Shown here: positions 1 to 64,000 of the stretch, one piece after another
How the letters are laid out: each line of letters starts with the position of its first letter
How positions within the stretch are numbered: the stretch's first letter is position 1
Origin: Pseudanabaenaceae cyanobacterium SKYG29
Lineage (GTDB): Bacteria > Cyanobacteriota > Cyanobacteriia > Pseudanabaenales > Pseudanabaenaceae
Reading direction: 5' to 3'
Assembly: GCA_025055675.1 (NCBI GenBank)
Contig: JANWWT010000001.1
Location: 310,001 to 374,000, forward strand
Length of the DNA stretch: 64,000 nt
Program-made: the position numbers and the translations under genes
Notes under the pieces: model-generated
Seen by the model: the letters and a program-made list of their open reading frames with translations, nothing else
The model's database searches: none
Told to the model about the DNA's origin: nothing

Positions 1-1
1 T

Positions 2-448
2 TACAAACTGAAATACTTTCGCTTACTAACAGACAAGGGTGAATACATTATTAAAATTCCCAAGGAAGAGCGACTGCACTACTACAAGACCTTGCAGGTG
101 GGTGATGATGTGGTTACCACTGTCACGGAATGTTTTGATTGGAAGAAGGGGATCACAAAGAGGAAAGCGATCGAGATTGACAAACAGCAAACTACTACAG
201 CTGACACGGAAGACAGGAAAACAAAGGTAGCTATCAAAGTATTAGTGTGTCAGGAATGCAAGGGCAGCAATCAATTGATAGGAGAACTGCAAAGACAGCT
301 AGGGACTGCAGTGACAATCAAGCCGACCGGCTGTATGAAACGATGTAAAACTGGTCCCAATGCAACAGTTATGCCCCTTAAGCAGTCATTTACTAATGTG
401 CAAGATGTCACACCGATCGTCAACCTTATCAACGAAAGTTTACAGTAG
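2..448 (+). CDS. (2Fe-2S) ferredoxin domain protein, 5'-truncated by window edge
   Basis: The frame is open from base 2, so the gene begins upstream of the window; the first in-frame TTG near base 92 is not a convincing start. The C-terminal half resembles the thioredoxin-like [2Fe-2S] ferredoxin family: a C-x2-C pair (VCQEC) followed about 35 residues later by a C-x3-C pair (GCMKRCKTGP), the four expected cluster ligands. The N-terminal part is charged and unrecognised. Members of this fold occur as small stand-alone electron carriers in cyanobacteria. It ends 11 bp before cysS on the same strand and may be co-transcribed with it. The electron partner cannot be told from sequence. Confidence 0.75.
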   Translation, partial: YKLKYFRLLTDKGEYIIKIPKEERLHYYKTLQVGDDVVTTVTECFDWKKGITKRKAIEIDKQQTTTADTEDRKTKVAIKVLVCQECKGSNQLIGELQRQLGTAVTIKPTGCMKRCKTGPNATVMPLKQSFTNVQDVTPIVNLINESLQ

Positions 449-459
449 AGAGGCAAGCA

Positions 460-1968
460 GTGAGTCTACGTTTATTCAATAGTCTGACAAGGCAGAAGGA
501 GGAATTTGTCCCCCTAGAGCCGGGGAAGGTGAAGATGTATGTCTGCGGGGTAACGGTGTATGACTTTTGCCATCTTGGTCATGCCCGTGCCTATGTAGTT
601 TGGGATGTTGTAAGGAGGTACTTGGAGTTTTCCGGTTATCAGGTCTGCTATGTGCAAAACATTACTGACATAGATGACAAAATTATTAAGCGAGCACAGA
701 CAGAAGGAGTCGTTCGGCGAGGCTCACGAGCCGTGGATTTTACAGAGATAACCGATCGTTACATCCAAGCCTACAACGAGGACATGGCAAAGTTAAACAT
801 AAAGCCTGCCGATCGTTATCCCCGTGCCACAGAACATATACCCCAGATGATCGAGCTGATTCAGTCTCTTATAGAAAAAGACATTGCCTACGAAGCTGGT
901 GGAGATGTCTATTATGCAGTCCAGAAATTCCCTAGCTATGGCAAGTTATCCCATCGCACATTGGACAGTATGCAAGCTGGTGCTAGTGGCAGAGTGGAGG
1001 ATGAGCCTCTGAAACGTTACCCCTTCGATTTCGCCCTCTGGAAATTAGCTAAACCTGGTGAACCTTTTTGGGAGTCTCCCTGGGGCAAAGGTAGACCGGG
1101 CTGGCATATCGAGTGCTCAGCTATGGTAAAGAGCTGTTTAGGAGAAACGATCGATATTCACGCAGGGGGAGCAGACTTACAATTTCCCCACCACGAAAAC
1201 GAAATTGCTCAATCGGAGGCAGCTACAGGTGCTCCCCTGGCTAAATACTGGATGCACAACGGTTTTGTCAACATCAGTGGCGAAAAGATGTCCAAATCCC
1301 TAGGCAACTTCAAAACTATCCGCTCCCTGCTGGAATACTATCATCCCATGGCTTTGCGGTTGTTCATCTTGCAGGCCCACTACAGACAACCGATCGATTT
1401 CACGGAAGAAGCGATAGCTAGTGCGAGTAAGTCCTGGCAGTTGTTGGCAGGGGGGCTAACCTTTGCCGATGATTTTCCTACGTTAGTGGACGAAGAAGAC
1501 CAACCACTTAATCAGACTTACTTAGCAGAATTTCAATCGGCTATGGATGATGACTTCAACACACCAATGGCACTATCTGTTGTCTTTGACTTGGCTAAGA
1601 CCTTGAAGAAAGAGAGAAACCTAGTCACCCATGGTAGCCAACCGCACTATGACCAGAAGGAGCTGAAATCAATTTGGCAGACGTTTTATACTCTCTGTGA
1701 TGTCCTTGGTCTGGCACCGCCCCCTCAGATCAGAGACTACATACCACCCCAGCAACCGACTTCGGCCAGCTTCGTTGAGCCGATTGATAAGCACAAACAG
1801 CTAGGAATTACAGAAGAAACGATCGAACAATTGATTGCCCAGCGCAGAGAAGCGAAAAAACAGAAAAATTATCAGGAAGCTGATCGAATTAGAAATGAGC
1901 TACGGGAGAAGGGAATTGAGCTGATCGACCTACCCGGGGGAGTGACGAAGTGGAAATACAAAGACTAG
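460..1968 (+). CDS. cysS: cysteinyl-tRNA synthetase
   Basis: Class I aminoacyl-tRNA synthetase that charges tRNA-Cys in the cytoplasm. Visible hallmarks are the HIGH-type motif HLGHAR around residue 39, the KMSKS motif near residue 275 (EKMSKSLGN), and the zinc-site Cys/His residues (CGVTVYDFC near the N-terminus, IECSAM and HHENE in the middle). The product has 502 residues, somewhat longer than the roughly 460 typical of bacteria. It starts with GTG at 460; no in-frame ATG lies close by and the N-terminus [14 protein letters not shown] fits the family. Its stop overlaps the stop of the convergent tyrS by 4 bp through a CTAG palindrome. Confidence 0.97.
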
Positions 1969-3170
1969 GGTACTAGCTTTAGGAACTTCTTCCTTCCTAC
2001 CTGCAGAACTTTATTAGCTAATTCCTCTGGTGTTTGCCAGGTATAGTGGGGGTCAGTCATTTTCTCTCCGTCTATTCTAACTGCACCGTTACCTATTTGA
2101 TTGTGAGCTTCATTGTTGCTCTTACATAAACCCGTAGCTTTCAAAAGGTAGAACAGAGGCATAGGGAATTTGAGGTCTCCCAGAGAAAACTCAGGTACAG
2201 ACTCTAAATTAGCTGTGCTACCTTGTAGGACAATTTTTTCCGCATCCTGCTGTGCCTGCAAAGCCCGATCGCGTCCGTGGTAGATACTGACAATTTCCAA
2301 TGCCAAGCGTTTTTGTTTCTGCCTGGGGTCAGGGGGAAGAGTGTGGGGGTCAATATCTGTCAATAACTCAAAGTAGCTGTCCACCAAGTGATCGGGGACT
2401 TTCTCCAACTTGGAATACATAGAGAGGGGGTCTTCCGTCAAACCGACATAGTTATCTGCCGATTTGGACATCTTCTTTTCCCCATCTAACCCCACTAACA
2501 AAGGCAACAGCAGCCCAAACTGCCCCCCCTGACCATTCTTAGTCTGCAAATCTCTACCCACTAAAATGTTAAATTTCTGGTCTGTTCCCCCCAATTCAAT
2601 GTCCGACTGCACAACAACAGAATCATACCCCTGTAACAAAGGATAAAGAAATTCATGGAGATAAATAGGTGTACCCTGTCTATATCTTTCCCCAAAATCT
2701 TCTTTCGCTAGCATCTGTCCTACTGTCATACTCGCTAAAAGATTAATCACAACCGACAGGTCAAGACTGGCTAACCACTCGCTGTTAAATCTGACTTCTA
2801 ACCTGCCTGGAGTAGTAAAATCCAAAATCCTACTTGCCTGTTCAAAATAAGTCTTAGCGTTATATTCCACCTCTTCTTTGCTCAACCGCGGACGCATTTC
2901 TGACTTGCCTGTGGGGTCGCCAATCTGGGCAGTAAAATCACCAATAATCAAAACTGCTGTGTGACCTGCATTCTGAAATTGCCGCATCTTGTTGAGTACC
3001 ACCGCATGCCCTAGATGTAAATCTGGTCTTGTTGGGTCAATTCCTAACTTGACGCGTAAAGGACGATCGGGATGGGCAAGACGATCCCTTAATTCCTGGG
3101 TGCCACTGCTAGGAAAAATCTCTGCCACTCCGTGTTGTAAAAGTCTATCAATTTCCCCTACACTTAGCAT
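1965..3170 (-). CDS. tyrS: tyrosyl-tRNA synthetase
   Basis: Class I synthetase for tRNA-Tyr, 401 residues, normal length for bacterial TyrRS. It shows the HIGH-type motif HLGHAVV near residue 53, the KMSKS motif (KKMSKSADN) near residue 233, the GGTDQKFN substrate-binding segment, and a C-terminal S4-like RNA-binding region ([20 protein letters not shown]). The ATG start at 3170 gives the expected [14 protein letters not shown] opening. The gene is convergent with cysS, overlapping it by 4 bp, and divergent from the glycosyltransferase at 3426. No T-box or other leader switch is recognisable upstream. Confidence 0.97.
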
Positions 3171-3425
3171 AAATACACTGCATCACTTGTCTTTGGTTTG
3201 CAAACTAGTCGATTACATTATCATACTTGCCACCTGCCGTAAACCTGACGGTAGCGGGGTTTCAGCTACTTAATCTTGCTTCTGGTGTAGTTAAATCCCA
3301 GGGAAAGTGTGTCTATCCCTGGGGTGTTGCTCAGAAGAAGTCAGTGGTTTTAGACTAGCAGAGTATAGCAATATGCTAAATTTAACTCCAGAGCCGCGGA
3401 GCTTCATCATTTTAGCATGAGGTAA
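3171..3425. other. divergent intergenic region with inverted repeats
   Basis: These 255 bp separate tyrS from the divergent glycosyltransferase gene and should hold both promoters. A perfect 8-bp inverted repeat (CCCAGGGA at 3297-3304, TCCCTGGG at 3316-3323, 11-nt loop) has no following T-tract, so it is not an obvious terminator. A second, weaker repeat lies at about 3234-3254 (CTGCCGT/ACGGTAG with one G-T pair). I see no conserved small gene here. Confidence 0.5.
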
Positions 3426-4724
3426 ATGACAATGCTGAGCCAACCGATCGAGCGAGAATATGTCACCCATACGCCAGGCGAACGACGCAGGATCAAGGCG
3501 GCTATCAGCTTGTGTGTGGTTTACGGCTGTGTGGGCGTACTGCACAGTGTACCCTTGGGACGGCAATGTGTGTGGGGCTTGGGCATTGTCATTTTTATAC
3601 AGGCGCTGCGGTTGATTTTCTGTCGCTTACGACGGGCGGGGGCTATTCCTAATAATTATCAACCTAGTGTTTCTCTCCTGGTAGCAGCCAAGAACGAGGA
3701 AACAGTGATTGAGCGTCTGGTAGAGCAGCTAACCCAGATTGACTATACTCCCCTGGAAGTATGGGTGGTCAATGATGCCAGCACCGATCGGACAGGAGAG
3801 ATTTTGCAACAACTGCAGGAGTCTTTACCACAATTAAAGGTGCTTAACCGAGCACCAAATAGTTTTGGCGGTAAGTCGGGGGCGCTGAATCAAGTTTTGC
3901 CCCTGACAAACGGGGAAATCATTGGTGTATTCGATGCCGATGCCCAAATTACGCCTGATGCTCTACAACAAATTATCGGTCTGTTTGCTCAGCCTAACAT
4001 TGGTGCAGTGCAACTGCGGAAAAGTATTTTTAACCGATCGGTCAATTTCCTCACCAGAGGGCAAGCAGCGGAGATGGCGATGGATTTGTGGTTGCAGGAA
4101 CGGCGAGCTGGCATTGGTGGAATTGGTGAGCTACGGGGCAACGGGCAGTTTGTCAGACGATCGGCACTGTTGCAGTGTGGTGCCTGGAATGAGTACACAA
4201 TTACTGATGATTTGGATTTGACATTTCGCCTGCATTTGAACGGCTGGGACATTGCCTGTGTGCTTCATCCCGCGGTGGAGGAGGAAGGGGTGATTACAAT
4301 CAAGCAGCTGTGGCATCAACGCAATCGCTGGGCAGAGGGGGGGTATCAGCGCTATCTGGACTATTTCCCCTATCTATGGCGGCTGCGGGGTAGTAAAGCC
4401 TTTGACCTCTGGTTGTTTTTCCTAGTTCAGTATCTTTTGCCAACAGCCTCGGTGCCCGATACCCTGTTTTCCCTGGGGTGGGGACGTTTCCCTCTGCTCC
4501 TACCTTTGGTGGCTCTGTCTTTCCTCTTGTCCTTCATTGCTATGTTCTTGGGTCTACGGCGGGCTTACAAGACTCCCTGGTGGCGGGCGCTGGGAGAAAC
4601 TGTCCTGGGTACTGTTTATCTACTCCACTGGTTGCCTGTAATGATCAGCGTTACATTGCGCATGGCTGTCCGTCCGAAAAAATTGAAGTGGGTGAAGACT
4701 GTTCACCTAGGGCACAGCGCTTAG
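3426..4724 (+). CDS. membrane-bound processive glycosyltransferase, family 2
   Basis: GT-A fold glycosyltransferase that would add sugars from a nucleotide donor to a growing polymer at the cytoplasmic membrane. It has an N-terminal hydrophobic segment (about residues 25-60), the GT2 core with LLVAAKNEE and VVNDASTDRT, the metal-binding FDADA motif, the acceptor aspartate in TDDLDLTFR, and the QRNRWAEGG (QxxRW) motif of processive enzymes such as cellulose, chitin or poly-GlcNAc synthases. The C-terminus holds three or so membrane helices. Length is 432 residues. The stop overlaps the convergent SLH lipoprotein gene by 18 bp. Neighbouring surface-polysaccharide genes fit an exopolysaccharide role; the polymer is unknown. 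Confidence 0.88.
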   Translation: MTMLSQPIEREYVTHTPGERRRIKAAISLCVVYGCVGVLHSVPLGRQCVWGLGIVIFIQALRLIFCRLRRAGAIPNNYQPSVSLLVAAKNEETVIERLVEQLTQIDYTPLEVWVVNDASTDRTGEILQQLQESLPQLKVLNRAPNSFGGKSGALNQVLPLTNGEIIGVFDADAQITPDALQQIIGLFAQPNIGAVQLRKSIFNRSVNFLTRGQAAEMAMDLWLQERRAGIGGIGELRGNGQFVRRSALLQCGAWNEYTITDDLDLTFRLHLNGWDIACVLHPAVEEEGVITIKQLWHQRNRWAEGGYQRYLDYFPYLWRLRGSKAFDLWLFFLVQYLLPTASVPDTLFSLGWGRFPLLLPLVALSFLLSFIAMFLGLRRAYKTPWWRALGETVLGTVYLLHWLPVMISVTLRMAVRPKKLKWVKTVHLGHSA

Positions 4725-5753
4725 CACTTCCTTAGCAGAAATTCCCTTTTCCCCGTCGCCAAAGTACCAGAGAGAAAGAGCTGCTTCTAAGCGGGAGACA
4801 TGTTTGCCTGGCTGTAAAAGAGTAGTAAAGCCAAAACTACGGCGGATGTTGCTCAGTTCGCCAGCACGGCTGTCCTGTAAAACCGCACCCAGGGCAGGGG
4901 GGCTAATCCGATCGCTATCTTGGAAATTCCAGGCATTTTGCACGGCATTGGAGCTGGCAGGGGGTATAGGACGGCGGACATCTAAGAGCACTTTCCACTG
5001 TAGCAACACTTCGCGGGTGAGGGGGCGATCGGGTTGAAATTCGCTGGTATTGCGATCGATAATGCCTGCATTAGCCAGACCTTGAATAAAGCTAAAATCG
5101 GGGTCACTTTGGGGGACATCAGTGAAAATTGGCAGTTCCCGATCGGGGGGAGTCAGGCGAATTTGCTGGGTGGGGTCGCTGAAAAAACGGTTGTGGGTGG
5201 TCACTAACCAGCGTGCATACTCCCGGCGAGAAATCGTGGCGTTCATGTTCAAGTCGGAGGGGATAACTCCCAGTTTTTGCAGGTCAGCCAGGTAGGGATT
5301 AGGGGGATTTGTTGGAGCAGGGGGTGGGGTGGTTGGGGGAGGAGAGACAGGGGGAGCTGTAGGTGGGGCAATGGGGGTTTGTAGTTTTAGGTAATACAAA
5401 CTGAGGGTTTGCTCCTGATTGGTGACTGTCACTAGGTACCGGCGGTTAAAGGCAACGATTTGTTGAGGTGTCTGACTGAGGTTATCCCATTCCTGTTGGG
5501 TAAAAAATTTTTGGTAGAACTGGAGGGCTTCCGTGCCGTTGCTGACATTAAAAACTAGCCGACCTTCCTCCTCATTGCCACTAGCTACAGTCAACCGCCC
5601 TGGGGGATAGACAGGCAGAGGAAAGCCAGGGGGCAAAGTCACAACTGGTGCTAGTTGCTGGGGAGCAATGGCTCGACTGAGGCTGTCCCCGATCGGGGTA
5701 TTGGCACAACCAACTAGCAGGCAAAGGACACTGAGCAGAGCCAACTTCTTCAT
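4707..5753 (-). CDS. SLH-domain lipoprotein with proline-rich linker
   Basis: Predicted envelope lipoprotein of 348 residues. The N-terminus MKKLALLSVLCLLVGCANT is a signal peptide with a lipobox (LVGC). A small mixed domain follows, then a linker rich in PPTAPPVSPPPTTPPP, and then two S-layer-homology-like segments (LGVIPSDLNMNATISRREYA and FTDVPQSDPDFSFIQGLANA), typical of cyanobacterial proteins that bind wall polysaccharide. The ATG at 5753 is chosen because it forms an ATGA overlap with the upstream nucleotidyltransferase and opens directly on the signal peptide; the longer frame to 5807 would bury it. Translation is therefore probably coupled to the upstream gene. The exact role is unknown. 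Confidence 0.8.
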   Translation of the reverse strand: MKKLALLSVLCLLVGCANTPIGDSLSRAIAPQQLAPVVTLPPGFPLPVYPPGRLTVASGNEEEGRLVFNVSNGTEALQFYQKFFTQQEWDNLSQTPQQIVAFNRRYLVTVTNQEQTLSLYYLKLQTPIAPPTAPPVSPPPTTPPPAPTNPPNPYLADLQKLGVIPSDLNMNATISRREYARWLVTTHNRFFSDPTQQIRLTPPDRELPIFTDVPQSDPDFSFIQGLANAGIIDRNTSEFQPDRPLTREVLLQWKVLLDVRRPIPPASSNAVQNAWNFQDSDRISPPALGAVLQDSRAGELSNIRRSFGFTTLLQPGKHVSRLEAALSLWYFGDGEKGISAKEVLSAVP

Positions 5754-6703
5754 AACACCAGGGTTCCTGGGGGATAGACACCAGCGGCCAAACAATTGTT
5801 GAGCCAACTATTAGCACCCACGATCGTGCCTGGGGGGATCACTGCCTTTTCCCCTACATAGGAATTATCGCCGATGTAGCAGGGGGGATGCAGGATTGCC
5901 CGATCGCTGATGTTAGTATTTTCCCCTACCCAGATGCCAGGGCTACGCATCTGAGCGCGCCAGGTAAATTTCACCTTCCCCTGGAGAATATCCAATTGGG
6001 CTTGATAAAACTTCTGGGGTGTCCCCACATCCAGCCAGTACCCCTCCCACACAAACCCCATCATCCGATAACCCCGATCGAGTATGTCGGGGAAAAACAC
6101 CCGTTCAAAACTGAGAGGCTCTCCCAGAGGATAGAGGGCAAACAAGTCGGGCTGAATCACGTAAGTTCCGGCGTTGATGGTATTGATCCCCTGGGCTAGG
6201 TACAATTCTGCTTGGGCAGGCGTTGGTTTTTCCCGAAATGCTAGGACACAACTGTTACTATCTAATTCCACCAAGCCGTAGGGAGTAATATCCTCCACCC
6301 TGGTTAAGGTGAGGGTGACAGCGTTCTGATGTTGGTGATGAAACGCTAGTAGTGCCCGCAAATCCAAATCCGTCAAAATATCCGCATTGAATACCAGTAG
6401 GGGTTCACCCGTGAAATAGGGTCGTGCCAGGGTGATTGCCCCCGCTGTATCCAGGGGTGTGACCTCCTCAATGTAGCGAATCTGTGCTCCCCACTGCTTA
6501 CCATCCCCTAGAAATTCGCGTACCTGGAGCGCCTGGTAGTGGACATTGACTAAAATATCCGTCACCCCCGCTGCCACGCACCGTTCCACCAGCCACTGCA
6601 AGAAAGGACGATCGAGGAGGGGTAACATTGGTTTGGGACAACCATAGGTGAGAGGTCGCAGGCGGGTGCCCTTGCCCCCCGCAATAATCACAGCCTGTGC
6701 CAT
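5750..6703 (-). CDS. sugar-phosphate nucleotidyltransferase with left-handed beta-helix tail
   Basis: NTP-transferase of the mannose-1-P guanylyl-/glucose-1-P thymidylyl-transferase type, making an NDP-sugar for polysaccharide synthesis. It shows the signature IIAGGKGTRLRPLT at residue 6, the lysine in CPKPMLP, FNADILTDLD as metal-binding aspartates, and INAGTYV. The last 60 or so residues have hexapeptide character (NISDRAILHPPCYIGDNSYVG without the final residue break), a short left-handed beta-helix. Length is 317 residues. It is divergent from the LCP gene 45 bp away and coupled by a 4-bp overlap to the SLH lipoprotein downstream. The sugar and nucleotide specificity cannot be read from sequence. 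Confidence 0.88.
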   Translation of the reverse strand: MAQAVIIAGGKGTRLRPLTYGCPKPMLPLLDRPFLQWLVERCVAAGVTDILVNVHYQALQVREFLGDGKQWGAQIRYIEEVTPLDTAGAITLARPYFTGEPLLVFNADILTDLDLRALLAFHHQHQNAVTLTLTRVEDITPYGLVELDSNSCVLAFREKPTPAQAELYLAQGINTINAGTYVIQPDLFALYPLGEPLSFERVFFPDILDRGYRMMGFVWEGYWLDVGTPQKFYQAQLDILQGKVKFTWRAQMRSPGIWVGENTNISDRAILHPPCYIGDNSYVGEKAVIPPGTIVGANSWLNNCLAAGVYPPGTLVL

Positions 6704-6748
6704 CCATTTGGGGGTATAGTCTTATGGAGCATTATAGATGAGTACCCC

Positions 6749-7717
6749 GTGGTCACTGATAGCCGTACCAAGTTGGCACCAAAGTTGCTGCGCCGTCCCC
6801 ACCGCTGGGGCAATATTTTCCTACTGGGCGCCATGGGAATAGCCATTAGCCTGGGTGCCCTCACTGCCAAGTATGTACCGGTTACCGCCATTGATTGGCA
6901 AGGACTGCTGCAGGGCAGAAATGTCAAGGAAGTCTGGTTAGAGGCACTGGGCAAAAACCTCACCACTACCTACCAAGTCCTGATTTTAGGAGTCGATCGG
7001 GGCGTAGGGCAAAGTGGGGCAAAATTTAGTGGGCGCACTGATACGATCATGCTCATCAGATTTGACCCCCAGGGCAAGATTACTCTCCTGTCCATTCCGC
7101 GGGACACCCAGGTGCAGATCGAGGGGGTAGGGACAGCCAAAATCAATGCCGCCAATGTCTATGGTGGGGTAGAAGCGGTGCAAACCACTCTGCAAGAACT
7201 CCTGCCCCAGGTCAGAATCGATCGTTATGTGCGCATTGATACGGGGGGACTGAGGGCAGTGATTGACGCGATCGGGGGAGTAGAAATTGATGTACCCGAA
7301 CGGATGTACTACGAAGACAAGACCCAAGGATTGTTGATTGATCTCCAGCCAGGGAAGCAGACCCTCAACGGTAAGGAGGCAGAAGCCTTTAGTCGGTTTC
7401 GCGGCGATACCAACGCTGACATAGGCAGAATCCAACGCCAACAGATGCTACTCCAGTCCGTGCAAAAAAAACTGGGACAGCCCTGGACAATCCTTCGCCT
7501 GAAATCCCTCATCGAGACCATGAAAGACCACATTGACACTAATCTGACCGCCGAAGAAATGATTGCCCTCAGCGCTTTTAGTTTAAGTTTGCCACCCTCC
7601 CAAATCACTACCCTCACCCTCCCGGGACAACCCCTCCTAGAAAATGATGTGAGCTACTGGCAGCCAGATTTAGACACAATAGATGCAACGATCGTGCCCC
7701 AATTTCTCAGGGAATAG
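6749..7717 (+). CDS. LytR-CpsA-Psr (LCP) family protein
   Basis: Membrane-anchored transferase of the LCP family, which moves polyprenyl-linked glycopolymers onto peptidoglycan or related acceptors outside the membrane. A basic N-terminus and one membrane helix (about residues 20-42) precede the LCP core with RTDTIMLIRFD, SIPRDTQV, KINAANVYGG, IGGVEIDVPE and RFRGDTNADIGRIQRQQ, which carry the conserved Arg/Asp residues that bind lipid pyrophosphate. Length is 322 residues. The start is a GTG at 6749; the ATG at 6738 is in another frame. The gene lies 2 bp before a family-4 glycosyltransferase, so the two are likely one operon for surface glycan assembly. Confidence 0.9.
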   Translation: MVTDSRTKLAPKLLRRPHRWGNIFLLGAMGIAISLGALTAKYVPVTAIDWQGLLQGRNVKEVWLEALGKNLTTTYQVLILGVDRGVGQSGAKFSGRTDTIMLIRFDPQGKITLLSIPRDTQVQIEGVGTAKINAANVYGGVEAVQTTLQELLPQVRIDRYVRIDTGGLRAVIDAIGGVEIDVPERMYYEDKTQGLLIDLQPGKQTLNGKEAEAFSRFRGDTNADIGRIQRQQMLLQSVQKKLGQPWTILRLKSLIETMKDHIDTNLTAEEMIALSAFSLSLPPSQITTLTLPGQPLLENDVSYWQPDLDTIDATIVPQFLRE

Positions 7718-7719
7718 GT

Positions 7720-8784
7720 ATGAGATTACTATTTATTTCCACATCTGTTGGCGCCTTTGGCAGTGGTATAGGGGGGGGAGTCGAACTGACCATCCGCAAC
7801 GTCTGTGACTATTTGTTACACAGGGGTCATACTGTGCATTTAGTTGCCCCTAGCGGTTCCGTCGCCCAGAACATACCGATCGTGGCTTTGCCGGGGGCAT
7901 TACACAGCTTTGCCCAGAACAGTGATAGAAATGACCCCATTCAATTCCCCAGTGATTCGGTGGTAGCCGAGATGCTGCACTATGCCTACCAAATGCAAGA
8001 CCGCTACGACCTGATTGTCAGTTTTGCCTACGACTGGTTACCCTTTTATCTCACCCCTTTTTTTAGGACACCCCTTATACATTTTGTCAGTATGGGTTCA
8101 GTTAGTGATGCCCTTGATTACATCATTTGCAAAACAGGCAGGCAATTTCCCCGGCGTTTGGGGATGTACACCTATGTCCAAGCCCAGAGTTTTGGCGACC
8201 CCCAATTAGAAGTAGAAATCCTGGGGAGTGGCATTGATTTAGACCGCTATGAATACGTGGAATCCCCCGCTGATTTTTACGTCTGGATTGGCAGAATTGC
8301 CCCTGAAAAAGGGTTAGAAGATGTTGCTGCCGTCAGTGCCCAATTAGGTATAGAAGTACAGGTTTTTGGCAAGATGCAGGAAGAACAATACTGGCAGGCA
8401 TGTCATGCCCAATATCCCCAAGCCCGTCTACACTATCAAGGCTTTTTCAACACCGATGAATTACAAGCCAGAATTGGCAAAGCCCGCGCCCTGATTATGA
8501 CTCCCAAGTGGGTAGAAGCCTTTGGCAACGTTGCCATTGAAGCCCTCGCCTGTGGTGTACCAGTCATTAGCTATGCCCGCGGTGGACCTGTAGAGATTAT
8601 TCGTCACAACGAAACAGGTTACCTAGTAGAGCCAGACAACATAGAAGCCCTGGCAGAAGCCATCAGCAAAATCGATCGGATTCGGCGGGGGAAATGCCGT
8701 GCCCAAGCAGAAAAAGAATACTCCCTCGAAGCCCTGGGAGAAAGATTTTTAGCCTGGTTCAAAGCTATAATCGCTGTTTTATAA
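7720..8784 (+). CDS. glycosyltransferase family 4 (GT-B)
   Basis: GT-B glycosyltransferase of 354 residues using an NDP-sugar donor. The N-terminal Rossmann half has a glycine-rich loop (GSGIGGGVELTIRN); the C-terminal half has YVWIGRIAPEKGLEDV and the retaining-GT signature PKWVEAFGNVAIEALACGVP with the E-x7-E pair, then ARGGPVEIIRHNETGYLVEP. No membrane segment is seen. It begins 2 bp after the LCP gene and likely belongs to the same transcript. Acceptor and sugar are unknown. Confidence 0.9.
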   Translation: MRLLFISTSVGAFGSGIGGGVELTIRNVCDYLLHRGHTVHLVAPSGSVAQNIPIVALPGALHSFAQNSDRNDPIQFPSDSVVAEMLHYAYQMQDRYDLIVSFAYDWLPFYLTPFFRTPLIHFVSMGSVSDALDYIICKTGRQFPRRLGMYTYVQAQSFGDPQLEVEILGSGIDLDRYEYVESPADFYVWIGRIAPEKGLEDVAAVSAQLGIEVQVFGKMQEEQYWQACHAQYPQARLHYQGFFNTDELQARIGKARALIMTPKWVEAFGNVAIEALACGVPVISYARGGPVEIIRHNETGYLVEPDNIEALAEAISKIDRIRRGKCRAQAEKEYSLEALGERFLAWFKAIIAVL

Positions 8785-8809
8785 TGACAGAGGTACTCCC
8801 CCTTACATT

Positions 8810-9751
8810 ATGGAAATTCAGGATCAATTCCAACAACTGTTAACAACCCTGGGTAGTGTAATTGTAGGACAGGAGGAATTGCAAAAACAATTAGTGATTG
8901 CTTTGCTGGCGGGGGGACACGTAATTTTAGAAGGGGTACCAGGGACAGGTAAAACAATGACAGTAAAAGTCCTTTCCCGTTTGGTGCAAGCAGAATTCCG
9001 TCGTATTCAATTGACACCCGATGTTTTACCTTCTGATATTTTAGGCACAAATGTCTTCGATTTAAGTAGTAGAACCTTCGTCCTCAAACGCGGACCTGTC
9101 TTTACGCAAATTTTGCTAGCAGATGAAATCAACCGTACGCCACCCAAAACCCAAGCCGCTCTCCTTGAGGCGATGGAAGAACAACAAGTCACCCTAGATG
9201 GGGAAGCCCTCTCCCTATCTCCCCTCTTTTGGGTCATTGCCACCCAGAATTCCCTGGAATTTGAAGGCACCTATCCCCTACCAGAAGCCCAACTCGATCG
9301 GTTTCTCTTCAAACTATTAGTAGAATATCCCGATCGGTCGGCGGAAAAGCAAATGTTGCTTAACAGTCATCAGGATAGAACGAAAGAAAGACTAGAAAAC
9401 ATTGGTGGTTTAGTCACAGTAGAAGGAATTTTAGCAGCCCGTCACCTTGTAAGACAAGTAGAAGTGAAAGAAGTGATCTTTGATTATTTACTGGATTTAT
9501 CGCAACGCACAAGACAACATCCCGATCTATCTTTAGGGGCATCTCCCCGTGCCCTGGTGCTGTGGTTACAGGCAGCCAAAGCCCATGCTTGGTTAGGAGG
9601 ACGAAATTTTGTCACCCCTGATGATATAAAGAGAGTAGCATTGCCCTTGTTACGCCATCGTCTTATACTCAAGCCGGAAGCGCAGTTGGATGGTTTGCAG
9701 GTAGATGGTGTCGTGACCAATTTACTCAATCAAGTTGCCGTACCGAGATGA
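8810..9751 (+). CDS. MoxR-family AAA+ ATPase (copy 1)
   Basis: AAA+ ATPase of the MoxR class, thought to act as a chaperone that assembles or activates partner proteins. It has the Walker A motif GVPGTGKT near residue 43, Walker B LLADEINR near residue 103, the sensor-1 segment IATQNSLEFEGTYPLPEAQL, and the sensor-2 region GASPRALV. Length is 313 residues, normal. The usual DUF58 and von Willebrand partners are not adjacent; instead the stop overlaps the start of a malic enzyme by 4 bp (ATGA). A second, only partly similar MoxR is found at 26669. Confidence 0.93.
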   Translation: MEIQDQFQQLLTTLGSVIVGQEELQKQLVIALLAGGHVILEGVPGTGKTMTVKVLSRLVQAEFRRIQLTPDVLPSDILGTNVFDLSSRTFVLKRGPVFTQILLADEINRTPPKTQAALLEAMEEQQVTLDGEALSLSPLFWVIATQNSLEFEGTYPLPEAQLDRFLFKLLVEYPDRSAEKQMLLNSHQDRTKERLENIGGLVTVEGILAARHLVRQVEVKEVIFDYLLDLSQRTRQHPDLSLGASPRALVLWLQAAKAHAWLGGRNFVTPDDIKRVALPLLRHRLILKPEAQLDGLQVDGVVTNLLNQVAVPR

Positions 9752-11115
9752 ACAGTTCCTATCCCAATCCCAGCTACAGTGTCAGCCTACACCTGCGTTT
9801 ACCCAACCGTCCGGGTGCGCTAGCCACCGTGATCAATGCCCTAGGCGAGCGAGGAGGTAACCTAGGGCGTATTGATCTAGTTAAGCAAACCCAAACCGTT
9901 TCTGAGCGGGAAATAGTCGTCAATGCTAGCAGTGAAAGCCATGCTCTGGAATTAGTGGAGGTAGTGAAAAGCCTGCCGGAGGTGGAACTATTGCGCTGGC
10001 AAGACCGTACCTTTGCCCTCCATGAGGGGGGAAAAATTGCCGTGACCCCCAAGGTAGTGGTTGCCCGCCAGGCAGACCTAGCAATGGTTTATACTCCTGG
10101 TGTGGGCAGAGTGAGCAAAGCCATTGCTGATGACCCCAGTGCTGTCTATCGTTACACAATTAAAGGCAACACGATCGCTATAGTCACCGATGGCAGTGCG
10201 GTGCTGGGCTTGGGCAATTTAGGCGCAGCGGCAGCTCTACCCGTGATGGAAGGGAAGGCAATGTTGTTTAAGCAGTTTGGTGGTTTAGACGCTTTCCCTA
10301 TTTGTTTAGCGACCCAGGACACTGAAGAAATTATCCAAGCAGTCAAATGGCTGGCACCCGTGTTTGGCGGTATTAACTTGGAAGATATTAGCGCCCCCCG
10401 CTGTTTTGAAATTGAACAGCGATTACAAGAGGAACTAGATATTCCTGTGTTTCACGATGACCAACATGGTACCGCGATTGTAGTCTTAGCGGCTCTCACC
10501 AATGCTTTGCGATTAGTCGGTAAATCCCTAGACAGTGTGCAGATTGTGATCAACGGCGCCGGGGCAGCGGGGGTGGCTGTGGGTAGGTTGTTGCGGGCAG
10601 CGGGAGCACAGTACATTATTCTCTGCGATCGGGAGGGGATCATCTCCCAGGCAAGACAGAATTTAACTGCTTCCAAGGCAGAATTTGCCGTTGACCGATC
10701 GGGCACATTAGCAGATGCCTTAGTGGGGGCGGATGTCTTTTTAGGCTTAAGCATTGGTAACGTCCTCACGGTAGAGATGGTGAGGAGTATGAACAAAGAA
10801 CCGATCGTTTTTGCCATGGCAAATCCTATTCCCGAAATTGCCCCCGAATTAGTTACCAACTGTGTAGCAGTGATGGCTACGGGCAGAAGCGACTACCCCA
10901 ATCAAATCAACAATGTGTTAGCCTTTCCTGGAGTTTTGCGGGGGGCCTTGGATGGCAGGGTTAAACGGATTACAACCGAGATGCACCTAGCCGCAGCCAG
11001 AGCCATTGCCAGCCTAGTCAGTGAGAGCGAATTGCGAGCAGATTATATTATTCCTTCAGTGTTTGACGATCGGGTAGCAAAGAGTGTAGCCAGTGCCATA
11101 CAAAAACTCGCCTAG
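9748..11115 (+). CDS. malic enzyme with N-terminal ACT domain
   Basis: NAD(P)-dependent malic enzyme converting malate to pyruvate and CO2 in the cytoplasm. Residues about 10-85 form an ACT-type ligand-binding domain (LRLPNRPGALATVINALGE), implying allosteric control by a small metabolite. The catalytic part follows with YTPGVGRVSKAI, IVTDGSAVLGLGNLG, the metal-binding NLEDISAPRCFEIE and FHDDQHGTAIV, and the Rossmann loop NGAGAAGVAVG. Length is 455 residues. The start ATG overlaps the moxR stop by 4 bp, indicating translational coupling. A rho-independent terminator follows at about 11123. Cofactor preference is not clear. Confidence 0.93.
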   Translation: MNSSYPNPSYSVSLHLRLPNRPGALATVINALGERGGNLGRIDLVKQTQTVSEREIVVNASSESHALELVEVVKSLPEVELLRWQDRTFALHEGGKIAVTPKVVVARQADLAMVYTPGVGRVSKAIADDPSAVYRYTIKGNTIAIVTDGSAVLGLGNLGAAAALPVMEGKAMLFKQFGGLDAFPICLATQDTEEIIQAVKWLAPVFGGINLEDISAPRCFEIEQRLQEELDIPVFHDDQHGTAIVVLAALTNALRLVGKSLDSVQIVINGAGAAGVAVGRLLRAAGAQYIILCDREGIISQARQNLTASKAEFAVDRSGTLADALVGADVFLGLSIGNVLTVEMVRSMNKEPIVFAMANPIPEIAPELVTNCVAVMATGRSDYPNQINNVLAFPGVLRGALDGRVKRITTEMHLAAARAIASLVSESELRADYIIPSVFDDRVAKSVASAIQKLA

Positions 11116-11122
11116 GCAGATG

Positions 11123-11147
11123 GGGGCAAGCATGCCCCGCTTGTTTT
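11123..11147 (+). terminator. rho-independent terminator after malic enzyme
   Basis: A 6-bp perfect stem GGGGCA (11123-11128) / TGCCCC (11133-11138) with loop AGCA is followed by GCTTGTTTTA. It lies 7 bp past the malic enzyme stop and touches the end of the convergent apcF gene. The T-tract lies on the plus-strand side only. Confidence 0.6.
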
Positions 11148-11643
11148 AGATATTGATCTCACTGAGTCCACGACTCATATGGTCAAAGGGAGACTGCAGC
11201 CATTCCGCCCTTTCCCCTACCAGCTCCATGCACAGTTCCTTCAAAATCTGGATACCCCGCACTGTAGGACCGATGGGTACACCCAAAGAGTTATAGGTTT
11301 CCCGCAAGCCCTGCAACACTCGTTCATCCAGGACATAGTTATCACCCGCTACCAGAGCGTAGGTAGCATAGCGCAGGTAGTAGTCCATATCCCGCAGGCA
11401 GGCGGCATAACGGCGAGTAGTGTAGGCATTCCCTCCCGGACGGATGAGGTCGGGAACTTCATCAAAGAGGCGGGAACCAGCCTGGCGGACTAGACCAGCG
11501 GCATTAGCCGTAATCAAACTCGCTGCCCGCAACCGCGCCGCCCCTGTGGCAAAATAGGCTTTCAAATCGTCAATAGCATTGCGATCCAAATAACGCCCAG
11601 CGGCATCATAGTTGTTGATCAATCTTGTTATGGTGTCTTGCAT
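11146..11643 (-). CDS. apcF: allophycocyanin beta-18 subunit ApcF
   Basis: Phycobilisome core subunit that replaces one beta-allophycocyanin in the terminal-emitter trimer. The start MQDTITRLINNYDAAGRYLD matches the family opening. Cys82 within ACLRDMDYY is the phycocyanobilin attachment site, and Asn72 in GGNAYTTRR is the position of the conserved methylated asparagine. The C-terminal segment YNSLGVPIGPTVRGIQ is typical of ApcF. Length is 165 residues against about 169 in the family. The ATG at 11643 is preceded by GGAG at a 9-nt spacing, favouring it over the TTG at 11658. It is a single gene away from any other phycobilisome gene, as usual for apcF. Confidence 0.95.
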   Translation of the reverse strand: MQDTITRLINNYDAAGRYLDRNAIDDLKAYFATGAARLRAASLITANAAGLVRQAGSRLFDEVPDLIRPGGNAYTTRRYAACLRDMDYYLRYATYALVAGDNYVLDERVLQGLRETYNSLGVPIGPTVRGIQILKELCMELVGERAEWLQSPFDHMSRGLSEINI

Positions 11644-11745
11644 GAAAAAGTGCTCCAAACAGGTTATGTTTAATATGTCTTAATAAATGGGATGCTGAGA
11701 CACAGCGACCTTTCTAAATCTTATACCGCAAAAGTGGGGGATAGC

Positions 11746-12915
11746 ATGATGAAATGGGTAACTGGAATTTCCCGCAAGGTTTCCCTAGAAGCAGCGATCG
11801 GGGAAGTGGTAGAGCAGGTCAAGGGAGGCTTAGGCAAGTTGTCAGCGGATTTGGGCTTTTTGTTTGTCTCCCATGCCTTTGCCAGCGAGTTTCCTAGGGT
11901 ACTGCCGCTACTACAGGAAAAATTCCCTATCCCCCATTTAATAGGTTGCGGGGGGAGTGGGGTGATTGGTAATGGTCAGGAACTGGAACTAGAGCCGGGG
12001 ATCACTCTCTTAGTGGGACATTTGCCAGGTGTTTTCCTGCGCACATTCCACCTTAATCCCGATCGGTTACCAGATTTAGACAGCCCGCCCCAAGCCTGGC
12101 AGGAACTGATTGGTATTGGTGGAACAGAGCAGCCGGGGTTTGTGCTCCTCGTGGACGGCTTTTCCTTCCCGATTACGGATTTCCTCCAGGGCTTAGACTT
12201 TGCTTATCCCCAGTCAGTCAAAGTAGGGGGTTTAGCCAGTGGCGGGGGGCAAGGCAGTAATGCTCTCTTCTGTGGGCGCTATCTCTACAACCGGGGAGCA
12301 GTGGGAGCAGCTTTTTGGGGCGATATTCGTCTGGATGCCATTGTGGCCCAGGGTTGTCGCCCGATCGGTGACCTCCTCCAAGTGACAGCCTGTGAAAGGA
12401 ATATAGTGACCAAATTAAACGATCGTCCCGCCCTGGATGTCCTGCAGCAGATAGTCAACCGCCTCAGTGACAGAGACCGCCGTTTAGCCCAGCGATCGTT
12501 GTTCGTGGGGATCGTGATGAACGAATTTCGCACAGAAGTCAAGCAGGGAGATTTTCTTATCCGTAACATTATTGGAGTTGACCCTGGTTCTGGGGCAATT
12601 GCCATAGGCGATCGGATTCGACCGGGACAAAGACTACAGCTGCACTTACGGGATGCCGACACCTCAGCGGAAGATTTACAAAACGCCCTTAAGCAGTACC
12701 CCTACCCCAACCCCAGGGGGGCTTTGATGTTTAGTTGCACTGGCAGAGGGGAGGGACTATACCAGAAGCCCAACTTTGACAGTGGACTATTCCAGCAGCG
12801 CTTTGGGGCTATTGACTTTGCTGGTTTCTTCTGTGGCGGTGAAATTGGGCCGGTGGGGGGCACCACCTTTCTCCATGGCTATACCTCCGTATTTGGGATT
12901 TTGCGCGAGCCTTAG
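11746..12915 (+). CDS. FIST N/FIST C sensory domain protein
   Basis: FIST-domain protein: FIST_N at about residues 20-215 (LFVSHAFASEF, LIGCGGSGVIG, KVGGLASGGGQ) and FIST_C at about residues 220-375 (IRNIIGVDPGSGAIAIGD, CTGRGEGLY, GFFCGGEIGPVGG). FIST domains are proposed ligand sensors in signal transduction; here there is no attached output domain. The start is placed at the ATG pair 11746/11749, which follows a GGGGG run; an upstream in-frame ATG at 11692 would add 18 residues lacking family character. It is divergent from apcF, 102 bp apart, and its stop overlaps a small membrane-protein gene by 4 bp. Function is unknown. Confidence 0.85.
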   Translation: MMKWVTGISRKVSLEAAIGEVVEQVKGGLGKLSADLGFLFVSHAFASEFPRVLPLLQEKFPIPHLIGCGGSGVIGNGQELELEPGITLLVGHLPGVFLRTFHLNPDRLPDLDSPPQAWQELIGIGGTEQPGFVLLVDGFSFPITDFLQGLDFAYPQSVKVGGLASGGGQGSNALFCGRYLYNRGAVGAAFWGDIRLDAIVAQGCRPIGDLLQVTACERNIVTKLNDRPALDVLQQIVNRLSDRDRRLAQRSLFVGIVMNEFRTEVKQGDFLIRNIIGVDPGSGAIAIGDRIRPGQRLQLHLRDADTSAEDLQNALKQYPYPNPRGALMFSCTGRGEGLYQKPNFDSGLFQQRFGAIDFAGFFCGGEIGPVGGTTFLHGYTSVFGILREP

Positions 12916-13103
12916 CCGTTTGTCACACTGCGCAGGAGATAGCCCAGGGTAAAGCCGATGATCAGAGAAACGTATTGTTTAGTAGCCACAAAACTATCCC
13001 AACCTTTTTTAATATCTCCTAGGACATCCTGCTGGAACTGCTGGGCAAACAGGGTGGGGACATCGACATTAGCCCATAGGTCAGAAACAAAGCCAAAATC
13101 CAT
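12912..13103 (-). CDS. small single-helix membrane protein, conserved cyanobacterial type
   Basis: A 63-residue protein: a soluble acidic N-terminal half (VPTLFAQQFQQDVLGDIKKG) and a C-terminal membrane helix (about residues 43-59, YVSLIIGFTLGYLLRS). It looks like a known but uncharacterised family of small cyanobacterial proteins; I assign no function. Stop overlaps that of the convergent FIST gene by 4 bp. Start ATG at 13103 faces glgX across about 80 bp. Confidence 0.65.
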   Translation of the reverse strand: MDFGFVSDLWANVDVPTLFAQQFQQDVLGDIKKGWDSFVATKQYVSLIIGFTLGYLLRSVTNG

Positions 13104-13184
13104 ATTGACTCCCTGGCAAATTCTGCAATGCGATTACTATAAACATACCCTAGAAATGGTACTGTGGTAACCTGATGGGGAGTG

Positions 13185-15263
13185 ATGGGGCAAATACCTA
13201 TGACCGATGTGCTACCAGGAACCAGTTACCCCTTGGGCGCAACTCTGCGGGAGGACGGGGTCAATTTTTGCCTATTTTCCCGCAATGCCTATGCTGTGGA
13301 GTTACTGCTGTTTGACGATGTGGATGACCCTCGCCCCAGTCGGGTGATTGACCTTGATCCACAAAAAAACCGCACTTTTCACTACTGGCACGTATTTGTG
13401 AAACACCTGCAGGAAGGGCAACTCTATGGTTATCGGGTATTTGGCCCCTATGCCCCCTACCTAGGCCATCGCTTTGACGGCAACAAGGTCTTGTTAGACC
13501 CCTACACCAAGGCAGTGGCGATGGGAAAACACTACAGTCGTTTAGCAGCTATGCGCCCGGGGGACAACGCCGCCCAGTGTCTCAAGAGCGTAGTGGTAGG
13601 ACAAGGGGGTTACGACTGGGAAGAGGACACACCTATTCACCGTCCCTTTGCCAAAACCGTGATCTACGAGATGCACGTGGCTGGCTTTACCCAGCATCCC
13701 AGTTCCGGTTTGCCCGACCATCTACGGGGTACCTATCGCGGTGTGATTGAAAAAATTCCCTACCTCCAGTCCCTGGGCATTACGGCTGTGGAACTCCTAC
13801 CTGTACAATACTACGACCCCCAGGATGCCCGCCCCGGTCTAACTAACTACTGGGGCTATAGTCCTTTAGCTTTCTTTGCCCCCTACAGTGGTTATAGTTC
13901 CGCCTCTGATCCGATCGGTGTAATTAACGAATTTAAGGACATGGTGAAGGCACTGCATCGGGCAGGTATCGAGGTAATTTTAGATGTAGTTTTTAACCAT
14001 ACTGCCGAGGGAGACCAGCACGGTCCTACTTTTTCCTTCAAGGGGTTGGAAAACAGTGTGTACTACATTCTTGACCCCCAGGGGATGGGTTACAAAAATT
14101 ACAGTGGCTGCGGCAACACTCTAAAAACTAACCACGGCATTGTCCAACGCCTAATCTTGGACTGTCTGCGCTACTGGGTAGCGGAAATGCATGTAGATGG
14201 CTTCCGCTTTGACCTAGCCTCTGTCTTTTCCCGCGGCGAGTCGGGGCAAATTCTTAAAAATCCGCCAATCCTGTGGGCGATCGAGTTTGAACCAGTCCTG
14301 GCGGGGGTAAAATTAATTGCCGAAGCCTGGGATGCGGGGGGGTTGTACCAAGTGGGTTCCTTCGTGGGAGAGCGCTTTACGGAGTGGAATGGACCCTACC
14401 GCGATGATGTCCGCAAGTTTGTCAAGGGGGATGATGGCATAGTTGAGCATTTTGCCTCTCGCATCATTGCCAGTCCTGATATTTACCGCCAACCGAACCG
14501 CGAACCCAATCGCAGTATCCATTTTATTACCTGTCACGATGGTTTTACCCTAAATGATTTGGTGTCTTACAACGAAAAACACAACTGGAACAATCTGGAA
14601 GACAATAAAGACGGAGCTAATGATAACTTTAGCTGGAACTGTGGCGTAGAAGGGGAAACGGATGACCCAGAAATAAATCAGCTGCGTCTGCGGCAAATCA
14701 AAAATTTCTTTACGATTTTATTTATCTCCCAGGGGACACCGATGATTTTGATGGGCGACGAAGTGCGCCGCACCCAAAAAGGGAACAATAACGCCTACTG
14801 CCAGAATAATGAAATCAGTTGGTTTAATTGGGATAGCGTAGAAAAGGAAGCCCATTTACTGCGATTTGTCCAGAGCTTAATTAGATTTGCCCAGGAACGA
14901 GCAATCTTGGCAGTGGAACAGTTTTTGCATATTGGCTTCGATGAATATCAGCCCTCGATCGTTTGGCATGGGGTAGAATTGGAGGAGCCGGACTGGGGTT
15001 ATTTCTCCCATAGTCTAGCCTTTACCCTCTATCATCCCAAACCCCAGGAAGAATATCTCCACGTCATTTGTAATGCCTATTGGGAACCCCTGGATTTTGC
15101 CCTGCCACCTTTACCCCCTAACTGGCATTGGCATAGAATTGTGGACACCTATTTACCCAGTCCCGATGATTTTTCTCCCCCTGAGACTGCTGCTTATGTT
15201 GCCTCCGATCGCTATCGGGCGATGCCCAGAAGTACCATTGTCTTAATGGCTCTAGCGAGATAA
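13185..15263 (+). CDS. glgX: glycogen debranching enzyme (isoamylase type, GH13)
   Basis: Hydrolyses alpha-1,6 branches of glycogen. An N-terminal CBM48-like domain (TSYPLGATLREDGVNFCLFS) precedes a GH13 barrel with region I DVVFNHT (about residue 266), region II GFRFDLAS with the nucleophile Asp (about 338), region III AEAWD with the acid Glu (about 378) and region IV FITCHDGF (about 449). Length is about 692 residues. The start is uncertain between GTG 13182, ATG 13185 and ATG 13200; the last has a GGGG tract 9 nt upstream, and the conserved part begins only at residue 8. It is followed 5 bp later by a DegT aminotransferase. Confidence 0.94.
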   Translation: MGQIPMTDVLPGTSYPLGATLREDGVNFCLFSRNAYAVELLLFDDVDDPRPSRVIDLDPQKNRTFHYWHVFVKHLQEGQLYGYRVFGPYAPYLGHRFDGNKVLLDPYTKAVAMGKHYSRLAAMRPGDNAAQCLKSVVVGQGGYDWEEDTPIHRPFAKTVIYEMHVAGFTQHPSSGLPDHLRGTYRGVIEKIPYLQSLGITAVELLPVQYYDPQDARPGLTNYWGYSPLAFFAPYSGYSSASDPIGVINEFKDMVKALHRAGIEVILDVVFNHTAEGDQHGPTFSFKGLENSVYYILDPQGMGYKNYSGCGNTLKTNHGIVQRLILDCLRYWVAEMHVDGFRFDLASVFSRGESGQILKNPPILWAIEFEPVLAGVKLIAEAWDAGGLYQVGSFVGERFTEWNGPYRDDVRKFVKGDDGIVEHFASRIIASPDIYRQPNREPNRSIHFITCHDGFTLNDLVSYNEKHNWNNLEDNKDGANDNFSWNCGVEGETDDPEINQLRLRQIKNFFTILFISQGTPMILMGDEVRRTQKGNNNAYCQNNEISWFNWDSVEKEAHLLRFVQSLIRFAQERAILAVEQFLHIGFDEYQPSIVWHGVELEEPDWGYFSHSLAFTLYHPKPQEEYLHVICNAYWEPLDFALPPLPPNWHWHRIVDTYLPSPDDFSPPETAAYVASDRYRAMPRSTIVLMALAR

Positions 15264-15268
15264 TAATC

Positions 15269-16417
15269 ATGCGCATTCCCATTTTTGACCTGAAGGAACA
15301 ATATCGCCAACTAGCTACAGAAATCGATCGGGCAATTGCCAATGTCTTACAGAGTGGGCAATTTATTCTCGGCAATGATGTGCAGTTTTTTGAACAAGAA
15401 ATAAGCGAGTATTTAGGTGTAAAGTATGCAATTACTACCAATTCTGGGACAGATGCCTTGATGATTAGCTTACGATCGGTGGGTATTGTTCCTGGGGATG
15501 AAGTGATTACTACTCCCTTTAGCTTTTTTGCCACAGCGGAGGCAATTAGTAATATTGGTGCCGTACCTATTTTTGTCGATGTTGACCCCCTTACTTTTAA
15601 TATTAACACCCAGCAAATTAGGTCAGCTATTACCAGTAAAACCCGTGCCATTTTACCTGTCCATCTGTTTGGCTGTCCTGCTAATCTCAGTGACATAATT
15701 GCGATCGCCCAGGAATACAACCTGAAAGTTATTGAAGACTGTGCTCAATCCTTTGGTGCTAAGTATTTAGGCTGTAATAACTGCAACTGTGATTTAGAGC
15801 TGCGCAGTAAAATTTGGGGGAAATACACAGGCACGATTGGTGATTGTGGAGCATTTTCTTTTTTTCCCACGAAGAATTTAGGTGCCTATGGGGATGGGGG
15901 ATTGATAGTGACAAATGATGCGCAAGTGGCTGAGACAGCTAGGAAATTACGGGTGCATGGTTCTATTAGCAAATATCAGAACGAAATGTTGGGCTATAAC
16001 TCCCGTCTGGATACCCTACAGGCAGCGATTTTGCGGGTGAAATTACCTTATGTTGAAAAGTGGAATACTAAGAGACGGGAGATTGCCTACACCTACACTC
16101 AGATTTTGCAGGAAGTCAAAGGTATTATTACCCCTTCTATTAGTGAGGGTCATGTTTTTCATCAATACACAATTCGCGTTTTGTCTGGCAAAAGACAGGG
16201 GCTGATTGACCTGCTACACAAAGAAGGCATCGGCACTATGATTTATTACCCTGTCCCCCTCCATCTTTTACCTGTCTATCGCGGTCAGTATCCCTCTTTT
16301 CCCATAGCGGAACAACTAGCACAGGAAGTTTTAAGTCTACCTATTTATCCTGAACTAGAACTCAAGACAATTGTAGAGATTGCCCATACTATAAAACAAT
16401 GTTGGAATTGTCTGTAA
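15269..16417 (+). CDS. DegT/DnrJ/EryC1/StrS aminotransferase with Cys-rich insertion
   Basis: PLP-dependent sugar aminotransferase that would put an amino group on a keto NDP-sugar. Family features are TNSGTDALMISL, EDCAQSFGA with the PLP-pairing Asp157, SFFPTKNLGAYGDGG with Lys202 as the Schiff-base lysine, and YNSRLDTLQAAIL. Length is 382 residues. Between FGAKYLG and TGTIGDCGAFS there is an extra stretch of about 17-20 residues, beginning CNNCNCDLELRSK, that the family normally lacks. It overlaps the convergent GPH transporter by 29 bp. The gene sits right after glgX and away from other NDP-sugar genes, so its pathway is unclear. Confidence 0.9.
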   Translation: MRIPIFDLKEQYRQLATEIDRAIANVLQSGQFILGNDVQFFEQEISEYLGVKYAITTNSGTDALMISLRSVGIVPGDEVITTPFSFFATAEAISNIGAVPIFVDVDPLTFNINTQQIRSAITSKTRAILPVHLFGCPANLSDIIAIAQEYNLKVIEDCAQSFGAKYLGCNNCNCDLELRSKIWGKYTGTIGDCGAFSFFPTKNLGAYGDGGLIVTNDAQVAETARKLRVHGSISKYQNEMLGYNSRLDTLQAAILRVKLPYVEKWNTKRREIAYTYTQILQEVKGIITPSISEGHVFHQYTIRVLSGKRQGLIDLLHKEGIGTMIYYPVPLHLLPVYRGQYPSFPIAEQLAQEVLSLPIYPELELKTIVEIAHTIKQCWNCL

Positions 16418-17807
16418 GGTTTTGTGTTTTCCGGCGTTCCTGCAACTGCAATCTAATTTCGTGGTGAACAGATTGGGTGAGGGGATAGAAATAGGCAAGC
16501 ACTAGAGTCAATACCAGTAAAGTAGCGGGAATAGGAGCGATCGCTAGCCTAATTGCCTGCAAAGCACTCTCTGGTTGCACAAGTTGCCCACGCACAAAAC
16601 CCGTTGCGTCCAACATTAGTCCGAGTAGAAACAAGCCCACTGCTAAGCCCATTTTTTGCAACAACACCATAAAAGCATAGAAAATACCCTCCCGCCTTTC
16701 CCCTGTATTTAACTCATCTAAATCAGTGACATCGGGTACCATCGACCAGGGGATTAAATAAGCAGTAGATAAGCCACAGCCAGCTAAAATTGCTAACAAA
16801 TACATCCACACTACCTGTCCTGGCTGCAACAAGTATAAGCCTACCTGTGCTATCAACCAGAGGGGAACTCCCATAAAAATTACCCCCCGTTTACCAAAGT
16901 GCTGGCTCAATCTACTCCACACAAATAACATCCCTAGGGCTGTTCCCTGTACTGCCAACATCACCTGAGTAAAGTCAGCATTATCTAGTCTCATCCAACT
17001 TGTTACGTAGAAGGGGATAATCGACGCTGTAATTTGTAGCGCCAGCCAGTAGCAGAAATAGATACCAACTACATATAAAAATGGTACATTACTCAAGACA
17101 GACATAATCTGTTTCGGCAGAGAAATTTGCCCAGACCTAATCTCTGTTTCTCCTCTGTTCTGCTCCTTTACCCGCTGTTTAATGCCAACAATACAACCAA
17201 AAGTAGTAATTACACAAAGACTAGCAATAATCCCACCTAACACAGTATAGGGGAAAGATTCCTGACAGCTAGACGATGATTTGCACAATAGCTTGAATAC
17301 AACTAAAGCAACTACTAAACTGAGAATACTGCCACCAATAGAGAAGCTAAAGCGAAACCCAGTTAACACAGTCCGTTCGTTATAGTCGTCGGTTAATTCC
17401 GCTGTAAGGGCAGCATAGGGTAAGTTAACAGCAGTGTAAAAGGTGTTAAATAACAGGGCAACTACCACATAGTAGGAAAACAGCCAATTCTCTCCCTTAA
17501 AAGGAACTAGCCACAATAGGAAAAAACTAATCCCCAAAGGTACAGCACTGTGTATCATCCAGGGCAGCCGCCGACCTACAGCCGATCGAGTTTTATCGCT
17601 CAACCAACCAATGATGGGATCATTAGTACCATCCCACAACTTACCTACTAATAAAACCAGCCCTGCCCTAGTTGGTGATAATTTGGCGATATTGGTCAGG
17701 AAAAATAAGAGGTAGAAAGAAACTATGTTAACTGTAATAGCAGCACCAAAATCCCCTAAGCCGTAGGATAGCTTCTGCCATAGTGTAAGAGGCTTTTTGT
17801 TATCCAT
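16389..17807 (-). CDS. GPH-family sugar:cation symporter (MFS, MelB-like)
   Basis: Twelve-helix membrane transporter of 472 residues in the glycoside-pentoside-hexuronide:cation symporter family. The N-terminal signature KLWDGTNDPIIGWLSDKTRS carries the conserved acidic residues that bind the coupling cation in MelB. Further matches are YGLGDFGAAI at the N-terminus and PWSMVPDVTDLDELNTGER, the family's second cytoplasmic loop. The substrate is not known; cyanobacterial members are annotated only broadly. The gene overlaps the convergent aminotransferase by 29 bp. Start ATG at 17807. Confidence 0.9.
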   Translation of the reverse strand: MDNKKPLTLWQKLSYGLGDFGAAITVNIVSFYLLFFLTNIAKLSPTRAGLVLLVGKLWDGTNDPIIGWLSDKTRSAVGRRLPWMIHSAVPLGISFFLLWLVPFKGENWLFSYYVVVALLFNTFYTAVNLPYAALTAELTDDYNERTVLTGFRFSFSIGGSILSLVVALVVFKLLCKSSSSCQESFPYTVLGGIIASLCVITTFGCIVGIKQRVKEQNRGETEIRSGQISLPKQIMSVLSNVPFLYVVGIYFCYWLALQITASIIPFYVTSWMRLDNADFTQVMLAVQGTALGMLFVWSRLSQHFGKRGVIFMGVPLWLIAQVGLYLLQPGQVVWMYLLAILAGCGLSTAYLIPWSMVPDVTDLDELNTGERREGIFYAFMVLLQKMGLAVGLFLLGLMLDATGFVRGQLVQPESALQAIRLAIAPIPATLLVLTLVLAYFYPLTQSVHHEIRLQLQERRKTQNLTDNSNIVL

Positions 17808-17895
17808 ATGGTTTCCTTTCGCTATGTTACTGAACTGTGAATCACCTAGCCTACTGCAGCGTTATCCCCGTTTCCGTACCTAGGGGAATGTTTAC

Positions 17896-18084
17896 CTACG
17901 AGCCTTTTAATGCCTTAAAGAACTCCTCTCTGAATCTGCCACTAAAAACAAAGAGCAGGGGCCACAGAATTGCTAAAAAGAAGGCATTGCTAGAATAAAA
18001 AGTGTTCTTAAAACCAGCGAGGAACCGCCAAATTCCTACAACATAAATAACCAATAATAGAATACCAATTCCCTGCAGGGTCAT
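17896..18084 (-). CDS. small two-helix membrane protein
   Basis: 62 residues with two predicted membrane helices (about 3-22 and 32-47) and a basic C-terminus ending EEFFKALKGS. The start ATG at 18084 is fixed by a perfect AGGAGG ribosome-binding site 7-8 nt upstream (18092-18098); extending to 18129 would add a polar tail without support. It looks like an uncharacterised cyanobacterial family. Lies between a lipase-like gene and the GPH transporter, all on the minus strand. Confidence 0.7.
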   Translation of the reverse strand: MTLQGIGILLLVIYVVGIWRFLAGFKNTFYSSNAFFLAILWPLLFVFSGRFREEFFKALKGS

Positions 18085-18134
18085 AGTATGTCCTCCTATG
18101 GTCACGTACCCTCTTTCAGTATATCCCAACTAGG

Positions 18135-19031
18135 TCAAGCTACAGGTAAAATTTCCTCAAACTGCTCAGGTAAGGCAGCAATCGATCGTTCTAGCTCTCC
18201 CCTGTGCAACCAGCCAGTGTAGCCTACAAAACAGCATTTCCCCTCTGCATCTCCTATAAAGACGTGTAAAACACCTAGGGGATTCTGCCATAACCTCACA
18301 GTCAATCCCTCAGCCGTACGGTAGGCTATTCTGGCTCTAGGAAAATCCCGATAACTGCCATCAACTATACCTGGTACAGCACGAAAATAGTCTAATAGTT
18401 TTTGTTGTAAATTGTCGGGAGGAAGTGTAATTTGGGGATTCTGCCAGAAATCTCTGATCGCTTGAATTACCTTGATGTCAGTTCGCAAATCAATATGAAA
18501 AATACCAGGTAAACACAGCCATTGGCAATATTTGAATTGTGTTGACCCGATCGTGACTACGCTATCACTACCATCACCTAAATCACTCGCCACACTGAGG
18601 GTAGGAATTTTTTGCGCAATTACTTCTGCAATAGGGCGGCGGTTGGTACCCAAATCCTTGGCGATTCCTATGCCCAACCTGAGGGGATCAAGTATGCGAC
18701 TGAGTTCCGCACCGCCCACAGGGGAACCAACCAAGGTTAAGCTCTCCACCCGATCGTGCCATTGGGGATGGCGATGTAACAATTCCAACCAGATCAATCC
18801 CCCCATAGAATGCCCCACAATCCGCCAAGGCAGATCAGGATAACGTTGTCGTTGTCGTTCCACTTCAGCTCTGACTTTTTCAATCAAAGGTTCAATGCGC
18901 CACCAAGTATGCCACCAGCCTAAATTGGGAGCAATGATGAATTCTGCAGGTGCACCTAGCAGCTTGCCGCAGTAGTACGCGCGTTGGTTGGTATCTCCCA
19001 TTCCATGTTGGACAAACAGCAAGAAAGACAT
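18135..19031 (-). CDS. alpha/beta hydrolase, lipase-like
   Basis: Serine hydrolase of 298 residues. The start MSFLLFVQHGMGDTNQRAYY contains the oxyanion-hole HG; the nucleophile elbow GHSMGG is near residue 73; SDSVVTIGSTQ and LPGIFHIDL supply likely Asp and His residues. The C-terminal 80 residues form a separate small domain (IVDGSYRDFPRARIAYRTAE). No signal peptide is apparent, so it is probably cytoplasmic. It starts 4 bp after the ribBA stop on the same strand and is likely co-transcribed. Substrate unknown. Confidence 0.8.
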   Translation of the reverse strand: MSFLLFVQHGMGDTNQRAYYCGKLLGAPAEFIIAPNLGWWHTWWRIEPLIEKVRAEVERQRQRYPDLPWRIVGHSMGGLIWLELLHRHPQWHDRVESLTLVGSPVGGAELSRILDPLRLGIGIAKDLGTNRRPIAEVIAQKIPTLSVASDLGDGSDSVVTIGSTQFKYCQWLCLPGIFHIDLRTDIKVIQAIRDFWQNPQITLPPDNLQQKLLDYFRAVPGIVDGSYRDFPRARIAYRTAEGLTVRLWQNPLGVLHVFIGDAEGKCCFVGYTGWLHRGELERSIAALPEQFEEILPVA

Positions 19032-19035
19032 AGGA

Positions 19036-20244
19036 TCAATTAGCTAAGAAGTGACCAAGTTTTGTTGCTTTTGTTTTTAAGTAGCGTTGGTTGTGGTCAT
19101 TAGCTTCTATTAACAATGGTACCCGATCGACGACTTCTAGGTTAAACCCCCTCAAGCCCGCAATTTTACGGGGATTGTTGGTAATTAGCCGCATCCTTCT
19201 AACCCCCAAGTCGCGCAAAATCTGGGCACCAATACCGTAGGAACGTAGGTCAGGGGGAAAACCTAGCTTTTCGTTGGCTTCTACCGTGTCCAAACCCTGG
19301 TCTTGCAGGGCATAAGCTTTAATTTTGTTCACTAAACCAATCCCTCTCCCCTCCTGCCGCAAATATACCACTACCCCTGCCCCTGCATGCTCAATCATTT
19401 TGAGGGCGCTCTGCAACTGCCCCCGACAATCACAGCGCAATGACCCCAAGGCATCCCCCGTCAAACACTCAGAATGTACCCGTACCATCACATCCATTTC
19501 AGGAAACTTATTCCTATCTCCTTTGACGATTGCTAGATGTTCTGATTGGTCTAAAAGATTGCGATAGGCATAGACCTGGAAATCCCCAAATATAGTGGGC
19601 AAATGGGCAACAGCATCTAAGGATATGAGTTTTTCGTTGGCTAAACGATAACTAATGAGGTCAGCAATACTGATTAACTTCAGATTAAATCTTTGGCAAT
19701 AATCTACTAACTGCGGTAGACGCGCCATCGATCCGTCTTCATTTTGAATCTCACAGATCACCCCAGCGGGATAAAGACCTGCTAAACGTGCTAAATCGAC
19801 GGCTGCTTCAGTGTGACCTGCCCGTTTTAACACTCCTCCTTCCCTTGCCCTTAAAGGAAAAACATGACCCGGTCTTCTTAGGTCTTCTGGTTTGGTATCG
19901 GCATGAATGGCTGCCTGGATAGTGCGCGATCGGTCTTCTGCAGAAATTCCTGTAGTGGTAAAACGGCTATCAATACTCACTGTGAAAGCTGTCTGGTTTT
20001 CATCTGTATTGCGCTCCACCATCAAAGGTAAATCCAATTGGTCGAGTCTTTCCCCTGTCATTGCCAAACAAATTAAACCCCTGGCATGGGTTGCCATAAA
20101 GTTAATCATTTCGGGTGTGGCAAACTGAGCAGCTCCGACTAAATCCCCCTCATTTTCTCTGTTTTCATCGTCCACTACAACAATCAGTTTCCCCCCCCGT
20201 AGGTCTTGCAATGCCGCTTCGATCGAGTCAAACTGCCAAGTCAT
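19036..20244 (-). CDS. ribBA: bifunctional DHBP synthase/GTP cyclohydrolase II
   Basis: Catalyses two entry steps of riboflavin synthesis in one protein. Residues 1-200 are RibB ([16 protein letters not shown] with acidic metal ligands, [33 protein letters not shown]). Residues about 205-402 are RibA ([15 protein letters not shown], the zinc cysteines of [29 protein letters not shown] in the form [11 protein letters not shown]). Length is 402, shorter than the ~550 of some cyanobacterial homologues but complete. A perfect inverted repeat lies 11-27 bp upstream of the start. No FMN riboswitch is seen. Confidence 0.96.
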
Positions 20245-20254
20245 ACTTACTTAG

Positions 20255-20271
20255 TTATTGTCTAACAATAA
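20255..20271. promoter_or_regulatory. perfect inverted repeat just upstream of ribBA
   Basis: TTATTGT (20255-20261), loop CTA, ACAATAA (20265-20271). The 17-bp palindrome ends 11 bp upstream of the ribBA ATG and 18 bp after the stop of the giant TPR gene. It could be an operator, an mRNA hairpin that affects initiation, or a weak attenuator; there is no T-tract on the minus strand. Regulator unknown. Confidence 0.4.
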
Positions 20272-20288
20272 TATTAAGATAAAAGAGG

Positions 20289-23200
20289 TCATAGTGTATA
20301 TATCTGGTTTCGCATTTCTGCTAGTATGAGTTGCCAAACTGATTGCCAATCGCCGCGCTGGGGTTGACGAAATAATTTCATGGTGGGATACCAGGGAGAG
20401 TCAGCCCGATCGATGAGCCAGCGCCAATCGCTAGCAAAGGGTAACAACACCCAGACTGGTTTTGCTAGAGCACCTGCCAGATGGGCTACCGCTGTGTCGA
20501 CGGTAATGATTAAATCTAGCTGCTGCATGATTACTGCTGTGTCATAAAAATCACGAATTAAAGGGCGACAATCCACTAGAGAGGGATGGGTTAAGTGTGG
20601 TTCTAATTCAGAAGCTGATTCATCTATTTGTAAGCTAAATAGGTGCAGATTGGGTAGGGACAAAAGTTGGAGGAAGTAATCTAGGGGACAAGACTTTTGC
20701 TGGTAAGAAAACTCACCCAACTCAATGGAATGACGACCACTGGCCCAAACAAATCCCACCTTCAATCCTTGCCGCTCTTGTATATCTCCTAACTGCTGAA
20801 ATTCAGGATAGAAATAGGGCACTTGCTTGGGAATGCGATCGATCGTTAACTGTAAAACGTGGGGAATAGACAAGAGAGGGATGAAGTAATCTAGGGGTGG
20901 CAGTTGATCAATAGGTGTACTGTCCTCTACGATGGCTAGGTTAGGGATGGTGCTAAACAATCTTGCTAGTGGGGGAGGGCATAAATAAAATACATTTGCT
21001 CCCAATTGTTGTAAAACAGATACAAAGCGGATAAACTGCAGTTTGTCCCCAAAACCCTGTTCACCGTGCAGCAGTATGCTTTTGTTAGTTAAATCTTCAC
21101 CTTGCCATGGGGGAAAGGGAAAGTTAGGCAGCTTAATGTTAGCATGTTGCCAACGCCATTCATATTCCCGCCAACCATTGAGAAAATCTCCTCTTGCCAG
21201 CAAAATAGCCGATTTAGCATAGTGGGCATGGGGAAAACTGTAGTCTAATTCTATAGCTCGATTGTACAATTCTTCTGCTCGATCGTAATTGTTGTATTCC
21301 ATCATCAAGTTGCCTAGTAAAGCGTAAGTGGGTGCATAGCCTGGATGCAGGTGCAGAGATTTTTCGTAGTACACCTGGGCTAAAACCAGATCATCTTCTA
21401 TGTGAGCAATATGTCCTAAAGTGGCATAGGCATTGGCAAAATTGGGGTCTATTGCTAGTGCCTGTTTAGCTTTTGCTTTCGCCAATTCATACTGATTTTG
21501 CTTAGCCAGTAATATAGCCCAATTGTTATAAAATCTGGCTGAGTTGTGCTGTAATTCTAATAGCTTTTGACAATAGGCAGTGGCAAGGTCGTATTCCTGC
21601 CTTCGACTAGCTATTTCCATTAAATTGACGTAACTGTCGGCAAAATTGGGATTGGCATCCAGCGATAGTTTGTAGGCTTCTGCTGCTCGATCGAGTTCCC
21701 GCTGCGCAAGATACAAATTACCTACATGAAAATAGATAGTAGCGGGGTCTTCTCCCAACTCTAGTGCTCTTTGATAGCATCTTAGAGCTTCATCCCATCG
21801 ATTACTCTTTTTATGAATAACTCCGAGATTGAAGTAGGCTTTGCCACACTGGGGATTATGAACGATCGTTTGCTCAAATAGAGCGCGTGCCCTGTCTAAT
21901 TCCCCTGCTCTGTAGGCTTCCTTCCCCGCCCTCAGTAATTCCTCTGCTGTGTCAATATTACCTTGATAGAATTTAGCCAGCTCTGCCTTAACAACATCGA
22001 TTACACTCTGCCAATCATTGATTTGTTTCTGCCGAAATAAACGCATAGTGGGATACCAATCAGAATCCGATCGGTCTTTATGCCACCGCCAATCAGCAGC
22101 AAAGGGTAATAATAACCACACAGGCATCCCCATCGCCCCCGCCAAATGCGCAATTCCCGTGTCAACTGTAATTAGCAAATCCATTTCTTTTAGGAGTTTT
22201 ACAGTGTCAGTAAAATCTTGTAACCGATCGGATAAATCTATGACTCTATCTTGTAAGAAAGGTTGAATATCTTTTGCATCTCTCCCTACTTGAAAGCTGT
22301 ACAGCCAAATGTGGGGAATATCTAATAGTTGCATGAAGTAGGCAATGGGACAACTTTTTTGTTTATACAAACGATACAAATTAGGGGTAGAACGATAACC
22401 ACTTGCCCACACGATACCAATTTTCTGCGGTGTTCTCTTCTGTTGTGGGTAACGACTGATATAGGGGATAGGAGTGGGAATGTATTCTAGTTGCAAAACA
22501 TGGGGCAAGCTCATTAGGGGTAAGTGATAGTCAAATTGATAGTGGGAAACTTTGGACTCGATCGGTATCACTCGTGCATAGGGTAGTTCTTGCTGTAAGA
22601 GTTTGACTAATTGCTGTTGACAAGCTAGGATAATTGTTGCACCCTGTTGCTGTAGAAATGGTATGTAACGCAGAAATTGAATGGTGTCCCCGAATCCCCC
22701 TTCACTCCATAGTAAAATAGTTTTGTTAGCTAGGTCACTGCCATCCCAACGCGGTTGTTGCAGCTTAATGACGGCATCCTGGGCATTCATGCGCCATTCA
22801 TATTCCTGCCAGCCTTCTTTGTAGTTACCTTCCAGGAGTAAAGAAATCGCTAGGTTGTAGTGGGTAAGGGCATCCTGGGGATTTTTATTGATAGCTATAC
22901 GATAATTCTCGATCGCTTCTTTGTTCTTGCCCTGGCGGAAATAAATCAGTCCCAATGTGTGATAACCTTCAGCAGCATCGGGCATAAATTGCAAATACTG
23001 CTGGATACTCCTGTAGGCATCATCTAGCATTTCCCGATCGATATAAGCCTTAGCTAAGGTCAAATAGGCAGGGGCATAGTTAGGTTGTTTGTTTATTACT
23101 AAATCAAAATATACACAAGCCTGTTCTGGTAGACTTTGGGATCGTTTGACGACACCAATATTGAAGTAAGGATGAATAGTAGGATAATTTAGGTAAATAG

Positions 23201-24974
23201 CCTGTTGGTAACAGGATACTGCTTTCTCTGGTTGGTTGTGGTGAAAGAAAATATTACCCTGCTGAAAGATAGCTTCCTTATCTGGCAAACTGATAGGAGA
23301 GAAATGCGACAAAGCTAGTTTGACTCTGGCAAATACTTCTGCCCAATTGTTCGGTGCTTCTTGGCGAAATAGACGCATGGTGGGATACCAAGGAGAATCT
23401 TCTCGTCCCTGTAACCAGCGCCAATCACAGGCATAGGGTAACAATACCCATACAGGTTTGCCCAAGCCCCCCGCCAGATGGGCAACGGCAGTATCGATCG
23501 TTATGACTAAATCCAACTGTTCTATAAAATCAGCAGTGTCAGCAAAATCTACCATTAAGGGAGCCAGATCAACTATGTTGGGTGGTAATAAAATATCATC
23601 TACACCCACTTGTAAACTGAAAAACTGATAACGATCGTCTAGTAAAGTGAGAAAGTGATCCAAATCAACGGATTTATGTCTTCTTAACTTCTGGGCTGAC
23701 AGGTCATTTGCATTGACACTTTGCCAGACAATGCCTATCTTTAGTTTATCCCCTGTTATATCTCTTAGGGGTAATTTCTTCTGCTTGGGAGAACGCAAAT
23801 AGGGTACTACTGTAGGCACATTCTCCAGGGTTGTCTGGCAGAGACGGGGTAAGTCTAATAAAGGTGCATGCACAGCAAATGCAGGGAGAGCTTCCCCTTC
23901 ACTGACAACCTGTTCTACTCCTTCGACAAGCCCTAGAAGACGAGTTAACGATGGGGGACAAGAGAGAATGACTTTCCCACCCCTTTCTCGGACATACCAA
24001 ACATAGCGGACAAACTGTAAAGTATCACCAAAGCCCTGTTCTGACCACAGTAAAATCTTCTGCCCCTCTAAGAAAGAACCGTCCCACCAAGGTTGAGTAA
24101 AGGCTGGTATTTGTATATTCCCTCGCTTAAATCGCCAGAGATATTCTTGCCACCCCTCTTCCCACTGTCCTAGACTTAATAGCGCATGGGCTAAATTGAA
24201 ATGGGCGTTAGCAAAGTCAGGTTTTTTGTCAATGGCTAAGCGATAATTTCCTATTGCTGCCTCCAGCTTGCCCTGTTGTTCTAAACAAGCGCCCTTGATG
24301 TCATAGCTATGGGGTAAATCGGGGTCAAGGGCGATCGCTTTGTCACAACATTCTATGCCCTTCTCTAACTCATCCAGTAACAGGTAAATATTAGCTAAAT
24401 TGCTGTACAAACCCGCATGGGGAGAGAGGGTGATTGCCCTTTGATAAATGTCTATTGCCTCTGGATAACGCCCCTGCTGCTTCAGTAAAACTCCCAAGTT
24501 GATGTAGCTGTTGACCCGATCGGGCTGGATTTGTATAGCAGTTCGGTATAATTCGATCGCTTTTTCTATCTGCCCCAGATGCTGGTAAATAAGGGCTAAG
24601 TTAAAATGGGCATCCCAGGTATATTCTGGCTGGTGGCGGAGTTTTTCATAGTGATAGATTGCCTGCTCATAGTGTTTTTGTTGTACTAGAGAATTAGCGA
24701 TCTGCCAATGGTCTATGTCATCTTCCTCCTCTTCTTCCAGCTCATCTAACTCCTGTTTGATGTCCCTGCGCTGCGGATAAAACTCCAAACATTTCTGATA
24801 GTGAATCCGCGCTTCCTTGACTTGCCCTAACTGGCGATAACACTTGGCTAAGAGATAACAAGCATTGGCTGCCTGGGGATTGCGGGTGATAATTTCTTGA
24901 CATATACTGATCGCTTCTGTAGTGTTGCCTGCCTGCCATGCCACCCATGCCTGTTCGATCTTGGTCAAGTTCAT
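20289..24974 (-). CDS. giant TPR protein with three glycosyltransferase-like domains
   Basis: A 1561-residue protein built of three successive modules, each a block of tetratricopeptide repeats followed by a GT-B domain resembling the ADP-heptose:LPS heptosyltransferase (GT9) fold. The GT-like domains cover about residues 300-560, 745-995 and 1290-1560. Each opens with a GFGD loop (LLWSEQGFGD, LLWSEGGFGD, LLHGEQGFGD) and ends with DTAVAHLAG or DTGIAHLAG, then DWRW and WYPTM(R/K)LFRQ. TPRs include YINLGVLLKQQGRYPEAIDI. No signal peptide, so probably cytoplasmic. The ATG at 24974 sits 8 bp after the aroQ stop with GGGAG upstream; a longer frame to 25073 would overlap aroQ. Acceptor, perhaps protein, is unknown. 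Confidence 0.85.
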   Translation of the reverse strand: MNLTKIEQAWVAWQAGNTTEAISICQEIITRNPQAANACYLLAKCYRQLGQVKEARIHYQKCLEFYPQRRDIKQELDELEEEEEDDIDHWQIANSLVQQKHYEQAIYHYEKLRHQPEYTWDAHFNLALIYQHLGQIEKAIELYRTAIQIQPDRVNSYINLGVLLKQQGRYPEAIDIYQRAITLSPHAGLYSNLANIYLLLDELEKGIECCDKAIALDPDLPHSYDIKGACLEQQGKLEAAIGNYRLAIDKKPDFANAHFNLAHALLSLGQWEEGWQEYLWRFKRGNIQIPAFTQPWWDGSFLEGQKILLWSEQGFGDTLQFVRYVWYVRERGGKVILSCPPSLTRLLGLVEGVEQVVSEGEALPAFAVHAPLLDLPRLCQTTLENVPTVVPYLRSPKQKKLPLRDITGDKLKIGIVWQSVNANDLSAQKLRRHKSVDLDHFLTLLDDRYQFFSLQVGVDDILLPPNIVDLAPLMVDFADTADFIEQLDLVITIDTAVAHLAGGLGKPVWVLLPYACDWRWLQGREDSPWYPTMRLFRQEAPNNWAEVFARVKLALSHFSPISLPDKEAIFQQGNIFFHHNQPEKAVSCYQQAIYLNYPTIHPYFNIGVVKRSQSLPEQACVYFDLVINKQPNYAPAYLTLAKAYIDREMLDDAYRSIQQYLQFMPDAAEGYHTLGLIYFRQGKNKEAIENYRIAINKNPQDALTHYNLAISLLLEGNYKEGWQEYEWRMNAQDAVIKLQQPRWDGSDLANKTILLWSEGGFGDTIQFLRYIPFLQQQGATIILACQQQLVKLLQQELPYARVIPIESKVSHYQFDYHLPLMSLPHVLQLEYIPTPIPYISRYPQQKRTPQKIGIVWASGYRSTPNLYRLYKQKSCPIAYFMQLLDIPHIWLYSFQVGRDAKDIQPFLQDRVIDLSDRLQDFTDTVKLLKEMDLLITVDTGIAHLAGAMGMPVWLLLPFAADWRWHKDRSDSDWYPTMRLFRQKQINDWQSVIDVVKAELAKFYQGNIDTAEELLRAGKEAYRAGELDRARALFEQTIVHNPQCGKAYFNLGVIHKKSNRWDEALRCYQRALELGEDPATIYFHVGNLYLAQRELDRAAEAYKLSLDANPNFADSYVNLMEIASRRQEYDLATAYCQKLLELQHNSARFYNNWAILLAKQNQYELAKAKAKQALAIDPNFANAYATLGHIAHIEDDLVLAQVYYEKSLHLHPGYAPTYALLGNLMMEYNNYDRAEELYNRAIELDYSFPHAHYAKSAILLARGDFLNGWREYEWRWQHANIKLPNFPFPPWQGEDLTNKSILLHGEQGFGDKLQFIRFVSVLQQLGANVFYLCPPPLARLFSTIPNLAIVEDSTPIDQLPPLDYFIPLLSIPHVLQLTIDRIPKQVPYFYPEFQQLGDIQERQGLKVGFVWASGRHSIELGEFSYQQKSCPLDYFLQLLSLPNLHLFSLQIDESASELEPHLTHPSLVDCRPLIRDFYDTAVIMQQLDLIITVDTAVAHLAGALAKPVWVLLPFASDWRWLIDRADSPWYPTMKLFRQPQRGDWQSVWQLILAEMRNQIYTL

Positions 24975-24982
24975 AGCTCTCC

Positions 24983-25426
24983 CTAGCAAATCCTCTGGCG
25001 TAGATAGTTTACCAAAGCCTGCAACCCCAAACGATAACTGTCGGCACCAAAACCGCAGATTTGCCCAATGCACACTGGTGCTATGTAGGATTGATGACGA
25101 AATTCTTCCCGTCTGTGAATGTTGCTGAGGTGAACTTCTACGGTCGGCAAATCTACCCCTGCGATCGCGTCCCTGAGCGCAATACTGGTGTGGGTATAGG
25201 CACCGGCGTTGATGACAATTCCCGCGTATTTGCCGATACTACTGTGAATTTTGTCCACTAATTCCCCCTCATGGTTGGACTGGTAACAGGTCACCTCTAC
25301 CCCCAGTTTTTTAGCATCTTCCTGCAACAAACTATCGATGTCTGCTAGCGTGAGGGTGCCATAGATGGTGGTTTCCCGCCTCCCTAGCAAATTCAAATTC
25401 GGTCCATGTAAAACGAGGATTTCCAT
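24983..25426 (-). CDS. aroQ: type II 3-dehydroquinate dehydratase
   Basis: Third step of the shikimate pathway, dehydrating 3-dehydroquinate. The 147-residue protein has the type II pattern: [12 protein letters not shown], active-site Tyr in TTIYGTLTL (about residue 22), [27 protein letters not shown], and the catalytic His in [17 protein letters not shown]. Normal length. Start ATG at 25426, 38 bp from the divergent ccmP start. The giant TPR gene follows 8 bp after its stop and is probably in the same transcript. Confidence 0.96.
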
Positions 25427-25464
25427 CGGTGCTAAACTGAGTGGGTCAATCTGATTTTGCCACC

Positions 25465-26103
25465 ATGGGGGTTGAACTGCGCAGTTACGTCTACCTCGAT
25501 CGTTTACAGCCCCAGCACGCGGCGTTCATTGGCACAGTGGCAGTGGGTTTTTTGCCCTTGCCAGGCGATGCTTCCCTCTGGATTGAGATTTCCCCAGGGA
25601 TCGAGATCAACCGTGTTACGGATATTGCCTTGAAGTCCACTAGGGTGCGCCCAGGGGTGTTAGTGGTAGAACGTTTGTATGGACTCCTAGAAATTCATTC
25701 CAGTAACCAAGGCGATACCCAAACGGCAGGTAAAGCCATCCTCGATGCCCTCGGTGTGGACCAAAAGGACTGCCTCAAACCCCGTATTCTCTCCAGTCAG
25801 GTAATTCGTAACATTGACCCCCACCATGCCCAGTTGATTAACCGCTCGCGCAAGGGTCAGATGATTTTAGCAGGGGAAACGCTGTATGTATTAGAAGTAG
25901 AACCTGCTGCCTATGCCGCCTATGCTGCCAACGAAGCGGAAAAAGCCGCTATGATTAACATTTTACAGGTGAGTGCGGTGGGGAGTTTAGGTCGCTTGTT
26001 TTTGGGGGGAGAGGAACGGAATATCATGGCTGCCTATCGGGCGATTAACGAGTCCCTTGCCAGCTTGCCAGGGCGGGATTTCGGCGATGTGCGCAAAGAA
26101 TAG
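25465..26103 (+). CDS. ccmP: carboxysome shell protein CcmP (tandem BMC)
   Basis: Tandem bacterial-microcompartment protein of 212 residues that forms double-layer pseudohexamers in the beta-carboxysome shell. The N-terminus [20 protein letters not shown] and the segments [52 protein letters not shown] and [19 protein letters not shown] match CcmP closely. Two BMC repeats are visible, about residues 1-100 and 105-205. The ATG at 25465 is preferred to the GTG at 25441 because it gives the family start. It lies alone, away from any ccmKLMN cluster, with nadD 1 bp downstream. Confidence 0.93.
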
Positions 26104-26104
26104 G

Positions 26105-26665
26105 ATGGCAATTGCCCTGTTTGGTACCAGTGCTGACCCCCCCACGATCGGGCATCAGGCAATTCTGCGCTGGTTGAGTGATAACTATGATTTGGTGGTG
26201 GTGTGGGTATCGGACAATCCCTTTAAGTCCCATCGTGCTCCCTTAACCCATCGGATTGAAATGGTCAGAGTTCTGATTCAGGCTACGGACTTCCCCCGCG
26301 CCAATGTGGAGCTGCATCCCGAAATTAGCCACCCCCGTACTCTCCTGACGCTGCACATGGCACAACAAATCTGGCCTGCTGCTCACTTTACCCTGGTAGT
26401 AGGAGCTGATATTGTGCCCCAGTTGCCCTCCTGGTATCGCGCCCAAGAATTGTTAGCCCAGGTCGCCCTTGTCGTCATCCCCCGCCGCGGCTATACCCTC
26501 ACCGAGACACAGCTACAAACGATCGCTGCCCACACGCCCCAGATCACCATCGCTGACCTAGCAGTACCTGGGGTATCCTCTTCTAGTTTCCGAGACCACA
26601 AAGACCGATCGGGCATGCTACCCGCTGTGTTGGACTATATCGATCGGTGGGGTTTATACGAGTGA
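26105..26665 (+). CDS. nadD: nicotinate-nucleotide adenylyltransferase
   Basis: Adenylylates nicotinate mononucleotide in NAD synthesis. The opening MAIALFGTSADPPTIGHQAI carries the nucleotidyltransferase (H/T)xGH motif in the TIGH form; the second motif is VSSSSFRDH, matching the ISSTxIR-type site. Length is 186 residues. The ATG at 26105 follows the ccmP stop by 1 bp, so it depends on ccmP transcription and probably on re-initiation. The gene is convergent with a moxR gene 3 bp away. Confidence 0.9.
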   Translation: MAIALFGTSADPPTIGHQAILRWLSDNYDLVVVWVSDNPFKSHRAPLTHRIEMVRVLIQATDFPRANVELHPEISHPRTLLTLHMAQQIWPAAHFTLVVGADIVPQLPSWYRAQELLAQVALVVIPRRGYTLTETQLQTIAAHTPQITIADLAVPGVSSSSFRDHKDRSGMLPAVLDYIDRWGLYE

Positions 26666-26668
26666 TTT

Positions 26669-27610
26669 TCAGGGGACAGGCACAGTGCCCAGTAAACGAT
26701 CGATGATGGCACGGCGCGAGCGTCTGCCGGCAGGGATAATGCGGTGACCAAGGACATAGGGAGCTAGAAACTTCACATCATCCGGCAGCACATAAACATC
26801 ACCACCTGTTGCACCAGAACCGAGAGCAGAACGCAGCAGAGCATAGGCTTGGGCAGAGCGTTGCAAAGCTACCGTACCCCTGGGACTGACCCCTAGACTG
26901 ATTTCATTGTCCTCTCGCGTTGCCCGCACCAAATTGACAATATATTCCGCCACCGCCTGACTGACTGCCACCCCGCGACATTGCTGTCTTAATTGCAATA
27001 CTTCCTCCGTAGTGATACAAGGAGGGATTTCCTGGTGCATTGTCCCCCCTCGTTGTCTTTGCAGCATCTGTAACTCCTCCTCGGCGCTGGGATAACCAAG
27101 ACTGAAAGACAGAGTGAAGCGATCGAGTTGGGCTTCCGGGAGAGGGAAAGTACCTTGGTATTCCACGGGGTTTTGCGTGGCGATAGTAAAAAAAGGGCTA
27201 GGGACAGGGCGGGAGACACCATCAACAGTGACCTGATTTTCCTCCATCACTTCCAGGAGAGCAGATTGGGTGCGGGGGGTAGCGCGGTTAATTTCATCCG
27301 CCAAAAGCACATGGGCAAACACAGGACCGGGCATAAACTGAAACGCACCCGTTTGGGGATTCCAAATATTTGTCCCTGTGATGTCCGTAGGCAAGAGGTC
27401 AGGCGTACACTGCACCCGTTGGAACTTCCCCGCAATTAAAGCCGCCAGAGATTTAGCCAGTAGGGTTTTGCCCACACCTGGTACGTCCTCTAGTAGGGCA
27501 TGCCCCCCTGCCACCAGGGCTGTGAGCATCAAGAGAATTGCCTCGTCCTTGCCTACAATAATTTGCTGCAGCGCCTTGACCAGTTCGCGAATTTTCTGCC
27601 CGCTGTCCAT
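26669..27610 (-). CDS. MoxR-family AAA+ ATPase (copy 2)
   Basis: Second MoxR-type AAA+ chaperone, 313 residues. Walker A is DVPGVGKT (about residue 42), Walker B LLADEINRATPRTQ, sensor 1 IATQNPVEYQGTFPLPEAQL and the sensor-2 segment SLGVSPRGTVAL. This is closer to the canonical MoxR sequence than copy 1 at 8810. No DUF58 or von Willebrand gene lies beside it in this window. Convergent with nadD; its start faces rne across about 250 bp. Confidence 0.93.
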   Translation of the reverse strand: MDSGQKIRELVKALQQIIVGKDEAILLMLTALVAGGHALLEDVPGVGKTLLAKSLAALIAGKFQRVQCTPDLLPTDITGTNIWNPQTGAFQFMPGPVFAHVLLADEINRATPRTQSALLEVMEENQVTVDGVSRPVPSPFFTIATQNPVEYQGTFPLPEAQLDRFTLSFSLGYPSAEEELQMLQRQRGGTMHQEIPPCITTEEVLQLRQQCRGVAVSQAVAEYIVNLVRATREDNEISLGVSPRGTVALQRSAQAYALLRSALGSGATGGDVYVLPDDVKFLAPYVLGHRIIPAGRRSRRAIIDRLLGTVPVP

Positions 27611-27628
27611 AAAAAAATTGTGCTTTTC

Positions 27629-27657
27629 TTCAGTATATGAGACAAGTGTGCTATAGT
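27629..27657 (+). promoter_or_regulatory. candidate sigma-70 type promoter for rne
   Basis: An extended -10 element TGCTATAGT (TATAGT at 27652-27657) with a weak -35 TTCAGT at 27629-27634, spacing 17. It would start transcription near 27664 and give rne a leader of about 200 nt. Confidence 0.45.
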
Positions 27658-27663
27658 GGAACT

Positions 27664-27863
27664 CAACCCACCCAGGGCATAAATTAGGTCTTGCCCCTCA
27701 GTATTCTTCCGTGCAGACTCTAAGGTAGGGTTTTCTGGCTATTCTGCGTTCGGCAACTCACGGTCTGGCTGTAGCTCACTAGACTTGTGAGCCATGATTA
27801 GTTACAGTGCTTCCTACCACCTGGGACTGGTTATCAACTTGTGCAAGCTTTTGAGGAAACTGA
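27664..27863 (+). promoter_or_regulatory. long 5' leader of rne with hairpins
   Basis: About 200 nt between the predicted rne promoter and its ATG with no conserved reading frame. A perfect 6-bp hairpin GCTCAC/GTGAGC lies at 27774-27792 (7-nt loop), and a looser GGGCA/TGCCC pairing lies near 27676-27700. Structured or U-rich leaders of rne are known targets of RNase E autoregulation in bacteria; that this one works so is inference. Confidence 0.4.
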
Positions 27864-29768
27864 ATGCCCAAGCAAATTATTATTGCTGAGCAACATCGTA
27901 TTGCTGCTGTTTTTGCGGAAGACCGAGTTGAAGAAATTGTAGTTGCTAAAGGTACCCACCAAGTGGGGGATATTTTCGTGGGCACGATCGAGAACGTGCT
28001 GCCCAGCATCGACGCTGCCTTTGTCAACCTCGGTAGTACAGAAAAGAATGGATTTATCCATATCTCCGACCTTGGACCCCTGCGCACAAAGCGCAATAGT
28101 ACGAACATCACGGAGTTGCTGATGCCACAACAAAAGGTATTAGTGCAGGTGATGAAGGAACCGACGGGGAATAAGGGACCGCGCTTGACGGGAAATATCT
28201 CTCTCCCAGGACGTTACGTGGTGTTGTTGCCCTTCGGCATGGGGGTCAATCTGTCTCGCCGCATTTTGAAAGAAAATGAACGCAATCGCCTGCGCGCCCT
28301 TGGTATTCTGATTAAACCACCAGGCATGGGGTTACTCATCCGTACGGAAGCGGAAGGCGTGGGAGAAGATTTAATCATCGAAGACCTAGACAACCTGCAA
28401 CGCCAGTGGGAGAGTATCCAACAGGACTACCAAAATGCCAAAACACCCCGCTTACTCGATCGGGAACAGGACTTTGTCACTAGGGTGTTACGGGATTTAT
28501 ATTCCGCTGATGTCAATCGGATTGTTGTCGATACAGCCGATGGTCTGCGGCGGGTCAAACAACAATTGCAAACCTGGGGAGATGGCAAAATTCCTCCTAG
28601 TTTAGCGATCGATTTACACCAGGAATCCTCCTCCATCATGGAGTATTACCGCATCAATGCGGCGATTCGGGAGGCGTTGCGTCCCAGGGTGGACTTGCCT
28701 TCGGGGGGCTATATCATCATTGAACCGACGGAAGCTCTCACAGTCATTGATGTCAACTCTGGCTCCTTTACCACGTCTAAGACTTCGCGGGAGACGGTAC
28801 TGTGGACTAATTTTGAGGCTTCCACAGAAATTGCCCGTCAGTTACGGTTACGCAATATCGCCGGTGTGATTATTGTCGACTTCATTGATATGGAATCGCG
28901 GGAAGACCAACTGAAATTGTTGGAACACTTCCATCGCAGTCTCTATGCGGATAAAGCCCGTCCCCAGATTGCCCAGCTGACGGAATTAGGTTTAGTGGAG
29001 CTAACGCGCAAACGGCAAGGGCAGAGTTTGTATGAAATGTTTGGACAACCCTGTCCCCACTGCAGCGGTCTAGGTATTTTAGCCCATCTGCCTGGTAGCG
29101 AACAGGAGGAAGTGCCTCTTGTACCCTTGCAGCAACGCAGTAGTCTGGAGAGTTCTGACCCCTTCCCCGATGAGCGGGAACGGCAGTTAGTGGGGGGCAC
29201 CGATCGCAACATCATGTTCCACCCCGATTACCAGGAGCGCTTACCTCGCCGTCGCCGTGCCAAACGGGAAGAAGCCCGGCCTGAGGTCTCTGAACGCCGT
29301 ATCCCTGCCCTCAAGGTGGTAGCAGCGGAAGAGGGGGAACCAGAAGTGCCCACAGTAGTAGAAAAAGCGCCAGCAGCTAAACCTAGGGTGAAACCAGAAC
29401 CCCCTGAACCTGCTGAAGTTGTCACAGTGACTATGACTCCCCAGCAACAGCAGGTCTACTCGTTCATGGGTATTTCTCCCTTAGTACTTGTCAATCGGGA
29501 GGGAAAGGAGAACAAAAATATGATTGTGCGGATTGCCCTTCCTGGGGAGGAACAAACCCCTAGCTTGGTTAAGTTAGAGGAGAAAGAAGCCAAAGTGGAA
29601 GCAGTGCCGAGCAAACCCAAGGCAGAGGACAACGGTGTGCCTAAGATTGAGATTGTTGCTATTAAACCTAAGGAGGAGACCAAGGAAGGCGGGGAGGAAA
29701 ATCTACTGCCGGTTTCCCCTCCTGCTTCTCGCCGTCGCCGCTCCAGTTCCACCCAGCCCCCAGAATGA
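27864..29768 (+). CDS. rne: ribonuclease E/G family endoribonuclease
   Basis: Main mRNA-decay endonuclease, 634 residues. The catalytic half has the S1 domain (GTIENVLPSIDAAFVNLG), the RNase H-like and DNase I-like parts with IDVNSGSFT and VDFIDMES carrying the metal-binding Asp residues, and the zinc-link cysteines in CPHC. The C-terminal third is a low-complexity region rich in Pro, Glu, Lys and Arg ending SRRRRSSSTQPPE. In cyanobacterial RNase E a short arginine-rich tail motif binds PNPase; the tail here fits that. The stop overlaps the next gene's ATG by 4 bp. Confidence 0.95.
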   Translation: MPKQIIIAEQHRIAAVFAEDRVEEIVVAKGTHQVGDIFVGTIENVLPSIDAAFVNLGSTEKNGFIHISDLGPLRTKRNSTNITELLMPQQKVLVQVMKEPTGNKGPRLTGNISLPGRYVVLLPFGMGVNLSRRILKENERNRLRALGILIKPPGMGLLIRTEAEGVGEDLIIEDLDNLQRQWESIQQDYQNAKTPRLLDREQDFVTRVLRDLYSADVNRIVVDTADGLRRVKQQLQTWGDGKIPPSLAIDLHQESSSIMEYYRINAAIREALRPRVDLPSGGYIIIEPTEALTVIDVNSGSFTTSKTSRETVLWTNFEASTEIARQLRLRNIAGVIIVDFIDMESREDQLKLLEHFHRSLYADKARPQIAQLTELGLVELTRKRQGQSLYEMFGQPCPHCSGLGILAHLPGSEQEEVPLVPLQQRSSLESSDPFPDERERQLVGGTDRNIMFHPDYQERLPRRRRAKREEARPEVSERRIPALKVVAAEEGEPEVPTVVEKAPAAKPRVKPEPPEPAEVVTVTMTPQQQQVYSFMGISPLVLVNREGKENKNMIVRIALPGEEQTPSLVKLEEKEAKVEAVPSKPKAEDNGVPKIEIVAIKPKEETKEGGEENLLPVSPPASRRRRSSSTQPPE

Positions 29769-30736
29769 AGGTTGTGATTATTGGTAGTGGCATCATTGGC
29801 AGTGCCATTGCCTTTTATCTGACTGGTTTGGGTATGGCGGTGGAGGTATGGGAAGCAACTCCCCAGCCGGGTTTGGGGGCAACGGGGGCAGCCCTGGGGT
29901 TTTTATTGGGCGTAGCCAGCGCCAAAACGACTGGCAGAATTGTCCGCCTGCGCTTAGCCAGCCTGGAACTCTATGACTCCTGGTTACCAGAGCTGGAAAG
30001 GTTGACAGGCAGACGGGTGTTGCTTCACCAGGGCATTGTCTGTCTACCTACCGATCGTCACCTCTGGCAAGAGCTAGCCCAAGTGCGCGCCCAGCAAGGA
30101 TATATCCTAGAGCCTATTTTCCTGGGGCAATGGCAGGGCTTCCTCAGTCCCAGGGATCGGGTTGTTCATCCCTTAGAGCTTGTCTATGCCTTGGTGGAGG
30201 CTGCTGCCCTGAGGGGGGCGAAATTTTATTGGGGGCGTAAGTTAGAACCAGGAGAGGAGCCGCAGGCTGATTGGGTGGTAGTCTGTGCCGGTTTGGGCTC
30301 CCGGGAGTTGACCAGCCTACCCTTGCAACCTGTGGGAGGACAAGCGATCGCGGTAACAGTAGCGGCAGACCCTCAGTTGCCTGCCCTGCACATAGTCGAT
30401 GAGGTGGGGGATGTAAATTTAGTCCCCCTTGGTCAGGGTCGTTACTGGATAGGGGCAACGGTGGAGTTTGAGCCGACGGTTTTGCCTAGGTCAGAGAATG
30501 TGACTTACCTCCTGGAGCGAGTAGGAAGGTATTTTCCCCAATTCGCCCACAGTGAGGTGCTAGGGACGTGGGCAGGTTATCGACCGCGACCGATCGGGCG
30601 GGGGGCACCTGTGATAGAGTTCTGCCGACCAAATTGGCTCGTAGCTAGTGGGCACTACCGCAACGGCTTACTGCTAGCTCCTGTTACCGCCCAGCTAGTC
30701 GGGGACATGTTAGTCAACTCCACTACCAAGAGTTAA
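29765..30736 (+). CDS. FAD-dependent oxidoreductase (DAO family)
   Basis: D-amino-acid-oxidase-type flavoprotein of 323 residues, similar in layout to glycine/sarcosine oxidases. The N-terminal dinucleotide-binding motif is VVIIGSGIIGSAIAFYL with a following acidic residue (VEVWEA). The C-terminal part has the GTWAGYRPRPIGRGAPVIEF and GHYRNGLLLAP segments that bind FAD in the family. Translation is coupled to rne by an ATGA overlap. Substrate is not evident; a role in RNA decay is not implied. Confidence 0.85.
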   Translation: MKVVIIGSGIIGSAIAFYLTGLGMAVEVWEATPQPGLGATGAALGFLLGVASAKTTGRIVRLRLASLELYDSWLPELERLTGRRVLLHQGIVCLPTDRHLWQELAQVRAQQGYILEPIFLGQWQGFLSPRDRVVHPLELVYALVEAAALRGAKFYWGRKLEPGEEPQADWVVVCAGLGSRELTSLPLQPVGGQAIAVTVAADPQLPALHIVDEVGDVNLVPLGQGRYWIGATVEFEPTVLPRSENVTYLLERVGRYFPQFAHSEVLGTWAGYRPRPIGRGAPVIEFCRPNWLVASGHYRNGLLLAPVTAQLVGDMLVNSTTKS

Positions 30737-30778
30737 GTTAAGAAAAGTTAAAATAAGGGGGAAACTGATAGCAGGGAT

Positions 30779-31486
30779 ATGAGTTATCCAGTCATTGGCA
30801 TTAGTATTTACGGACGCAATCAGGAAGGGGATTTTTACTTACCAGGGGCTTATGTGGATGTTGTACGCAAGGCGGGGGGGTTGCCCATGTTACTGCCCCC
30901 AGGGGAGTCCCAGATCGATGCCCTCCTTGACCAACTCGATGGGCTGATTTTAGCGGGAGGGGGAGATATTGACCCCCAATTTTTAAGTTCCCCCACTGCC
31001 TGGCATCCCAAAATTTACGGTGTGGACTTGGAGCGGGATATATTTGAGTTGGCGTTAGTCGAGCGGGTAATGCAGCGGCAAATTCCTGTATTGGGGGTCT
31101 GTCGTGGTTTACAGGTAATTGGCGTAGCAGGGGGAGCGGAATTGGTGGTGCATATCCCCGATGTCTATGGGGAAACTGTCCTACACAGATTAGAAGAACC
31201 CTCCCGCTCTACCGAGCATGGCGTGACAATTGCCTCCGACAGTCGCCTAGCCCGCACGCTGCAAACTACGAGCGTCCAAATTACTTCTTGGCATCACCAA
31301 GCGATCGCTAGCGCTCCCCCCCAGTGGCGCGTGGTGGCAACCGCCGAAGATGGTGTGATTGAGGCGATCGAGCATACTTCTCACCCCTGGGCAGTAGCAG
31401 TGCAGTGGCATCCAGAGATGATGAATCAGATGGCTTTGTTTGTTGAGTTTGTCGAAGCTAGTAGGCAGTTAGGGAGAGGAGTATAA
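30779..31486 (+). CDS. gamma-glutamyl-GABA hydrolase-like class I glutamine amidotransferase
   Basis: Peptidase C26 / PuuD-like hydrolase of 235 residues. The catalytic Cys is in PVLGVCRGLQVI, and the His/Glu pair is in VAVQWHPEMM; the N-terminal GISIYGRN and the GGGDIDP loop are family features. Such enzymes hydrolyse gamma-glutamyl amides of amines. Substrate here is unproven. The gene follows the oxidase by 42 bp on the same strand. Confidence 0.87.
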   Translation: MSYPVIGISIYGRNQEGDFYLPGAYVDVVRKAGGLPMLLPPGESQIDALLDQLDGLILAGGGDIDPQFLSSPTAWHPKIYGVDLERDIFELALVERVMQRQIPVLGVCRGLQVIGVAGGAELVVHIPDVYGETVLHRLEEPSRSTEHGVTIASDSRLARTLQTTSVQITSWHHQAIASAPPQWRVVATAEDGVIEAIEHTSHPWAVAVQWHPEMMNQMALFVEFVEASRQLGRGV

Positions 31487-31514
31487 TGTAGCCTAAACAG
31501 GGCTAAGAATTACT

Positions 31515-31838
31515 ATGGATAGCGCCAATATTTTGAAACAGCTGCTGCTGTTGGGGGTGGGGACTACGGCTTTACTGATAGATCGATTACGGGAGCTGAC
31601 AGATGAATGGGTAAAGCAGGGCAAGATTGACCCGCAACAAGCAACAGATTTAATCAACGAGATTTCCAAACGCATCAAAGATGAACAGGTGAATGTGGAA
31701 ATTTTGATCCAGCGGCAAATCAGGAATGTAATGCAGGATTTAGGTGTACCGCGGCAAAGCGAAATCGATGAACTACGGGGCAGAATCGATCGTTTAGAAC
31801 GGCAAGTACGGGAGTTGGAGAATCGCAGTTGGAGGTAA
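31515..31838 (+). CDS. phasin-like coiled-coil protein
   Basis: A 107-residue helical protein: an N-terminal hydrophobic stretch (ILKQLLLLGVGTTALLI), a charged middle, and a C-terminal coiled coil (PRQSEIDELRGRIDRLERQV). It matches the small phasin-family proteins that are widespread in cyanobacteria, some of which cover polyhydroxyalkanoate granules, but the presence of PHA genes is not shown by this window. Its last 10 bp overlap rsmI. Confidence 0.75.
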   Translation: MDSANILKQLLLLGVGTTALLIDRLRELTDEWVKQGKIDPQQATDLINEISKRIKDEQVNVEILIQRQIRNVMQDLGVPRQSEIDELRGRIDRLERQVRELENRSWR

Positions 31839-32671
31839 GACCCCAGACCCTCTATATTGTGGGTACGCCTATTGGCAATTTGGCTGATATGACCCTGCGG
31901 GCGATCGAGGTTTTACAAAAAGTTGATTTGATTGCGGCGGAAGACACTAGGCATACCGCTATTTTGTTGCAGCACTTCCAGATTGCCACTCCCCAGATTA
32001 GTTTTCACAGCTACAACAGCCAAGCCCGCTTACCAGAACTGCTAGCAAAATTACAACATCACTCCCTTGCCCTTGTCACGGATGCAGGGATGCCTACCAT
32101 TTCTGACCCTGGTTTAACCTTAGTGCGGGCTTGTGTACAGGCAGGATTTAGGGTGGTGCCGATCCCAGGCGTCACAGCAGGGGTTACTGCCCTCGTAGGT
32201 TCTGGTTTGGACACCGATCGGTTTGTGTTTGAAGGGTTCTTACCCCTGGAGCAACATCTGCGCCAGGCGAGGATAGAAGCATTGTGTACAGAAACCCGTA
32301 CCGTCATTCTCTACGAAGCCCCCCACCGTCTGGTGACTACCCTTGCCGATTTAGTCCGTATCCTGGGGGAGACTCGCCCCCTCGTCGTGGCGCGTGAACT
32401 GACGAAGCAATTTGAGGAATTTTATCGGGGTACACTTGGCTCAGCCCTTGCCCATTTTCAGCAGTTCCCCCCCAAAGGGGAATTTACCCTCGTCCTGGGG
32501 GGTGTGGCACCGCAGACAGTCTGGACCACCAGCCAAATCATGGCAGAATTGCAACAGTTGATTGCGCAAGGAATGTCCCGATCGGCAGCTAGCCGTCATC
32601 TGGCGGAACTAACTAAAATCTCCAAACGGCAAATCTATCAGTGGTCGCTGCAGATTGAAGACAAATCATGA
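31829..32671 (+). CDS. rsmI: 16S rRNA (cytidine-1402-2'-O)-methyltransferase
   Basis: SAM-dependent methyltransferase of the RsmI (tetrapyrrole methylase fold) family, 280 residues. Signatures: LYIVGTPIGNLADMTLRAIE, AAEDTRHTAILL, LVTDAGMPTISDPG, VPIPGVTAGVTAL and ILYEAPHR. The start appears to be TTG at 31829, preceded by GGAG at 8 nt; there is no in-frame ATG before the conserved region. It overlaps the phasin-like gene by 10 bp and is coupled by ATGA to the next glycosyltransferase. Confidence 0.94.
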   Translation: MEVRPQTLYIVGTPIGNLADMTLRAIEVLQKVDLIAAEDTRHTAILLQHFQIATPQISFHSYNSQARLPELLAKLQHHSLALVTDAGMPTISDPGLTLVRACVQAGFRVVPIPGVTAGVTALVGSGLDTDRFVFEGFLPLEQHLRQARIEALCTETRTVILYEAPHRLVTTLADLVRILGETRPLVVARELTKQFEEFYRGTLGSALAHFQQFPPKGEFTLVLGGVAPQTVWTTSQIMAELQQLIAQGMSRSAASRHLAELTKISKRQIYQWSLQIEDKS

Positions 32672-33501
32672 GCAAAGTCACGATCGTTATTCCTTGTTAC
32701 AATGATGGATTATTCCTGTTGGAAGCCATCGACAGTGTTAAGCAGTGCGACCCTGCTCTGTACGAGGTAATCATCGTCAATGATGGCTCCAGGGATGCCA
32801 CTACCCTAGCAATTTTAGACAATTTGACCCAGGCTGGGTACTTAGTTCATCACCAACCCAATCAAGGGCTAGCCCACGCCCGCAATACCGGCATTCACTT
32901 AGCCCAGACTCCCTATGTGCTGCCCCTCGACTGTGACAACAAAATTAGACCCTGCTATTTAACTGAGAGTATTCCCATCCTGGAGCAAAATCCCCAGGTG
33001 GCCGTGGTTTACAGTGATGTCCATTACTTCGGCGAGGAGGATTTAATTTGGTCATTACCCGAGTTTGATCTATGTCATCTGCTGGTGCGGAATTACATTG
33101 ATGCCTGTGCCGTCCTGCGTAAAAGTATCTGGCAGGCAGTAGGAGGCTATGATGAGCAGATGCCCGATCGGTTAGGTTATGAAGACTGGGAATTTTGGCT
33201 AAGGGTGGCAAAAACAGGTGCCCAGTTCCATCATTTGCCCCTGGTGGGGTTTGACTATCGTACACGGCCTGACTCTATGGTACAAGCCTGTAAAATTCCC
33301 GCCAATCACCGTCGTTTAGTCGAATACATTGTAACAAAACATGAAGACCTCTACAGGCAACACCTAGGACGAGTAATAGCTGACAAAGAATACCTCTGGT
33401 TTAGTCAGTTTGTAGAGCTGCAAGCAAAAGTCAAACAACTGCAAACAGAAATCTGCCATCTACGACAGAGCATAAGAGAACTAGGCATTGGTCATCCCTA
33501 G
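32668..33501 (+). CDS. glycosyltransferase family 2
   Basis: Soluble GT-A glycosyltransferase, 277 residues. Core motifs are TIVIPCYNDGLFL, IIVNDGSRD, NQGLAHARNTGI and the metal-binding LDCDNKI; GYEDWEFWLRV carries the ED acceptor-site pair. The C-terminal 40 residues are a short coiled coil (QAKVKQLQTEICHLRQSI). ATG overlaps the rsmI stop by 4 bp. Donor and acceptor unknown. Confidence 0.88.
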   Translation: MSKVTIVIPCYNDGLFLLEAIDSVKQCDPALYEVIIVNDGSRDATTLAILDNLTQAGYLVHHQPNQGLAHARNTGIHLAQTPYVLPLDCDNKIRPCYLTESIPILEQNPQVAVVYSDVHYFGEEDLIWSLPEFDLCHLLVRNYIDACAVLRKSIWQAVGGYDEQMPDRLGYEDWEFWLRVAKTGAQFHHLPLVGFDYRTRPDSMVQACKIPANHRRLVEYIVTKHEDLYRQHLGRVIADKEYLWFSQFVELQAKVKQLQTEICHLRQSIRELGIGHP

Positions 33502-33548
33502 TAGAGACAATCCTGGTGGCTAAGGAAAGAAAATGAAGTTCCTTTATC

Positions 33549-33577
33549 TTGCAAAATTACCAGACCAAGGGTAAGAT
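33549..33577 (+). promoter_or_regulatory. candidate promoter before the 152-aa gene
   Basis: TTGCAA (33549-33554) and TAAGAT (33572-33577) with 17-bp spacing, ending 26 bp before the ATG at 33604. Both boxes match the sigma-70 consensus only in part. Confidence 0.35.
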
Positions 33578-33603
33578 AAAGATAAAAGACATAAATACAG
33601 CAA

Positions 33604-34062
33604 ATGAACAAACTGCAACAGAGTGAAGCCATTAACCTACAAGCCAGCATCATTGCCTGGTTACAACAGCAAGTAATCAAGCCTACTTTTAACCTGACAG
33701 AGGTAAAAGAACTGATTGAAGTTCTCTACGAAGCGGTCAAGTCCTATGAAATCCTCCTCGCCCTGGAAGAACGCCGCCTCAGTCAAACTCTGATCAGCCC
33801 TGCCCCCCTTCCCCTAGAAATAGAAAACAAACCCCGCCAAAGACGTAAAACAAAGGACATACCCCTGCCCCCTACTGAGGAAGAGGAGCCTACCAATCGG
33901 CAATATTTTTCCCTGGAAGAAGCCCATGCCGACGCAGTGAGAGCTGGTTATGATAAGTCTGCTAGTGTCTTTCGTCGTGATTTGACCCTGGGGCACAAGA
34001 TTTTTGGTTGGCGTAAAGCCAATCGATCGGGCAACAAACCTAGCTACTACAAAGAAGAGTGA
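33604..34062 (+). CDS. uncharacterised basic protein, 152 aa
   Basis: I do not recognise this protein. The N-terminal 60 residues are helical (IIAWLQQQVIKP, LIEVLYEAVKSYEILLALEE); a proline-rich basic linker follows (KPRQRRKTKDIPLPPTEEEE); the last 50 residues are compact and rich in aromatic and basic residues (FSLEEAHADAVRAGYDKS, IFGWRKANRSGNK). The C-terminal part could be a nucleic-acid-binding domain, but no named motif is clear. It stands between GT2 and ocp, with its own promoter-like sequence and no ribosome-binding site that I can see. No overlap with neighbours. Confidence 0.6.
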   Translation: MNKLQQSEAINLQASIIAWLQQQVIKPTFNLTEVKELIEVLYEAVKSYEILLALEERRLSQTLISPAPLPLEIENKPRQRRKTKDIPLPPTEEEEPTNRQYFSLEEAHADAVRAGYDKSASVFRRDLTLGHKIFGWRKANRSGNKPSYYKEE

Positions 34063-34110
34063 TATATGCCCCAGTGAAACAGCCACCACTTGAATATCTC
34101 TTAATGCGCA

Positions 34111-34139
34111 TTGTCTGTTCATTTTCTCTCTTTTACACT
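34111..34139 (+). promoter_or_regulatory. candidate promoter for ocp
   Basis: TTGTCT (34111-34116) and TACACT (34134-34139) at a 17-bp spacing. Transcription would start near 34146, 26 nt before the ocp ATG, and the leader contains an AGAGGAAAG ribosome-binding site. This would make ocp independent of the upstream 152-aa gene. Confidence 0.55.
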
Positions 34140-34171
34140 GAAGTCGTAAACGTAGTGCAAGAGGAAAGTTT

Positions 34172-35131
34172 ATGCCGTTTACGATCGAGACAGCGCGGAA
34201 TATATTTCCCCAAACCCTGGTGGCAGACGCGGTGCCTGCTACGATTGCCCGATTTAATCAACTATCCGCCGAAGACCAACTAGCACTGATTTGGTTCGCC
34301 TACTTGGAATTGGGGAAGACAATGACTGTAGCTGCACCGGGGGCAGCCAGTATGGCGCTAGCAGAACCGGTATTAAATCAAATTCGTAATATGCCTTTTC
34401 CCCAACAAACCCAAGTGATGGCAGACTTAGCTAACCGTGCCGACACTCCTATCTGCCGTACCTATGCTGTATGGTCTCCCAATCTGAAGTTAGCCTTCTG
34501 GTATCAACTGGGTAAGTGGATGGAGGAAGGAATTGTCGCTCCTATTCCGGAGGGGTATCGCCTATCTGCTAATGCTAGAGCAGTGCTAGAAACAATCAAA
34601 ACCCTTGACCCTGGTCAACAGATCACGGTACTACGTAATGCTGTTGTGGGTATGGGGTATGACCCGAACAAACTAGGGGAATATCAACCGGTGACCGAAC
34701 CCTTCGTTCCCCCCACTGAAAAATCCCAGCGCACTTCTGTAACGATCGAGGGTGTGACGAATCAGACCATCTTTGACTACATGAATAACCTCAATGCCAA
34801 CGACTTCGATGCCCTCATTGAACTGTTTGCCCCCGATGGTGCCCTGCAACCCCCCTTCCAAAGACCGATCGTGGGGAAGGATGCCATCTATCGCTTTTTT
34901 AGGCAGGAGTGCCAGAATCTGCGGTTGATGCCGGAGCGTGGTGTTGAGGAACCTGCCGAGGATGGGTTTACCCAGATTAAAGTAACGGGAAAAGTCCAGA
35001 CCCCCTGGTTTGGGGCGAAAGTGGGGATGAACATTGCCTGGCGCTTCCTGCTCACACCGCAAAACAAAATCTTCTTTGTCGCCATTGACCTGTTGGCATC
35101 ACCCCAGGAATTGCTAAATCTAGCTCGCTAG
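34172..35131 (+). CDS. ocp: orange carotenoid protein
   Basis: Photoactive carotenoid protein that binds the phycobilisome core under strong blue light and quenches its excitation. The 319 residues comprise the all-helical N-terminal domain (1-165), a linker, and an NTF2-like C-terminal domain (about 190-319). Functional residues of OCP1 are present: Trp41, Tyr44, Asn104, Trp110, Arg155, and after a 2-residue longer linker Tyr203, Glu246, Trp290 and Asp306 (equivalents of 201, 244, 288, 304). So both carotenoid hydrogen bonds and the R155-E244-type salt bridge are kept. A terminator follows and frp lies about 130 bp downstream, typical of the OCP1 type. Confidence 0.97.
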   Translation: MPFTIETARNIFPQTLVADAVPATIARFNQLSAEDQLALIWFAYLELGKTMTVAAPGAASMALAEPVLNQIRNMPFPQQTQVMADLANRADTPICRTYAVWSPNLKLAFWYQLGKWMEEGIVAPIPEGYRLSANARAVLETIKTLDPGQQITVLRNAVVGMGYDPNKLGEYQPVTEPFVPPTEKSQRTSVTIEGVTNQTIFDYMNNLNANDFDALIELFAPDGALQPPFQRPIVGKDAIYRFFRQECQNLRLMPERGVEEPAEDGFTQIKVTGKVQTPWFGAKVGMNIAWRFLLTPQNKIFFVAIDLLASPQELLNLAR

Positions 35132-35159
35132 AGAGTCATCTAGCCAGCTTAAAGGATGT

Positions 35160-35183
35160 GTCCCCCCCAGGGGACTTTTTTTT
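35160..35183 (+). terminator. rho-independent terminator after ocp
   Basis: Stem GTCCCC (35160-35165) / GGGGAC (35170-35175) with loop CCCA, followed by eight T residues (35176-35183). A textbook terminator between ocp and frp, implying separate transcription or attenuation of read-through into frp. Confidence 0.85.
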
Positions 35184-35260
35184 GCCCCACTCTTCCATTT
35201 GTAAAACTAATGTTACATAATAGTTAATCATATATCTACCTTTTGATGCTTGGTTTAACT

Positions 35261-35581
35261 ATGCTAGTTATGGACTGGACGGTACAGGAGCAACACATTG
35301 CCCAGCAAGCGTTTCAACGGGCTTATAACAGAGAAATTACTGCCCTCACCGACCTGGTGCGGGAGATGGCAAAATCTGTTAGTAACATCCAAGACATTTG
35401 GCGCTTACATGATTTTTTAAGTGCCCGCCGCCACGAGATTGATGGCAAGTATGACTATGATTATCCCTCCTTGATGTTTGTGTTTGCCAATCTGATTAAG
35501 GACGGTTGGCTGTCCCTAGAGGAGTTAGAGGGGTTGCAGTCGGATAAATTGGCAAAAATTGCTGCCCTGACGCGGATGTAG
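35261..35581 (+). CDS. frp: fluorescence recovery protein
   Basis: Small helical dimer that binds the active red form of OCP and speeds its return to orange, restoring phycobilisome fluorescence. The signature is DIWRLHDFLSARRHEIDGKY, with Trp47, His50, Asp51 and Arg57 equivalent to Trp50, His53, Asp54 and Arg60 of the Synechocystis protein. Length is 106 residues from ATG 35261; ATG at 35246 and 35270 are alternatives and no strong ribosome-binding site decides between them. Lies downstream of ocp, across a terminator. Confidence 0.92.
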   Translation: MLVMDWTVQEQHIAQQAFQRAYNREITALTDLVREMAKSVSNIQDIWRLHDFLSARRHEIDGKYDYDYPSLMFVFANLIKDGWLSLEELEGLQSDKLAKIAALTRM

Positions 35582-35886
35582 AGCTACCAACATCTGCCTG
35601 CAGATAAACCACTGTTCTTCTGGGGGTATCTATTGCCCCCACTTCTATTGGGGTTAAAATCATTAGCCCTCTGAGACTGCCCACCAGGTGTTCAGGGACA
35701 AGCGAATAAAGGCTGCTGGCTGCTATCCAGTAAGAGGTAGCAATGGGGTTGATATTCCTGACGTAAATTTCAGGGTGCCAATAGTCAGGCAACATTTTGT
35801 CCCCATTGACAGAGGAGTAATGCTTGTAGGGGAGCAGGTTAGCACTCCTCAACCGTGGGGGCTTCTGGGCATCTGATGCTGTGGCA
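35582..35886. other. 305-bp region without a convincing gene
   Basis: Between the convergent frp and PBP2 genes. A minus-strand open frame (35496-35909) and a plus-strand frame (35688-35876) cross it, but neither resembles any protein I know, and the former runs into frp. An imperfect inverted repeat lies at about 35812-35850 (GAGGAGT ... ACTCCTC). It may be the decayed remains of a gene or mobile element; nothing proves that. Confidence 0.4.
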
Positions 35887-37641
35887 CTACTGTCTCTGGG
35901 CGTAGGCATTAATAATTTCTGCCACGATCGGTCCTGCTACGGCACTCCCCCCTTTGCCTGCATTTTCCACAAACACAGTCACGACGATCTGGGGATTAGC
36001 CACAGGGGCATAGGCTGTAAACCAAGCATGGGTAGGACGGGGTGGGTCTTCTGCTGTGCCGGATTTGCCCGCAAAGGGTATGACTGTACTTAAACCCGCG
36101 CCTGTCCCAAAGGTAGTAACTGCTTCTAGTCCCCGCCTGACTACCTCGATCGTAGTAGGTTGCAGACCGATGGGTTGTTTGTGGGGGGGTGTAGTTTTAT
36201 CTAGCAACAGGTGAGGACGGACTCGGTAGCCCCCGTTAGCAATTGCTGCAGTCACCACTGCCATTTGGAGTACGGTTGCCTGTAAATCCCCTTGACCAAT
36301 GGATAGGTTAACCGTATCCCCTATGTACCAAGGTTCCCGCAGTAGTTCCCATTTCCACTGGGGTGTGGGCAATAGTCCCTCCGCTTCCTCCCGCGCTAAC
36401 TCTATCCCTGAAGGCTCCCCTAACCCCAGGCGCTGGCACCACTTGACTAACTCTTCTATGCCAATTGTCATCCCCACCTGGGCAAAAAACGTATTGCTGC
36501 TGTAGGCGAGGGCTTCCGCAAAACCGATCGTGCCAAACCCCGCTTGGTTGTGGTCCCAAAACAGCAATCCCCCCAAATCCAAGTAGGGGTAAGTGGGTAG
36601 GAGGGAAGCAGGCGTAAATTTGCCCGATTCTAAGCCCGCAATGGTCGTGATAATTTTGAAAGTGCTGGCAGGCGGAAAGCCCTGCAACGCGCGGTTGACA
36701 AAGGGTTTATCTTCGGAATTGAGGCGCTCCCAGGTAGCCTGGGAAATGGGAGTGGAGAAAACATTGGGGTCAAAGCTAGGACGGCTGACCATTGCTAGAA
36801 TTTCACCATTGTGGGGGTTGAGGACTACGGCTGCTCCCCTGCCATAACCCAGTGCCCGTTCTGCTGCCTTCTGTAACTCCAAGTCGATCGTCAATTGGAT
36901 GGAGCCGCCGGGAATCGGTGGTTTTTGTCCCAGTACCTGGATGACTCGCTCCATACTGTCCACTTCTACTTGTTGCCCGCCCCAGCTACCACGCAACTTC
37001 TCCTCAAAAGCAAACTCTGCCCCCATCTTGCCAACTATATCCCCTAGGCGATAGCCCTTGTCCTGTCGCTTAGCTAACTCCGAATCCGTGATTTCCCCCG
37101 TGTAGCCCAAGACATGGGCAGCCACATCCCCATTGGGATAATAGCGCACAGCCTCCGGTTCCACTTGGATACCCGGAAATTCACTGCTGTGTTCTGCCAG
37201 GTAGGTAATGAGACGGGGGCTAATATTACTAGCAATTTTCACCAAGTTAGGGGATTGATAGCCTGCCTGGGCAATTTTTTGGCGAATTTCCCTGCTGGGC
37301 ATACCTGTCACTTGTGCCAATTTTTCAATGATTGGCTGCCACTGGAGTTCGGTTTGGGCAATAGGCCAGGCATAGATGGCGTAAGCAAGGCGATTAGTAG
37401 CTAGGATACGACTATGGCGGTCATAGATTCTGCCTCGTTCCGGTGGCTTGGGAATCAAACGAATACGATTGTTTTCCGCCAGTTGACGGTTGTAGCTGCC
37501 AGTAATGAGTTGCAAATAGACTAAACGACCACCGATCGCTCCCCACAGTAGCACAACCATGACACCCAGGAACACGTAAGCCCGCGCTCCCCTACCAACT
37601 GTACGCTCTTGGTCAGTGGCGATTTTGGTGAAAGATGCCAT
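35887..37641 (-). CDS. mrdA: penicillin-binding protein 2 (class B transpeptidase)
   Basis: Class B PBP of the elongation type, which cross-links peptidoglycan in the periplasm. N-terminal membrane anchor (about residues 20-45, AYVFLGVMVVLLWGAIGGRL), PBP dimerisation domain (RGRIYDRHSRILATN), and transpeptidase domain with SxxK in PPASTFKI, SxN in YSSNTFF and KSG in FAGKSGTAED. Length is 584 residues. Start ATG at 37641. No rodA gene is beside it in the window. A second class B PBP (FtsI) is at 43242; the PBP2 assignment rests on the longer pedestal and YVF/GRLVYLQL start and is not certain. Confidence 0.88.
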   Translation of the reverse strand: MASFTKIATDQERTVGRGARAYVFLGVMVVLLWGAIGGRLVYLQLITGSYNRQLAENNRIRLIPKPPERGRIYDRHSRILATNRLAYAIYAWPIAQTELQWQPIIEKLAQVTGMPSREIRQKIAQAGYQSPNLVKIASNISPRLITYLAEHSSEFPGIQVEPEAVRYYPNGDVAAHVLGYTGEITDSELAKRQDKGYRLGDIVGKMGAEFAFEEKLRGSWGGQQVEVDSMERVIQVLGQKPPIPGGSIQLTIDLELQKAAERALGYGRGAAVVLNPHNGEILAMVSRPSFDPNVFSTPISQATWERLNSEDKPFVNRALQGFPPASTFKIITTIAGLESGKFTPASLLPTYPYLDLGGLLFWDHNQAGFGTIGFAEALAYSSNTFFAQVGMTIGIEELVKWCQRLGLGEPSGIELAREEAEGLLPTPQWKWELLREPWYIGDTVNLSIGQGDLQATVLQMAVVTAAIANGGYRVRPHLLLDKTTPPHKQPIGLQPTTIEVVRRGLEAVTTFGTGAGLSTVIPFAGKSGTAEDPPRPTHAWFTAYAPVANPQIVVTVFVENAGKGGSAVAGPIVAEIINAYAQRQ

Positions 37642-37672
37642 ACTAAAATATGTCCTATAGATTCAGCTTAGC

Positions 37673-37990
37673 GTGAAACACGACTGGGACGATTTGCAGC
37701 AACAACTAAGGCAGGTGGAAGCAGAACTGGCAGCAGTTAAAACCCGCCTGGCTACGGTCATGGCAGGAGAGCAGGAGCAGGAAGAACTAGAACAAAGATT
37801 AACTAGTTTGTCTCCCCAGTTGAAGGCAGAGATTAAAGAGATAACCGATCGGATTGCTGCCATCGAAATTGAGATTGAAAGCCGTTTATTTAACTGGGGT
37901 GCCCTCAAGGAAGTGTTTTGGCTAGTTGTGCGGTTTACAGGACTGGGGATTGTCATTGGTGTCATGCTGCAAAGATGTGCTGGTTGTTGA
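37673..37990 (+). CDS. coiled-coil protein with C-terminal membrane helix
   Basis: 105 residues: a long amphipathic coiled coil (about 5-70, QLRQVEAELAAVKTRLATV) and a C-terminal membrane helix (about 82-100, VRFTGLGIVIGVMLQRC) ending CAGC. Start codon is GTG at 37673. It resembles small uncharacterised cyanobacterial proteins; no function can be given. It is divergent from PBP2 and its last 29 bp overlap the convergent ruvC. Confidence 0.65.
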   Translation: MKHDWDDLQQQLRQVEAELAAVKTRLATVMAGEQEQEELEQRLTSLSPQLKAEIKEITDRIAAIEIEIESRLFNWGALKEVFWLVVRFTGLGIVIGVMLQRCAGC

Positions 37991-38447
37991 AGTAACAAGT
38001 TAAAGCAATGGCAAGGGCATCAGCACAGTCATCGGGACGGGGAATCCGATCGAGGTGGAGTTCTCGTACTACTGCTGCTTGCACTTCTGTTTTACTTGCT
38101 TGTCCTGCCCCTGTGAGAGCTAATTTGACTTGGGGGGGAGAATATTCTTGGGGGGTAATCCCCCTTTGCGCTAAAGCCAATAATATTACACCTCTCGCTT
38201 GGGCAATGGGAATCAGGTTCCCCATGCGGTAGAAAAATAATTTTTCCATGCTTACCATCCCAGGTTGTGTTTGCGCTAATAATGCCTGTACATCAGTGTA
38301 GAGAACCGCTAAACGATCGCCAATCGTTAAATCTTTATCGGTCTGAATAATGCCATAGTCCAGTAAATGGGGTGTAGAGTTATTTTCTATGGCAATCAAG
38401 CCAAATCCCGTAGTAGCAATACCAGGGTCTAAGCCCAATATTTTCAT
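37962..38447 (-). CDS. ruvC: Holliday junction resolvase RuvC
   Basis: Endonuclease that resolves Holliday junctions. Acidic catalytic residues are visible in ILGLDPG (Asp near residue 6), MEKLFF (Glu) and PDDCADALAIAL (two Asp). Length is 161 residues from ATG 38447, which gives the usual MKILGLDPG start; an ATG at 38465 would add six residues and neither has a clear ribosome-binding site. Overlaps the convergent coiled-coil gene by 29 bp. Confidence 0.94.
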   Translation of the reverse strand: MKILGLDPGIATTGFGLIAIENNSTPHLLDYGIIQTDKDLTIGDRLAVLYTDVQALLAQTQPGMVSMEKLFFYRMGNLIPIAQARGVILLALAQRGITPQEYSPPQVKLALTGAGQASKTEVQAAVVRELHLDRIPRPDDCADALAIALTCYFNNQHIFAA

Positions 38448-38530
38448 GGGTAATTGATCAACCATGGTCGGAAACAGTTTAACAAGTGTTCAGCTCCTGT
38501 GGTAAGATTGAGCAAATAAGGGGAAGAGTT

Positions 38531-38863
38531 ATGACAGAAGATACTGAAAAAATTCTCAGGGCGCTGGCAGAATTCAAAACTGAAGTGAGGGCGGATATAG
38601 AAGCTTTCAAGTCTGAGGTCAGAGCGGATATAGAGGCTTTCAAGTCTGAAGTGAGAGGGGATATTAAAAGTCTCTCCGATCGTTTAGATACAGAAGTGAA
38701 GCGATGGGATGAACGCTTTTTCCAACTGAGCAAAGATACCTTAGTTTTTACGCGCACTGTGATTACCACCGCTGCCATTGTGGCTGTTTTGACTCCCATT
38801 ATCTTAAAACTAGTAGATTCGCCTTTATTTACTAAGGCAATTGGGAAATTACTAGGAGAATAA
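38531..38863 (+). CDS. coiled-coil protein with 11-residue repeats and C-terminal helix
   Basis: About 110 residues. Three tandem 11-residue units (FKTEVRADIEA, FKSEVRADIEA, FKSEVRGDIKS) make a right-handed-type coiled coil, followed by LSDRLDTEVKRWDERFF and a membrane helix (about residues 73-93, TRTVITTAAIVAVLTPIIL). Similar proteins are found in many cyanobacteria in varying repeat numbers. The ATG at 38531 is chosen because a GGGGAAGAG tract precedes it. Tail to tail with the pentapeptide protein, no gap. Function unknown. Confidence 0.7.
   Translation: MTEDTEKILRALAEFKTEVRADIEAFKSEVRADIEAFKSEVRGDIKSLSDRLDTEVKRWDERFFQLSKDTLVFTRTVITTAAIVAVLTPIILKLVDSPLFTKAIGKLLGE
38571..38669 (+). repeat. 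three 33-bp tandem repeats
   Basis: Three in-frame copies of a 33-bp unit inside the coiled-coil gene, the second and third nearly identical (CTTTCAAGTCTGA recurs at 38604 and 38637). They encode the 11-residue repeats and could change number by slippage. Confidence 0.8.
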
Positions 38864-39679
38864 CTAACGCATGAGGAACGGTAACAAAATAGAACCTAGG
38901 GAAGTAAACAGACCACTGAGGGGATGATTTTCTGGTTTAATTTCTTGGGGTGGGTTTTGTATGGTGAAAGCCAGTTGTTGTGCTAGTTTTGCTCCCTCCG
39001 GATTGTTTTGCCCTTGAAACAGAATTTCCGCTTGTTTGGCATCCTCTAGGGCACCGGCTAAATCCCGTAAAGACTGTTTCGCTAGTGCTCTGCCCATGTA
39101 GGCGGGGGCAAATTTGGGATCAAGGGTGATCGCACGATTGAAATTCTCGATCGCTCCTTTGGGGTTCTGCCTGCGTCCTTCTTCCATACCCCAGATGTAA
39201 AATTCCTCTGCTTTGAGGGCATAGAGGGGAATATCAACGGCTCCCCGCACATAGGCATTGCGCAAATCCACGCCCGTCAAGTTAGCACCAGTGAGAATGG
39301 CTTGCCGCAGGTCAGTCTGGGCAAAAATCGCTCCCTCTAGGTTTGCTCCAGTCAAATTAGCGCCCCCCAAATCCGTTTGGGTAAGATTCGCCCCCCGTAG
39401 GTCTGCCCCAGTTAAATCGGCACCGAACAGAGAAGCACGGCTGAGGTTAGCCCTTTGCAGGTTTGCTCCCCGTAGGTTACTCCTAGCAAGATTGGCATCC
39501 GTGAGGTCACTGCCAGTCGCGTCAATACGGCTGAGGTCACTTTGTACTAAACCCGATCGGGTGAGGTCGCATCTTTGACATTGCCGCGTCGTGAGCAGTT
39601 GATTGAGGTGCTGCAGATTTTCTGCTCCCACTGCCAGGGGTAATGCCACTAGGGTCAACAGTGTCCAACCTTTTGCCAT
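38864..39679 (-). CDS. pentapeptide-repeat protein with TPR region
   Basis: Exported protein of 271 residues. Signal peptide (MAKGWTLLTLVALPLAVGAE), a CQRC pair, then about 20 pentapeptide repeats of the A(D/N)Lxx type (residues about 38-145, e.g. ADLTGADLRGANL) that form a right-handed beta-helix, and then TPR-like helices (AIENFNRAITLDPKFAPAYM). The last residues are hydrophobic. Likely periplasmic or thylakoid-lumenal; such proteins are frequent in cyanobacteria and mostly uncharacterised. Starts about 40 bp before the glmU stop on the same strand. Confidence 0.82.
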   Translation of the reverse strand: MAKGWTLLTLVALPLAVGAENLQHLNQLLTTRQCQRCDLTRSGLVQSDLSRIDATGSDLTDANLARSNLRGANLQRANLSRASLFGADLTGADLRGANLTQTDLGGANLTGANLEGAIFAQTDLRQAILTGANLTGVDLRNAYVRGAVDIPLYALKAEEFYIWGMEEGRRQNPKGAIENFNRAITLDPKFAPAYMGRALAKQSLRDLAGALEDAKQAEILFQGQNNPEGAKLAQQLAFTIQNPPQEIKPENHPLSGLFTSLGSILLPFLMR

Positions 39680-39717
39680 AGCCTCTCCTCAGTTTTTTTC
39701 ACCTTACCACAGGACGA

Positions 39718-41094
39718 TTACTTGACAGCATTTGTTGCCCGCTTACGCCCCTCACAGTCGTAGTAGTCGGCTTTAATCTCTGCCCGCACTCTGCCAATTA
39801 CCAGGGAGTTGGGGGGAACATCTTGATCGACTACTGTACCAGCGGCAATTGTAGTGTTGTCCGCCACTTGGACGGGAGCAATAAGCACACTGTGGCAGCC
39901 TGTCTTCACCCGATCGCCCATGACTGTGGGATGTTTGGCAAAACCATCATAGTTAGCAGTGATCGTGCCTGCCCCAATGTTGACCTGGGAACCGATCGTG
40001 GCATCACCGAGATAGCTCAAATGGGCTGCATTAGTGTGGTGACCTGTAGTGGTGTGTTTCAGTTCGACAAAGTTGCCAATGCGACAGTGAGCGCCTACCT
40101 GGGAGTAACCGCGAATGTGGGCAAAAGGACCAACGCGACAGTTATCCCCGATCGTGCTTTCCATTACCACGGAATAACGGACTTCACAGTTGTGCCCGAT
40201 GTGACTGTTTTGGATCAATGAATTGGGACCAACAATAGTATCAGCCCCGATGTAGGTTTTACCCCGCAGATGGGTATGGGGTTCGATCGTGACATTGGCT
40301 TCTAATTGCACATCATCTTCGATCGTAATAGTCTCGGGACAGAGCATGGTGACCCCTGCTTCCATCCACTTCTGACGCAGGCGCTTCTGCAGTACCTCGT
40401 AGGCATAGGCGAGTTGTTGGCGGTCATTAATTCCTAGACTTTCTTCATAGTCCTCCACATCTAGGGCATAGACCGCGGGCATGTAGTGAAAAACCTCTGT
40501 GAGATAGTATTCCTTCTGGTCGTTGTTAGTGGTCAATTTGGGCAGTGCTTGGGTGAGAATTTGCCAATTAAAACAATAGACACCGGCGTTGACGCGCCGA
40601 TTTTGGCGTTGGGCATTGGTACAGTCGCGGTCTTCAATGATGCACTCAATGCGATTCTCTGCGTCACAAAACACCCGTCCATAGCCCTTGGGATCAGGGA
40701 GAAATGCTGTCAATACCGTCGCATCTGCCTGGCGCTCCCTATGTACCCGCAACAGCTGTTGCACCGTCTCTTGGCGTAGGAGCGGACTATCCCCAGTCAA
40801 TACCACTAGGTCACCTGTAAAAGACTGTAAATGGGGGAGGAGTTGCTGGATGGCATGTCCCGTCCCCAGTTGTTCCCGTTGCTCTACAAACTCAATCTGG
40901 GGGTCAGGCAAGGCTGCCCGTACCTGGTCACTGCCATAGCCAACGATGACTAGTTGACGATCGGGTTGCAACGACCTACCAATTGTTAAAACTCGCTCTA
41001 GTAGGGTCTTGCCGGCCAGAGGATGGAGCACTTTGGGAATGTTTGATTTCATGCGCGTACCCTTACCGGCGGCAAGAATGGCAATTGCCAACAT
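39718..41094 (-). CDS. glmU: bifunctional GlcNAc-1-P uridyltransferase / GlcN-1-P acetyltransferase
   Basis: Makes UDP-GlcNAc for peptidoglycan and lipid A. Residues 1-230 are the uridyltransferase (AILAAGKGTRMKSNIPKVLH, LTGDSPLL, NAGVYCFNW); the rest is the left-handed beta-helix acetyltransferase (IGDNCRVGPFAHIRG, the catalytic His in ELKHTTTG, NIGAGTITANYDG). Length is 458 residues, normal. Start ATG at 41094; 35 bp from the divergent SIMPL gene. Confidence 0.97.
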   Translation of the reverse strand: MLAIAILAAGKGTRMKSNIPKVLHPLAGKTLLERVLTIGRSLQPDRQLVIVGYGSDQVRAALPDPQIEFVEQREQLGTGHAIQQLLPHLQSFTGDLVVLTGDSPLLRQETVQQLLRVHRERQADATVLTAFLPDPKGYGRVFCDAENRIECIIEDRDCTNAQRQNRRVNAGVYCFNWQILTQALPKLTTNNDQKEYYLTEVFHYMPAVYALDVEDYEESLGINDRQQLAYAYEVLQKRLRQKWMEAGVTMLCPETITIEDDVQLEANVTIEPHTHLRGKTYIGADTIVGPNSLIQNSHIGHNCEVRYSVVMESTIGDNCRVGPFAHIRGYSQVGAHCRIGNFVELKHTTTGHHTNAAHLSYLGDATIGSQVNIGAGTITANYDGFAKHPTVMGDRVKTGCHSVLIAPVQVADNTTIAAGTVVDQDVPPNSLVIGRVRAEIKADYYDCEGRKRATNAVK

Positions 41095-41129
41095 AGACTT
41101 CTCCTGACTGTGGGCAGACCTGTATAATT

Positions 41130-41888
41130 ATGCAAACAAATGCCCAAATTTCTATGGAAAAAAATCCGAACTTTCCCCAATTATTTGCGGGGATGGCAGT
41201 CCTGGGGGCATCAGTAGTGGTGGCAAGCACGATCGCAGGAGTGGCGATTACCCGCCTCAGGTCACAGGATGTCCTAACGGTAATTGGTTCGGCTAAACGT
41301 CCCATTCGCTCTGATTATGTGGTGTGGCGCAGTAGTGTCACTGCCCAGCAGCCCACCTTGCGTTCTGCCTACCAAGAGTTGAAGAGCTATAGCGATCGAG
41401 TGTTATTTTATCTAGGCAGTCAAGGGATTCCAAGTGAGGCTGTCAGCTTAAGTGCGGTGAATACAGAGACGATTTATGAAACCATTAACGGCGTTTCCAC
41501 GGGTAAGGTGCAGTCCTACCGCTTGACTCAAAGTTTTACTGTCAGCAGTAGTGATGTTGATGGTATCACCAGGTTGGTACAAACCAGTGGGGAATTGATC
41601 AGCGAGGGTGTCCCCTTTAGCTCGGAAGCCCCTGAATATGTTTACACTAAACTCAGTGACCTGCGGGTGGAGATGTTGGCGGCAGCTACTGAGGATGCTA
41701 AACGGAGAGCAGAAGCTATCCTCAAGGTCACAGGTAGACGACCGGGGGCTATTAGGGCAGCGGAAACGGATGTCTTCCAAATTACTCGCCGTTTTTCCAC
41801 GGAAGTCAGCAATATGGGCAGTTACGATACTTCCACAATTGATAAGGACATTACTGCTGTTGTGGCAATCACCTTTAGTGTGGAATAG
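41130..41888 (+). CDS. SIMPL (DUF541) domain protein
   Basis: Membrane-anchored or exported protein of 252 residues. A hydrophobic N-terminal segment (about 20-42, LFAGMAVLGASVVVASTIAG) precedes the SIMPL domain (LTVIGSAKRPIRSDYV, VLFYLGSQGIPSEAV, SYRLTQSFTVSSSDVDGI, AATEDAKRRAEAIL). SIMPL proteins are periplasmic and of unclear function. Start ATG at 41130; ATG at 41154 is possible. Precedes murD by 2 bp, so the two share a transcript. Confidence 0.87.
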   Translation: MQTNAQISMEKNPNFPQLFAGMAVLGASVVVASTIAGVAITRLRSQDVLTVIGSAKRPIRSDYVVWRSSVTAQQPTLRSAYQELKSYSDRVLFYLGSQGIPSEAVSLSAVNTETIYETINGVSTGKVQSYRLTQSFTVSSSDVDGITRLVQTSGELISEGVPFSSEAPEYVYTKLSDLRVEMLAAATEDAKRRAEAILKVTGRRPGAIRAAETDVFQITRRFSTEVSNMGSYDTSTIDKDITAVVAITFSVE

Positions 41889-41890
41889 GC

Positions 41891-43249
41891 ATGGACAAAA
41901 AGGCAATTGTATGGGGCTTGGGCAAGTCGGGATTAGCTAGTGCCTGCCTATTACAGCACAAGGGATGGCAAGTGCGGGTCTATGACCACAATCAGGGTGG
42001 GGAATTGACCGATCGGCAACAACAACTGAGCAAGCTTGGCATAGAGGTATACCTAGGTCAGGATTTTACTCCAGCAGATTTGGTGGCTTGGTCACCCCAA
42101 ATAGTGATAGTGAGCCCGGGGATTGCCTGGGACCACCCCCTTCTAAGAGCAGCGAGAGCAGAGGGTATTAACACGATCGGGGAAGTAGAGTTAGGTTGGC
42201 AGTATCTCAGTCATGTACCCTGGGTAGGGATTACGGGAACAAACGGCAAAAGTACTACCACCGCCCTGATCAGTGCTATCTTTCAGACTGCAGGTTACTA
42301 TGCCCCCGCCTGTGGCAATATTGGGCTGCCCATCTGTCAGGTGGCTCTTACACCCCCCGCTTGGGTGATTGCGGAACTGAGTAGCTATCAAATTGAAGCA
42401 GCCCCTAGTGTGTGCCCCCAAATTGGTGTCTGGACTACATTCACTCCCGATCACCTCAGTCGTCACGGCACGATCGAGCGCTATAGCCAAATCAAAGCCC
42501 AGTTGTTGCACCAATCGCGACAGCAAGTCCTCAATGGCGATGACCCCTACCTCCAACAACAAAGGCAGCAATTCCCCCAAGCAGTTTGGGTTTCCACCGC
42601 CTCGGGAGCCTCGCCGACCGACAGCAATGCCGCTGATGTTTGTATTGCAGGGGAGAGGGTGTATTTTCGGGGTCAGCCGGTTCTCTCCCTTCGGTCTTGG
42701 CGACTCTTGGGGCAGCACAATTTACAAAATCTCCTCCTGGCAGTGGGCACAGCTAGGTTGGCAGGGATTGAGGCGGCGGCGATCGAGCAGGCGGTAGCTA
42801 ATTTTCGGGGTATGCCCCACCGGCTAGAGGTAGTTGCCAACTATCAAGGAGTGCTGTGGATCAATGACAGCAAGGCTACCAACTATGATGCGGCGGAAAC
42901 GGGACTCAAGGCAGTAGATGCGCCTGTATTACTAGTTGCGGGTGGGGAAGCAAAGGCAGGCAATCCCCAACCTTGGCTGCGGTTGATCAAAGATAAAGTG
43001 GCGAGAGTTTTGCTGATTGGCTCAGCAGCAGAATTGTTTAGCCAGCTGTTGACAGAACAGGGATTTACACAGTGGGAGGTGGTGGCAACCCTCGATCGGG
43101 CGGTGGCGGTGGCTGCTGGATTGGTACCGACCCTAGGCATAAAAACTGTATTGTTTTCCCCCGCCTGTGCTAGCTTTGACCAATATCCCAACTTTGAAGT
43201 CAGGGGTGATCACTTTCGGCGGTTAGTGCAGGGGTTAGAACATGACTAA
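41891..43249 (+). CDS. murD: UDP-MurNAc-L-alanine:D-glutamate ligase
   Basis: Cytoplasmic Mur ligase that adds D-Glu. It has an N-terminal Rossmann-like domain (VWGLGKSGLASA), the ATP-binding GITGTNGKSTTT, central HRLEVVANYQGVLWINDSKA with the conserved DSKATN, and a C-terminal domain with SPACASFDQYPNFEVRGD. Length is 452 residues. Start overlaps nothing; ends 8 bp inside the ftsI gene, as in compact cell-wall operons. Confidence 0.97.
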   Translation: MDKKAIVWGLGKSGLASACLLQHKGWQVRVYDHNQGGELTDRQQQLSKLGIEVYLGQDFTPADLVAWSPQIVIVSPGIAWDHPLLRAARAEGINTIGEVELGWQYLSHVPWVGITGTNGKSTTTALISAIFQTAGYYAPACGNIGLPICQVALTPPAWVIAELSSYQIEAAPSVCPQIGVWTTFTPDHLSRHGTIERYSQIKAQLLHQSRQQVLNGDDPYLQQQRQQFPQAVWVSTASGASPTDSNAADVCIAGERVYFRGQPVLSLRSWRLLGQHNLQNLLLAVGTARLAGIEAAAIEQAVANFRGMPHRLEVVANYQGVLWINDSKATNYDAAETGLKAVDAPVLLVAGGEAKAGNPQPWLRLIKDKVARVLLIGSAAELFSQLLTEQGFTQWEVVATLDRAVAVAAGLVPTLGIKTVLFSPACASFDQYPNFEVRGDHFRRLVQGLEHD

Positions 43250-45041
43250 AGCTGGCTTACGTGCCCGCGAGTGGTTACGGACTGTGCGCAGCGATCGGCT
43301 CATGGGAGTCTGGTTGCTGCTCATGTTGGCGACAGGGGGATTGTTTGCCCGTCTATTCTATCTGCAGGTGCATCAGAGTGAGACCTTGCGACAGCGTGCC
43401 CAAACCCAACAAATCTCCTATATTCAACCCTTTGTCCCCCGCCCCACGATCGTCGATCGCCATCAGCAAGTCCTAGCCGTCGATCGTCCTGCCTACGTCC
43501 TATTTGTCCATGGTCATCTCTTACGACAGCCAAAATCAGCCATAGCTAGTGCCCTAGCGCCCTTCCTGACCAAAGATACCGCCACCCTTGCCCAGGCAAT
43601 CCCCGATCGGGGTAGTGTCAAACTGGTGGATGGACTGACGGAAGAGACCGCTAGAGGTATTCGTGCCCTGGGACTAGATGGGGTGGAACTGATGATGGAA
43701 CGGCGGCGCTACTATCCCCAACAGGATTTGGCGGCGGAGGTGGTGGGCTATGTCAATCTCATCGATCACAGAGGCAGGGCAGGGGTGGAGATGGCTTACG
43801 ATCGATGGCTGACCACTAACCTAGAACGCTATCAGGTGCGCCGAGACGGCTTGGGGCGGATCATCCCCCAATCGGTAAAACGACAGGTGCTGTTTAATGA
43901 GCGGACTTTCTTACAACTGACGATCGATCAGCGCACGCAGCGGGTAGCCCGCCAACTGCTGAAAGCGGCAATTGCCAAGTACAATGCCAAGCGGGGGACA
44001 GTCCTGGTCATGGATGCCCAAACGGGGGAGATGCGGGCCCTGGTCACAGAACCCACCTTCGACCCCAACCGCTACTTTGACTATGCCCAAAGACCGGAAG
44101 TGTTCAAAAACTGGGCGGTAACTGACCTCTACGAACCAGGTTCCACCTTCAAACCCATCAATATCGCCATTGCCCTGGAAGGGGGATACATACAACCTGA
44201 CAGCACTTTCTACGATGAAGGAATGCTCACGATCGATGGCTGGCCCGTCGCCAACTTTGACTTTGAGAGCAAGGGACCAGTGGGGGTTCTCACCATCAGT
44301 CAGATTCTGGAACGATCGAGTAACGTGGGGATGGTGCACATCATGGAACAGATGCCCCCAGCGGTGTACTACAGTTGGTTGCAACGACTGGGCTTAGGGC
44401 AACCCTCAGGGATTGACTTGCCCTCGGAGCCAGCGGGAGAGCTAAAAAGTCAGGCACAATTTACCACCTATCGCATTGAAGCCGCTACTACAGCCTTTGG
44501 GCAGGGCTTTTCCCTCACACCAATTCAGATGTTGCAATTGCATGGTATTCTCGCTAGTGGCGGTAAAATTCTCACCCCCCATGTAGTCAAAGGGCTTTTT
44601 AACGAAGAGGGAGAGTTATTGTATCGTTACCCCCTGCCTGAACCCCGTCAAGTCCTTTCCCCTACAACAACTGTGCAAGTCCTAAAGATGATGGAAGCGG
44701 TGGTAGAAAAGGGTACAGGGCAAGCGGCGCGCATTCCTGGCTATCGGTTAGGGGGTAAGACAGGGACAGCGCAAAAAGCCGATGAACGGGGGGGTTATGC
44801 TAATGCCAAAATTACCAGCTTTGTAGGGATTTTCCCTACCACTGCCCCTCGCTATGTGGTGATGGCTGTGATCGATGAACCTCTAGGTGATGATGCCTTT
44901 GGTTCCACGGTGGCTGCACCGATCGTCAAGGGCGTAATTGCAGACTTGATTGCTGCCGACAAAATTCCCCCCTCCCACCCTGAAGAGTTATTGCAGAAAG
45001 CCTCCCCTCAAACGCCAAATCAAAACACTAGGGCAGATTAG
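43242..45041 (+). CDS. ftsI: division-type penicillin-binding protein FtsI (PBP3)
   Basis: Class B transpeptidase, 599 residues. One N-terminal helix (about 18-40, LMGVWLLLMLATGGLFARL), the pedestal domain (TIVDRHQQVLAVDRPAY), and the transpeptidase domain with SxxK in EPGSTFKP, SxN in RSSNVGMV and KTG in LGGKTGTAQK. The KTGTAQ sequence and position behind murD favour the septal enzyme. Overlaps murD by 8 bp. The C-terminus is a Pro/Gln-rich tail. Confidence 0.92.
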   Translation: MTKAGLRAREWLRTVRSDRLMGVWLLLMLATGGLFARLFYLQVHQSETLRQRAQTQQISYIQPFVPRPTIVDRHQQVLAVDRPAYVLFVHGHLLRQPKSAIASALAPFLTKDTATLAQAIPDRGSVKLVDGLTEETARGIRALGLDGVELMMERRRYYPQQDLAAEVVGYVNLIDHRGRAGVEMAYDRWLTTNLERYQVRRDGLGRIIPQSVKRQVLFNERTFLQLTIDQRTQRVARQLLKAAIAKYNAKRGTVLVMDAQTGEMRALVTEPTFDPNRYFDYAQRPEVFKNWAVTDLYEPGSTFKPINIAIALEGGYIQPDSTFYDEGMLTIDGWPVANFDFESKGPVGVLTISQILERSSNVGMVHIMEQMPPAVYYSWLQRLGLGQPSGIDLPSEPAGELKSQAQFTTYRIEAATTAFGQGFSLTPIQMLQLHGILASGGKILTPHVVKGLFNEEGELLYRYPLPEPRQVLSPTTTVQVLKMMEAVVEKGTGQAARIPGYRLGGKTGTAQKADERGGYANAKITSFVGIFPTTAPRYVVMAVIDEPLGDDAFGSTVAAPIVKGVIADLIAADKIPPSHPEELLQKASPQTPNQNTRAD

Positions 45042-45054
45042 CTAGATTCCCGCT

Positions 45055-45477
45055 CTAGGATAACAACTCCATTGTCTTTTTCTGCATTGTGTGAAAAACA
45101 TTAATAAAGCCATTGGCACGGGAAGGAGTTAAACTGACAGACAAACCCAATTCTTTCACAAAATCAGGGGACAAAGCCAGGATAGTCTGGGGGTCAAGAC
45201 CATTCATGCCTGCGGCTAGAAAACCCAAAAATCCTTTACTAATTAGGGCATCGGAGTCCCCGCTAAAAATTACCTTGCCATCCTGCAGAGCAGCAGTTAA
45301 ATAAACGTTAGAAACACAGCCATTAACTCGATTGGCGGGAATTTTGAGGGCAGGATCAAAGGGAGGCAATTTCTTGCCGTAGAGAATCAACTGTTCATAG
45401 CGGGCTTTGGGATCGGACAGAGATTTGAACCGATCGACTAGTTTCGCCAATGTTGGAGGTAAAGCAGCTGTAGTCAT
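45055..45477 (-). CDS. sufE: SufE family Fe-S cluster sulfur-transfer protein
   Basis: Accepts sulfur from the cysteine desulfurase SufS and passes it to the Suf scaffold. The 140-residue protein has the active-site cysteine in RVNGCVSNVYL (about residue 53) and the family segment FKSLSDPKARYEQLILYGK. Faces ftsI tail to tail with 13 bp between. Normal length; start ATG at 45477. Confidence 0.94.
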   Translation of the reverse strand: MTTAALPPTLAKLVDRFKSLSDPKARYEQLILYGKKLPPFDPALKIPANRVNGCVSNVYLTAALQDGKVIFSGDSDALISKGFLGFLAAGMNGLDPQTILALSPDFVKELGLSVSLTPSRANGFINVFHTMQKKTMELLS

Positions 45478-45494
45478 GGGACTAAGTAGATTTA

Positions 45495-46130
45495 CTAAGA
45501 ATATTGTACGATCGATGCCGCTAGTTCCTGCGCTAGCTTAGCCACCACTGGGGGGGTGAAGGGACTAGGCAAAAGAGTTATACCGTCCCTGGGGATTTTA
45601 TTTAGGGCATAGCTTCCCTCCAGGAAATAGGGCAAAACCCAGGCACCAGGGGGTAGAGGGTCAGCCAGGGTCAGCAGTTGGGCATGGAGTTTGTGGGCTA
45701 GGTGACTGACGATCGTGGTAGCACCAGGATACTTGCTGCCGTGACAGAGTAGAACCCTCTTTCCCTGGGGTGGGAATTGCCGAGCCAATAGGTCTACCAT
45801 GCCTGGATGTTCCCCCAATAATGGTGTCAGTAGCCAGCGCCTCGCAAGCTGCATGGATTGGGGATCATTGGGTATCTGGGCGGGGATGTCAATTTGAGTA
45901 TGCACACCCCGTAACAAAAACAGAGGAATGGCAATAATTTTAGTCTGGGAAGATACGCCCGCCGCAAACTGCAGCATTTGTTCTTGTAGAGTTTCGGGCT
46001 GCCCTTCTAAACAACCACCACCAACTATTACCTGGGGACACAGAGACTGCAGACATCGTTCCACTTCCTGTCGCCACACCACCGAGCGGGGGGAACTACT
46101 GCCATGGGTAATGACAAAATAGGCAATCAT
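45495..46130 (-). CDS. sirohydrochlorin chelatase (CbiX/SirB type)
   Basis: Inserts Fe2+ (siroheme) or Co2+ (cobalamin) into sirohydrochlorin. The 211-residue, two-repeat protein has metal-binding His in VITHGSSSPRS and in LRGVHTQIDIP, and the C-terminal LCHGSKYPGA. The metal cannot be told from sequence; there is no histidine-rich tail. Its ATG overlaps the murE stop by 4 bp (ATGA), an odd pairing of tetrapyrrole and cell-wall genes. Confidence 0.85.
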   Translation of the reverse strand: MIAYFVITHGSSSPRSVVWRQEVERCLQSLCPQVIVGGGCLEGQPETLQEQMLQFAAGVSSQTKIIAIPLFLLRGVHTQIDIPAQIPNDPQSMQLARRWLLTPLLGEHPGMVDLLARQFPPQGKRVLLCHGSKYPGATTIVSHLAHKLHAQLLTLADPLPPGAWVLPYFLEGSYALNKIPRDGITLLPSPFTPPVVAKLAQELAASIVQYS

Positions 46131-47578
46131 ATTCCCAAGCGCTGGGCTAGAGCTTTTCGGGCTTCCACACGGTCATCAAAGGGATACTTGGTCGTACCAA
46201 TAATTTGGTAATCCTCATGACCTTTCCCAGCTATCACTACCGTATCCCCCGCTTGGGCAGTGAGAATCGCTTCCATGATAGCTTGCCGCCGATCGATTTG
46301 GTATTGCACATGGTAGTCAGCGGTAATGCCTGCTCGAATATCTTGGAGAATGCGCTGGGGGTCTTCTGTACGGGGGTTATCGGAGGTGACAAACACCCGA
46401 TCGGCAAGTCTGGCGGCAATTTCCCCCATCAATGGTCGTTTCGTCCGATCGCGGTCGCCACCACAACCAAACACAGCAATTAACTTCCCCTGGGTAAAAG
46501 GACGCATAGCTGTCAACACCTTCTCCAAACCATCGGGGGTATGGGCATAATCCACAACAACGGTTATATCCTGCCCTGGCCCAATTTGTACTTTTTCCAG
46601 TCGTCCTGGCACCGTTTGAAAAGCAGGTAACCTCTCCGCAATCTCTTCCTTGCTAATCCCCAAACTCAAAGCCACAGCTACAGCAGCGATGGCATTCATC
46701 ACATTGAATTTGCCCAGCAAACTCGATCGGAACTGTACTACTCCCCAGGGGGAATGCAAGGTTGCCACCACACCCGTAGGACTAAAAGTTAAATCTGTGG
46801 TGTAGCAATCAGCCCCAGGGTCTTGTAAACTGTAGGTCAGTGTGTCCTTGGTCATGGTCAGTAATTTTTGACCATAGGGGTCATCTTTGTTTATAACTGC
46901 TGTACCGTCCAGATAATTACTGTGAAAGAGCAGGGATTTAGCCGCAAAATAATTCTCCAGGGTGCCGTGATAGTCCAGGTGGTCTTGGCTTAAATTGGTA
47001 AACACCGCCCTGTGAAACCGACAGCCCCACACCCGCCTCTGATCGAGAGCATGGGAACTCACTTCCATGATTGCCAAATTTACGCCGCTATCTAATGCCC
47101 GTCTTAGGTTTTTTTGTAGATCAACAGCAAAAGCCGTGGTGAGATTAGCCGTTTCCTGCTGCCCTTGCCAACGATTGTAAAGAGTCCCTAACAAAGCTGT
47201 GTGAAACTGCGACTGAGCCAGAAATTCAATGATATGAGTGGTTGTCGTTTTGCCATTTGTACCCGTTACCCCCACTAGCCGCAATTGGCGACTGGGATAA
47301 TCATAAAAACAGTTGGCTAACTGACCGCAGGCAACTGCCACATCCGCAACTTTGTAAACCCGATCGTGCTCAATCCCTATCTTCTCTCCCACTACAGCGG
47401 CTACTGCTCCCTGCTCTATTGCCTGCAGCGCAAACTCCCCCCCGTCCACCTTTGCCCCAGGCATACCGATAAATAAATCACCCCGCTGACAGCGACGGGA
47501 ATCCGTAGCCAAACCAGTGACCTCTGCTTCTTGGCGGCACGCCAGCCCGATCGTTTGTAGTAATTGGGACAGCAACAT
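46127..47578 (-). CDS. murE: UDP-MurNAc-tripeptide synthetase (meso-DAP adding)
   Basis: Mur ligase adding meso-diaminopimelate. Signatures: VTGTNGKTTTTHII near residue 108, YHGTLENYFAAK, VDYAHTPDGLEKVL, FGCGGDRDRTKRPLM, and the DAP-recognition motif SDNPRTEDP. Length is 483 residues. Start ATG at 47578. Lies apart from murD and ftsI, as is common in cyanobacteria. Confidence 0.97.
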   Translation of the reverse strand: MLLSQLLQTIGLACRQEAEVTGLATDSRRCQRGDLFIGMPGAKVDGGEFALQAIEQGAVAAVVGEKIGIEHDRVYKVADVAVACGQLANCFYDYPSRQLRLVGVTGTNGKTTTTHIIEFLAQSQFHTALLGTLYNRWQGQQETANLTTAFAVDLQKNLRRALDSGVNLAIMEVSSHALDQRRVWGCRFHRAVFTNLSQDHLDYHGTLENYFAAKSLLFHSNYLDGTAVINKDDPYGQKLLTMTKDTLTYSLQDPGADCYTTDLTFSPTGVVATLHSPWGVVQFRSSLLGKFNVMNAIAAVAVALSLGISKEEIAERLPAFQTVPGRLEKVQIGPGQDITVVVDYAHTPDGLEKVLTAMRPFTQGKLIAVFGCGGDRDRTKRPLMGEIAARLADRVFVTSDNPRTEDPQRILQDIRAGITADYHVQYQIDRRQAIMEAILTAQAGDTVVIAGKGHEDYQIIGTTKYPFDDRVEARKALAQRLGI

Positions 47579-47685
47579 AATCTTGGCTAAGTTAATTGCA
47601 TCATCATAGCTGATTTATGAACAAGTGTTAAAAAAATACGCCTCTATCTAACGAAATATTGAGAAAAGCGGGCAAACTCCCCCTT

Positions 47686-47715
47686 TTGGACTAAAGTAGG
47701 CACAGCAATTATACA
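47686..47715 (+). promoter_or_regulatory. candidate promoter for the 57-aa membrane protein gene
   Basis: TTGGAC (47686-47691) and TATACA (47710-47715), 18-bp spacing; transcription would start about 17 nt before the ATG at 47739. Weak on its own, but the small gene is flanked by a strong terminator, which suggests a separate transcript. Confidence 0.35.
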
Positions 47716-47738
47716 AAACTTGATTTTAGTAAAACTTT

Positions 47739-47912
47739 ATGTACAGAAACACTACCAAAGACCCAGTTGTTGCCGCTGTTACTGCTGCTATTGGGGCGGG
47801 TACAGTAGCTGCTATTAGTGTCAGTCGCGGACAGCCTCTCTTGGTTGGGATTGCTGTTACTATCTTTGCCACTGTAGTTGCCCTGGTCATCGATGCTTTG
47901 TTCTTCGAGTAA
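47739..47912 (+). CDS. 57-aa hydrophobic membrane protein
   Basis: A short complete frame, ATG 47739 to TAA 47910-47912. It reads MYRNTTKDPVVAAVTAAIGA and ends FATVVALVIDALFFE. Two membrane helices are likely (about residues 9-27 and 33-52) with a short polar turn SVSRGQ. It stands in the gap between murE and pheA and is followed by a clear rho-independent terminator. I cannot name it, though tiny two-helix proteins of this kind are common in cyanobacteria. Confidence 0.65.
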   Translation: MYRNTTKDPVVAAVTAAIGAGTVAAISVSRGQPLLVGIAVTIFATVVALVIDALFFE

Positions 47913-47934
47913 AAGAACTTCTACAGCATGGAGG

Positions 47935-47966
47935 AGAGATGTCTAACTGCAGGCATCTCTTTTTTT
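47935..47966 (+). terminator. rho-independent terminator after 57-aa gene
   Basis: Stem AGAGATG (47935-47941) / CATCTCT (47954-47960) with a 12-nt loop and a run of seven T (47960-47966), directly before the pheA stop on the other strand. Confidence 0.8.
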
Positions 47967-47968
47967 GT

Positions 47969-48799
47969 TTACTGCACTTGTATGATGTCGTAGCTACCAA
48001 ACACTTTGAGAGTTTCTGTGATCTTTTGCAGAGCCTTAAGCGTGATTTGCATTCCCCTATCCTGCAGACTGGCCTCTACATCTACAAAAAAGATGTACTC
48101 CCCCAACCCCCGTTTAGACGGACGGGACTCAATGCGACTGAGATTTATCCCCTGGAGGGCAAACAATTCCAGAGCCGCCACCAAACTACCAGGACGATCG
48201 AGGACACTAAACGCCAAAGAAGTTTTCTTGCCAGGATGAGGGCTAGGCTCCCTTGCCAAGACCCAAAAACAGGTGCAATTATCCCCGTAGTCATTGATAG
48301 GGCAAGCTAGCACAGGCAAATTATGGAGACTAGCAGCGCGAGGGGAGGCAATTACAGCAACCTTGGCGTCCTGCTGCACCTGGGGCAACATATCTGTGGT
48401 GGAGTGGGTAGCAATGCGGTGGGCGTGGGCTAAATGCTGTTCCAGCCACTGTTCACACTGGGAGAGCGCTTGGCGGTGGGAGTAAACTACCTGCACGTTT
48501 TGTATTGTAGTTGCACAACTAATAAGGGCATGGCGGATAGGCAGAATAATTGCTTGGTGGATTTGTAGTTCTTCCCACTGCCACATGCCATCTAAAGTAG
48601 TAGTAACACTGCCTTCCACGGAATTTTCGACAGGCACAATTGCTAGGGAGCATTCCCCAATTGCTACACTTTTTAAGACCTGGGGAATTGTTGTGTGGGG
48701 ACACAATTGCCAATCTGATTCAGGGTGTAGTTCCTGATAGATAAGAGCAACAGTTTCTGACCAGGTACCCGCTGGTCCTAAAAAAGCTAACTTAGTCAT
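47969..48799 (-). CDS. pheA: prephenate dehydratase with ACT domain
   Basis: Monofunctional prephenate (or arogenate) dehydratase in phenylalanine synthesis, 276 residues. The catalytic part has FLGPAGTWSE, VPVENSVEGSV and the TTDM motif; the C-terminal ACT domain has SVLDRPGSLVAAL and NLSRIESRPSK, the phenylalanine-binding ESRP motif, so feedback inhibition is likely. Its start overlaps the upstream pxcA by 8 bp. Confidence 0.95.
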   Translation of the reverse strand: MTKLAFLGPAGTWSETVALIYQELHPESDWQLCPHTTIPQVLKSVAIGECSLAIVPVENSVEGSVTTTLDGMWQWEELQIHQAIILPIRHALISCATTIQNVQVVYSHRQALSQCEQWLEQHLAHAHRIATHSTTDMLPQVQQDAKVAVIASPRAASLHNLPVLACPINDYGDNCTCFWVLAREPSPHPGKKTSLAFSVLDRPGSLVAALELFALQGINLSRIESRPSKRGLGEYIFFVDVEASLQDRGMQITLKALQKITETLKVFGSYDIIQVQ

Positions 48800-50066
48800 T
48801 CATTTCTCGATAAATAGCAGAAGTGGGAGGAGAAGCCCGCCGTAGGTATTGGAAAATCCAAAACTTAAACAGAGCATCCAAGAATACAGGAACGGTAGCA
48901 ATAAAAATATCTGTCAATATCACGTTTTCCGGCAAGCCAAAATGGTGAAACAAAACTTTAATCAGGGCATCCCACCCATCGCTAGAGTGATACCCCACAA
49001 ATGTATCGGTACTCACAATAATTAAAAAGGCTTTGGCACTATCACTCAACCCCGCTAGGGTTTCATAAATAAATTCCTTGACAATTCTCACTTCCCGCCT
49101 GCCAAATATAATGATCCCATACACCACCGCCGCACTGGTCAAATCCGCCAACAGATTTTTGATGCCCTCTATGCTCCTGTAGTTATAATCAATAACTAAC
49201 TTTTCTGCTGCTTTTTTTAATTTCTCTTCCTGCGTGTCCCGATCGATTGGTTTTCCCTGCAATGCTGCTACCAAAGATTCTAATTCAATTTCTTCTTGCA
49301 CCGATCGGAATTCTTCTAGGGCTTCGGTTTTGAAGTGGTCTTGGAATTTGATTGCTACGGTTTGGGGTTGATACCACCGATCGACGAGGGGAGAGTAAAT
49401 CAGAGTTTTACTGCCCCATTGGACTACAATGGCTAGGGCAATTAGACTGACAAAAAAACGAATGGCAATAAAGGTACGGCGACGGGTTTGTTCTATCTCG
49501 TCCACAACTTCCTGTTCAAACTGAGAGGCACTCCCCGATAGAAGACCGGCAATTTGTTTGAAGGTAAACACTAGGGAATCAGGCACAATACTAGTCGCCC
49601 TCTCACGACCTTGATTAAAAATTTGTCGCTTAATTGGTGAAGGTTTAACTGCTGTAGAGTTTTCCCCTACTACTGCAGACACTTCTGTTCTAGTAGTTTG
49701 GTTACCGTAGCGCTCCAAATATTTATCAATTAGTTCTAACTTCGCCAAGATTGTTGGAGCACTGTCTGCCTTTTCCCCCAGTAAAACATTCTGTTGCCAG
49801 TTACCGGGAGCCAAGTTAACTAGCTTGTACTCCCACAATTTTATCCGAATTACATTGAGATACTTTTGTAATTGTGCTTGAATAACTGTATAAGTGCCAC
49901 TGCCATAGGTGCCATCATCACGAATCGGTTCTCCCCGAAAGTATTCCATTTCCAACTGTTGAATTTGCAACGCCGCTCTGTAGGCATCCTCAATCGCCTT
50001 GGCTGGTCTACTTTGGTACCATTGTTGTAACCGACGACTCAGCTTTTTGCCCCAGGAAAAATCCAT
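48792..50066 (-). CDS. pxcA: proton extrusion protein PxcA (CemA family)
   Basis: Membrane protein for light-dependent proton extrusion, homologue of chloroplast CemA/Ycf10. An N-terminal soluble region of about 200 residues precedes four membrane segments: FFVSLIALAIVVQWG, LTSAAVVYGIIIFG, AKAFLIIVSTDTFVGYH and IFIATVPVFLDALFKFWIF. The segments TDTFVGYHSSDGW and GLPENVILTDIFIATVPV are typical. Length is 424 residues. The stop overlaps pheA by 8 bp and DUF1350 follows upstream 6 bp away. Confidence 0.93.
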   Translation of the reverse strand: MDFSWGKKLSRRLQQWYQSRPAKAIEDAYRAALQIQQLEMEYFRGEPIRDDGTYGSGTYTVIQAQLQKYLNVIRIKLWEYKLVNLAPGNWQQNVLLGEKADSAPTILAKLELIDKYLERYGNQTTRTEVSAVVGENSTAVKPSPIKRQIFNQGRERATSIVPDSLVFTFKQIAGLLSGSASQFEQEVVDEIEQTRRRTFIAIRFFVSLIALAIVVQWGSKTLIYSPLVDRWYQPQTVAIKFQDHFKTEALEEFRSVQEEIELESLVAALQGKPIDRDTQEEKLKKAAEKLVIDYNYRSIEGIKNLLADLTSAAVVYGIIIFGRREVRIVKEFIYETLAGLSDSAKAFLIIVSTDTFVGYHSSDGWDALIKVLFHHFGLPENVILTDIFIATVPVFLDALFKFWIFQYLRRASPPTSAIYREMND

Positions 50067-50072
50067 AGATAC

Positions 50073-50852
50073 CTAGGTGACAGTCCTTGCTAATAGTCTA
50101 ATGCGGGACAGCCAATTCAGTAACACTTTCTCTAACATTTCACTATGGCGATAGGTTTCCTGTTTCAGCCATTGGGCAATGGCATCAAGGGGACTGAAGT
50201 TTTTCCCTACTTTCCAATTGACCTCTACCCCCATAGAAGTTAAATGATTCCCTGGCAGAGTCTCTACTTTGACTGTGTCAGCAAATTTGTAGCGCAAAAT
50301 GTCTGCTAAAACGGGAATTTCATCAATATCATCATCCCAGAACTTCACTAACAAGTTGTGTTTCACAGCGTAACGCTCGGCAACTAAGCTATTCAAGGCA
50401 GCGGGGGAAGGGCTAAATTCTGCTTCTGCTAGTTCCGGCAAACTCTGTCCTAGCTCCCGAAAGAAAGGAATCGATTGTTTAGCACTGTAATTGTTGTAGG
50501 CAATGAAGATGTTACCTGAGCGATCGGGCTGGAATTGGCAATTAATGATAAGGTGAATTTTACAGCCCATACTGTGGCCGATACCAAAAATAGGCAGGGC
50601 ATCAAAGCCTAATTGGGCTTGGGCAGCCGCAAATTCTGTATAGACATCGCGGGCAATTTGGTAGTGATCAAAGGAATTATTCAAAAACGGTGTAGCTACT
50701 ACTAGATAACCTGACTGTGCCAATTTTACCAACAGGCGATTGTAACTAATAGGGGGAGCTGCTGCTAGAAATGCACCCCCTAAAAAATGCACCACTCCCT
50801 TCACCCGCCGTGGCACTAACACCCAATTGTTACCGATCGCTGCCCAGTTCAT
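50073..50852 (-). CDS. DUF1350 family protein (alpha/beta hydrolase-like)
   Basis: 259 residues matching the cyanobacterial/plastid DUF1350 family: VHFLGGAFLAAAPPISYNRLL near the N-terminus, a GIGHSMGCKIHLI elbow that resembles a serine nucleophile, FIAYNNYSAKQSIPFF and LPGNHLTSMG with a candidate His. Enzyme activity is unknown for the family. Stop is 6 bp upstream of the pxcA start, so one operon is likely. Confidence 0.82.
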   Translation of the reverse strand: MNWAAIGNNWVLVPRRVKGVVHFLGGAFLAAAPPISYNRLLVKLAQSGYLVVATPFLNNSFDHYQIARDVYTEFAAAQAQLGFDALPIFGIGHSMGCKIHLIINCQFQPDRSGNIFIAYNNYSAKQSIPFFRELGQSLPELAEAEFSPSPAALNSLVAERYAVKHNLLVKFWDDDIDEIPVLADILRYKFADTVKVETLPGNHLTSMGVEVNWKVGKNFSPLDAIAQWLKQETYRHSEMLEKVLLNWLSRIRLLARTVT

Positions 50853-50896
50853 TAGCGCTAGCCACTAAACTATATTGTTATGTTAGCTTAACGAAA

Positions 50897-52003
50897 CTAA
50901 ACTTTTTGCAAGTATTCTAACCCTTTACGGACAAAATCAGCACGGGGAATATCAGGACTGAGGGGACGGGTTGTTAAAAACTGCCGTGCTTCCTGGTACA
51001 GTCCCCCCTGGGGTAGAGAGCTGGATTCCTCTCCCTTGGATAGTGGCGGCGGTGTAGTGACAAATAAGTAATGTAGAGCTTGTTGTTGAAATTGCCGAAT
51101 TTGTCGGTAGTTTAATTGATTTTGGTTAGAACGGGGTAAATTAATCACCCGTTGCCGCACCAGGGCATCAGTAATATCTGTCTGGCGAACATGATCAGCT
51201 ATTAAATTATCAATCTCCTCGATCGTTTTACCCTGGGCATCAATGATGGGCAGATCAATTGTTTTCCTCGTCTCCAAGGGGTGAAAAAAAACTTTTTTGT
51301 GCTCTAAATCAAACTCAATAAACCCCTTCTCTTCCCCTGCCTCTTGCCAAATGTCATTGCTTGTGCGCTCAATTGCTCCGGCGTAGTAGATAAACCGATC
51401 GATGTGGTGAAAACTGTGGAAATGCCCACAGGCAACATAGTCCCAATCTTTTTCTAGTAACTCCCTGGGAACCGCAGCGCCACCATAGTCATTTTCCCAA
51501 TGTTTATCGATCGTGCCGTGCAACAGCAAAACATTAAACCGAAAATCCCGATCGGGTCGTAAGTCCAATTTATCCACCTCTGCCAGGGCATTGTGGGGTA
51601 AACAGGCAACCCGAATATCCCCAGTGGCATTAATGATCACTTCGGGCTGTTGCCATACAACTGTGATGCCAGGAATTAAAGCGAATAGTTCTAAAATGCA
51701 GGCATTATCTTTTGTTTTGACGGAGTCATGATTACCCGCAATAATAATAGTTTCTATACCTGTTGTGTGGGCAAAATTCTGCCACAGCCTGTGGGTTTGC
51801 ACCAAAGTTAAATTAGGAGGACGATTGGTGTGAAATACATCCCCCGCAACTAACACTAAATCGGGGGCTAATTCTATAATTTTGGTCAGAGCTTGTTTGA
51901 AGGCGCGGAACACGTCTGCTTCCCTTTGATTGATGCCTTTACTTGTCGTTCGACTATAGCTACGAAACCCCAAATGTAAGTCGGCAAGATGGACTAAACG
52001 CAT
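50897..52003 (-). CDS. SbcD/Mre11-like DNA repair exonuclease
   Basis: Calcineurin-type metallophosphoesterase of the SbcD/Mre11 class, 368 residues from ATG 52003. Metal-site motifs: HLADLHLGF, VAGDVFHTNRPP, IAGNHDS and ACGHFHSFH. The TTG at 52009 is not needed as a start. A proline/serine-rich insertion lies near residue 325 (TTPPPLSKGEESSSLPQGG). The SbcC/Rad50 partner is not next to it, although it may be elsewhere. Start faces a glycosyltransferase gene across about 80 bp. Confidence 0.85.
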   Translation of the reverse strand: MRLVHLADLHLGFRSYSRTTSKGINQREADVFRAFKQALTKIIELAPDLVLVAGDVFHTNRPPNLTLVQTHRLWQNFAHTTGIETIIIAGNHDSVKTKDNACILELFALIPGITVVWQQPEVIINATGDIRVACLPHNALAEVDKLDLRPDRDFRFNVLLLHGTIDKHWENDYGGAAVPRELLEKDWDYVACGHFHSFHHIDRFIYYAGAIERTSNDIWQEAGEEKGFIEFDLEHKKVFFHPLETRKTIDLPIIDAQGKTIEEIDNLIADHVRQTDITDALVRQRVINLPRSNQNQLNYRQIRQFQQQALHYLFVTTPPPLSKGEESSSLPQGGLYQEARQFLTTRPLSPDIPRADFVRKGLEYLQKV

Positions 52004-52084
52004 GACCAATCTTTATTCCCTCACTTTGGAGATTGTAGCATCTACCAGCTATGATTATTTGTCAATGTTTAGCTAGGAGAAATT

Positions 52085-53182
52085 ATGACTGGTCTATATG
52101 TAGCCATCTCTGGACATGGGTTTGGTCACACTACCCGCACTTGTTCAATAGTAGCCGCTGTGCAACATTTTTTACCCGACTTACCCGTCACAATCGTCAC
52201 CACTAGCCCCCAATGGTTGATTGATTCCTATGTCACGCAACCCTACCACTATCGACCAGTCAGGTTAGATGTGGGGGTAGTCCAAAGGGATGGCTTACAA
52301 ATGGATAAAACAGCAACTTTAGCGAAGTTAAAAGAGTTGTTGACACAACAACAGGAATTAGTCGCCCAGGAGGCAGCCTATATTCAATCCCAAGGCATCA
52401 ATTTAGTATTTGCCGATATACCGCCTCTGGCTATAGCTATTGCCCGATCGGTAGGTATCCCCTGCTGGCTCAGTTCTAATTTTGGCTGGGATTTAATTTA
52501 TCAAGACTGGGTGGCAGAATTACCAGATTTCCAGGAAATAGTAGAGTGGATACAGGATTTATATCGCCAAGTGGATTTACTCCTGCGCCAACCTTTTTGT
52601 GAAGCAATGCCCGTCTTTCGCAATAGAATAGATGTAGGTTTAACAGGGGGAACACCTAAATTCAGTCCCGCAGAAATCTATGAAAAATTGCAGTTATCAC
52701 CCGATCGTTTGGCAGTATTAATTAGCTTTGGCGGTCTAGGATTACAGGCAATTCCCTATGACAATGTGATGAATTATCCTGACTTACAATTTATCACCTT
52801 TGACCAAGCAGCGCCCAATTTAGCTAATCTCCTAGTCCTGGCGGGACGTAATATTAGACCTGTAGATATTATGCCCATCTGCGATGTTGTAATTACCAAA
52901 CCAGGTTACAGCACCATAGCCGAAGCCTGTCGTTTGCAGCGGGGAATTGTCTGTTTGACTCGTTCAGATTTTGCGGAAGGTAAATATCTGCTGGCAGGGG
53001 TGCGGAATTATATGCGTCATCACATTATTGAGCCAGAGGATTTTTATCACGGTAAGTGGGAATTTTTATGTAGTCATTTTACACCCCCCCGGTTAACCGA
53101 CCCGCCTGCTGGAGGGGGAGAATGGACAATTGCGCAAAAAATCGTGACCTATTTCTGTGGGGGGGTTACCAACTGGATTTAA
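52085..53182 (+). CDS. GT-B glycosyltransferase-like protein
   Basis: 365 residues with a glycosyltransferase-B fold of the type found beside L-arabinokinase and UDP-GlcNAc MurG-like enzymes: [17 protein letters not shown] near the start, [34 protein letters not shown], and [17 protein letters not shown]. An AGGAGA ribosome-binding site lies 7 nt before the ATG. A short Pro/Gly-rich run near the C-terminus ([16 protein letters not shown]) breaks the fold pattern. Overlaps the convergent rpsN by 17 bp. Substrate unknown. Confidence 0.78.
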
Positions 53183-53471
53183 CTACGCCTGGCAGTAAGC
53201 CCTGGTGTGCCATCTCACGGAGCATATTGCGACAGAGACCAAAATCGCGGTAGTAGGCACGGGGTCTACCCGTGAGGCGGCAGCGGTTGCGTAGACGGGT
53301 GGGACTGCTATTGCGGGGAAGGCGTTGTAGTTGCCGATGTAAATTTAGCAGTTCTGCTTGCGTCAGTTCCTCAGTCATCATCCGTTCCTTGAGGGCTTCC
53401 CGCTTGGCAGCGTATTTTGCCACTAGCTTTTGGCGCTTCTTCTCGCGCTCGAGCATACTTTTTTTCGCCAT
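53166..53471 (-). CDS. rpsN: 30S ribosomal protein S14
   Basis: Small-subunit ribosomal protein of 101 residues, the longer zinc-free form. Typical parts are [16 protein letters not shown] at the start, [17 protein letters not shown] in the form [18 protein letters not shown], and [16 protein letters not shown] at the C-terminus. The ATG at 53471 gives the family start; a longer frame exists but is not needed. Stands alone, outside the ribosomal operons, as in other cyanobacteria. Confidence 0.96.
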
Positions 53472-53560
53472 ACACTTGTCGTAAATTAGGGAGACTCCAT
53501 CATAGCTTAACTGGGCAAGATAAATCAAACTATACTAGGAGAGTATATTTACAGGTTGCT

Positions 53561-56500
53561 ATGGTCTACACAGATAATGTCGATATATCCAGTGGCAGAC
53601 TGCTCCAGCGGAGTCTCTTACCCCAACATATTCCTAGCTATCCAGGCTTGGAGATTGCCGCTGATGTATGGACAGCTGTGGACCTAGGGGGGGACTATTA
53701 TCAGTTCCTAGAGCAACCAGGTCTTTTAGGGGTAGCAATCGCCGATTCCTCAGGCAAGTCAGTAGCAGGAGCAATTCACGCGGCTTTGTTCAAGGGACAA
53801 CTGGATGTCTTGGCGCAGCAGGGCAAACTCCACAATCCGGTGCAATTACTGACGACTCTCAATAAATTGCTATGTGAAACACCGACAGGAGATGCAATTG
53901 CCCTTGCCTATGGGGTGCTGGACTTGAGTACCTACGAACTGCGGGTCAGCAATGCTGGCATTCCTGGTCCCATACTCTACTATGCTAAAAAACAACGCTG
54001 TGAAGAAATTGTCAATCCTGCTACTGCCCTAGGACGCTATGACCAAGCCACATTTAAGGTCACTACCCGATCGTTAGAACCAGGGGATGTAGTAGTTTTT
54101 TTTAGTGATGGACTGTCAGAGCAGATTAACATTAGGGGGGAGGAGTTTGGGGATTATGCCCTGGCACAGGCTTTAGCCCGATCGGCCCATTTACCAGCCC
54201 AAGGTATTTTACACAGCCTCAAGCAGGAACTAGATGAATTTTCAGGGCGGAGTGTCCCCGACGATGATGTTTCTATTGTGGTGATTAAGTTAATCAAAAA
54301 GGTAAAGCCTAGCCAACTGCGGGACTGTCCCTACCAGGAGGCATTTCAGGCATGGTTGCGCTCAGAAGAAAAAGATGCATCCTGTCTGCTGCGGGGAATC
54401 AGGCTGCAGGAAGCTCTGGAATGGGCAGAGGGACGAGAACTAACTCAATCGGAGCGAGAATTTTTAGAGGCTAGTCAAAGGGTCAATGAGCGGGAGCAAC
54501 TGCAAGCCCAGCTCCTAGTAGAGGCACAGAAACGGGCAGAAGCCGCAGACCAATTGGAAAAACTTGCCCAGGAACTTGCCCGTAGTCTGGAGGCAGAACG
54601 ACAACACCGTATCGCGGCAGAGCTGGGAGAACTGCGAGAGCGCATCATTGCCTTGACTAAGTCGGCAGAAACTCTCTACCTTTCTAACAATCAAATTGAA
54701 GCCCTCATTGCCAGTGTGATTGCGGGTGTGCAGCTCAAACGCCTGTCGGTACAGCTAGGGGATGAACTGGCTTCCAAGCTGGAGGATAAGGTGAAGATGC
54801 AAACGATCGTCACCCTAGAGCAAGTAGTCTACGGCATTCATGAAACCAACCGCCTGGAGGGACATGGTTACTGGGTGAACAAGGTGCGCTTTAGTGCGGA
54901 TGGTAGCAGTATAGTTTCCGCTAGTAGCGATCGGACGATTCGGGTGTGGAATACCGACGGTAGTCTGCGCCAGGTTCTAACAGGGCACAACAACTGGGTC
55001 ACCAGTGCCGACTTTAGCCCTGACCAAAGAATTCTAGCTTCCGCTAGCCGCGACAATACTGCCAGGTTGTGGTTTCTCGATGCAGAGAGGGGGTTATACC
55101 GCCAGGAGGGTTTTGTTGTCCTCAAGGGACACGATGGACCTGTAATGGATGTGCGCTTTAGCCCCGATGGGGAAATTGTGGCTACCGCCAGTGAAGATAA
55201 CACGGTCAAACTGTGGAAGACGGACGGCACCCTATTGAAAACCCTGCGTAATGGGCATAGTAAGTGGGTGAGCTGTGTTGCCTTTAGCCCCAACGGCAAG
55301 GTGATTGCCTCCGGCAGTGCCGACCGCACGATCGTGCTTTGGAATCGGGAGGGGGCGATTGTGCAGGTGCTAAAGGGGCACGAGAGTTTTGTCGAGGATT
55401 TAGCCTTTGACCCCAAGGGACAGGCATTGGCATCGGTGGGGCGGGATCGCACGGTGCGGCTGTGGAATACGGAGGGGATGTTGATTCAAACCTTTGAGGG
55501 ACACAAGGACAAGGTGTGGGGCGTGGCCTTTAGTCCAGATGGTGAAATTATAGCTAGTGGCAGTGCCGATCGGACAGTCAAACTCTGGGACTTGCGGGGC
55601 AATTTGCTCAAAACTTTAAGCGGGCACGGGGACGTAGTCCAGACTGTAGCCTTTAGTCCGAATGGCAAAATCCTCATCTCCGGCAGTCGGGATACAACAG
55701 TGAAGCTGTGGAATTTTCTGGGCACACCCCTAAAGACCCTTACGGGTCCAGAGGAAGCTATTAACTGTTGTGCTGTCAGTCCTGATGGGAAAATCATTGC
55801 TGCCGGTAGCCGTGACCGCCAAGTACAGGTGTGGATTGCTTCCGGCAAACCCGTCTATCGCATCAAGGATCACCACAACGATCGGGTGACCAGTGTCTGC
55901 TTTAGCCCCGATGGGCGCATGATTCTAACGGGTTGTGCTGATAACAGTGTACGGTTGTGGGAAACCCGATCGGGTCGTTTGTTGCTGACCATGACGCGGC
56001 ATCGCGAGGAAGTCCATCAAGTGGCATTTCGTCCCGACGGGCAAGTGATAGCATCCTGTTCGGCAGATGGTACGATTCGGCTGTGGGACTTGCGGGGAGA
56101 TTGTCTAGACACCTTGCAGGAGCACTTGGGAGATGTCTATACCATCACCTTTAATCCTGAGGGGACAAAGCTAGCATCAGGGGGCAAAGACCGCAACATT
56201 GTTATTTGGAATTGGAACGGCAAGGTTGAGCGCGTCTTTGAAGCCCACAGTGCGGAAATTTTGACAGTAGCCTTTAGTCCTGATGGCAAAATGATTGCCT
56301 CTGGCAGTGCCGATCAGAGTGTGAAGCTTTGGACCCTAGAAGGCAAACTGATCAAAACCCTCAACGGGCACAGTGCAGAAGTGCATCAAGTGGCTTTTCA
56401 CCCTGATGGTACAACCCTAGCTTCTGCGGGGGACGACCACCTCGTACAGTTTTGGAGTATTGATGGGACACTGCTGCGATCGTTTACGGGGCACCAGGGA

Positions 56501-56731
56501 CCAGTGCGGGGGGTGTGCTTCAGTCCCAATGGCAAGACCCTGATTTCTGCCAGTGCGGATTTGCGGGTAATTATGTGGAATTTAGACCTGGAAAACTTAC
56601 TAACGCGGGGCTGTACTTGGCTACAGGAATATTTACGCACTAACGGCTATGTTTCTGAGCAGGACCGCCGCACCTGTTTAGGGGGCTGTAGTTGGTTCTT
56701 CAAATATCTCAAGGGGGAGAATACCAAATGA
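53561..56731 (+). CDS. SpoIIE-type PP2C phosphatase fused to 14 WD40 repeats
   Basis: A 1056-residue soluble signalling protein. Residues about 10-240 are a PP2C/SpoIIE phosphatase with all acidic metal ligands present: DLGGDYY (Asp45), IADSSGK (Asp62), FSDGLSE (about 181) and DDDVSIV (about 232). A helical coiled coil (about 290-400) follows, and then VVYGIHETNRLEGH leads into WD40 repeats from about 431 to 1016. I count 14, each with GH/D...VWN/LW ends, i.e. probably two seven-bladed propellers. The ATG at 53561 is chosen because an earlier start would run through rpsN. Coupled by ATGA to the DUF4330 gene. Substrate and signal are unknown. Confidence 0.9.
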   Translation: MVYTDNVDISSGRLLQRSLLPQHIPSYPGLEIAADVWTAVDLGGDYYQFLEQPGLLGVAIADSSGKSVAGAIHAALFKGQLDVLAQQGKLHNPVQLLTTLNKLLCETPTGDAIALAYGVLDLSTYELRVSNAGIPGPILYYAKKQRCEEIVNPATALGRYDQATFKVTTRSLEPGDVVVFFSDGLSEQINIRGEEFGDYALAQALARSAHLPAQGILHSLKQELDEFSGRSVPDDDVSIVVIKLIKKVKPSQLRDCPYQEAFQAWLRSEEKDASCLLRGIRLQEALEWAEGRELTQSEREFLEASQRVNEREQLQAQLLVEAQKRAEAADQLEKLAQELARSLEAERQHRIAAELGELRERIIALTKSAETLYLSNNQIEALIASVIAGVQLKRLSVQLGDELASKLEDKVKMQTIVTLEQVVYGIHETNRLEGHGYWVNKVRFSADGSSIVSASSDRTIRVWNTDGSLRQVLTGHNNWVTSADFSPDQRILASASRDNTARLWFLDAERGLYRQEGFVVLKGHDGPVMDVRFSPDGEIVATASEDNTVKLWKTDGTLLKTLRNGHSKWVSCVAFSPNGKVIASGSADRTIVLWNREGAIVQVLKGHESFVEDLAFDPKGQALASVGRDRTVRLWNTEGMLIQTFEGHKDKVWGVAFSPDGEIIASGSADRTVKLWDLRGNLLKTLSGHGDVVQTVAFSPNGKILISGSRDTTVKLWNFLGTPLKTLTGPEEAINCCAVSPDGKIIAAGSRDRQVQVWIASGKPVYRIKDHHNDRVTSVCFSPDGRMILTGCADNSVRLWETRSGRLLLTMTRHREEVHQVAFRPDGQVIASCSADGTIRLWDLRGDCLDTLQEHLGDVYTITFNPEGTKLASGGKDRNIVIWNWNGKVERVFEAHSAEILTVAFSPDGKMIASGSADQSVKLWTLEGKLIKTLNGHSAEVHQVAFHPDGTTLASAGDDHLVQFWSIDGTLLRSFTGHQGPVRGVCFSPNGKTLISASADLRVIMWNLDLENLLTRGCTWLQEYLRTNGYVSEQDRRTCLGGCSWFFKYLKGENTK
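54850..56600 (+). repeat. array of WD40-encoding repeats, period about 123 bp
   Basis: Fourteen degenerate in-frame repeats of about 41 codons inside the phosphatase gene, recognisable by recurring ttagcccYgaNgg (FSPDG), GSADRT and LW segments. This is protein-repeat structure; the units are not identical and there are no spacers, so it is not a CRISPR array. Confidence 0.8.
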
Positions 56732-57252
56732 TCGACCAGCAGGGCAGACTGTTTGGTAAGGTGAGCATTCTGGACATTGGGGCAGTGCTGCTTATCCTGG
56801 GAGTGCTGGCAGGATTATTAGTTGTCCCCAGTAAAAGCGGCTATTCTGTTGCCCAGGTGGCTACGGCAGTCAGCAAACCGGTGGAGATTGAGATTATGGT
56901 CAGGGGCTTGACCGTGAAGGAACCCGATCGGCTGCTGCAGCCAGGGGAAAAGACCAGCATTCTCATTCGCAACCAGGAGCGGGGCAAGGTTGACATCACA
57001 AAAGTAGAAGTGTTGATTCCCAAGATTCCTGTCCCCAAACTCGATGGCACAGTGGTGACAGTAGAAGACCCCCGTCTTGCTGATACCTATGTGCGGGACT
57101 TTGCCATTACGCTGGCGGGGAATGCCCAAGTGACAGGGGAAGAGGTAGTTTTGGCAGGGGAAAAGGTCAAAATTGGCACACCGATCGAGATTGAGGGGGC
57201 ACGCTATTCCATTCGTGGTAGTGTGATGGGCATCCACATCCTTAATCGCTAA
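56728..57252 (+). CDS. DUF4330 family membrane-anchored protein
   Basis: 174 residues from the ATG at 56728, which overlaps the WD40 gene stop by 4 bp (ATGA). The N-terminus MIDQQGRLFGKVSILDIGAV leads into one membrane helix (about 14-36), followed by a soluble beta-rich region with an internally repeated IGTPIEIEG pattern. DUF4330 proteins are found widely in cyanobacteria without a known role. The coupling suggests a shared pathway with the phosphatase, for example presentation at a membrane; that is inference. lpxD follows after 100 bp. Confidence 0.78.
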   Translation: MIDQQGRLFGKVSILDIGAVLLILGVLAGLLVVPSKSGYSVAQVATAVSKPVEIEIMVRGLTVKEPDRLLQPGEKTSILIRNQERGKVDITKVEVLIPKIPVPKLDGTVVTVEDPRLADTYVRDFAITLAGNAQVTGEEVVLAGEKVKIGTPIEIEGARYSIRGSVMGIHILNR

Positions 57253-57353
57253 AAATCCCCACCTGGTGAGCTTGTCGAACCAGAGCTTGCCTTCGATGAA
57301 CTCAGTCCGTCCGCCAAACCAAAGTCAAACAATTGTTGAGGTTAAGTTTTGCC

Positions 57354-58373
57354 ATGCGTTTCCATGAGATTTTACAAACCTTGGGCATAGAGATTGGCGA
57401 TACCCCTGACCTAGAACTCAGGGGAGTCAACACCCTAGAGCAGGCACAGCCCACGGAACTCGCCTTTTTAGAAAACAAACGTTTTTACCCCCAATTGCAA
57501 ATCACCCAGGCGGGGGCACTGATTCTCCCCCAGGAAGCGGCAGCCCGAAAAATTGCCCAGGAGCGGCAGATTCCCCACGTGTGTGTCCCCAATCCCCGTC
57601 TGGTTTTTGCCAAGGCGATGGCATTGTTTCATCCTCCCCAGCGTTTAGCAGCAGGTATTCATCCCACCGCAGTTCTAGGCAAGGGAGTGCAGGTGGGAGC
57701 AGGAGTAGCGATCGGAGCATACACAGTGATCGGCGACGGAGTCACGATCGGCAACGACGTGCAAATTTATCCCCACGTTACTATTTATGACAATGTGGCT
57801 ATAGGGGATCGGACAGTCATTCACAGCCAGTGTGCTATTCACAGTAACACCGTAATTGGGTCTGATTGCATTCTGCACAGTGGGGTAGTCATAGGGGATG
57901 AGGGATTTGGCTTTGTGCCCCAGCCCGACGGCACCTGGTGGAAAATGCCCCAGGTAGGGCAGGTAGTAATTGAGGATGGGGTAGAGATTGGGTGCCATAG
58001 CTGTATCGATCGGGCTGCCCTGGGAGTGACCCGCATTGGCAGGGGGACAAAGATTGACAACTTGGTGCAGATAGGGCATGGCTGTAGCATTGGGGAGAAC
58101 TCCCTCCTAGCAGGGCAAGTGGGGCTAGCAGGGGGCGTAAAACTAGGGCGCAACGTCGTGTTAGCGGGGCAGGTGGGAGTGACCAACCATGTACACATTG
58201 GCGATCAATCAGTAATTGCTGCCCAGTCTGGTGTGGCAGAAGATGTACCCCCCAAGTCTGAGTTGATGGGTTATCCTGCCTTTGCCAGCAAAGACTTCTT
58301 CCGTGCCACCGTACTATTCCGTCGTCTGCCGGAACTTTATAAAATAATCAAACAACTGCAAGCAAAACTATGA
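57354..58373 (+). CDS. lpxD: UDP-3-O-acylglucosamine N-acyltransferase
   Basis: Third step of lipid A synthesis. 339 residues: an N-terminal uridine-binding domain (ELAFLENKRFYPQL, HPTAVLGKGVQVGAGVAIGA) and a left-handed beta-helix acyltransferase with the catalytic His in IGHGCSIGENSLLAGQ, plus a helical tail (LFRRLPELYKIIKQL). The ATG at 57354 gives the family start MRFHEILQTLG; a TTG at 57333 is in frame but unneeded. Coupled by ATGA to the TPR gene. Confidence 0.95.
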   Translation: MRFHEILQTLGIEIGDTPDLELRGVNTLEQAQPTELAFLENKRFYPQLQITQAGALILPQEAAARKIAQERQIPHVCVPNPRLVFAKAMALFHPPQRLAAGIHPTAVLGKGVQVGAGVAIGAYTVIGDGVTIGNDVQIYPHVTIYDNVAIGDRTVIHSQCAIHSNTVIGSDCILHSGVVIGDEGFGFVPQPDGTWWKMPQVGQVVIEDGVEIGCHSCIDRAALGVTRIGRGTKIDNLVQIGHGCSIGENSLLAGQVGLAGGVKLGRNVVLAGQVGVTNHVHIGDQSVIAAQSGVAEDVPPKSELMGYPAFASKDFFRATVLFRRLPELYKIIKQLQAKL

Positions 58374-58807
58374 CTAACGAGCCTAATCTCAAGGTGGCGG
58401 AAGACTTATTCCAGCAGGGACTAGAGCGCTACAAAGCGGGGGAAGATGCTGCCAGTTTGATCCCCCTCTACAAAGAAATTACCGATCGCCAGCCCAAAGT
58501 TGCCAGTGGGTGGACTTGTCTCGCTTGGCTCTATCTATTGAATAACCAAGCCCAGGAAGCAGTCAAAGCTGCTAAGCAAGCAGTCAAACTCAGCCCCGAA
58601 GACCCCCAAGCCCGCATCAATTTAGCCATTGCACTCCTAGAGACAGGGCAGAAAGGAGTACGGGAACAGGTGGAAGCCGCCCAAAACTGGCTAATGTTAC
58701 TCAGTGACCTGCGCAGTGAGATTGAAGAGAACTTTGCCGAAGGAGCCCGCCGCCGTCCCAACTGGGAAGCCTTAGAAAAAGTGCGCAAGTGGGTATTAGA
58801 AGGTTAA
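58370..58807 (+). CDS. small TPR protein
   Basis: 145 residues with two to three tetratricopeptide repeats (DLFQQGLERYKAGEDAASLI, GWTCLAWLYLLNNQAQEAVK, ARINLAIALLETGQ). Soluble; a protein-protein adaptor by family. Starts inside the lpxD stop (ATGA) and its stop overlaps the convergent HAD gene by 12 bp. Partner unknown. Confidence 0.78.
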   Translation: MTNEPNLKVAEDLFQQGLERYKAGEDAASLIPLYKEITDRQPKVASGWTCLAWLYLLNNQAQEAVKAAKQAVKLSPEDPQARINLAIALLETGQKGVREQVEAAQNWLMLLSDLRSEIEENFAEGARRRPNWEALEKVRKWVLEG

Positions 58808-59494
58808 GTCCACTAACCGCCTGAGCACCCGATCGGCTCCCCTCTGCCGCAACACTTCCCCATAGGCCACTTCCTCCGTGACATGGGGGGGAATCACCCC
58901 AATTGCCTTGTAGGTACGACTCTGATCCCGCTCTCTGGCTTGGCAGACCGTCAACATATCCGCCACCGTATCCCCCACATAGAGGACGTGGGAGCGATCG
59001 AGCTTTTCAGCAATCTGGATCAAGCCCGTGGGGTCAGGTTTGCCAGGGGCATCTTCCATTGCTACTAAGAGGGGATTATCCAGTCCCAAGCGCCGTAATA
59101 CAAACAATGCTGAAGCCCGCGTGGCGCCGCTAAAAAAACCCCAGGGAATTCCCTGTGCCTCTAGCCCTTGAAAAAACTGCCGATCGACTAGCAGCGGTTC
59201 CTGTTGAATGTAGCCATCCCAATTTTGCCCCCGATAGCGAGCCTGGAAGAAACTGACAATCTGCTGGTACTCCACCTCTACCTGGGGCGCAAAGCGGCGG
59301 ATCAGTTCCTGGGAAGCCCGCCAGTCGTTATTCCACAGCCCTTCCTGCTTCAAGCGATCGATTTCCCCCATCGTCGGTCGCCTACCGCTAAAATGTTCCA
59401 CCGTATCAGCAATGGCACGGCGATAGGACTGGCTCACATCCCTAATTACGCCATCAATATCTAAGACTAGAGCACAACTTTGCTGTGAAATCAT
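58796..59494 (-). CDS. HAD-superfamily hydrolase (TIGR01548 type)
   Basis: 232-residue HAD phosphatase. Motif I is VLDIDGVIRD, motif II FFSGATRAS, motif III GKPDPTG with Lys, and motif IV VGDTVADM with the metal-binding aspartates. It matches the TIGR01548 group of cyanobacterial/plastid phosphatases whose substrate is not established. Start ATG 59494 is divergent from PSRP-3, 40 bp away. Confidence 0.85.
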   Translation of the reverse strand: MISQQSCALVLDIDGVIRDVSQSYRRAIADTVEHFSGRRPTMGEIDRLKQEGLWNNDWRASQELIRRFAPQVEVEYQQIVSFFQARYRGQNWDGYIQQEPLLVDRQFFQGLEAQGIPWGFFSGATRASALFVLRRLGLDNPLLVAMEDAPGKPDPTGLIQIAEKLDRSHVLYVGDTVADMLTVCQARERDQSRTYKAIGVIPPHVTEEVAYGEVLRQRGADRVLRRLVDLTF

Positions 59495-59534
59495 GGTAAA
59501 TTAAAGAACTGCAACTATTGGAGGATAGACCAGT

Positions 59535-59834
59535 TTGACCCAACTTGTGCTAAAAGTTCTGTGGCTGGAAGACAATGTTGCCCTGGCAGTAGACCAGATT
59601 GTGGGCAAGGGGAATAGCCCCCTGACCAAATATTTCTTCTGGCCCCGTGACGATGCCTGGGAGCAGCTCAATGAGGAAATCAAATCGAAGAAATGGATTA
59701 GCGATGAAGACCGCATTATGATTCTCAACAAAGCCACAGAGGTCATCAATTACTGGCAAGAAGAAGGCAAGGGCAAACCCATGTCGGAGGCGCAACAAAA
59801 ATTCCCTGACGTAATATTTACAGGCAGCTCCTAG
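59535..59834 (+). CDS. ribosomal protein PSRP-3 / Ycf65
   Basis: Small-subunit ribosomal protein of 99 residues shared by cyanobacteria and plastids. Signature: [20 protein letters not shown] and [18 protein letters not shown]. The start is TTG at 59535: it gives the family N-terminus, with GGAGG 10-11 nt upstream, and there is no nearby ATG. Same-strand neighbour, 36 bp later, is a zinc-ribbon protein. Confidence 0.93.
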
Positions 59835-59869
59835 GTTATTATGGCAAGGGAGGTGACCACTGTCTTGCC

Positions 59870-60157
59870 ATGGCTAAGATAAAAGACTGCGATCGTTGTC
59901 GCTTCTATTCCCACAGCCACTTTCTGGTATGTGCCCTCCATCCCGATGGGGTAGATGCTCCTACCTGCCCCGACTTTGAAAGCTCAGACCTTTGGGAACC
60001 AGAGGACATTAACCAGTACAGCATTCTCCAGGAATTTGATTGGCACCCCCTCTTCACTGGCAGATGCCCTGAGTGTAACAGACCCTTTTCACGGCGTAAG
60101 CTCCCTCCCCTCCATTGGCGCTGCGAAGCTTGCGGTTGGCAGGAAGACCTCACGTAG
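59870..60157 (+). CDS. small double zinc-finger protein
   Basis: 95 residues with eight cysteines in two sets. Cys7, 10, 21 and 33 (CDRC ... CALHPDG ... TCPDF) form the first, and Cys66, 69, 85 and 88 (CPEC ... CEAC) form a classical zinc ribbon at the C-terminus. Tryptophan and charged residues separate them. It resembles uncharacterised cyanobacterial proteins; nucleic acid or ribosome binding is plausible from the fold and the PSRP-3 neighbour, but not shown. A GGGAGG tract lies about 14 nt upstream, rather far. Confidence 0.7.
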   Translation: MAKIKDCDRCRFYSHSHFLVCALHPDGVDAPTCPDFESSDLWEPEDINQYSILQEFDWHPLFTGRCPECNRPFSRRKLPPLHWRCEACGWQEDLT

Positions 60158-60195
60158 TATACGATTTTATTTAAGCGGGGAGGGAGAGGAAGGAG

Positions 60196-61143
60196 ATGGA
60201 AGGTAAGGAGGAGCTAAAGCCGGAAGATAGAGATATAAGCAAAGTCTATGCTACTCCAGGCGTAGAACATATCTTCCTAGGCGGTCCTATCAGGAACATC
60301 CTGTTTTGGATACCCACCTTAATTTTGTTTCTGATATTGGGAGGGACCAACCCTGCACAGTGGGGAAAGAGGGTGCCCCATTTGGTAGGAGCAGTCATTG
60401 CTAGTACTATTTGGGGTCAGATAGTCAGGGGGGTGAGGGTAGCAGCGGAGTGGGAAAAAGCTGTCATCTTGACTCTAGGCAAGTTTTCCGAAATACGTGG
60501 TTCAGGAATCTTCTACGTTGTACCCGTCATAGAAAGTGTACGTTTCGTTGATACGCGGGTACAGGTGATTAACATCCCCAAACAAAGAGCCATTACCCGT
60601 GATAATGTACCTGTGGTAGTGGATAGTGCTCTTTTCCTAGTGGTAAAAAACGCTGGTCTGGCGGTGACCAAGGTACAGAATTATCGCTTTGCTACAGCTC
60701 AGTATGCACAAGCGGCTTTGAGAGATGTAGTCGGTGCTTCTACCCTCGATGAATTGCTCTCGGAAAGGGAAAAAGTACAGGAGCAAATTGCCTCAATTGT
60801 GGGAGAGAAAGTGAGGAATTGGGGTATTGACATCGACTCTGTGCAGCTGCAGGACTTCGATTTGCCGGAGGAGTTGAAAAAGGTAATGGCGCGGCAGGCT
60901 TCCGCAGAGCGGGAAAAACGGGCTACAATCACCAAGGCAGAGGGCGATCGGTTAGCTGCCCAGAACCTTGCTGAGGCAGCACAGCTGATGCGGGATAATC
61001 CCATTGCCCTAGAGCTACGTACTTTACAGACAATAGACGGTCTTGCTAGTAGTCCCTCCAACACCGTGATTCTCTTCCCTATGGAGCTAGGCAGTGTACT
61101 GAAAAGCCTGCAAACTAATCAACTGAGCAGTTCAGACAAATAG
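60196..61143 (+). CDS. SPFH/Band 7 (stomatin-prohibitin) protein
   Basis: 315-residue membrane-associated scaffold protein. Two hydrophobic segments (about 34-52 NILFWIPTLILFLILGG and 62-80) precede the SPFH core (EKAVILTLGKFSEIRGSGI, YVVPVIESVRFVDTRVQV, TRDNVPVVVDSALFLVV). The helical tail has EREKRATITKAEGDRLAAQN. Start ATG at 60196 has GGAAGGAG immediately upstream. The tRNA-Leu gene lies 30 bp after its stop on the other strand. Role, perhaps membrane-domain organisation, is unknown. Confidence 0.88.
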   Translation: MEGKEELKPEDRDISKVYATPGVEHIFLGGPIRNILFWIPTLILFLILGGTNPAQWGKRVPHLVGAVIASTIWGQIVRGVRVAAEWEKAVILTLGKFSEIRGSGIFYVVPVIESVRFVDTRVQVINIPKQRAITRDNVPVVVDSALFLVVKNAGLAVTKVQNYRFATAQYAQAALRDVVGASTLDELLSEREKVQEQIASIVGEKVRNWGIDIDSVQLQDFDLPEELKKVMARQASAEREKRATITKAEGDRLAAQNLAEAAQLMRDNPIALELRTLQTIDGLASSPSNTVILFPMELGSVLKSLQTNQLSSSDK

Positions 61144-61173
61144 GCCTTCTCTCCTTCTCCATTTCCAAGCCTA

Positions 61174-61253
61174 TGCGGTCAGGGAGACTCGAACTCCCAC
61201 GGTTGCCCACTACCACCTCAAAGTAGCGCGTCTACCAATTCCGCCATGACCGC
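61174..61253 (-). tRNA. tRNA-Leu (GAG)
   Basis: Read on the minus strand the gene starts GCGGTCATGGCGGAATTGG and ends with the discriminator A; CCA is not encoded. The acceptor arms pair (GCGGTCA / TGACCGC). The anticodon arm is CTACT-TTGAGGT-GGTAG with anticodon GAG. The T arm is GGGAG-TTCGAGT-CTCCC. The variable arm is about 11 nt, as in a leucine class II tRNA. Length is 80 nt. It would read CUC and CUU. Confidence 0.95.
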
Positions 61254-61407
61254 AACTACAAAGTATTTTTAATTATAGTGCAACCACCCTCATCCCAACA
61301 ACAAGTTTGTTCCTACCAATTCCTTTACTGTAGACGAGCGAAAAAATTTTCCCTTGCCCCCAGCAAAGGTTAGTTAAGATTAAGGCAAGGAGCTGTTCTA
61401 ATTCCCC

Positions 61408-62244
61408 ATGTCTGACCAGGTGGAGGAACTAAAACAAAGGATCAAGGAACTGGAGGAACAGAAAGCAGACTTGGAAGCAGCTCTCCAAGTAGCAGTCGAG
61501 CATGGAGACGCAGTAGAAGCCCAACTGATTGAAGCTAATAAGCAGCTGCGAGATGAAATTCAGCGGCGCCACCAGATGGAGCTCTATCTCAAAAAGGTAG
61601 CACGGGACCGTGAAAAGGAAAAACAGGACTTGATGATTATTTTGGAAACTCTAGTTGCCCATGGGGATGCGATCGATGACCAATGGCGACAGGAAATGGC
61701 AATGGTCACTCTCCTGGCGGAAACCGATGCGCTGACAATGATTGGCAATCGCCGTCGCTTTGATACCTACCTCTACCAACAGTGGGAGCTAATGCAGGTA
61801 AAGATTTCTCCCCTCTCCCTCATTCTCTGTGATGTGGATTTTTTCAAGCCCTACAACGACCATTACGGTCACCCCCAAGGGGATGAATGTCTGAAAAAAA
61901 TTGCCCATGCCCTTAGTTCCGTGGTGCGCAGTGGTTCTGATATGGTCTGTCGCTATGGCGGTGAAGAGTTTGGCATTATTCTCCCCAATACCGATGCCTA
62001 TCAAGCTGTTATGATTGCCGAGCGCATTCTCAGGGTCATCCAGGAGTTAGCCATCCCCCATGCCTACTCCCCCGTTGCTAATATCGTCACCCTCAGTCTT
62101 GGTATCGCCACGATCGTGCCCCATTCCCAAGTCGTCCTACCTCACTTGATCCAAGTTGCTGATACCATGCTCTACCGAGCCAAGGAATTGGGACGCAATC
62201 GGTATGCTGTGCAAGATTTGACCGATCGGTGTAAGATAAGATAA
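61408..62244 (+). CDS. GGDEF diguanylate cyclase with coiled-coil N-terminus
   Basis: 278 residues. An N-terminal coiled coil (about 1-95) with two related segments around EHGDAVEAQL (residue 31) and AHGDAIDDQW (residue 84), then a GGDEF domain with DALTMIGNRRRFD, DVDFFKPYND and the active site RYGGEEFG (GGEEF at 184-188). The product would be cyclic di-GMP. The usual inhibitory RxxD site five residues before the active site reads SGSD, so the arginine is missing there. No sensor or membrane helix is present. A SLOG-fold gene starts 28 bp downstream on the same strand. Confidence 0.9.
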   Translation: MSDQVEELKQRIKELEEQKADLEAALQVAVEHGDAVEAQLIEANKQLRDEIQRRHQMELYLKKVARDREKEKQDLMIILETLVAHGDAIDDQWRQEMAMVTLLAETDALTMIGNRRRFDTYLYQQWELMQVKISPLSLILCDVDFFKPYNDHYGHPQGDECLKKIAHALSSVVRSGSDMVCRYGGEEFGIILPNTDAYQAVMIAERILRVIQELAIPHAYSPVANIVTLSLGIATIVPHSQVVLPHLIQVADTMLYRAKELGRNRYAVQDLTDRCKIR

Positions 62245-62272
62245 TGTGCGCCTCGTTACAGGAAGAGTCCCC

Positions 62273-62776
62273 TTGACCAAGTCGATCGACTTACCGAAAG
62301 TAGACGAATTTTTACAAGAACTGGCGATGATCCAACAGCAGGGGTCAAAACGGATTGCGATCCTAGGGTCTCGTCATGTGCCTATTACCCATCAGAATCT
62401 AATAGAGCTATTGAGCTATGCCCTGGCTTTAGCAGGCAATCGTATTATCACTTCTGGTTCGACAGGCACCAATTTTGCGGTAATTCGGGGGGTATTGCGG
62501 GCTGACCCTAACTTGCTGACAGTGATTTTACCCCAGAGTTTGTCTAAACAATCCCCAGACTCCCAGGAACAACTGGCAAATGTAATTCATCTAATTGAGC
62601 ACGCCGAAAATAATCACCTCAGTTTGGGGGAAGCCAGTGCTCTCTGTAATCAAGAAATTATTATGAAGTGCCAGCAGCTGATCTGTTTTGCCTTCCATGA
62701 TAGCCATACCCTCCTCCGTACTTGCCAAGAGGCAGAAGAACAGCGTAAAGTCGTCACGCTCTTTTATTTCGACTAG
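62273..62776 (+). CDS. SLOG/DprA-like Rossmann protein (DNA recombination-mediator protein A type)
   Basis: 167 residues matching the cyanobacterial family annotated as DNA recombination-mediator protein A. It shows IAILGSRHVPITHQNLIEL, IITSGSTGTNFAVIRG, LTVILPQSLSKQSPDS and CFAFHDSHTLLRTCQEAEEQ. The fold is a Rossmann-like SLOG domain that binds nucleotides; the DprA label is by analogy. The TTG at 62273 is preferred over the GTG at 62246: it gives TKSIDLPKVDEF, which fits the family start, with GGAAGAG just upstream. The MBL gene follows 5 bp later. Confidence 0.82.
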   Translation: MTKSIDLPKVDEFLQELAMIQQQGSKRIAILGSRHVPITHQNLIELLSYALALAGNRIITSGSTGTNFAVIRGVLRADPNLLTVILPQSLSKQSPDSQEQLANVIHLIEHAENNHLSLGEASALCNQEIIMKCQQLICFAFHDSHTLLRTCQEAEEQRKVVTLFYFD

Positions 62777-62781
62777 CCTTT

Positions 62782-63564
62782 ATGCAACGCCGATATTTTA
62801 TCCATGCAGGGGTAGGACTGGGCATGAGCCTCCTGTTATCCCCGATCGCGGCGGCAGCACCCCTTACCGTCACCTGGTTGGGGCACATGAGTTTTTTGTT
62901 CCAAGATGGCAAACGGCGGATTTTTACCCATCCCTTTAAGTCAGTGGGCTGTAATGCTGGTCGTCCCACACCCAAACCAGCGGCAGATTTGGTCTTGGTT
63001 AGTTCTGCTCTCCTAGACGAAGGTTTTGTGGCGAATGTCCCCGAGGCTACGCCTATTCTCTCTCAACCCGGCTCCTACAATTTACTGGGGATGACATTCC
63101 AGGGGATTCGCATGGCTCACGATCGTTCTGAGGGCAGGCGGTTTGGTGTTAATGTGGCGTGGCGGTGGCAACAGGGGGGTATTAATATCCTACACTTGGG
63201 GGGAGCGGCAGCCCCGTTTTTAGTAGAGGAGCGCATCTTGATGGGTCGTCCTGACGTGGCTATTGTGCCTGTGGGGGGGGGAGCTAAAGCTTACAACCCC
63301 GAAGAAGCTAAGAGTGCTATTACCAGTCTCAATCCCAGGATAGTAATTCCTGTCCACTATCGTCCTGCCAAAGCTGATGCTGCTGCCTGTGACCTGCAAC
63401 CTTTGTCCGACTTTCTCAGTTTGTTCCCCCCCGATGTGGTCAAGCGCTTGAATAGCAACACCGCCAGTTGGACGGTCGCCCAACTACCCCAGACACTGCA
63501 AATTGTTGTCTTTGCGGAAACCCCTGCTCCTCTCCAGAGAACTACCCCGCCTAAACGCCCATAA
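62782..63564 (+). CDS. exported MBL-fold protein with degenerate metal site
   Basis: 260-residue protein of the metallo-beta-lactamase fold related to UlaG/UPF0173 hydrolases. The N-terminus MQRRYFIHAGVGLGMSLLLS is a signal peptide with a twin-arginine-like start (RRYFI). TWLGHMSFLFQDGKRRIFTHP is normal. The metal-binding HxHxDH motif is replaced by VSSALLDEG (about residues 73-81), so H, H and H are lost; HLGGAA and IPVHYRPAKAD remain. Catalysis in the usual way is therefore unlikely. Follows the SLOG gene by 5 bp; probably one operon. Confidence 0.8.
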   Translation: MQRRYFIHAGVGLGMSLLLSPIAAAAPLTVTWLGHMSFLFQDGKRRIFTHPFKSVGCNAGRPTPKPAADLVLVSSALLDEGFVANVPEATPILSQPGSYNLLGMTFQGIRMAHDRSEGRRFGVNVAWRWQQGGINILHLGGAAAPFLVEERILMGRPDVAIVPVGGGAKAYNPEEAKSAITSLNPRIVIPVHYRPAKADAAACDLQPLSDFLSLFPPDVVKRLNSNTASWTVAQLPQTLQIVVFAETPAPLQRTTPPKRP

Positions 63565-63597
63565 TGTGGTACAACAAGGTAGCTTGAGCGCGTGCCT

Positions 63598-64000
63598 ATG
63601 AGCGGTACATTTCGCGGGAACGTTGGTTTGCTATTTGTCTTGGGTGTAGTGCTCACCCTGGGATTCAATCTTTGGCGCTTAATCCAACCCTATACCCAAC
63701 CCCCCCCCCGTCCTGAATTTCCCAGTGCTGCTAAAGCCAAGACCCCTCCCCCGCCCCAAGCTGTTAGCCCGCCACCCACCACTGCACCAAAAGTGGAAGA
63801 GGAGAAGCCAGAAGTACCAGCGATCGGTAAAGGCAAAGTGGTGCCCGACATTGGCTTAGTCCTAAGGGAATCCCCCTCTAGTGAAAGTGGGGGGAGTAGT
63901 GGTGTGCCCTTTAATGCCGAAATCTCCATCCTAGAGGAGACAGAAGACGGGGAATGGCTAAAAATCCGCGATGACAGTACAGGGGCAACCGGTTGGGTGC
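63598..64000 (+). CDS. membrane-anchored SH3-domain protein, 3'-truncated by window edge
   Basis: The frame runs from ATG 63598 (or GTG 63592) to the window end, 134 codons so far. One N-terminal membrane helix (about residues 8-26, VGLLFVLGVVLTLGFNL), then a proline-rich linker (PPPRPEFPSAAK, KTPPPPQAVSPPPTT), then the start of a bacterial SH3 domain (IGLVLRESPSSESGG, FNAEISILEETEDGEWLKI) with DSTGATGWV at the edge. Bacterial SH3 domains bind peptidoglycan or peptides. The 3' end is outside the window. Confidence 0.8.
   Translation, partial: MSGTFRGNVGLLFVLGVVLTLGFNLWRLIQPYTQPPPRPEFPSAAKAKTPPPPQAVSPPPTTAPKVEEEKPEVPAIGKGKVVPDIGLVLRESPSSESGGSSGVPFNAEISILEETEDGEWLKIRDDSTGATGWV

Follow-up and report, generated by a model that had tools for sequence, protein, structure and literature searches.

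The analyzed DNA (hereafter the window) spans 64,000 nucleotides of the genome of Pseudanabaenaceae cyanobacterium SKYG29. It carries, at 53561-56731, a single open frame of 1056 codons with an ATG start, whose product joins a SpoIIE-type phosphatase domain to 14 WD40 blades through a long helical linker (Table 1). An earlier note on this DNA had described an intact SpoIIE-type phosphatase joined to 14 WD40 repeats, and the open frame, the Pfam matches and the structural model bear this out. Upstream of the ATG, the frame stays open as far as a TTG at 53417. The C-terminal tail is modelled as two helices (residues 1010-1027 and 1033-1055), and C1018, W1020, C1039, C1043 and W1045 are invariant in it across nine aligned orthologues. 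The ATG of the downstream DUF4330 gene overlaps the phosphatase stop codon as ATGA, as the same note had observed. The ribosomal protein S14 gene on the other side served as a synteny marker and also lies near the phosphatase gene in G006, a genome of another genus.

Table 1. Features at the SpoIIE-WD40 locus, in window positions
Feature	Position	Strand	Basis
Ribosomal protein S14 gene, divergent; synteny marker	53166..53471	-	PF00253
SpoIIE-type PP2C phosphatase domain (residues 1-245, extreme N-terminus)	53561..54295	+	Pfam PF07228, E 9e-35; PDB relatives; invariant Asp
Helical linker (residues 246-433), common to AAA_35-WD40 ATPases	54296..54859	+	Linker homologues; AAA_35-like stretch preceding; model
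Predicted helix of 79 residues within the linker (residues 296-374)	54446-54682	+	Model
14 WD40 blades (residues 434-1010)	54860..56590	+	Pfam WD40; repeat-start pattern; model strands; PDB fold match
Helical C-terminal tail and stop codon	56591..56731	+	Alignment of 9 orthologues; model
DUF4330 gene (174 aa)	56728..57252	+	PF14221, E 2e-50

The SpoIIE-WD40 fusion was found in all 24 Pseudanabaenaceae genomes and in none of the 15 other genomes of the class. Across the phylum, it was recovered at E 1e-30 in at least four of 386 genomes, all four of them Pseudanabaenaceae; because the phylum searches scored the best candidates per genome alone (up to 4, 10 or 8), these counts are lower bounds. 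In seven of the 24 family genomes the gene is shifted, in separate pieces or truncated at a contig end; one of these is G004, where a transposase-like frame of 313 aa interrupts it. In G018, residues 200-440 alone are visible, the contig starting there.

Domains of the SpoIIE-WD40 protein

The Pfam SpoIIE match covers residues 54-243, with 121 bits against a cut-off of 25, and the domain has relatives in the PDB in 3es2/3eq2, Rv1364c (3ke6) and 6k4e. Three aspartates, D62 (53744), D183 (54107) and D236 (54266), are invariant in all 18 aligned sequences, the window's own included. Alignments matched them by motif to D628, D746 and D795 of SpoIIE (residue numbers from a section of PMC8080068), and by this correspondence they are likely the metal ligands of the domain. 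The first strand of the fold comes after some 20-30 residues, and the linker and sensor follow C-terminally; the SpoIIE-WD40 protein does not have the RsbU-type arrangement, in which sensor and helical linker stand before the phosphatase domain.

The linker has no Pfam match over residues 246-433, and its homologues occur in at least 98 of the 386 phylum genomes. Among 30 loci compared, the best of many linker matches, an AAA_35-like stretch precedes the linker in all 26 loci from outside the family, and the four Pseudanabaenaceae loci gave no AAA match. The AAA query had been cut by hand at residue 382, which partly explains why its matches stop at the linker; at one of the 26 loci (L241) the best AAA piece ends at residue 260. 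An AAA_35-WD40 protein could be aligned to residues 257-1028 (758 positions, 43.5%), and each of the two proteins has 14 WD40 stretches. The linker and WD40 array are thus colinear with an AAA_35-WD40 ATPase, the AAA_35 ATPase domain being absent and SpoIIE standing in its place. Judged by this comparison of sequences, a phosphatase has replaced the ATPase ahead of the linker and propellers.

For the WD40 part, Pfam stretches and a pattern search agree on 14 repeats (starts at residues 434 to 977), and the model places 56 strands (14 sets of four) in residues 427 to 1007, the blades probably forming two seven-bladed propellers. Its best PDB fold match is 2ymu (48% identity), a repetitive protein of 577 aa that, by its title and length, consists of propellers alone and is not a phosphatase. 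Apaf-1, the fourth match, is likewise not a phosphatase; it carries an NTPase. The earlier note had proposed that the propellers either select the substrate or receive the signal. Reception is the favored role and selection the less likely one, because specificity in SpoIIE and RsbU resides in loops of the phosphatase domain, according to the abstract of PMC11418112, and because the propellers and linker derive from an ATPase-WD40 family.

A kinase and STAS gene pair in the same family

About 130 kb from the phosphatase gene lies an RsbW-type kinase gene (C1:496774-497208) with an adjacent STAS gene (C1:497208-497555), which answers the earlier suggestion to look for a STAS-domain protein encoded elsewhere. 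The kinase matches PF13581 (E 2e-23), has RsbW and SpoIIAB as PDB relatives, and retains the N-box E and N in all 23 orthologues. NCBIfam RsbW models match it below their cut-offs, and none of the five proteins searched exceeded an NCBIfam cut-off. In the STAS protein, the serine aligned with the phosphorylated serine of RsbV and SpoIIAA is kept in 23/23; the surrounding loop reads VSRG, in which the Asp and the second Ser/Thr present in PDB relatives (DSSG/DSTG) are missing. Both marks of partner switching, the RsbW-type kinase motif and the phosphorylatable serine position of the STAS protein, are therefore present.

The kinase orthologue occurs in 23 of the 24 family genomes and in none of the 15 others of the class, a count that hinges on the E 1e-12 threshold. 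A STAS orthologue (at least 68% identity) is present in all 24 family genomes; outside the family, eight of the 15 genomes have weak matches (26-33%) and seven have none. The STAS match lies directly downstream of the kinase in 23/23, in two pieces in G012. In G006 and G004, which belong to two other genera, the pair adjoins the phosphatase gene in divergent orientation and is 70.8-75.0% identical to the pair of the window's genome. The statement that no kinase or anti-sigma gene stands beside the phosphatase thus holds within the window and fails in two related genera, and the partner-switching role first proposed from the SpoIIE-type domain gains support from a kinase and STAS protein that co-occur with the phosphatase and adjoin it in these two genera.

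Distant kinase relatives (30-37% identity) were detected in at least 12 genomes outside the class, and the surrounding stretches examined contained neither a STAS nor a SpoIIE match. At 27 named loci, kinase and STAS genes were not found in the flanks examined, some of which are short. In some genomes, such as G009 and G018, the upstream side of the phosphatase gene is cut by the contig end. The kinase and phosphatase genes of G009 each lie near a contig start; the contig ends had no exact overlap of at least 15 bases and shared no 13-mer.

Proposed pathway and alternative readings

We consider it reasonably probable that the SpoIIE-WD40 protein is the phosphatase of a Pseudanabaenaceae-specific partner switch with this kinase and STAS protein, that its sensor is the AAA_35-WD40 half, and that DUF4330 stands outside. 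This reading is built on observed features: the domain make-up, the catalytic residues, the colinear origin, the co-occurrence, the adjacency in two genera, the phosphoserine position and the kinase motif. The kinase would phosphorylate the neighboring STAS protein at the serine of the VSRG loop, and the SpoIIE-WD40 protein would remove this phosphate, the STAS protein being its putative substrate. The two propellers and the long helical linker would be the half of an AAA_35-WD40 ATPase that senses and transmits, and would provide the input: a ligand or protein bound to the propellers may cause the linker helices to rearrange or dimerize, and so turn the phosphatase on or off, either direction of control being conceivable. 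An output, a sigma factor or other, is presumed. More tentatively, the linker and double propeller could be a portable cassette that works without the ATPase. In Pseudanabaenaceae it would control a partner-switching phosphatase in reversed polarity: the signal would come in at the C-terminus and pass along a long coiled coil by which the phosphatase domains are paired; this is a possibility to which we give distinctly less credence.

Against the trio counts the adjacency in just two of 24 family genomes, which may go back to one inherited event. The co-occurrence of fusion, kinase and STAS genes follows one clade and hence represents few independent events. The departures from the PDB relatives in the STAS loop and in a phosphatase loop (GKS for GHG), and the disrupted or shifted gene copies, also weigh against it. 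Moreover, this genome contains 10 SpoIIE matches, so other phosphatases could serve the STAS protein. The phosphatase might then act in partner switching or Hanks-type kinase signaling on another protein, the pair in G004 and G006 being a coincidental neighbor. We regard this as unlikely, though it deserves serious weight. It would suit the rarity of the adjacency, the presence in this genome of three STAS matches in short stand-alone frames and 14 kinase matches alongside the SpoIIE matches, and the other neighbors of the phosphatase gene, which vary by genus (a pentapeptide-repeat-like gene lies upstream in 13 genomes). It does not account for the matching distribution of the three genes, and no further SpoIIE gene lies beside the pair: with eight of this genome's ten SpoIIE domains as queries, and flanks that extended about 1.5 kb, or less where the contig stopped sooner, the 23 kinase loci yielded SpoIIE in G004 and G006 alone, in both cases the fusion. 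In addition, the tree and the synteny with S14 point to a linked arrangement in the ancestry of the window's genus as well.

Two further readings are far less probable. The SpoIIE domain could be a weakened or dead phosphatase that serves as a binding module, as might be argued from the loop before the switch helix, which reads GKS here and GHG in PDB relatives, and from the disrupted or shifted gene in seven family genomes. However, the three metal-binding aspartates are invariant, and the SpoIIE domain is better conserved than the propellers (60-66% versus 53-58% to seven distant aligned orthologues), leaving this reading with very little probability. Scarcely more plausible is the earlier model in which the phosphatase and DUF4330 protein form one membrane signaling unit. 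The DUF4330 protein has a single N-terminal hydrophobic helix (about residues 14-35 when judged by eye, 14-30 in a model of poor quality, with pLDDT 48, built from three sequences) and a strand-rich domain. Both genes are kept in two further members of the genus (83-96% by part), and the ATGA overlap is retained in 3/3. A tie to Ser/Thr phosphorylation is also thinkable, since in other family genera the gene after DUF4330 is often one for a Hanks-type kinase (15 of 36 loci examined, in a neighbor listing that leaves out L061). Yet the pairing was found only in these three genomes and in none of the 34 other DUF4330 genomes, in the flanks examined, some on short contigs. Of 39 relatives, 37 have DUF4330; among them are 14 of the 15 non-family genomes, which are without the fusion, and the gene is therefore independent of the phosphatase. 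Overlaps of this type are possible in eight of the 40 co-directional gene pairs of the window, and the soluble part of the protein is probably extracytoplasmic by the charge rule, a weak indicator. The proposed membrane coupling thus did not survive comparison with related genomes, the refuting test that the earlier note had set for it. DUF4330 was rejected as a phosphatase partner on its poor conservation and on an overlap commonplace in a compact genome, and its position appears to be a matter of chance in the local gene order. A literature search for DUF4330 found no papers.

Relation to known systems

The proposed switch shares with RsbU, RsbP and SpoIIE a SpoIIE-type PP2C domain with three aspartates and, in the same genome, an RsbW-type kinase and a STAS protein, adjoining in two genera. 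It differs in domain order: known partner-switching phosphatases carry sensors and coiled-coil linkers ahead of the phosphatase domain, as described in part of PMC12143880, whereas here the phosphatase comes first and the linker and propeller sensor follow. The HmpU-HmpV-HmpW partner switch of Nostoc punctiforme (passages of PMC8256260 and PMC6495340) is likewise a cyanobacterial set of phosphatase, STAS protein and kinase, but the kinase-STAS pair described here forms a family-specific lineage. The AAA_35-linker-WD40 proteins of cyanobacteria share the linker, the 14 blades and the blade order, and differ in what precedes the linker. Bacterial signaling enzymes and regulators joined to WD repeats also include Ser/Thr kinases (PMC1262709, in part) and sigma factors that carry WD40 or AAA_35 as accessory domains (PMC11119718, in part), both largely cyanobacterial; these carry a kinase or sigma factor where this protein carries a phosphatase. 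Searching an open library for SpoIIE and WD40 together, across titles and abstract starts, returned no paper on a SpoIIE-WD40 protein. The PP2C and WD40 passages of PMC7159879 contain no PP2C-WD40 fusion, and in passages of a paper on Pseudanabaena motility (PMC8365994) partner switching appears only as a reference.

The protein presents a natural domain swap: behind a probable partner-switching phosphatase stands the presumed sensing arm taken from an ATPase-WD40 protein. Two questions become accessible to experiment: does this arm still signal once its ATPase is gone, and can the dimer switch of such phosphatases be worked from the opposite end? For the family, the proposed pathway of three genes, its kinase and candidate substrate both named, would be testable in Pseudanabaena.

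The SpoIIE-WD40 fusion and its distribution

The earlier note described the protein encoded by the phosphatase gene as a SpoIIE-type phosphatase joined to 14 WD40 repeats, an architecture that the domain searches and the predicted model bear out.

Domain organization of the protein encoded at 53561-56731 (+)
Feature	Residues	Basis
SpoIIE-type PP2C phosphatase	1-245	Pfam match, residues 54-243, E 9e-35
Linker	246-433	No Pfam family match; helical in the predicted model, with a 79-residue helix at 296-374
WD40 array	434-1010	14 repeats; 56 strands in the predicted model

Given the numbers of repeats and modelled strands, the WD40 array probably forms two seven-bladed propellers. The model has a mean pLDDT of 80 and a pTM of 0.50, with the first ~120 residues poorly modelled, so that relative domain placement is not readable from it. 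The top PDB fold match was the repetitive propeller 2YMU (48% identity), with Apaf-1 ranked fourth. Relatives of the SpoIIE part in the PDB included 3es2/3eq2 (response regulator), Rv1364c, and 6k4e (putative serine phosphatase); the first of these is RssB according to PMC12143880.

Residues 1-440 were closely matched (at least 56% identity, with some matches partial or in pieces) in all 24 Pseudanabaenaceae genomes. No close match was found in the 15 other genomes of the class, where the matches listed were confined to the SpoIIE part (~22-32%) or to the linker (33-40%). At E 1e-30, the fusion was matched in four of 386 genomes of the phylum, all four within the family, and a scan of named genomes recovered 27 loci, labelled Pseudanabaena, Pseudanabaenaceae, Phormidium tenue, Oscillatoriales, or plain cyanobacterium. 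Judged by these sequence matches, the fusion is ancient and shared by the whole family. A single frame carrying the N-terminal motif is kept in 17 of the 24 family genomes, with the tail altered in G014, whereas in seven (G001, G004, G007, G012, G018, G021, and G023) the gene is split, contig-cut, or shifted. At the G004 locus (L122, about 8070-9080; genome of two contigs), a 313-aa frame that we read as transposase-like breaks the WD40 array. In 13 genomes of two genera, a short pentapeptide-repeat-like gene, apparently secreted by our reading, lies directly upstream of the fusion on the same strand (L125-L136 and L138, cluster 2 of the neighbour clustering).

The DUF4330 neighbour

The phosphatase gene had also been proposed to form a unit with the following DUF4330 gene, whose ATG overlaps its stop codon (ATGA). 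This overlap is present in the window and is kept in the two other members of the genus. No SpoIIE-WD40 gene was found near DUF4330 in the available flanks of the 34 DUF4330-bearing genomes outside the genus, several of these loci being shortened by contig ends. DUF4330 itself occurs in 37 of the 39 relatives (23/24 within the family, 14/15 outside). Since the pair was found in this genus only, and since, among frames of at least 100 codons in the window, 8 of 40 neighbours on the same strand could likewise overlap by ATGA, the best reading of the pair is a gene order particular to the genus, within a compact genome, rather than a phosphatase-DUF4330 unit.

In 15 of the 36 loci read (L062-L075 and L058, all 15 from the family; L061 yielded no neighbours), DUF4330 is followed, as the first or second gene 3' of it, by a gene for a Hanks-type Ser/Thr kinase. 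The window's genome has the best counterpart of this kinase at another site (C5:14561, 47%).

A kinase-STAS pair beside the phosphatase gene in two genera

Neighbour clustering of 23 loci revealed that in G006 and G004, representing two other genera of the family, two divergent genes immediately upstream of the fusion encode an RsbW-type kinase (159 and 148 aa, respectively) and a STAS protein (116 aa). The window's genome carries this pair as overlapping genes at C1:496774-497555, 70.8-75.0% identical to the G006 and G004 pair. At E 1e-12, the kinase was detected in 23 of 24 family genomes, the exception being G010 (85% complete), and in none of the 15 others of the class. The STAS protein was found at 68% identity or more in all 24; outside the family (E 1e-5), eight of the 15 genomes gave weak matches of 26-33% and seven gave none. 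A STAS match lies just 3' of the kinase in 23/23 kinase loci. When eight of the ten SpoIIE domains of the window's genome were compared with these loci, only G006 and G004 gave matches, in each case the fusion; as a control, the queries matched 12 to 23 of 23 fusion loci, except L002, which matched none.

The serine of the STAS loop, VSRG, aligns with the first serine of the DSSG/DSTG loop in SpoIIAA and RsbV, which we take to be their phosphorylated residue (S58, S56). It is conserved in 23/23, as are the N-box E and N of the kinase. Ser 58 sits in the conserved loop, as stated in PMC8256260. The kind of SpoIIE-type pathway that the earlier note envisaged agrees well with genes that co-occur across the family and adjoin the phosphatase gene in two genera, and the RsbW-type kinase and STAS protein are likely partners of the SpoIIE-WD40 phosphatase.

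In the fusion tree, the window's genus groups with G006, G004, and G009 with moderate support (83/89), and the ribosomal protein gene S14 is close to the phosphatase gene in this genus as well as in G006. The simplest account would be that this branch started from a cluster of all three genes (kinase, STAS, and phosphatase) near S14, out of which the kinase-STAS pair was later relocated in the window's genus.

Across the phylum, the kinase was matched in 16 of 386 genomes: four belong to the family, and the other 12, with distant matches, lie outside the class (30-37%, L208-L219); neither STAS nor SpoIIE was found beside these 12 in the stretches available. These distant relatives may be a clue to where the pair came from. 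Downstream of the pair in genera g4 and g7 (e.g., L164) is a frame that we read as DnaE-like and intein-bearing (cluster 3, 14 loci). The window's genome also holds a separate phosphatase-STAS pair (C5:51326-52203; L146, L002), in which a second STAS gene (DSSG loop) is convergent to a SpoIIE gene whose N-terminal part appears receiver-like.

Module origin and proposed mechanism

The linker was matched in 98 of 386 phylum genomes. An AAA_35-like stretch precedes it in all 26 non-family loci read, the place occupied by SpoIIE in four family loci; the AAA_35-like match reaches the end of the query piece beside the linker in 25 of the 26 and stops earlier in L241. For example, the alignment of L143, which has an AAA_35 domain at E 8e-29, to the window protein spans 758 positions (43.5%) and takes in residues 257-1028 of the latter; each of the two proteins has 14 WD40 stretches. 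Such AAA_35-WD40 proteins putatively act like STAND NTPases. PMC11119718 reports cyanobacterial sigma factors that carry WD40 or AAA_35 as accessory domains, in agreement with the idea of exchangeable modules.

According to PMC12143880 and PMC8080068, SpoIIE-type phosphatases switch by domain pairing via switch helices, and those of stress responses have sensors attached through an N-terminal helical linker. The window protein, in contrast, has little before the phosphatase, and its sole long helix is C-terminal. In the mechanism proposed here, the propellers would bind the input, and the 79-residue helix would pass the signal on. The alternative role suggested for the propellers, selection of the substrate, is disfavoured, since PMC11418112 places substrate choice in loops of the phosphatase domain; by analogy, this should also hold here. 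For the Hmp system of Nostoc, PMC6495340 and PMC8256260 suggest that the output is the STAS protein itself. Overall, the SpoIIE-WD40 architecture is real and conserved, is undescribed in the literature searched, and represents a variation on an established type of signalling phosphatase.
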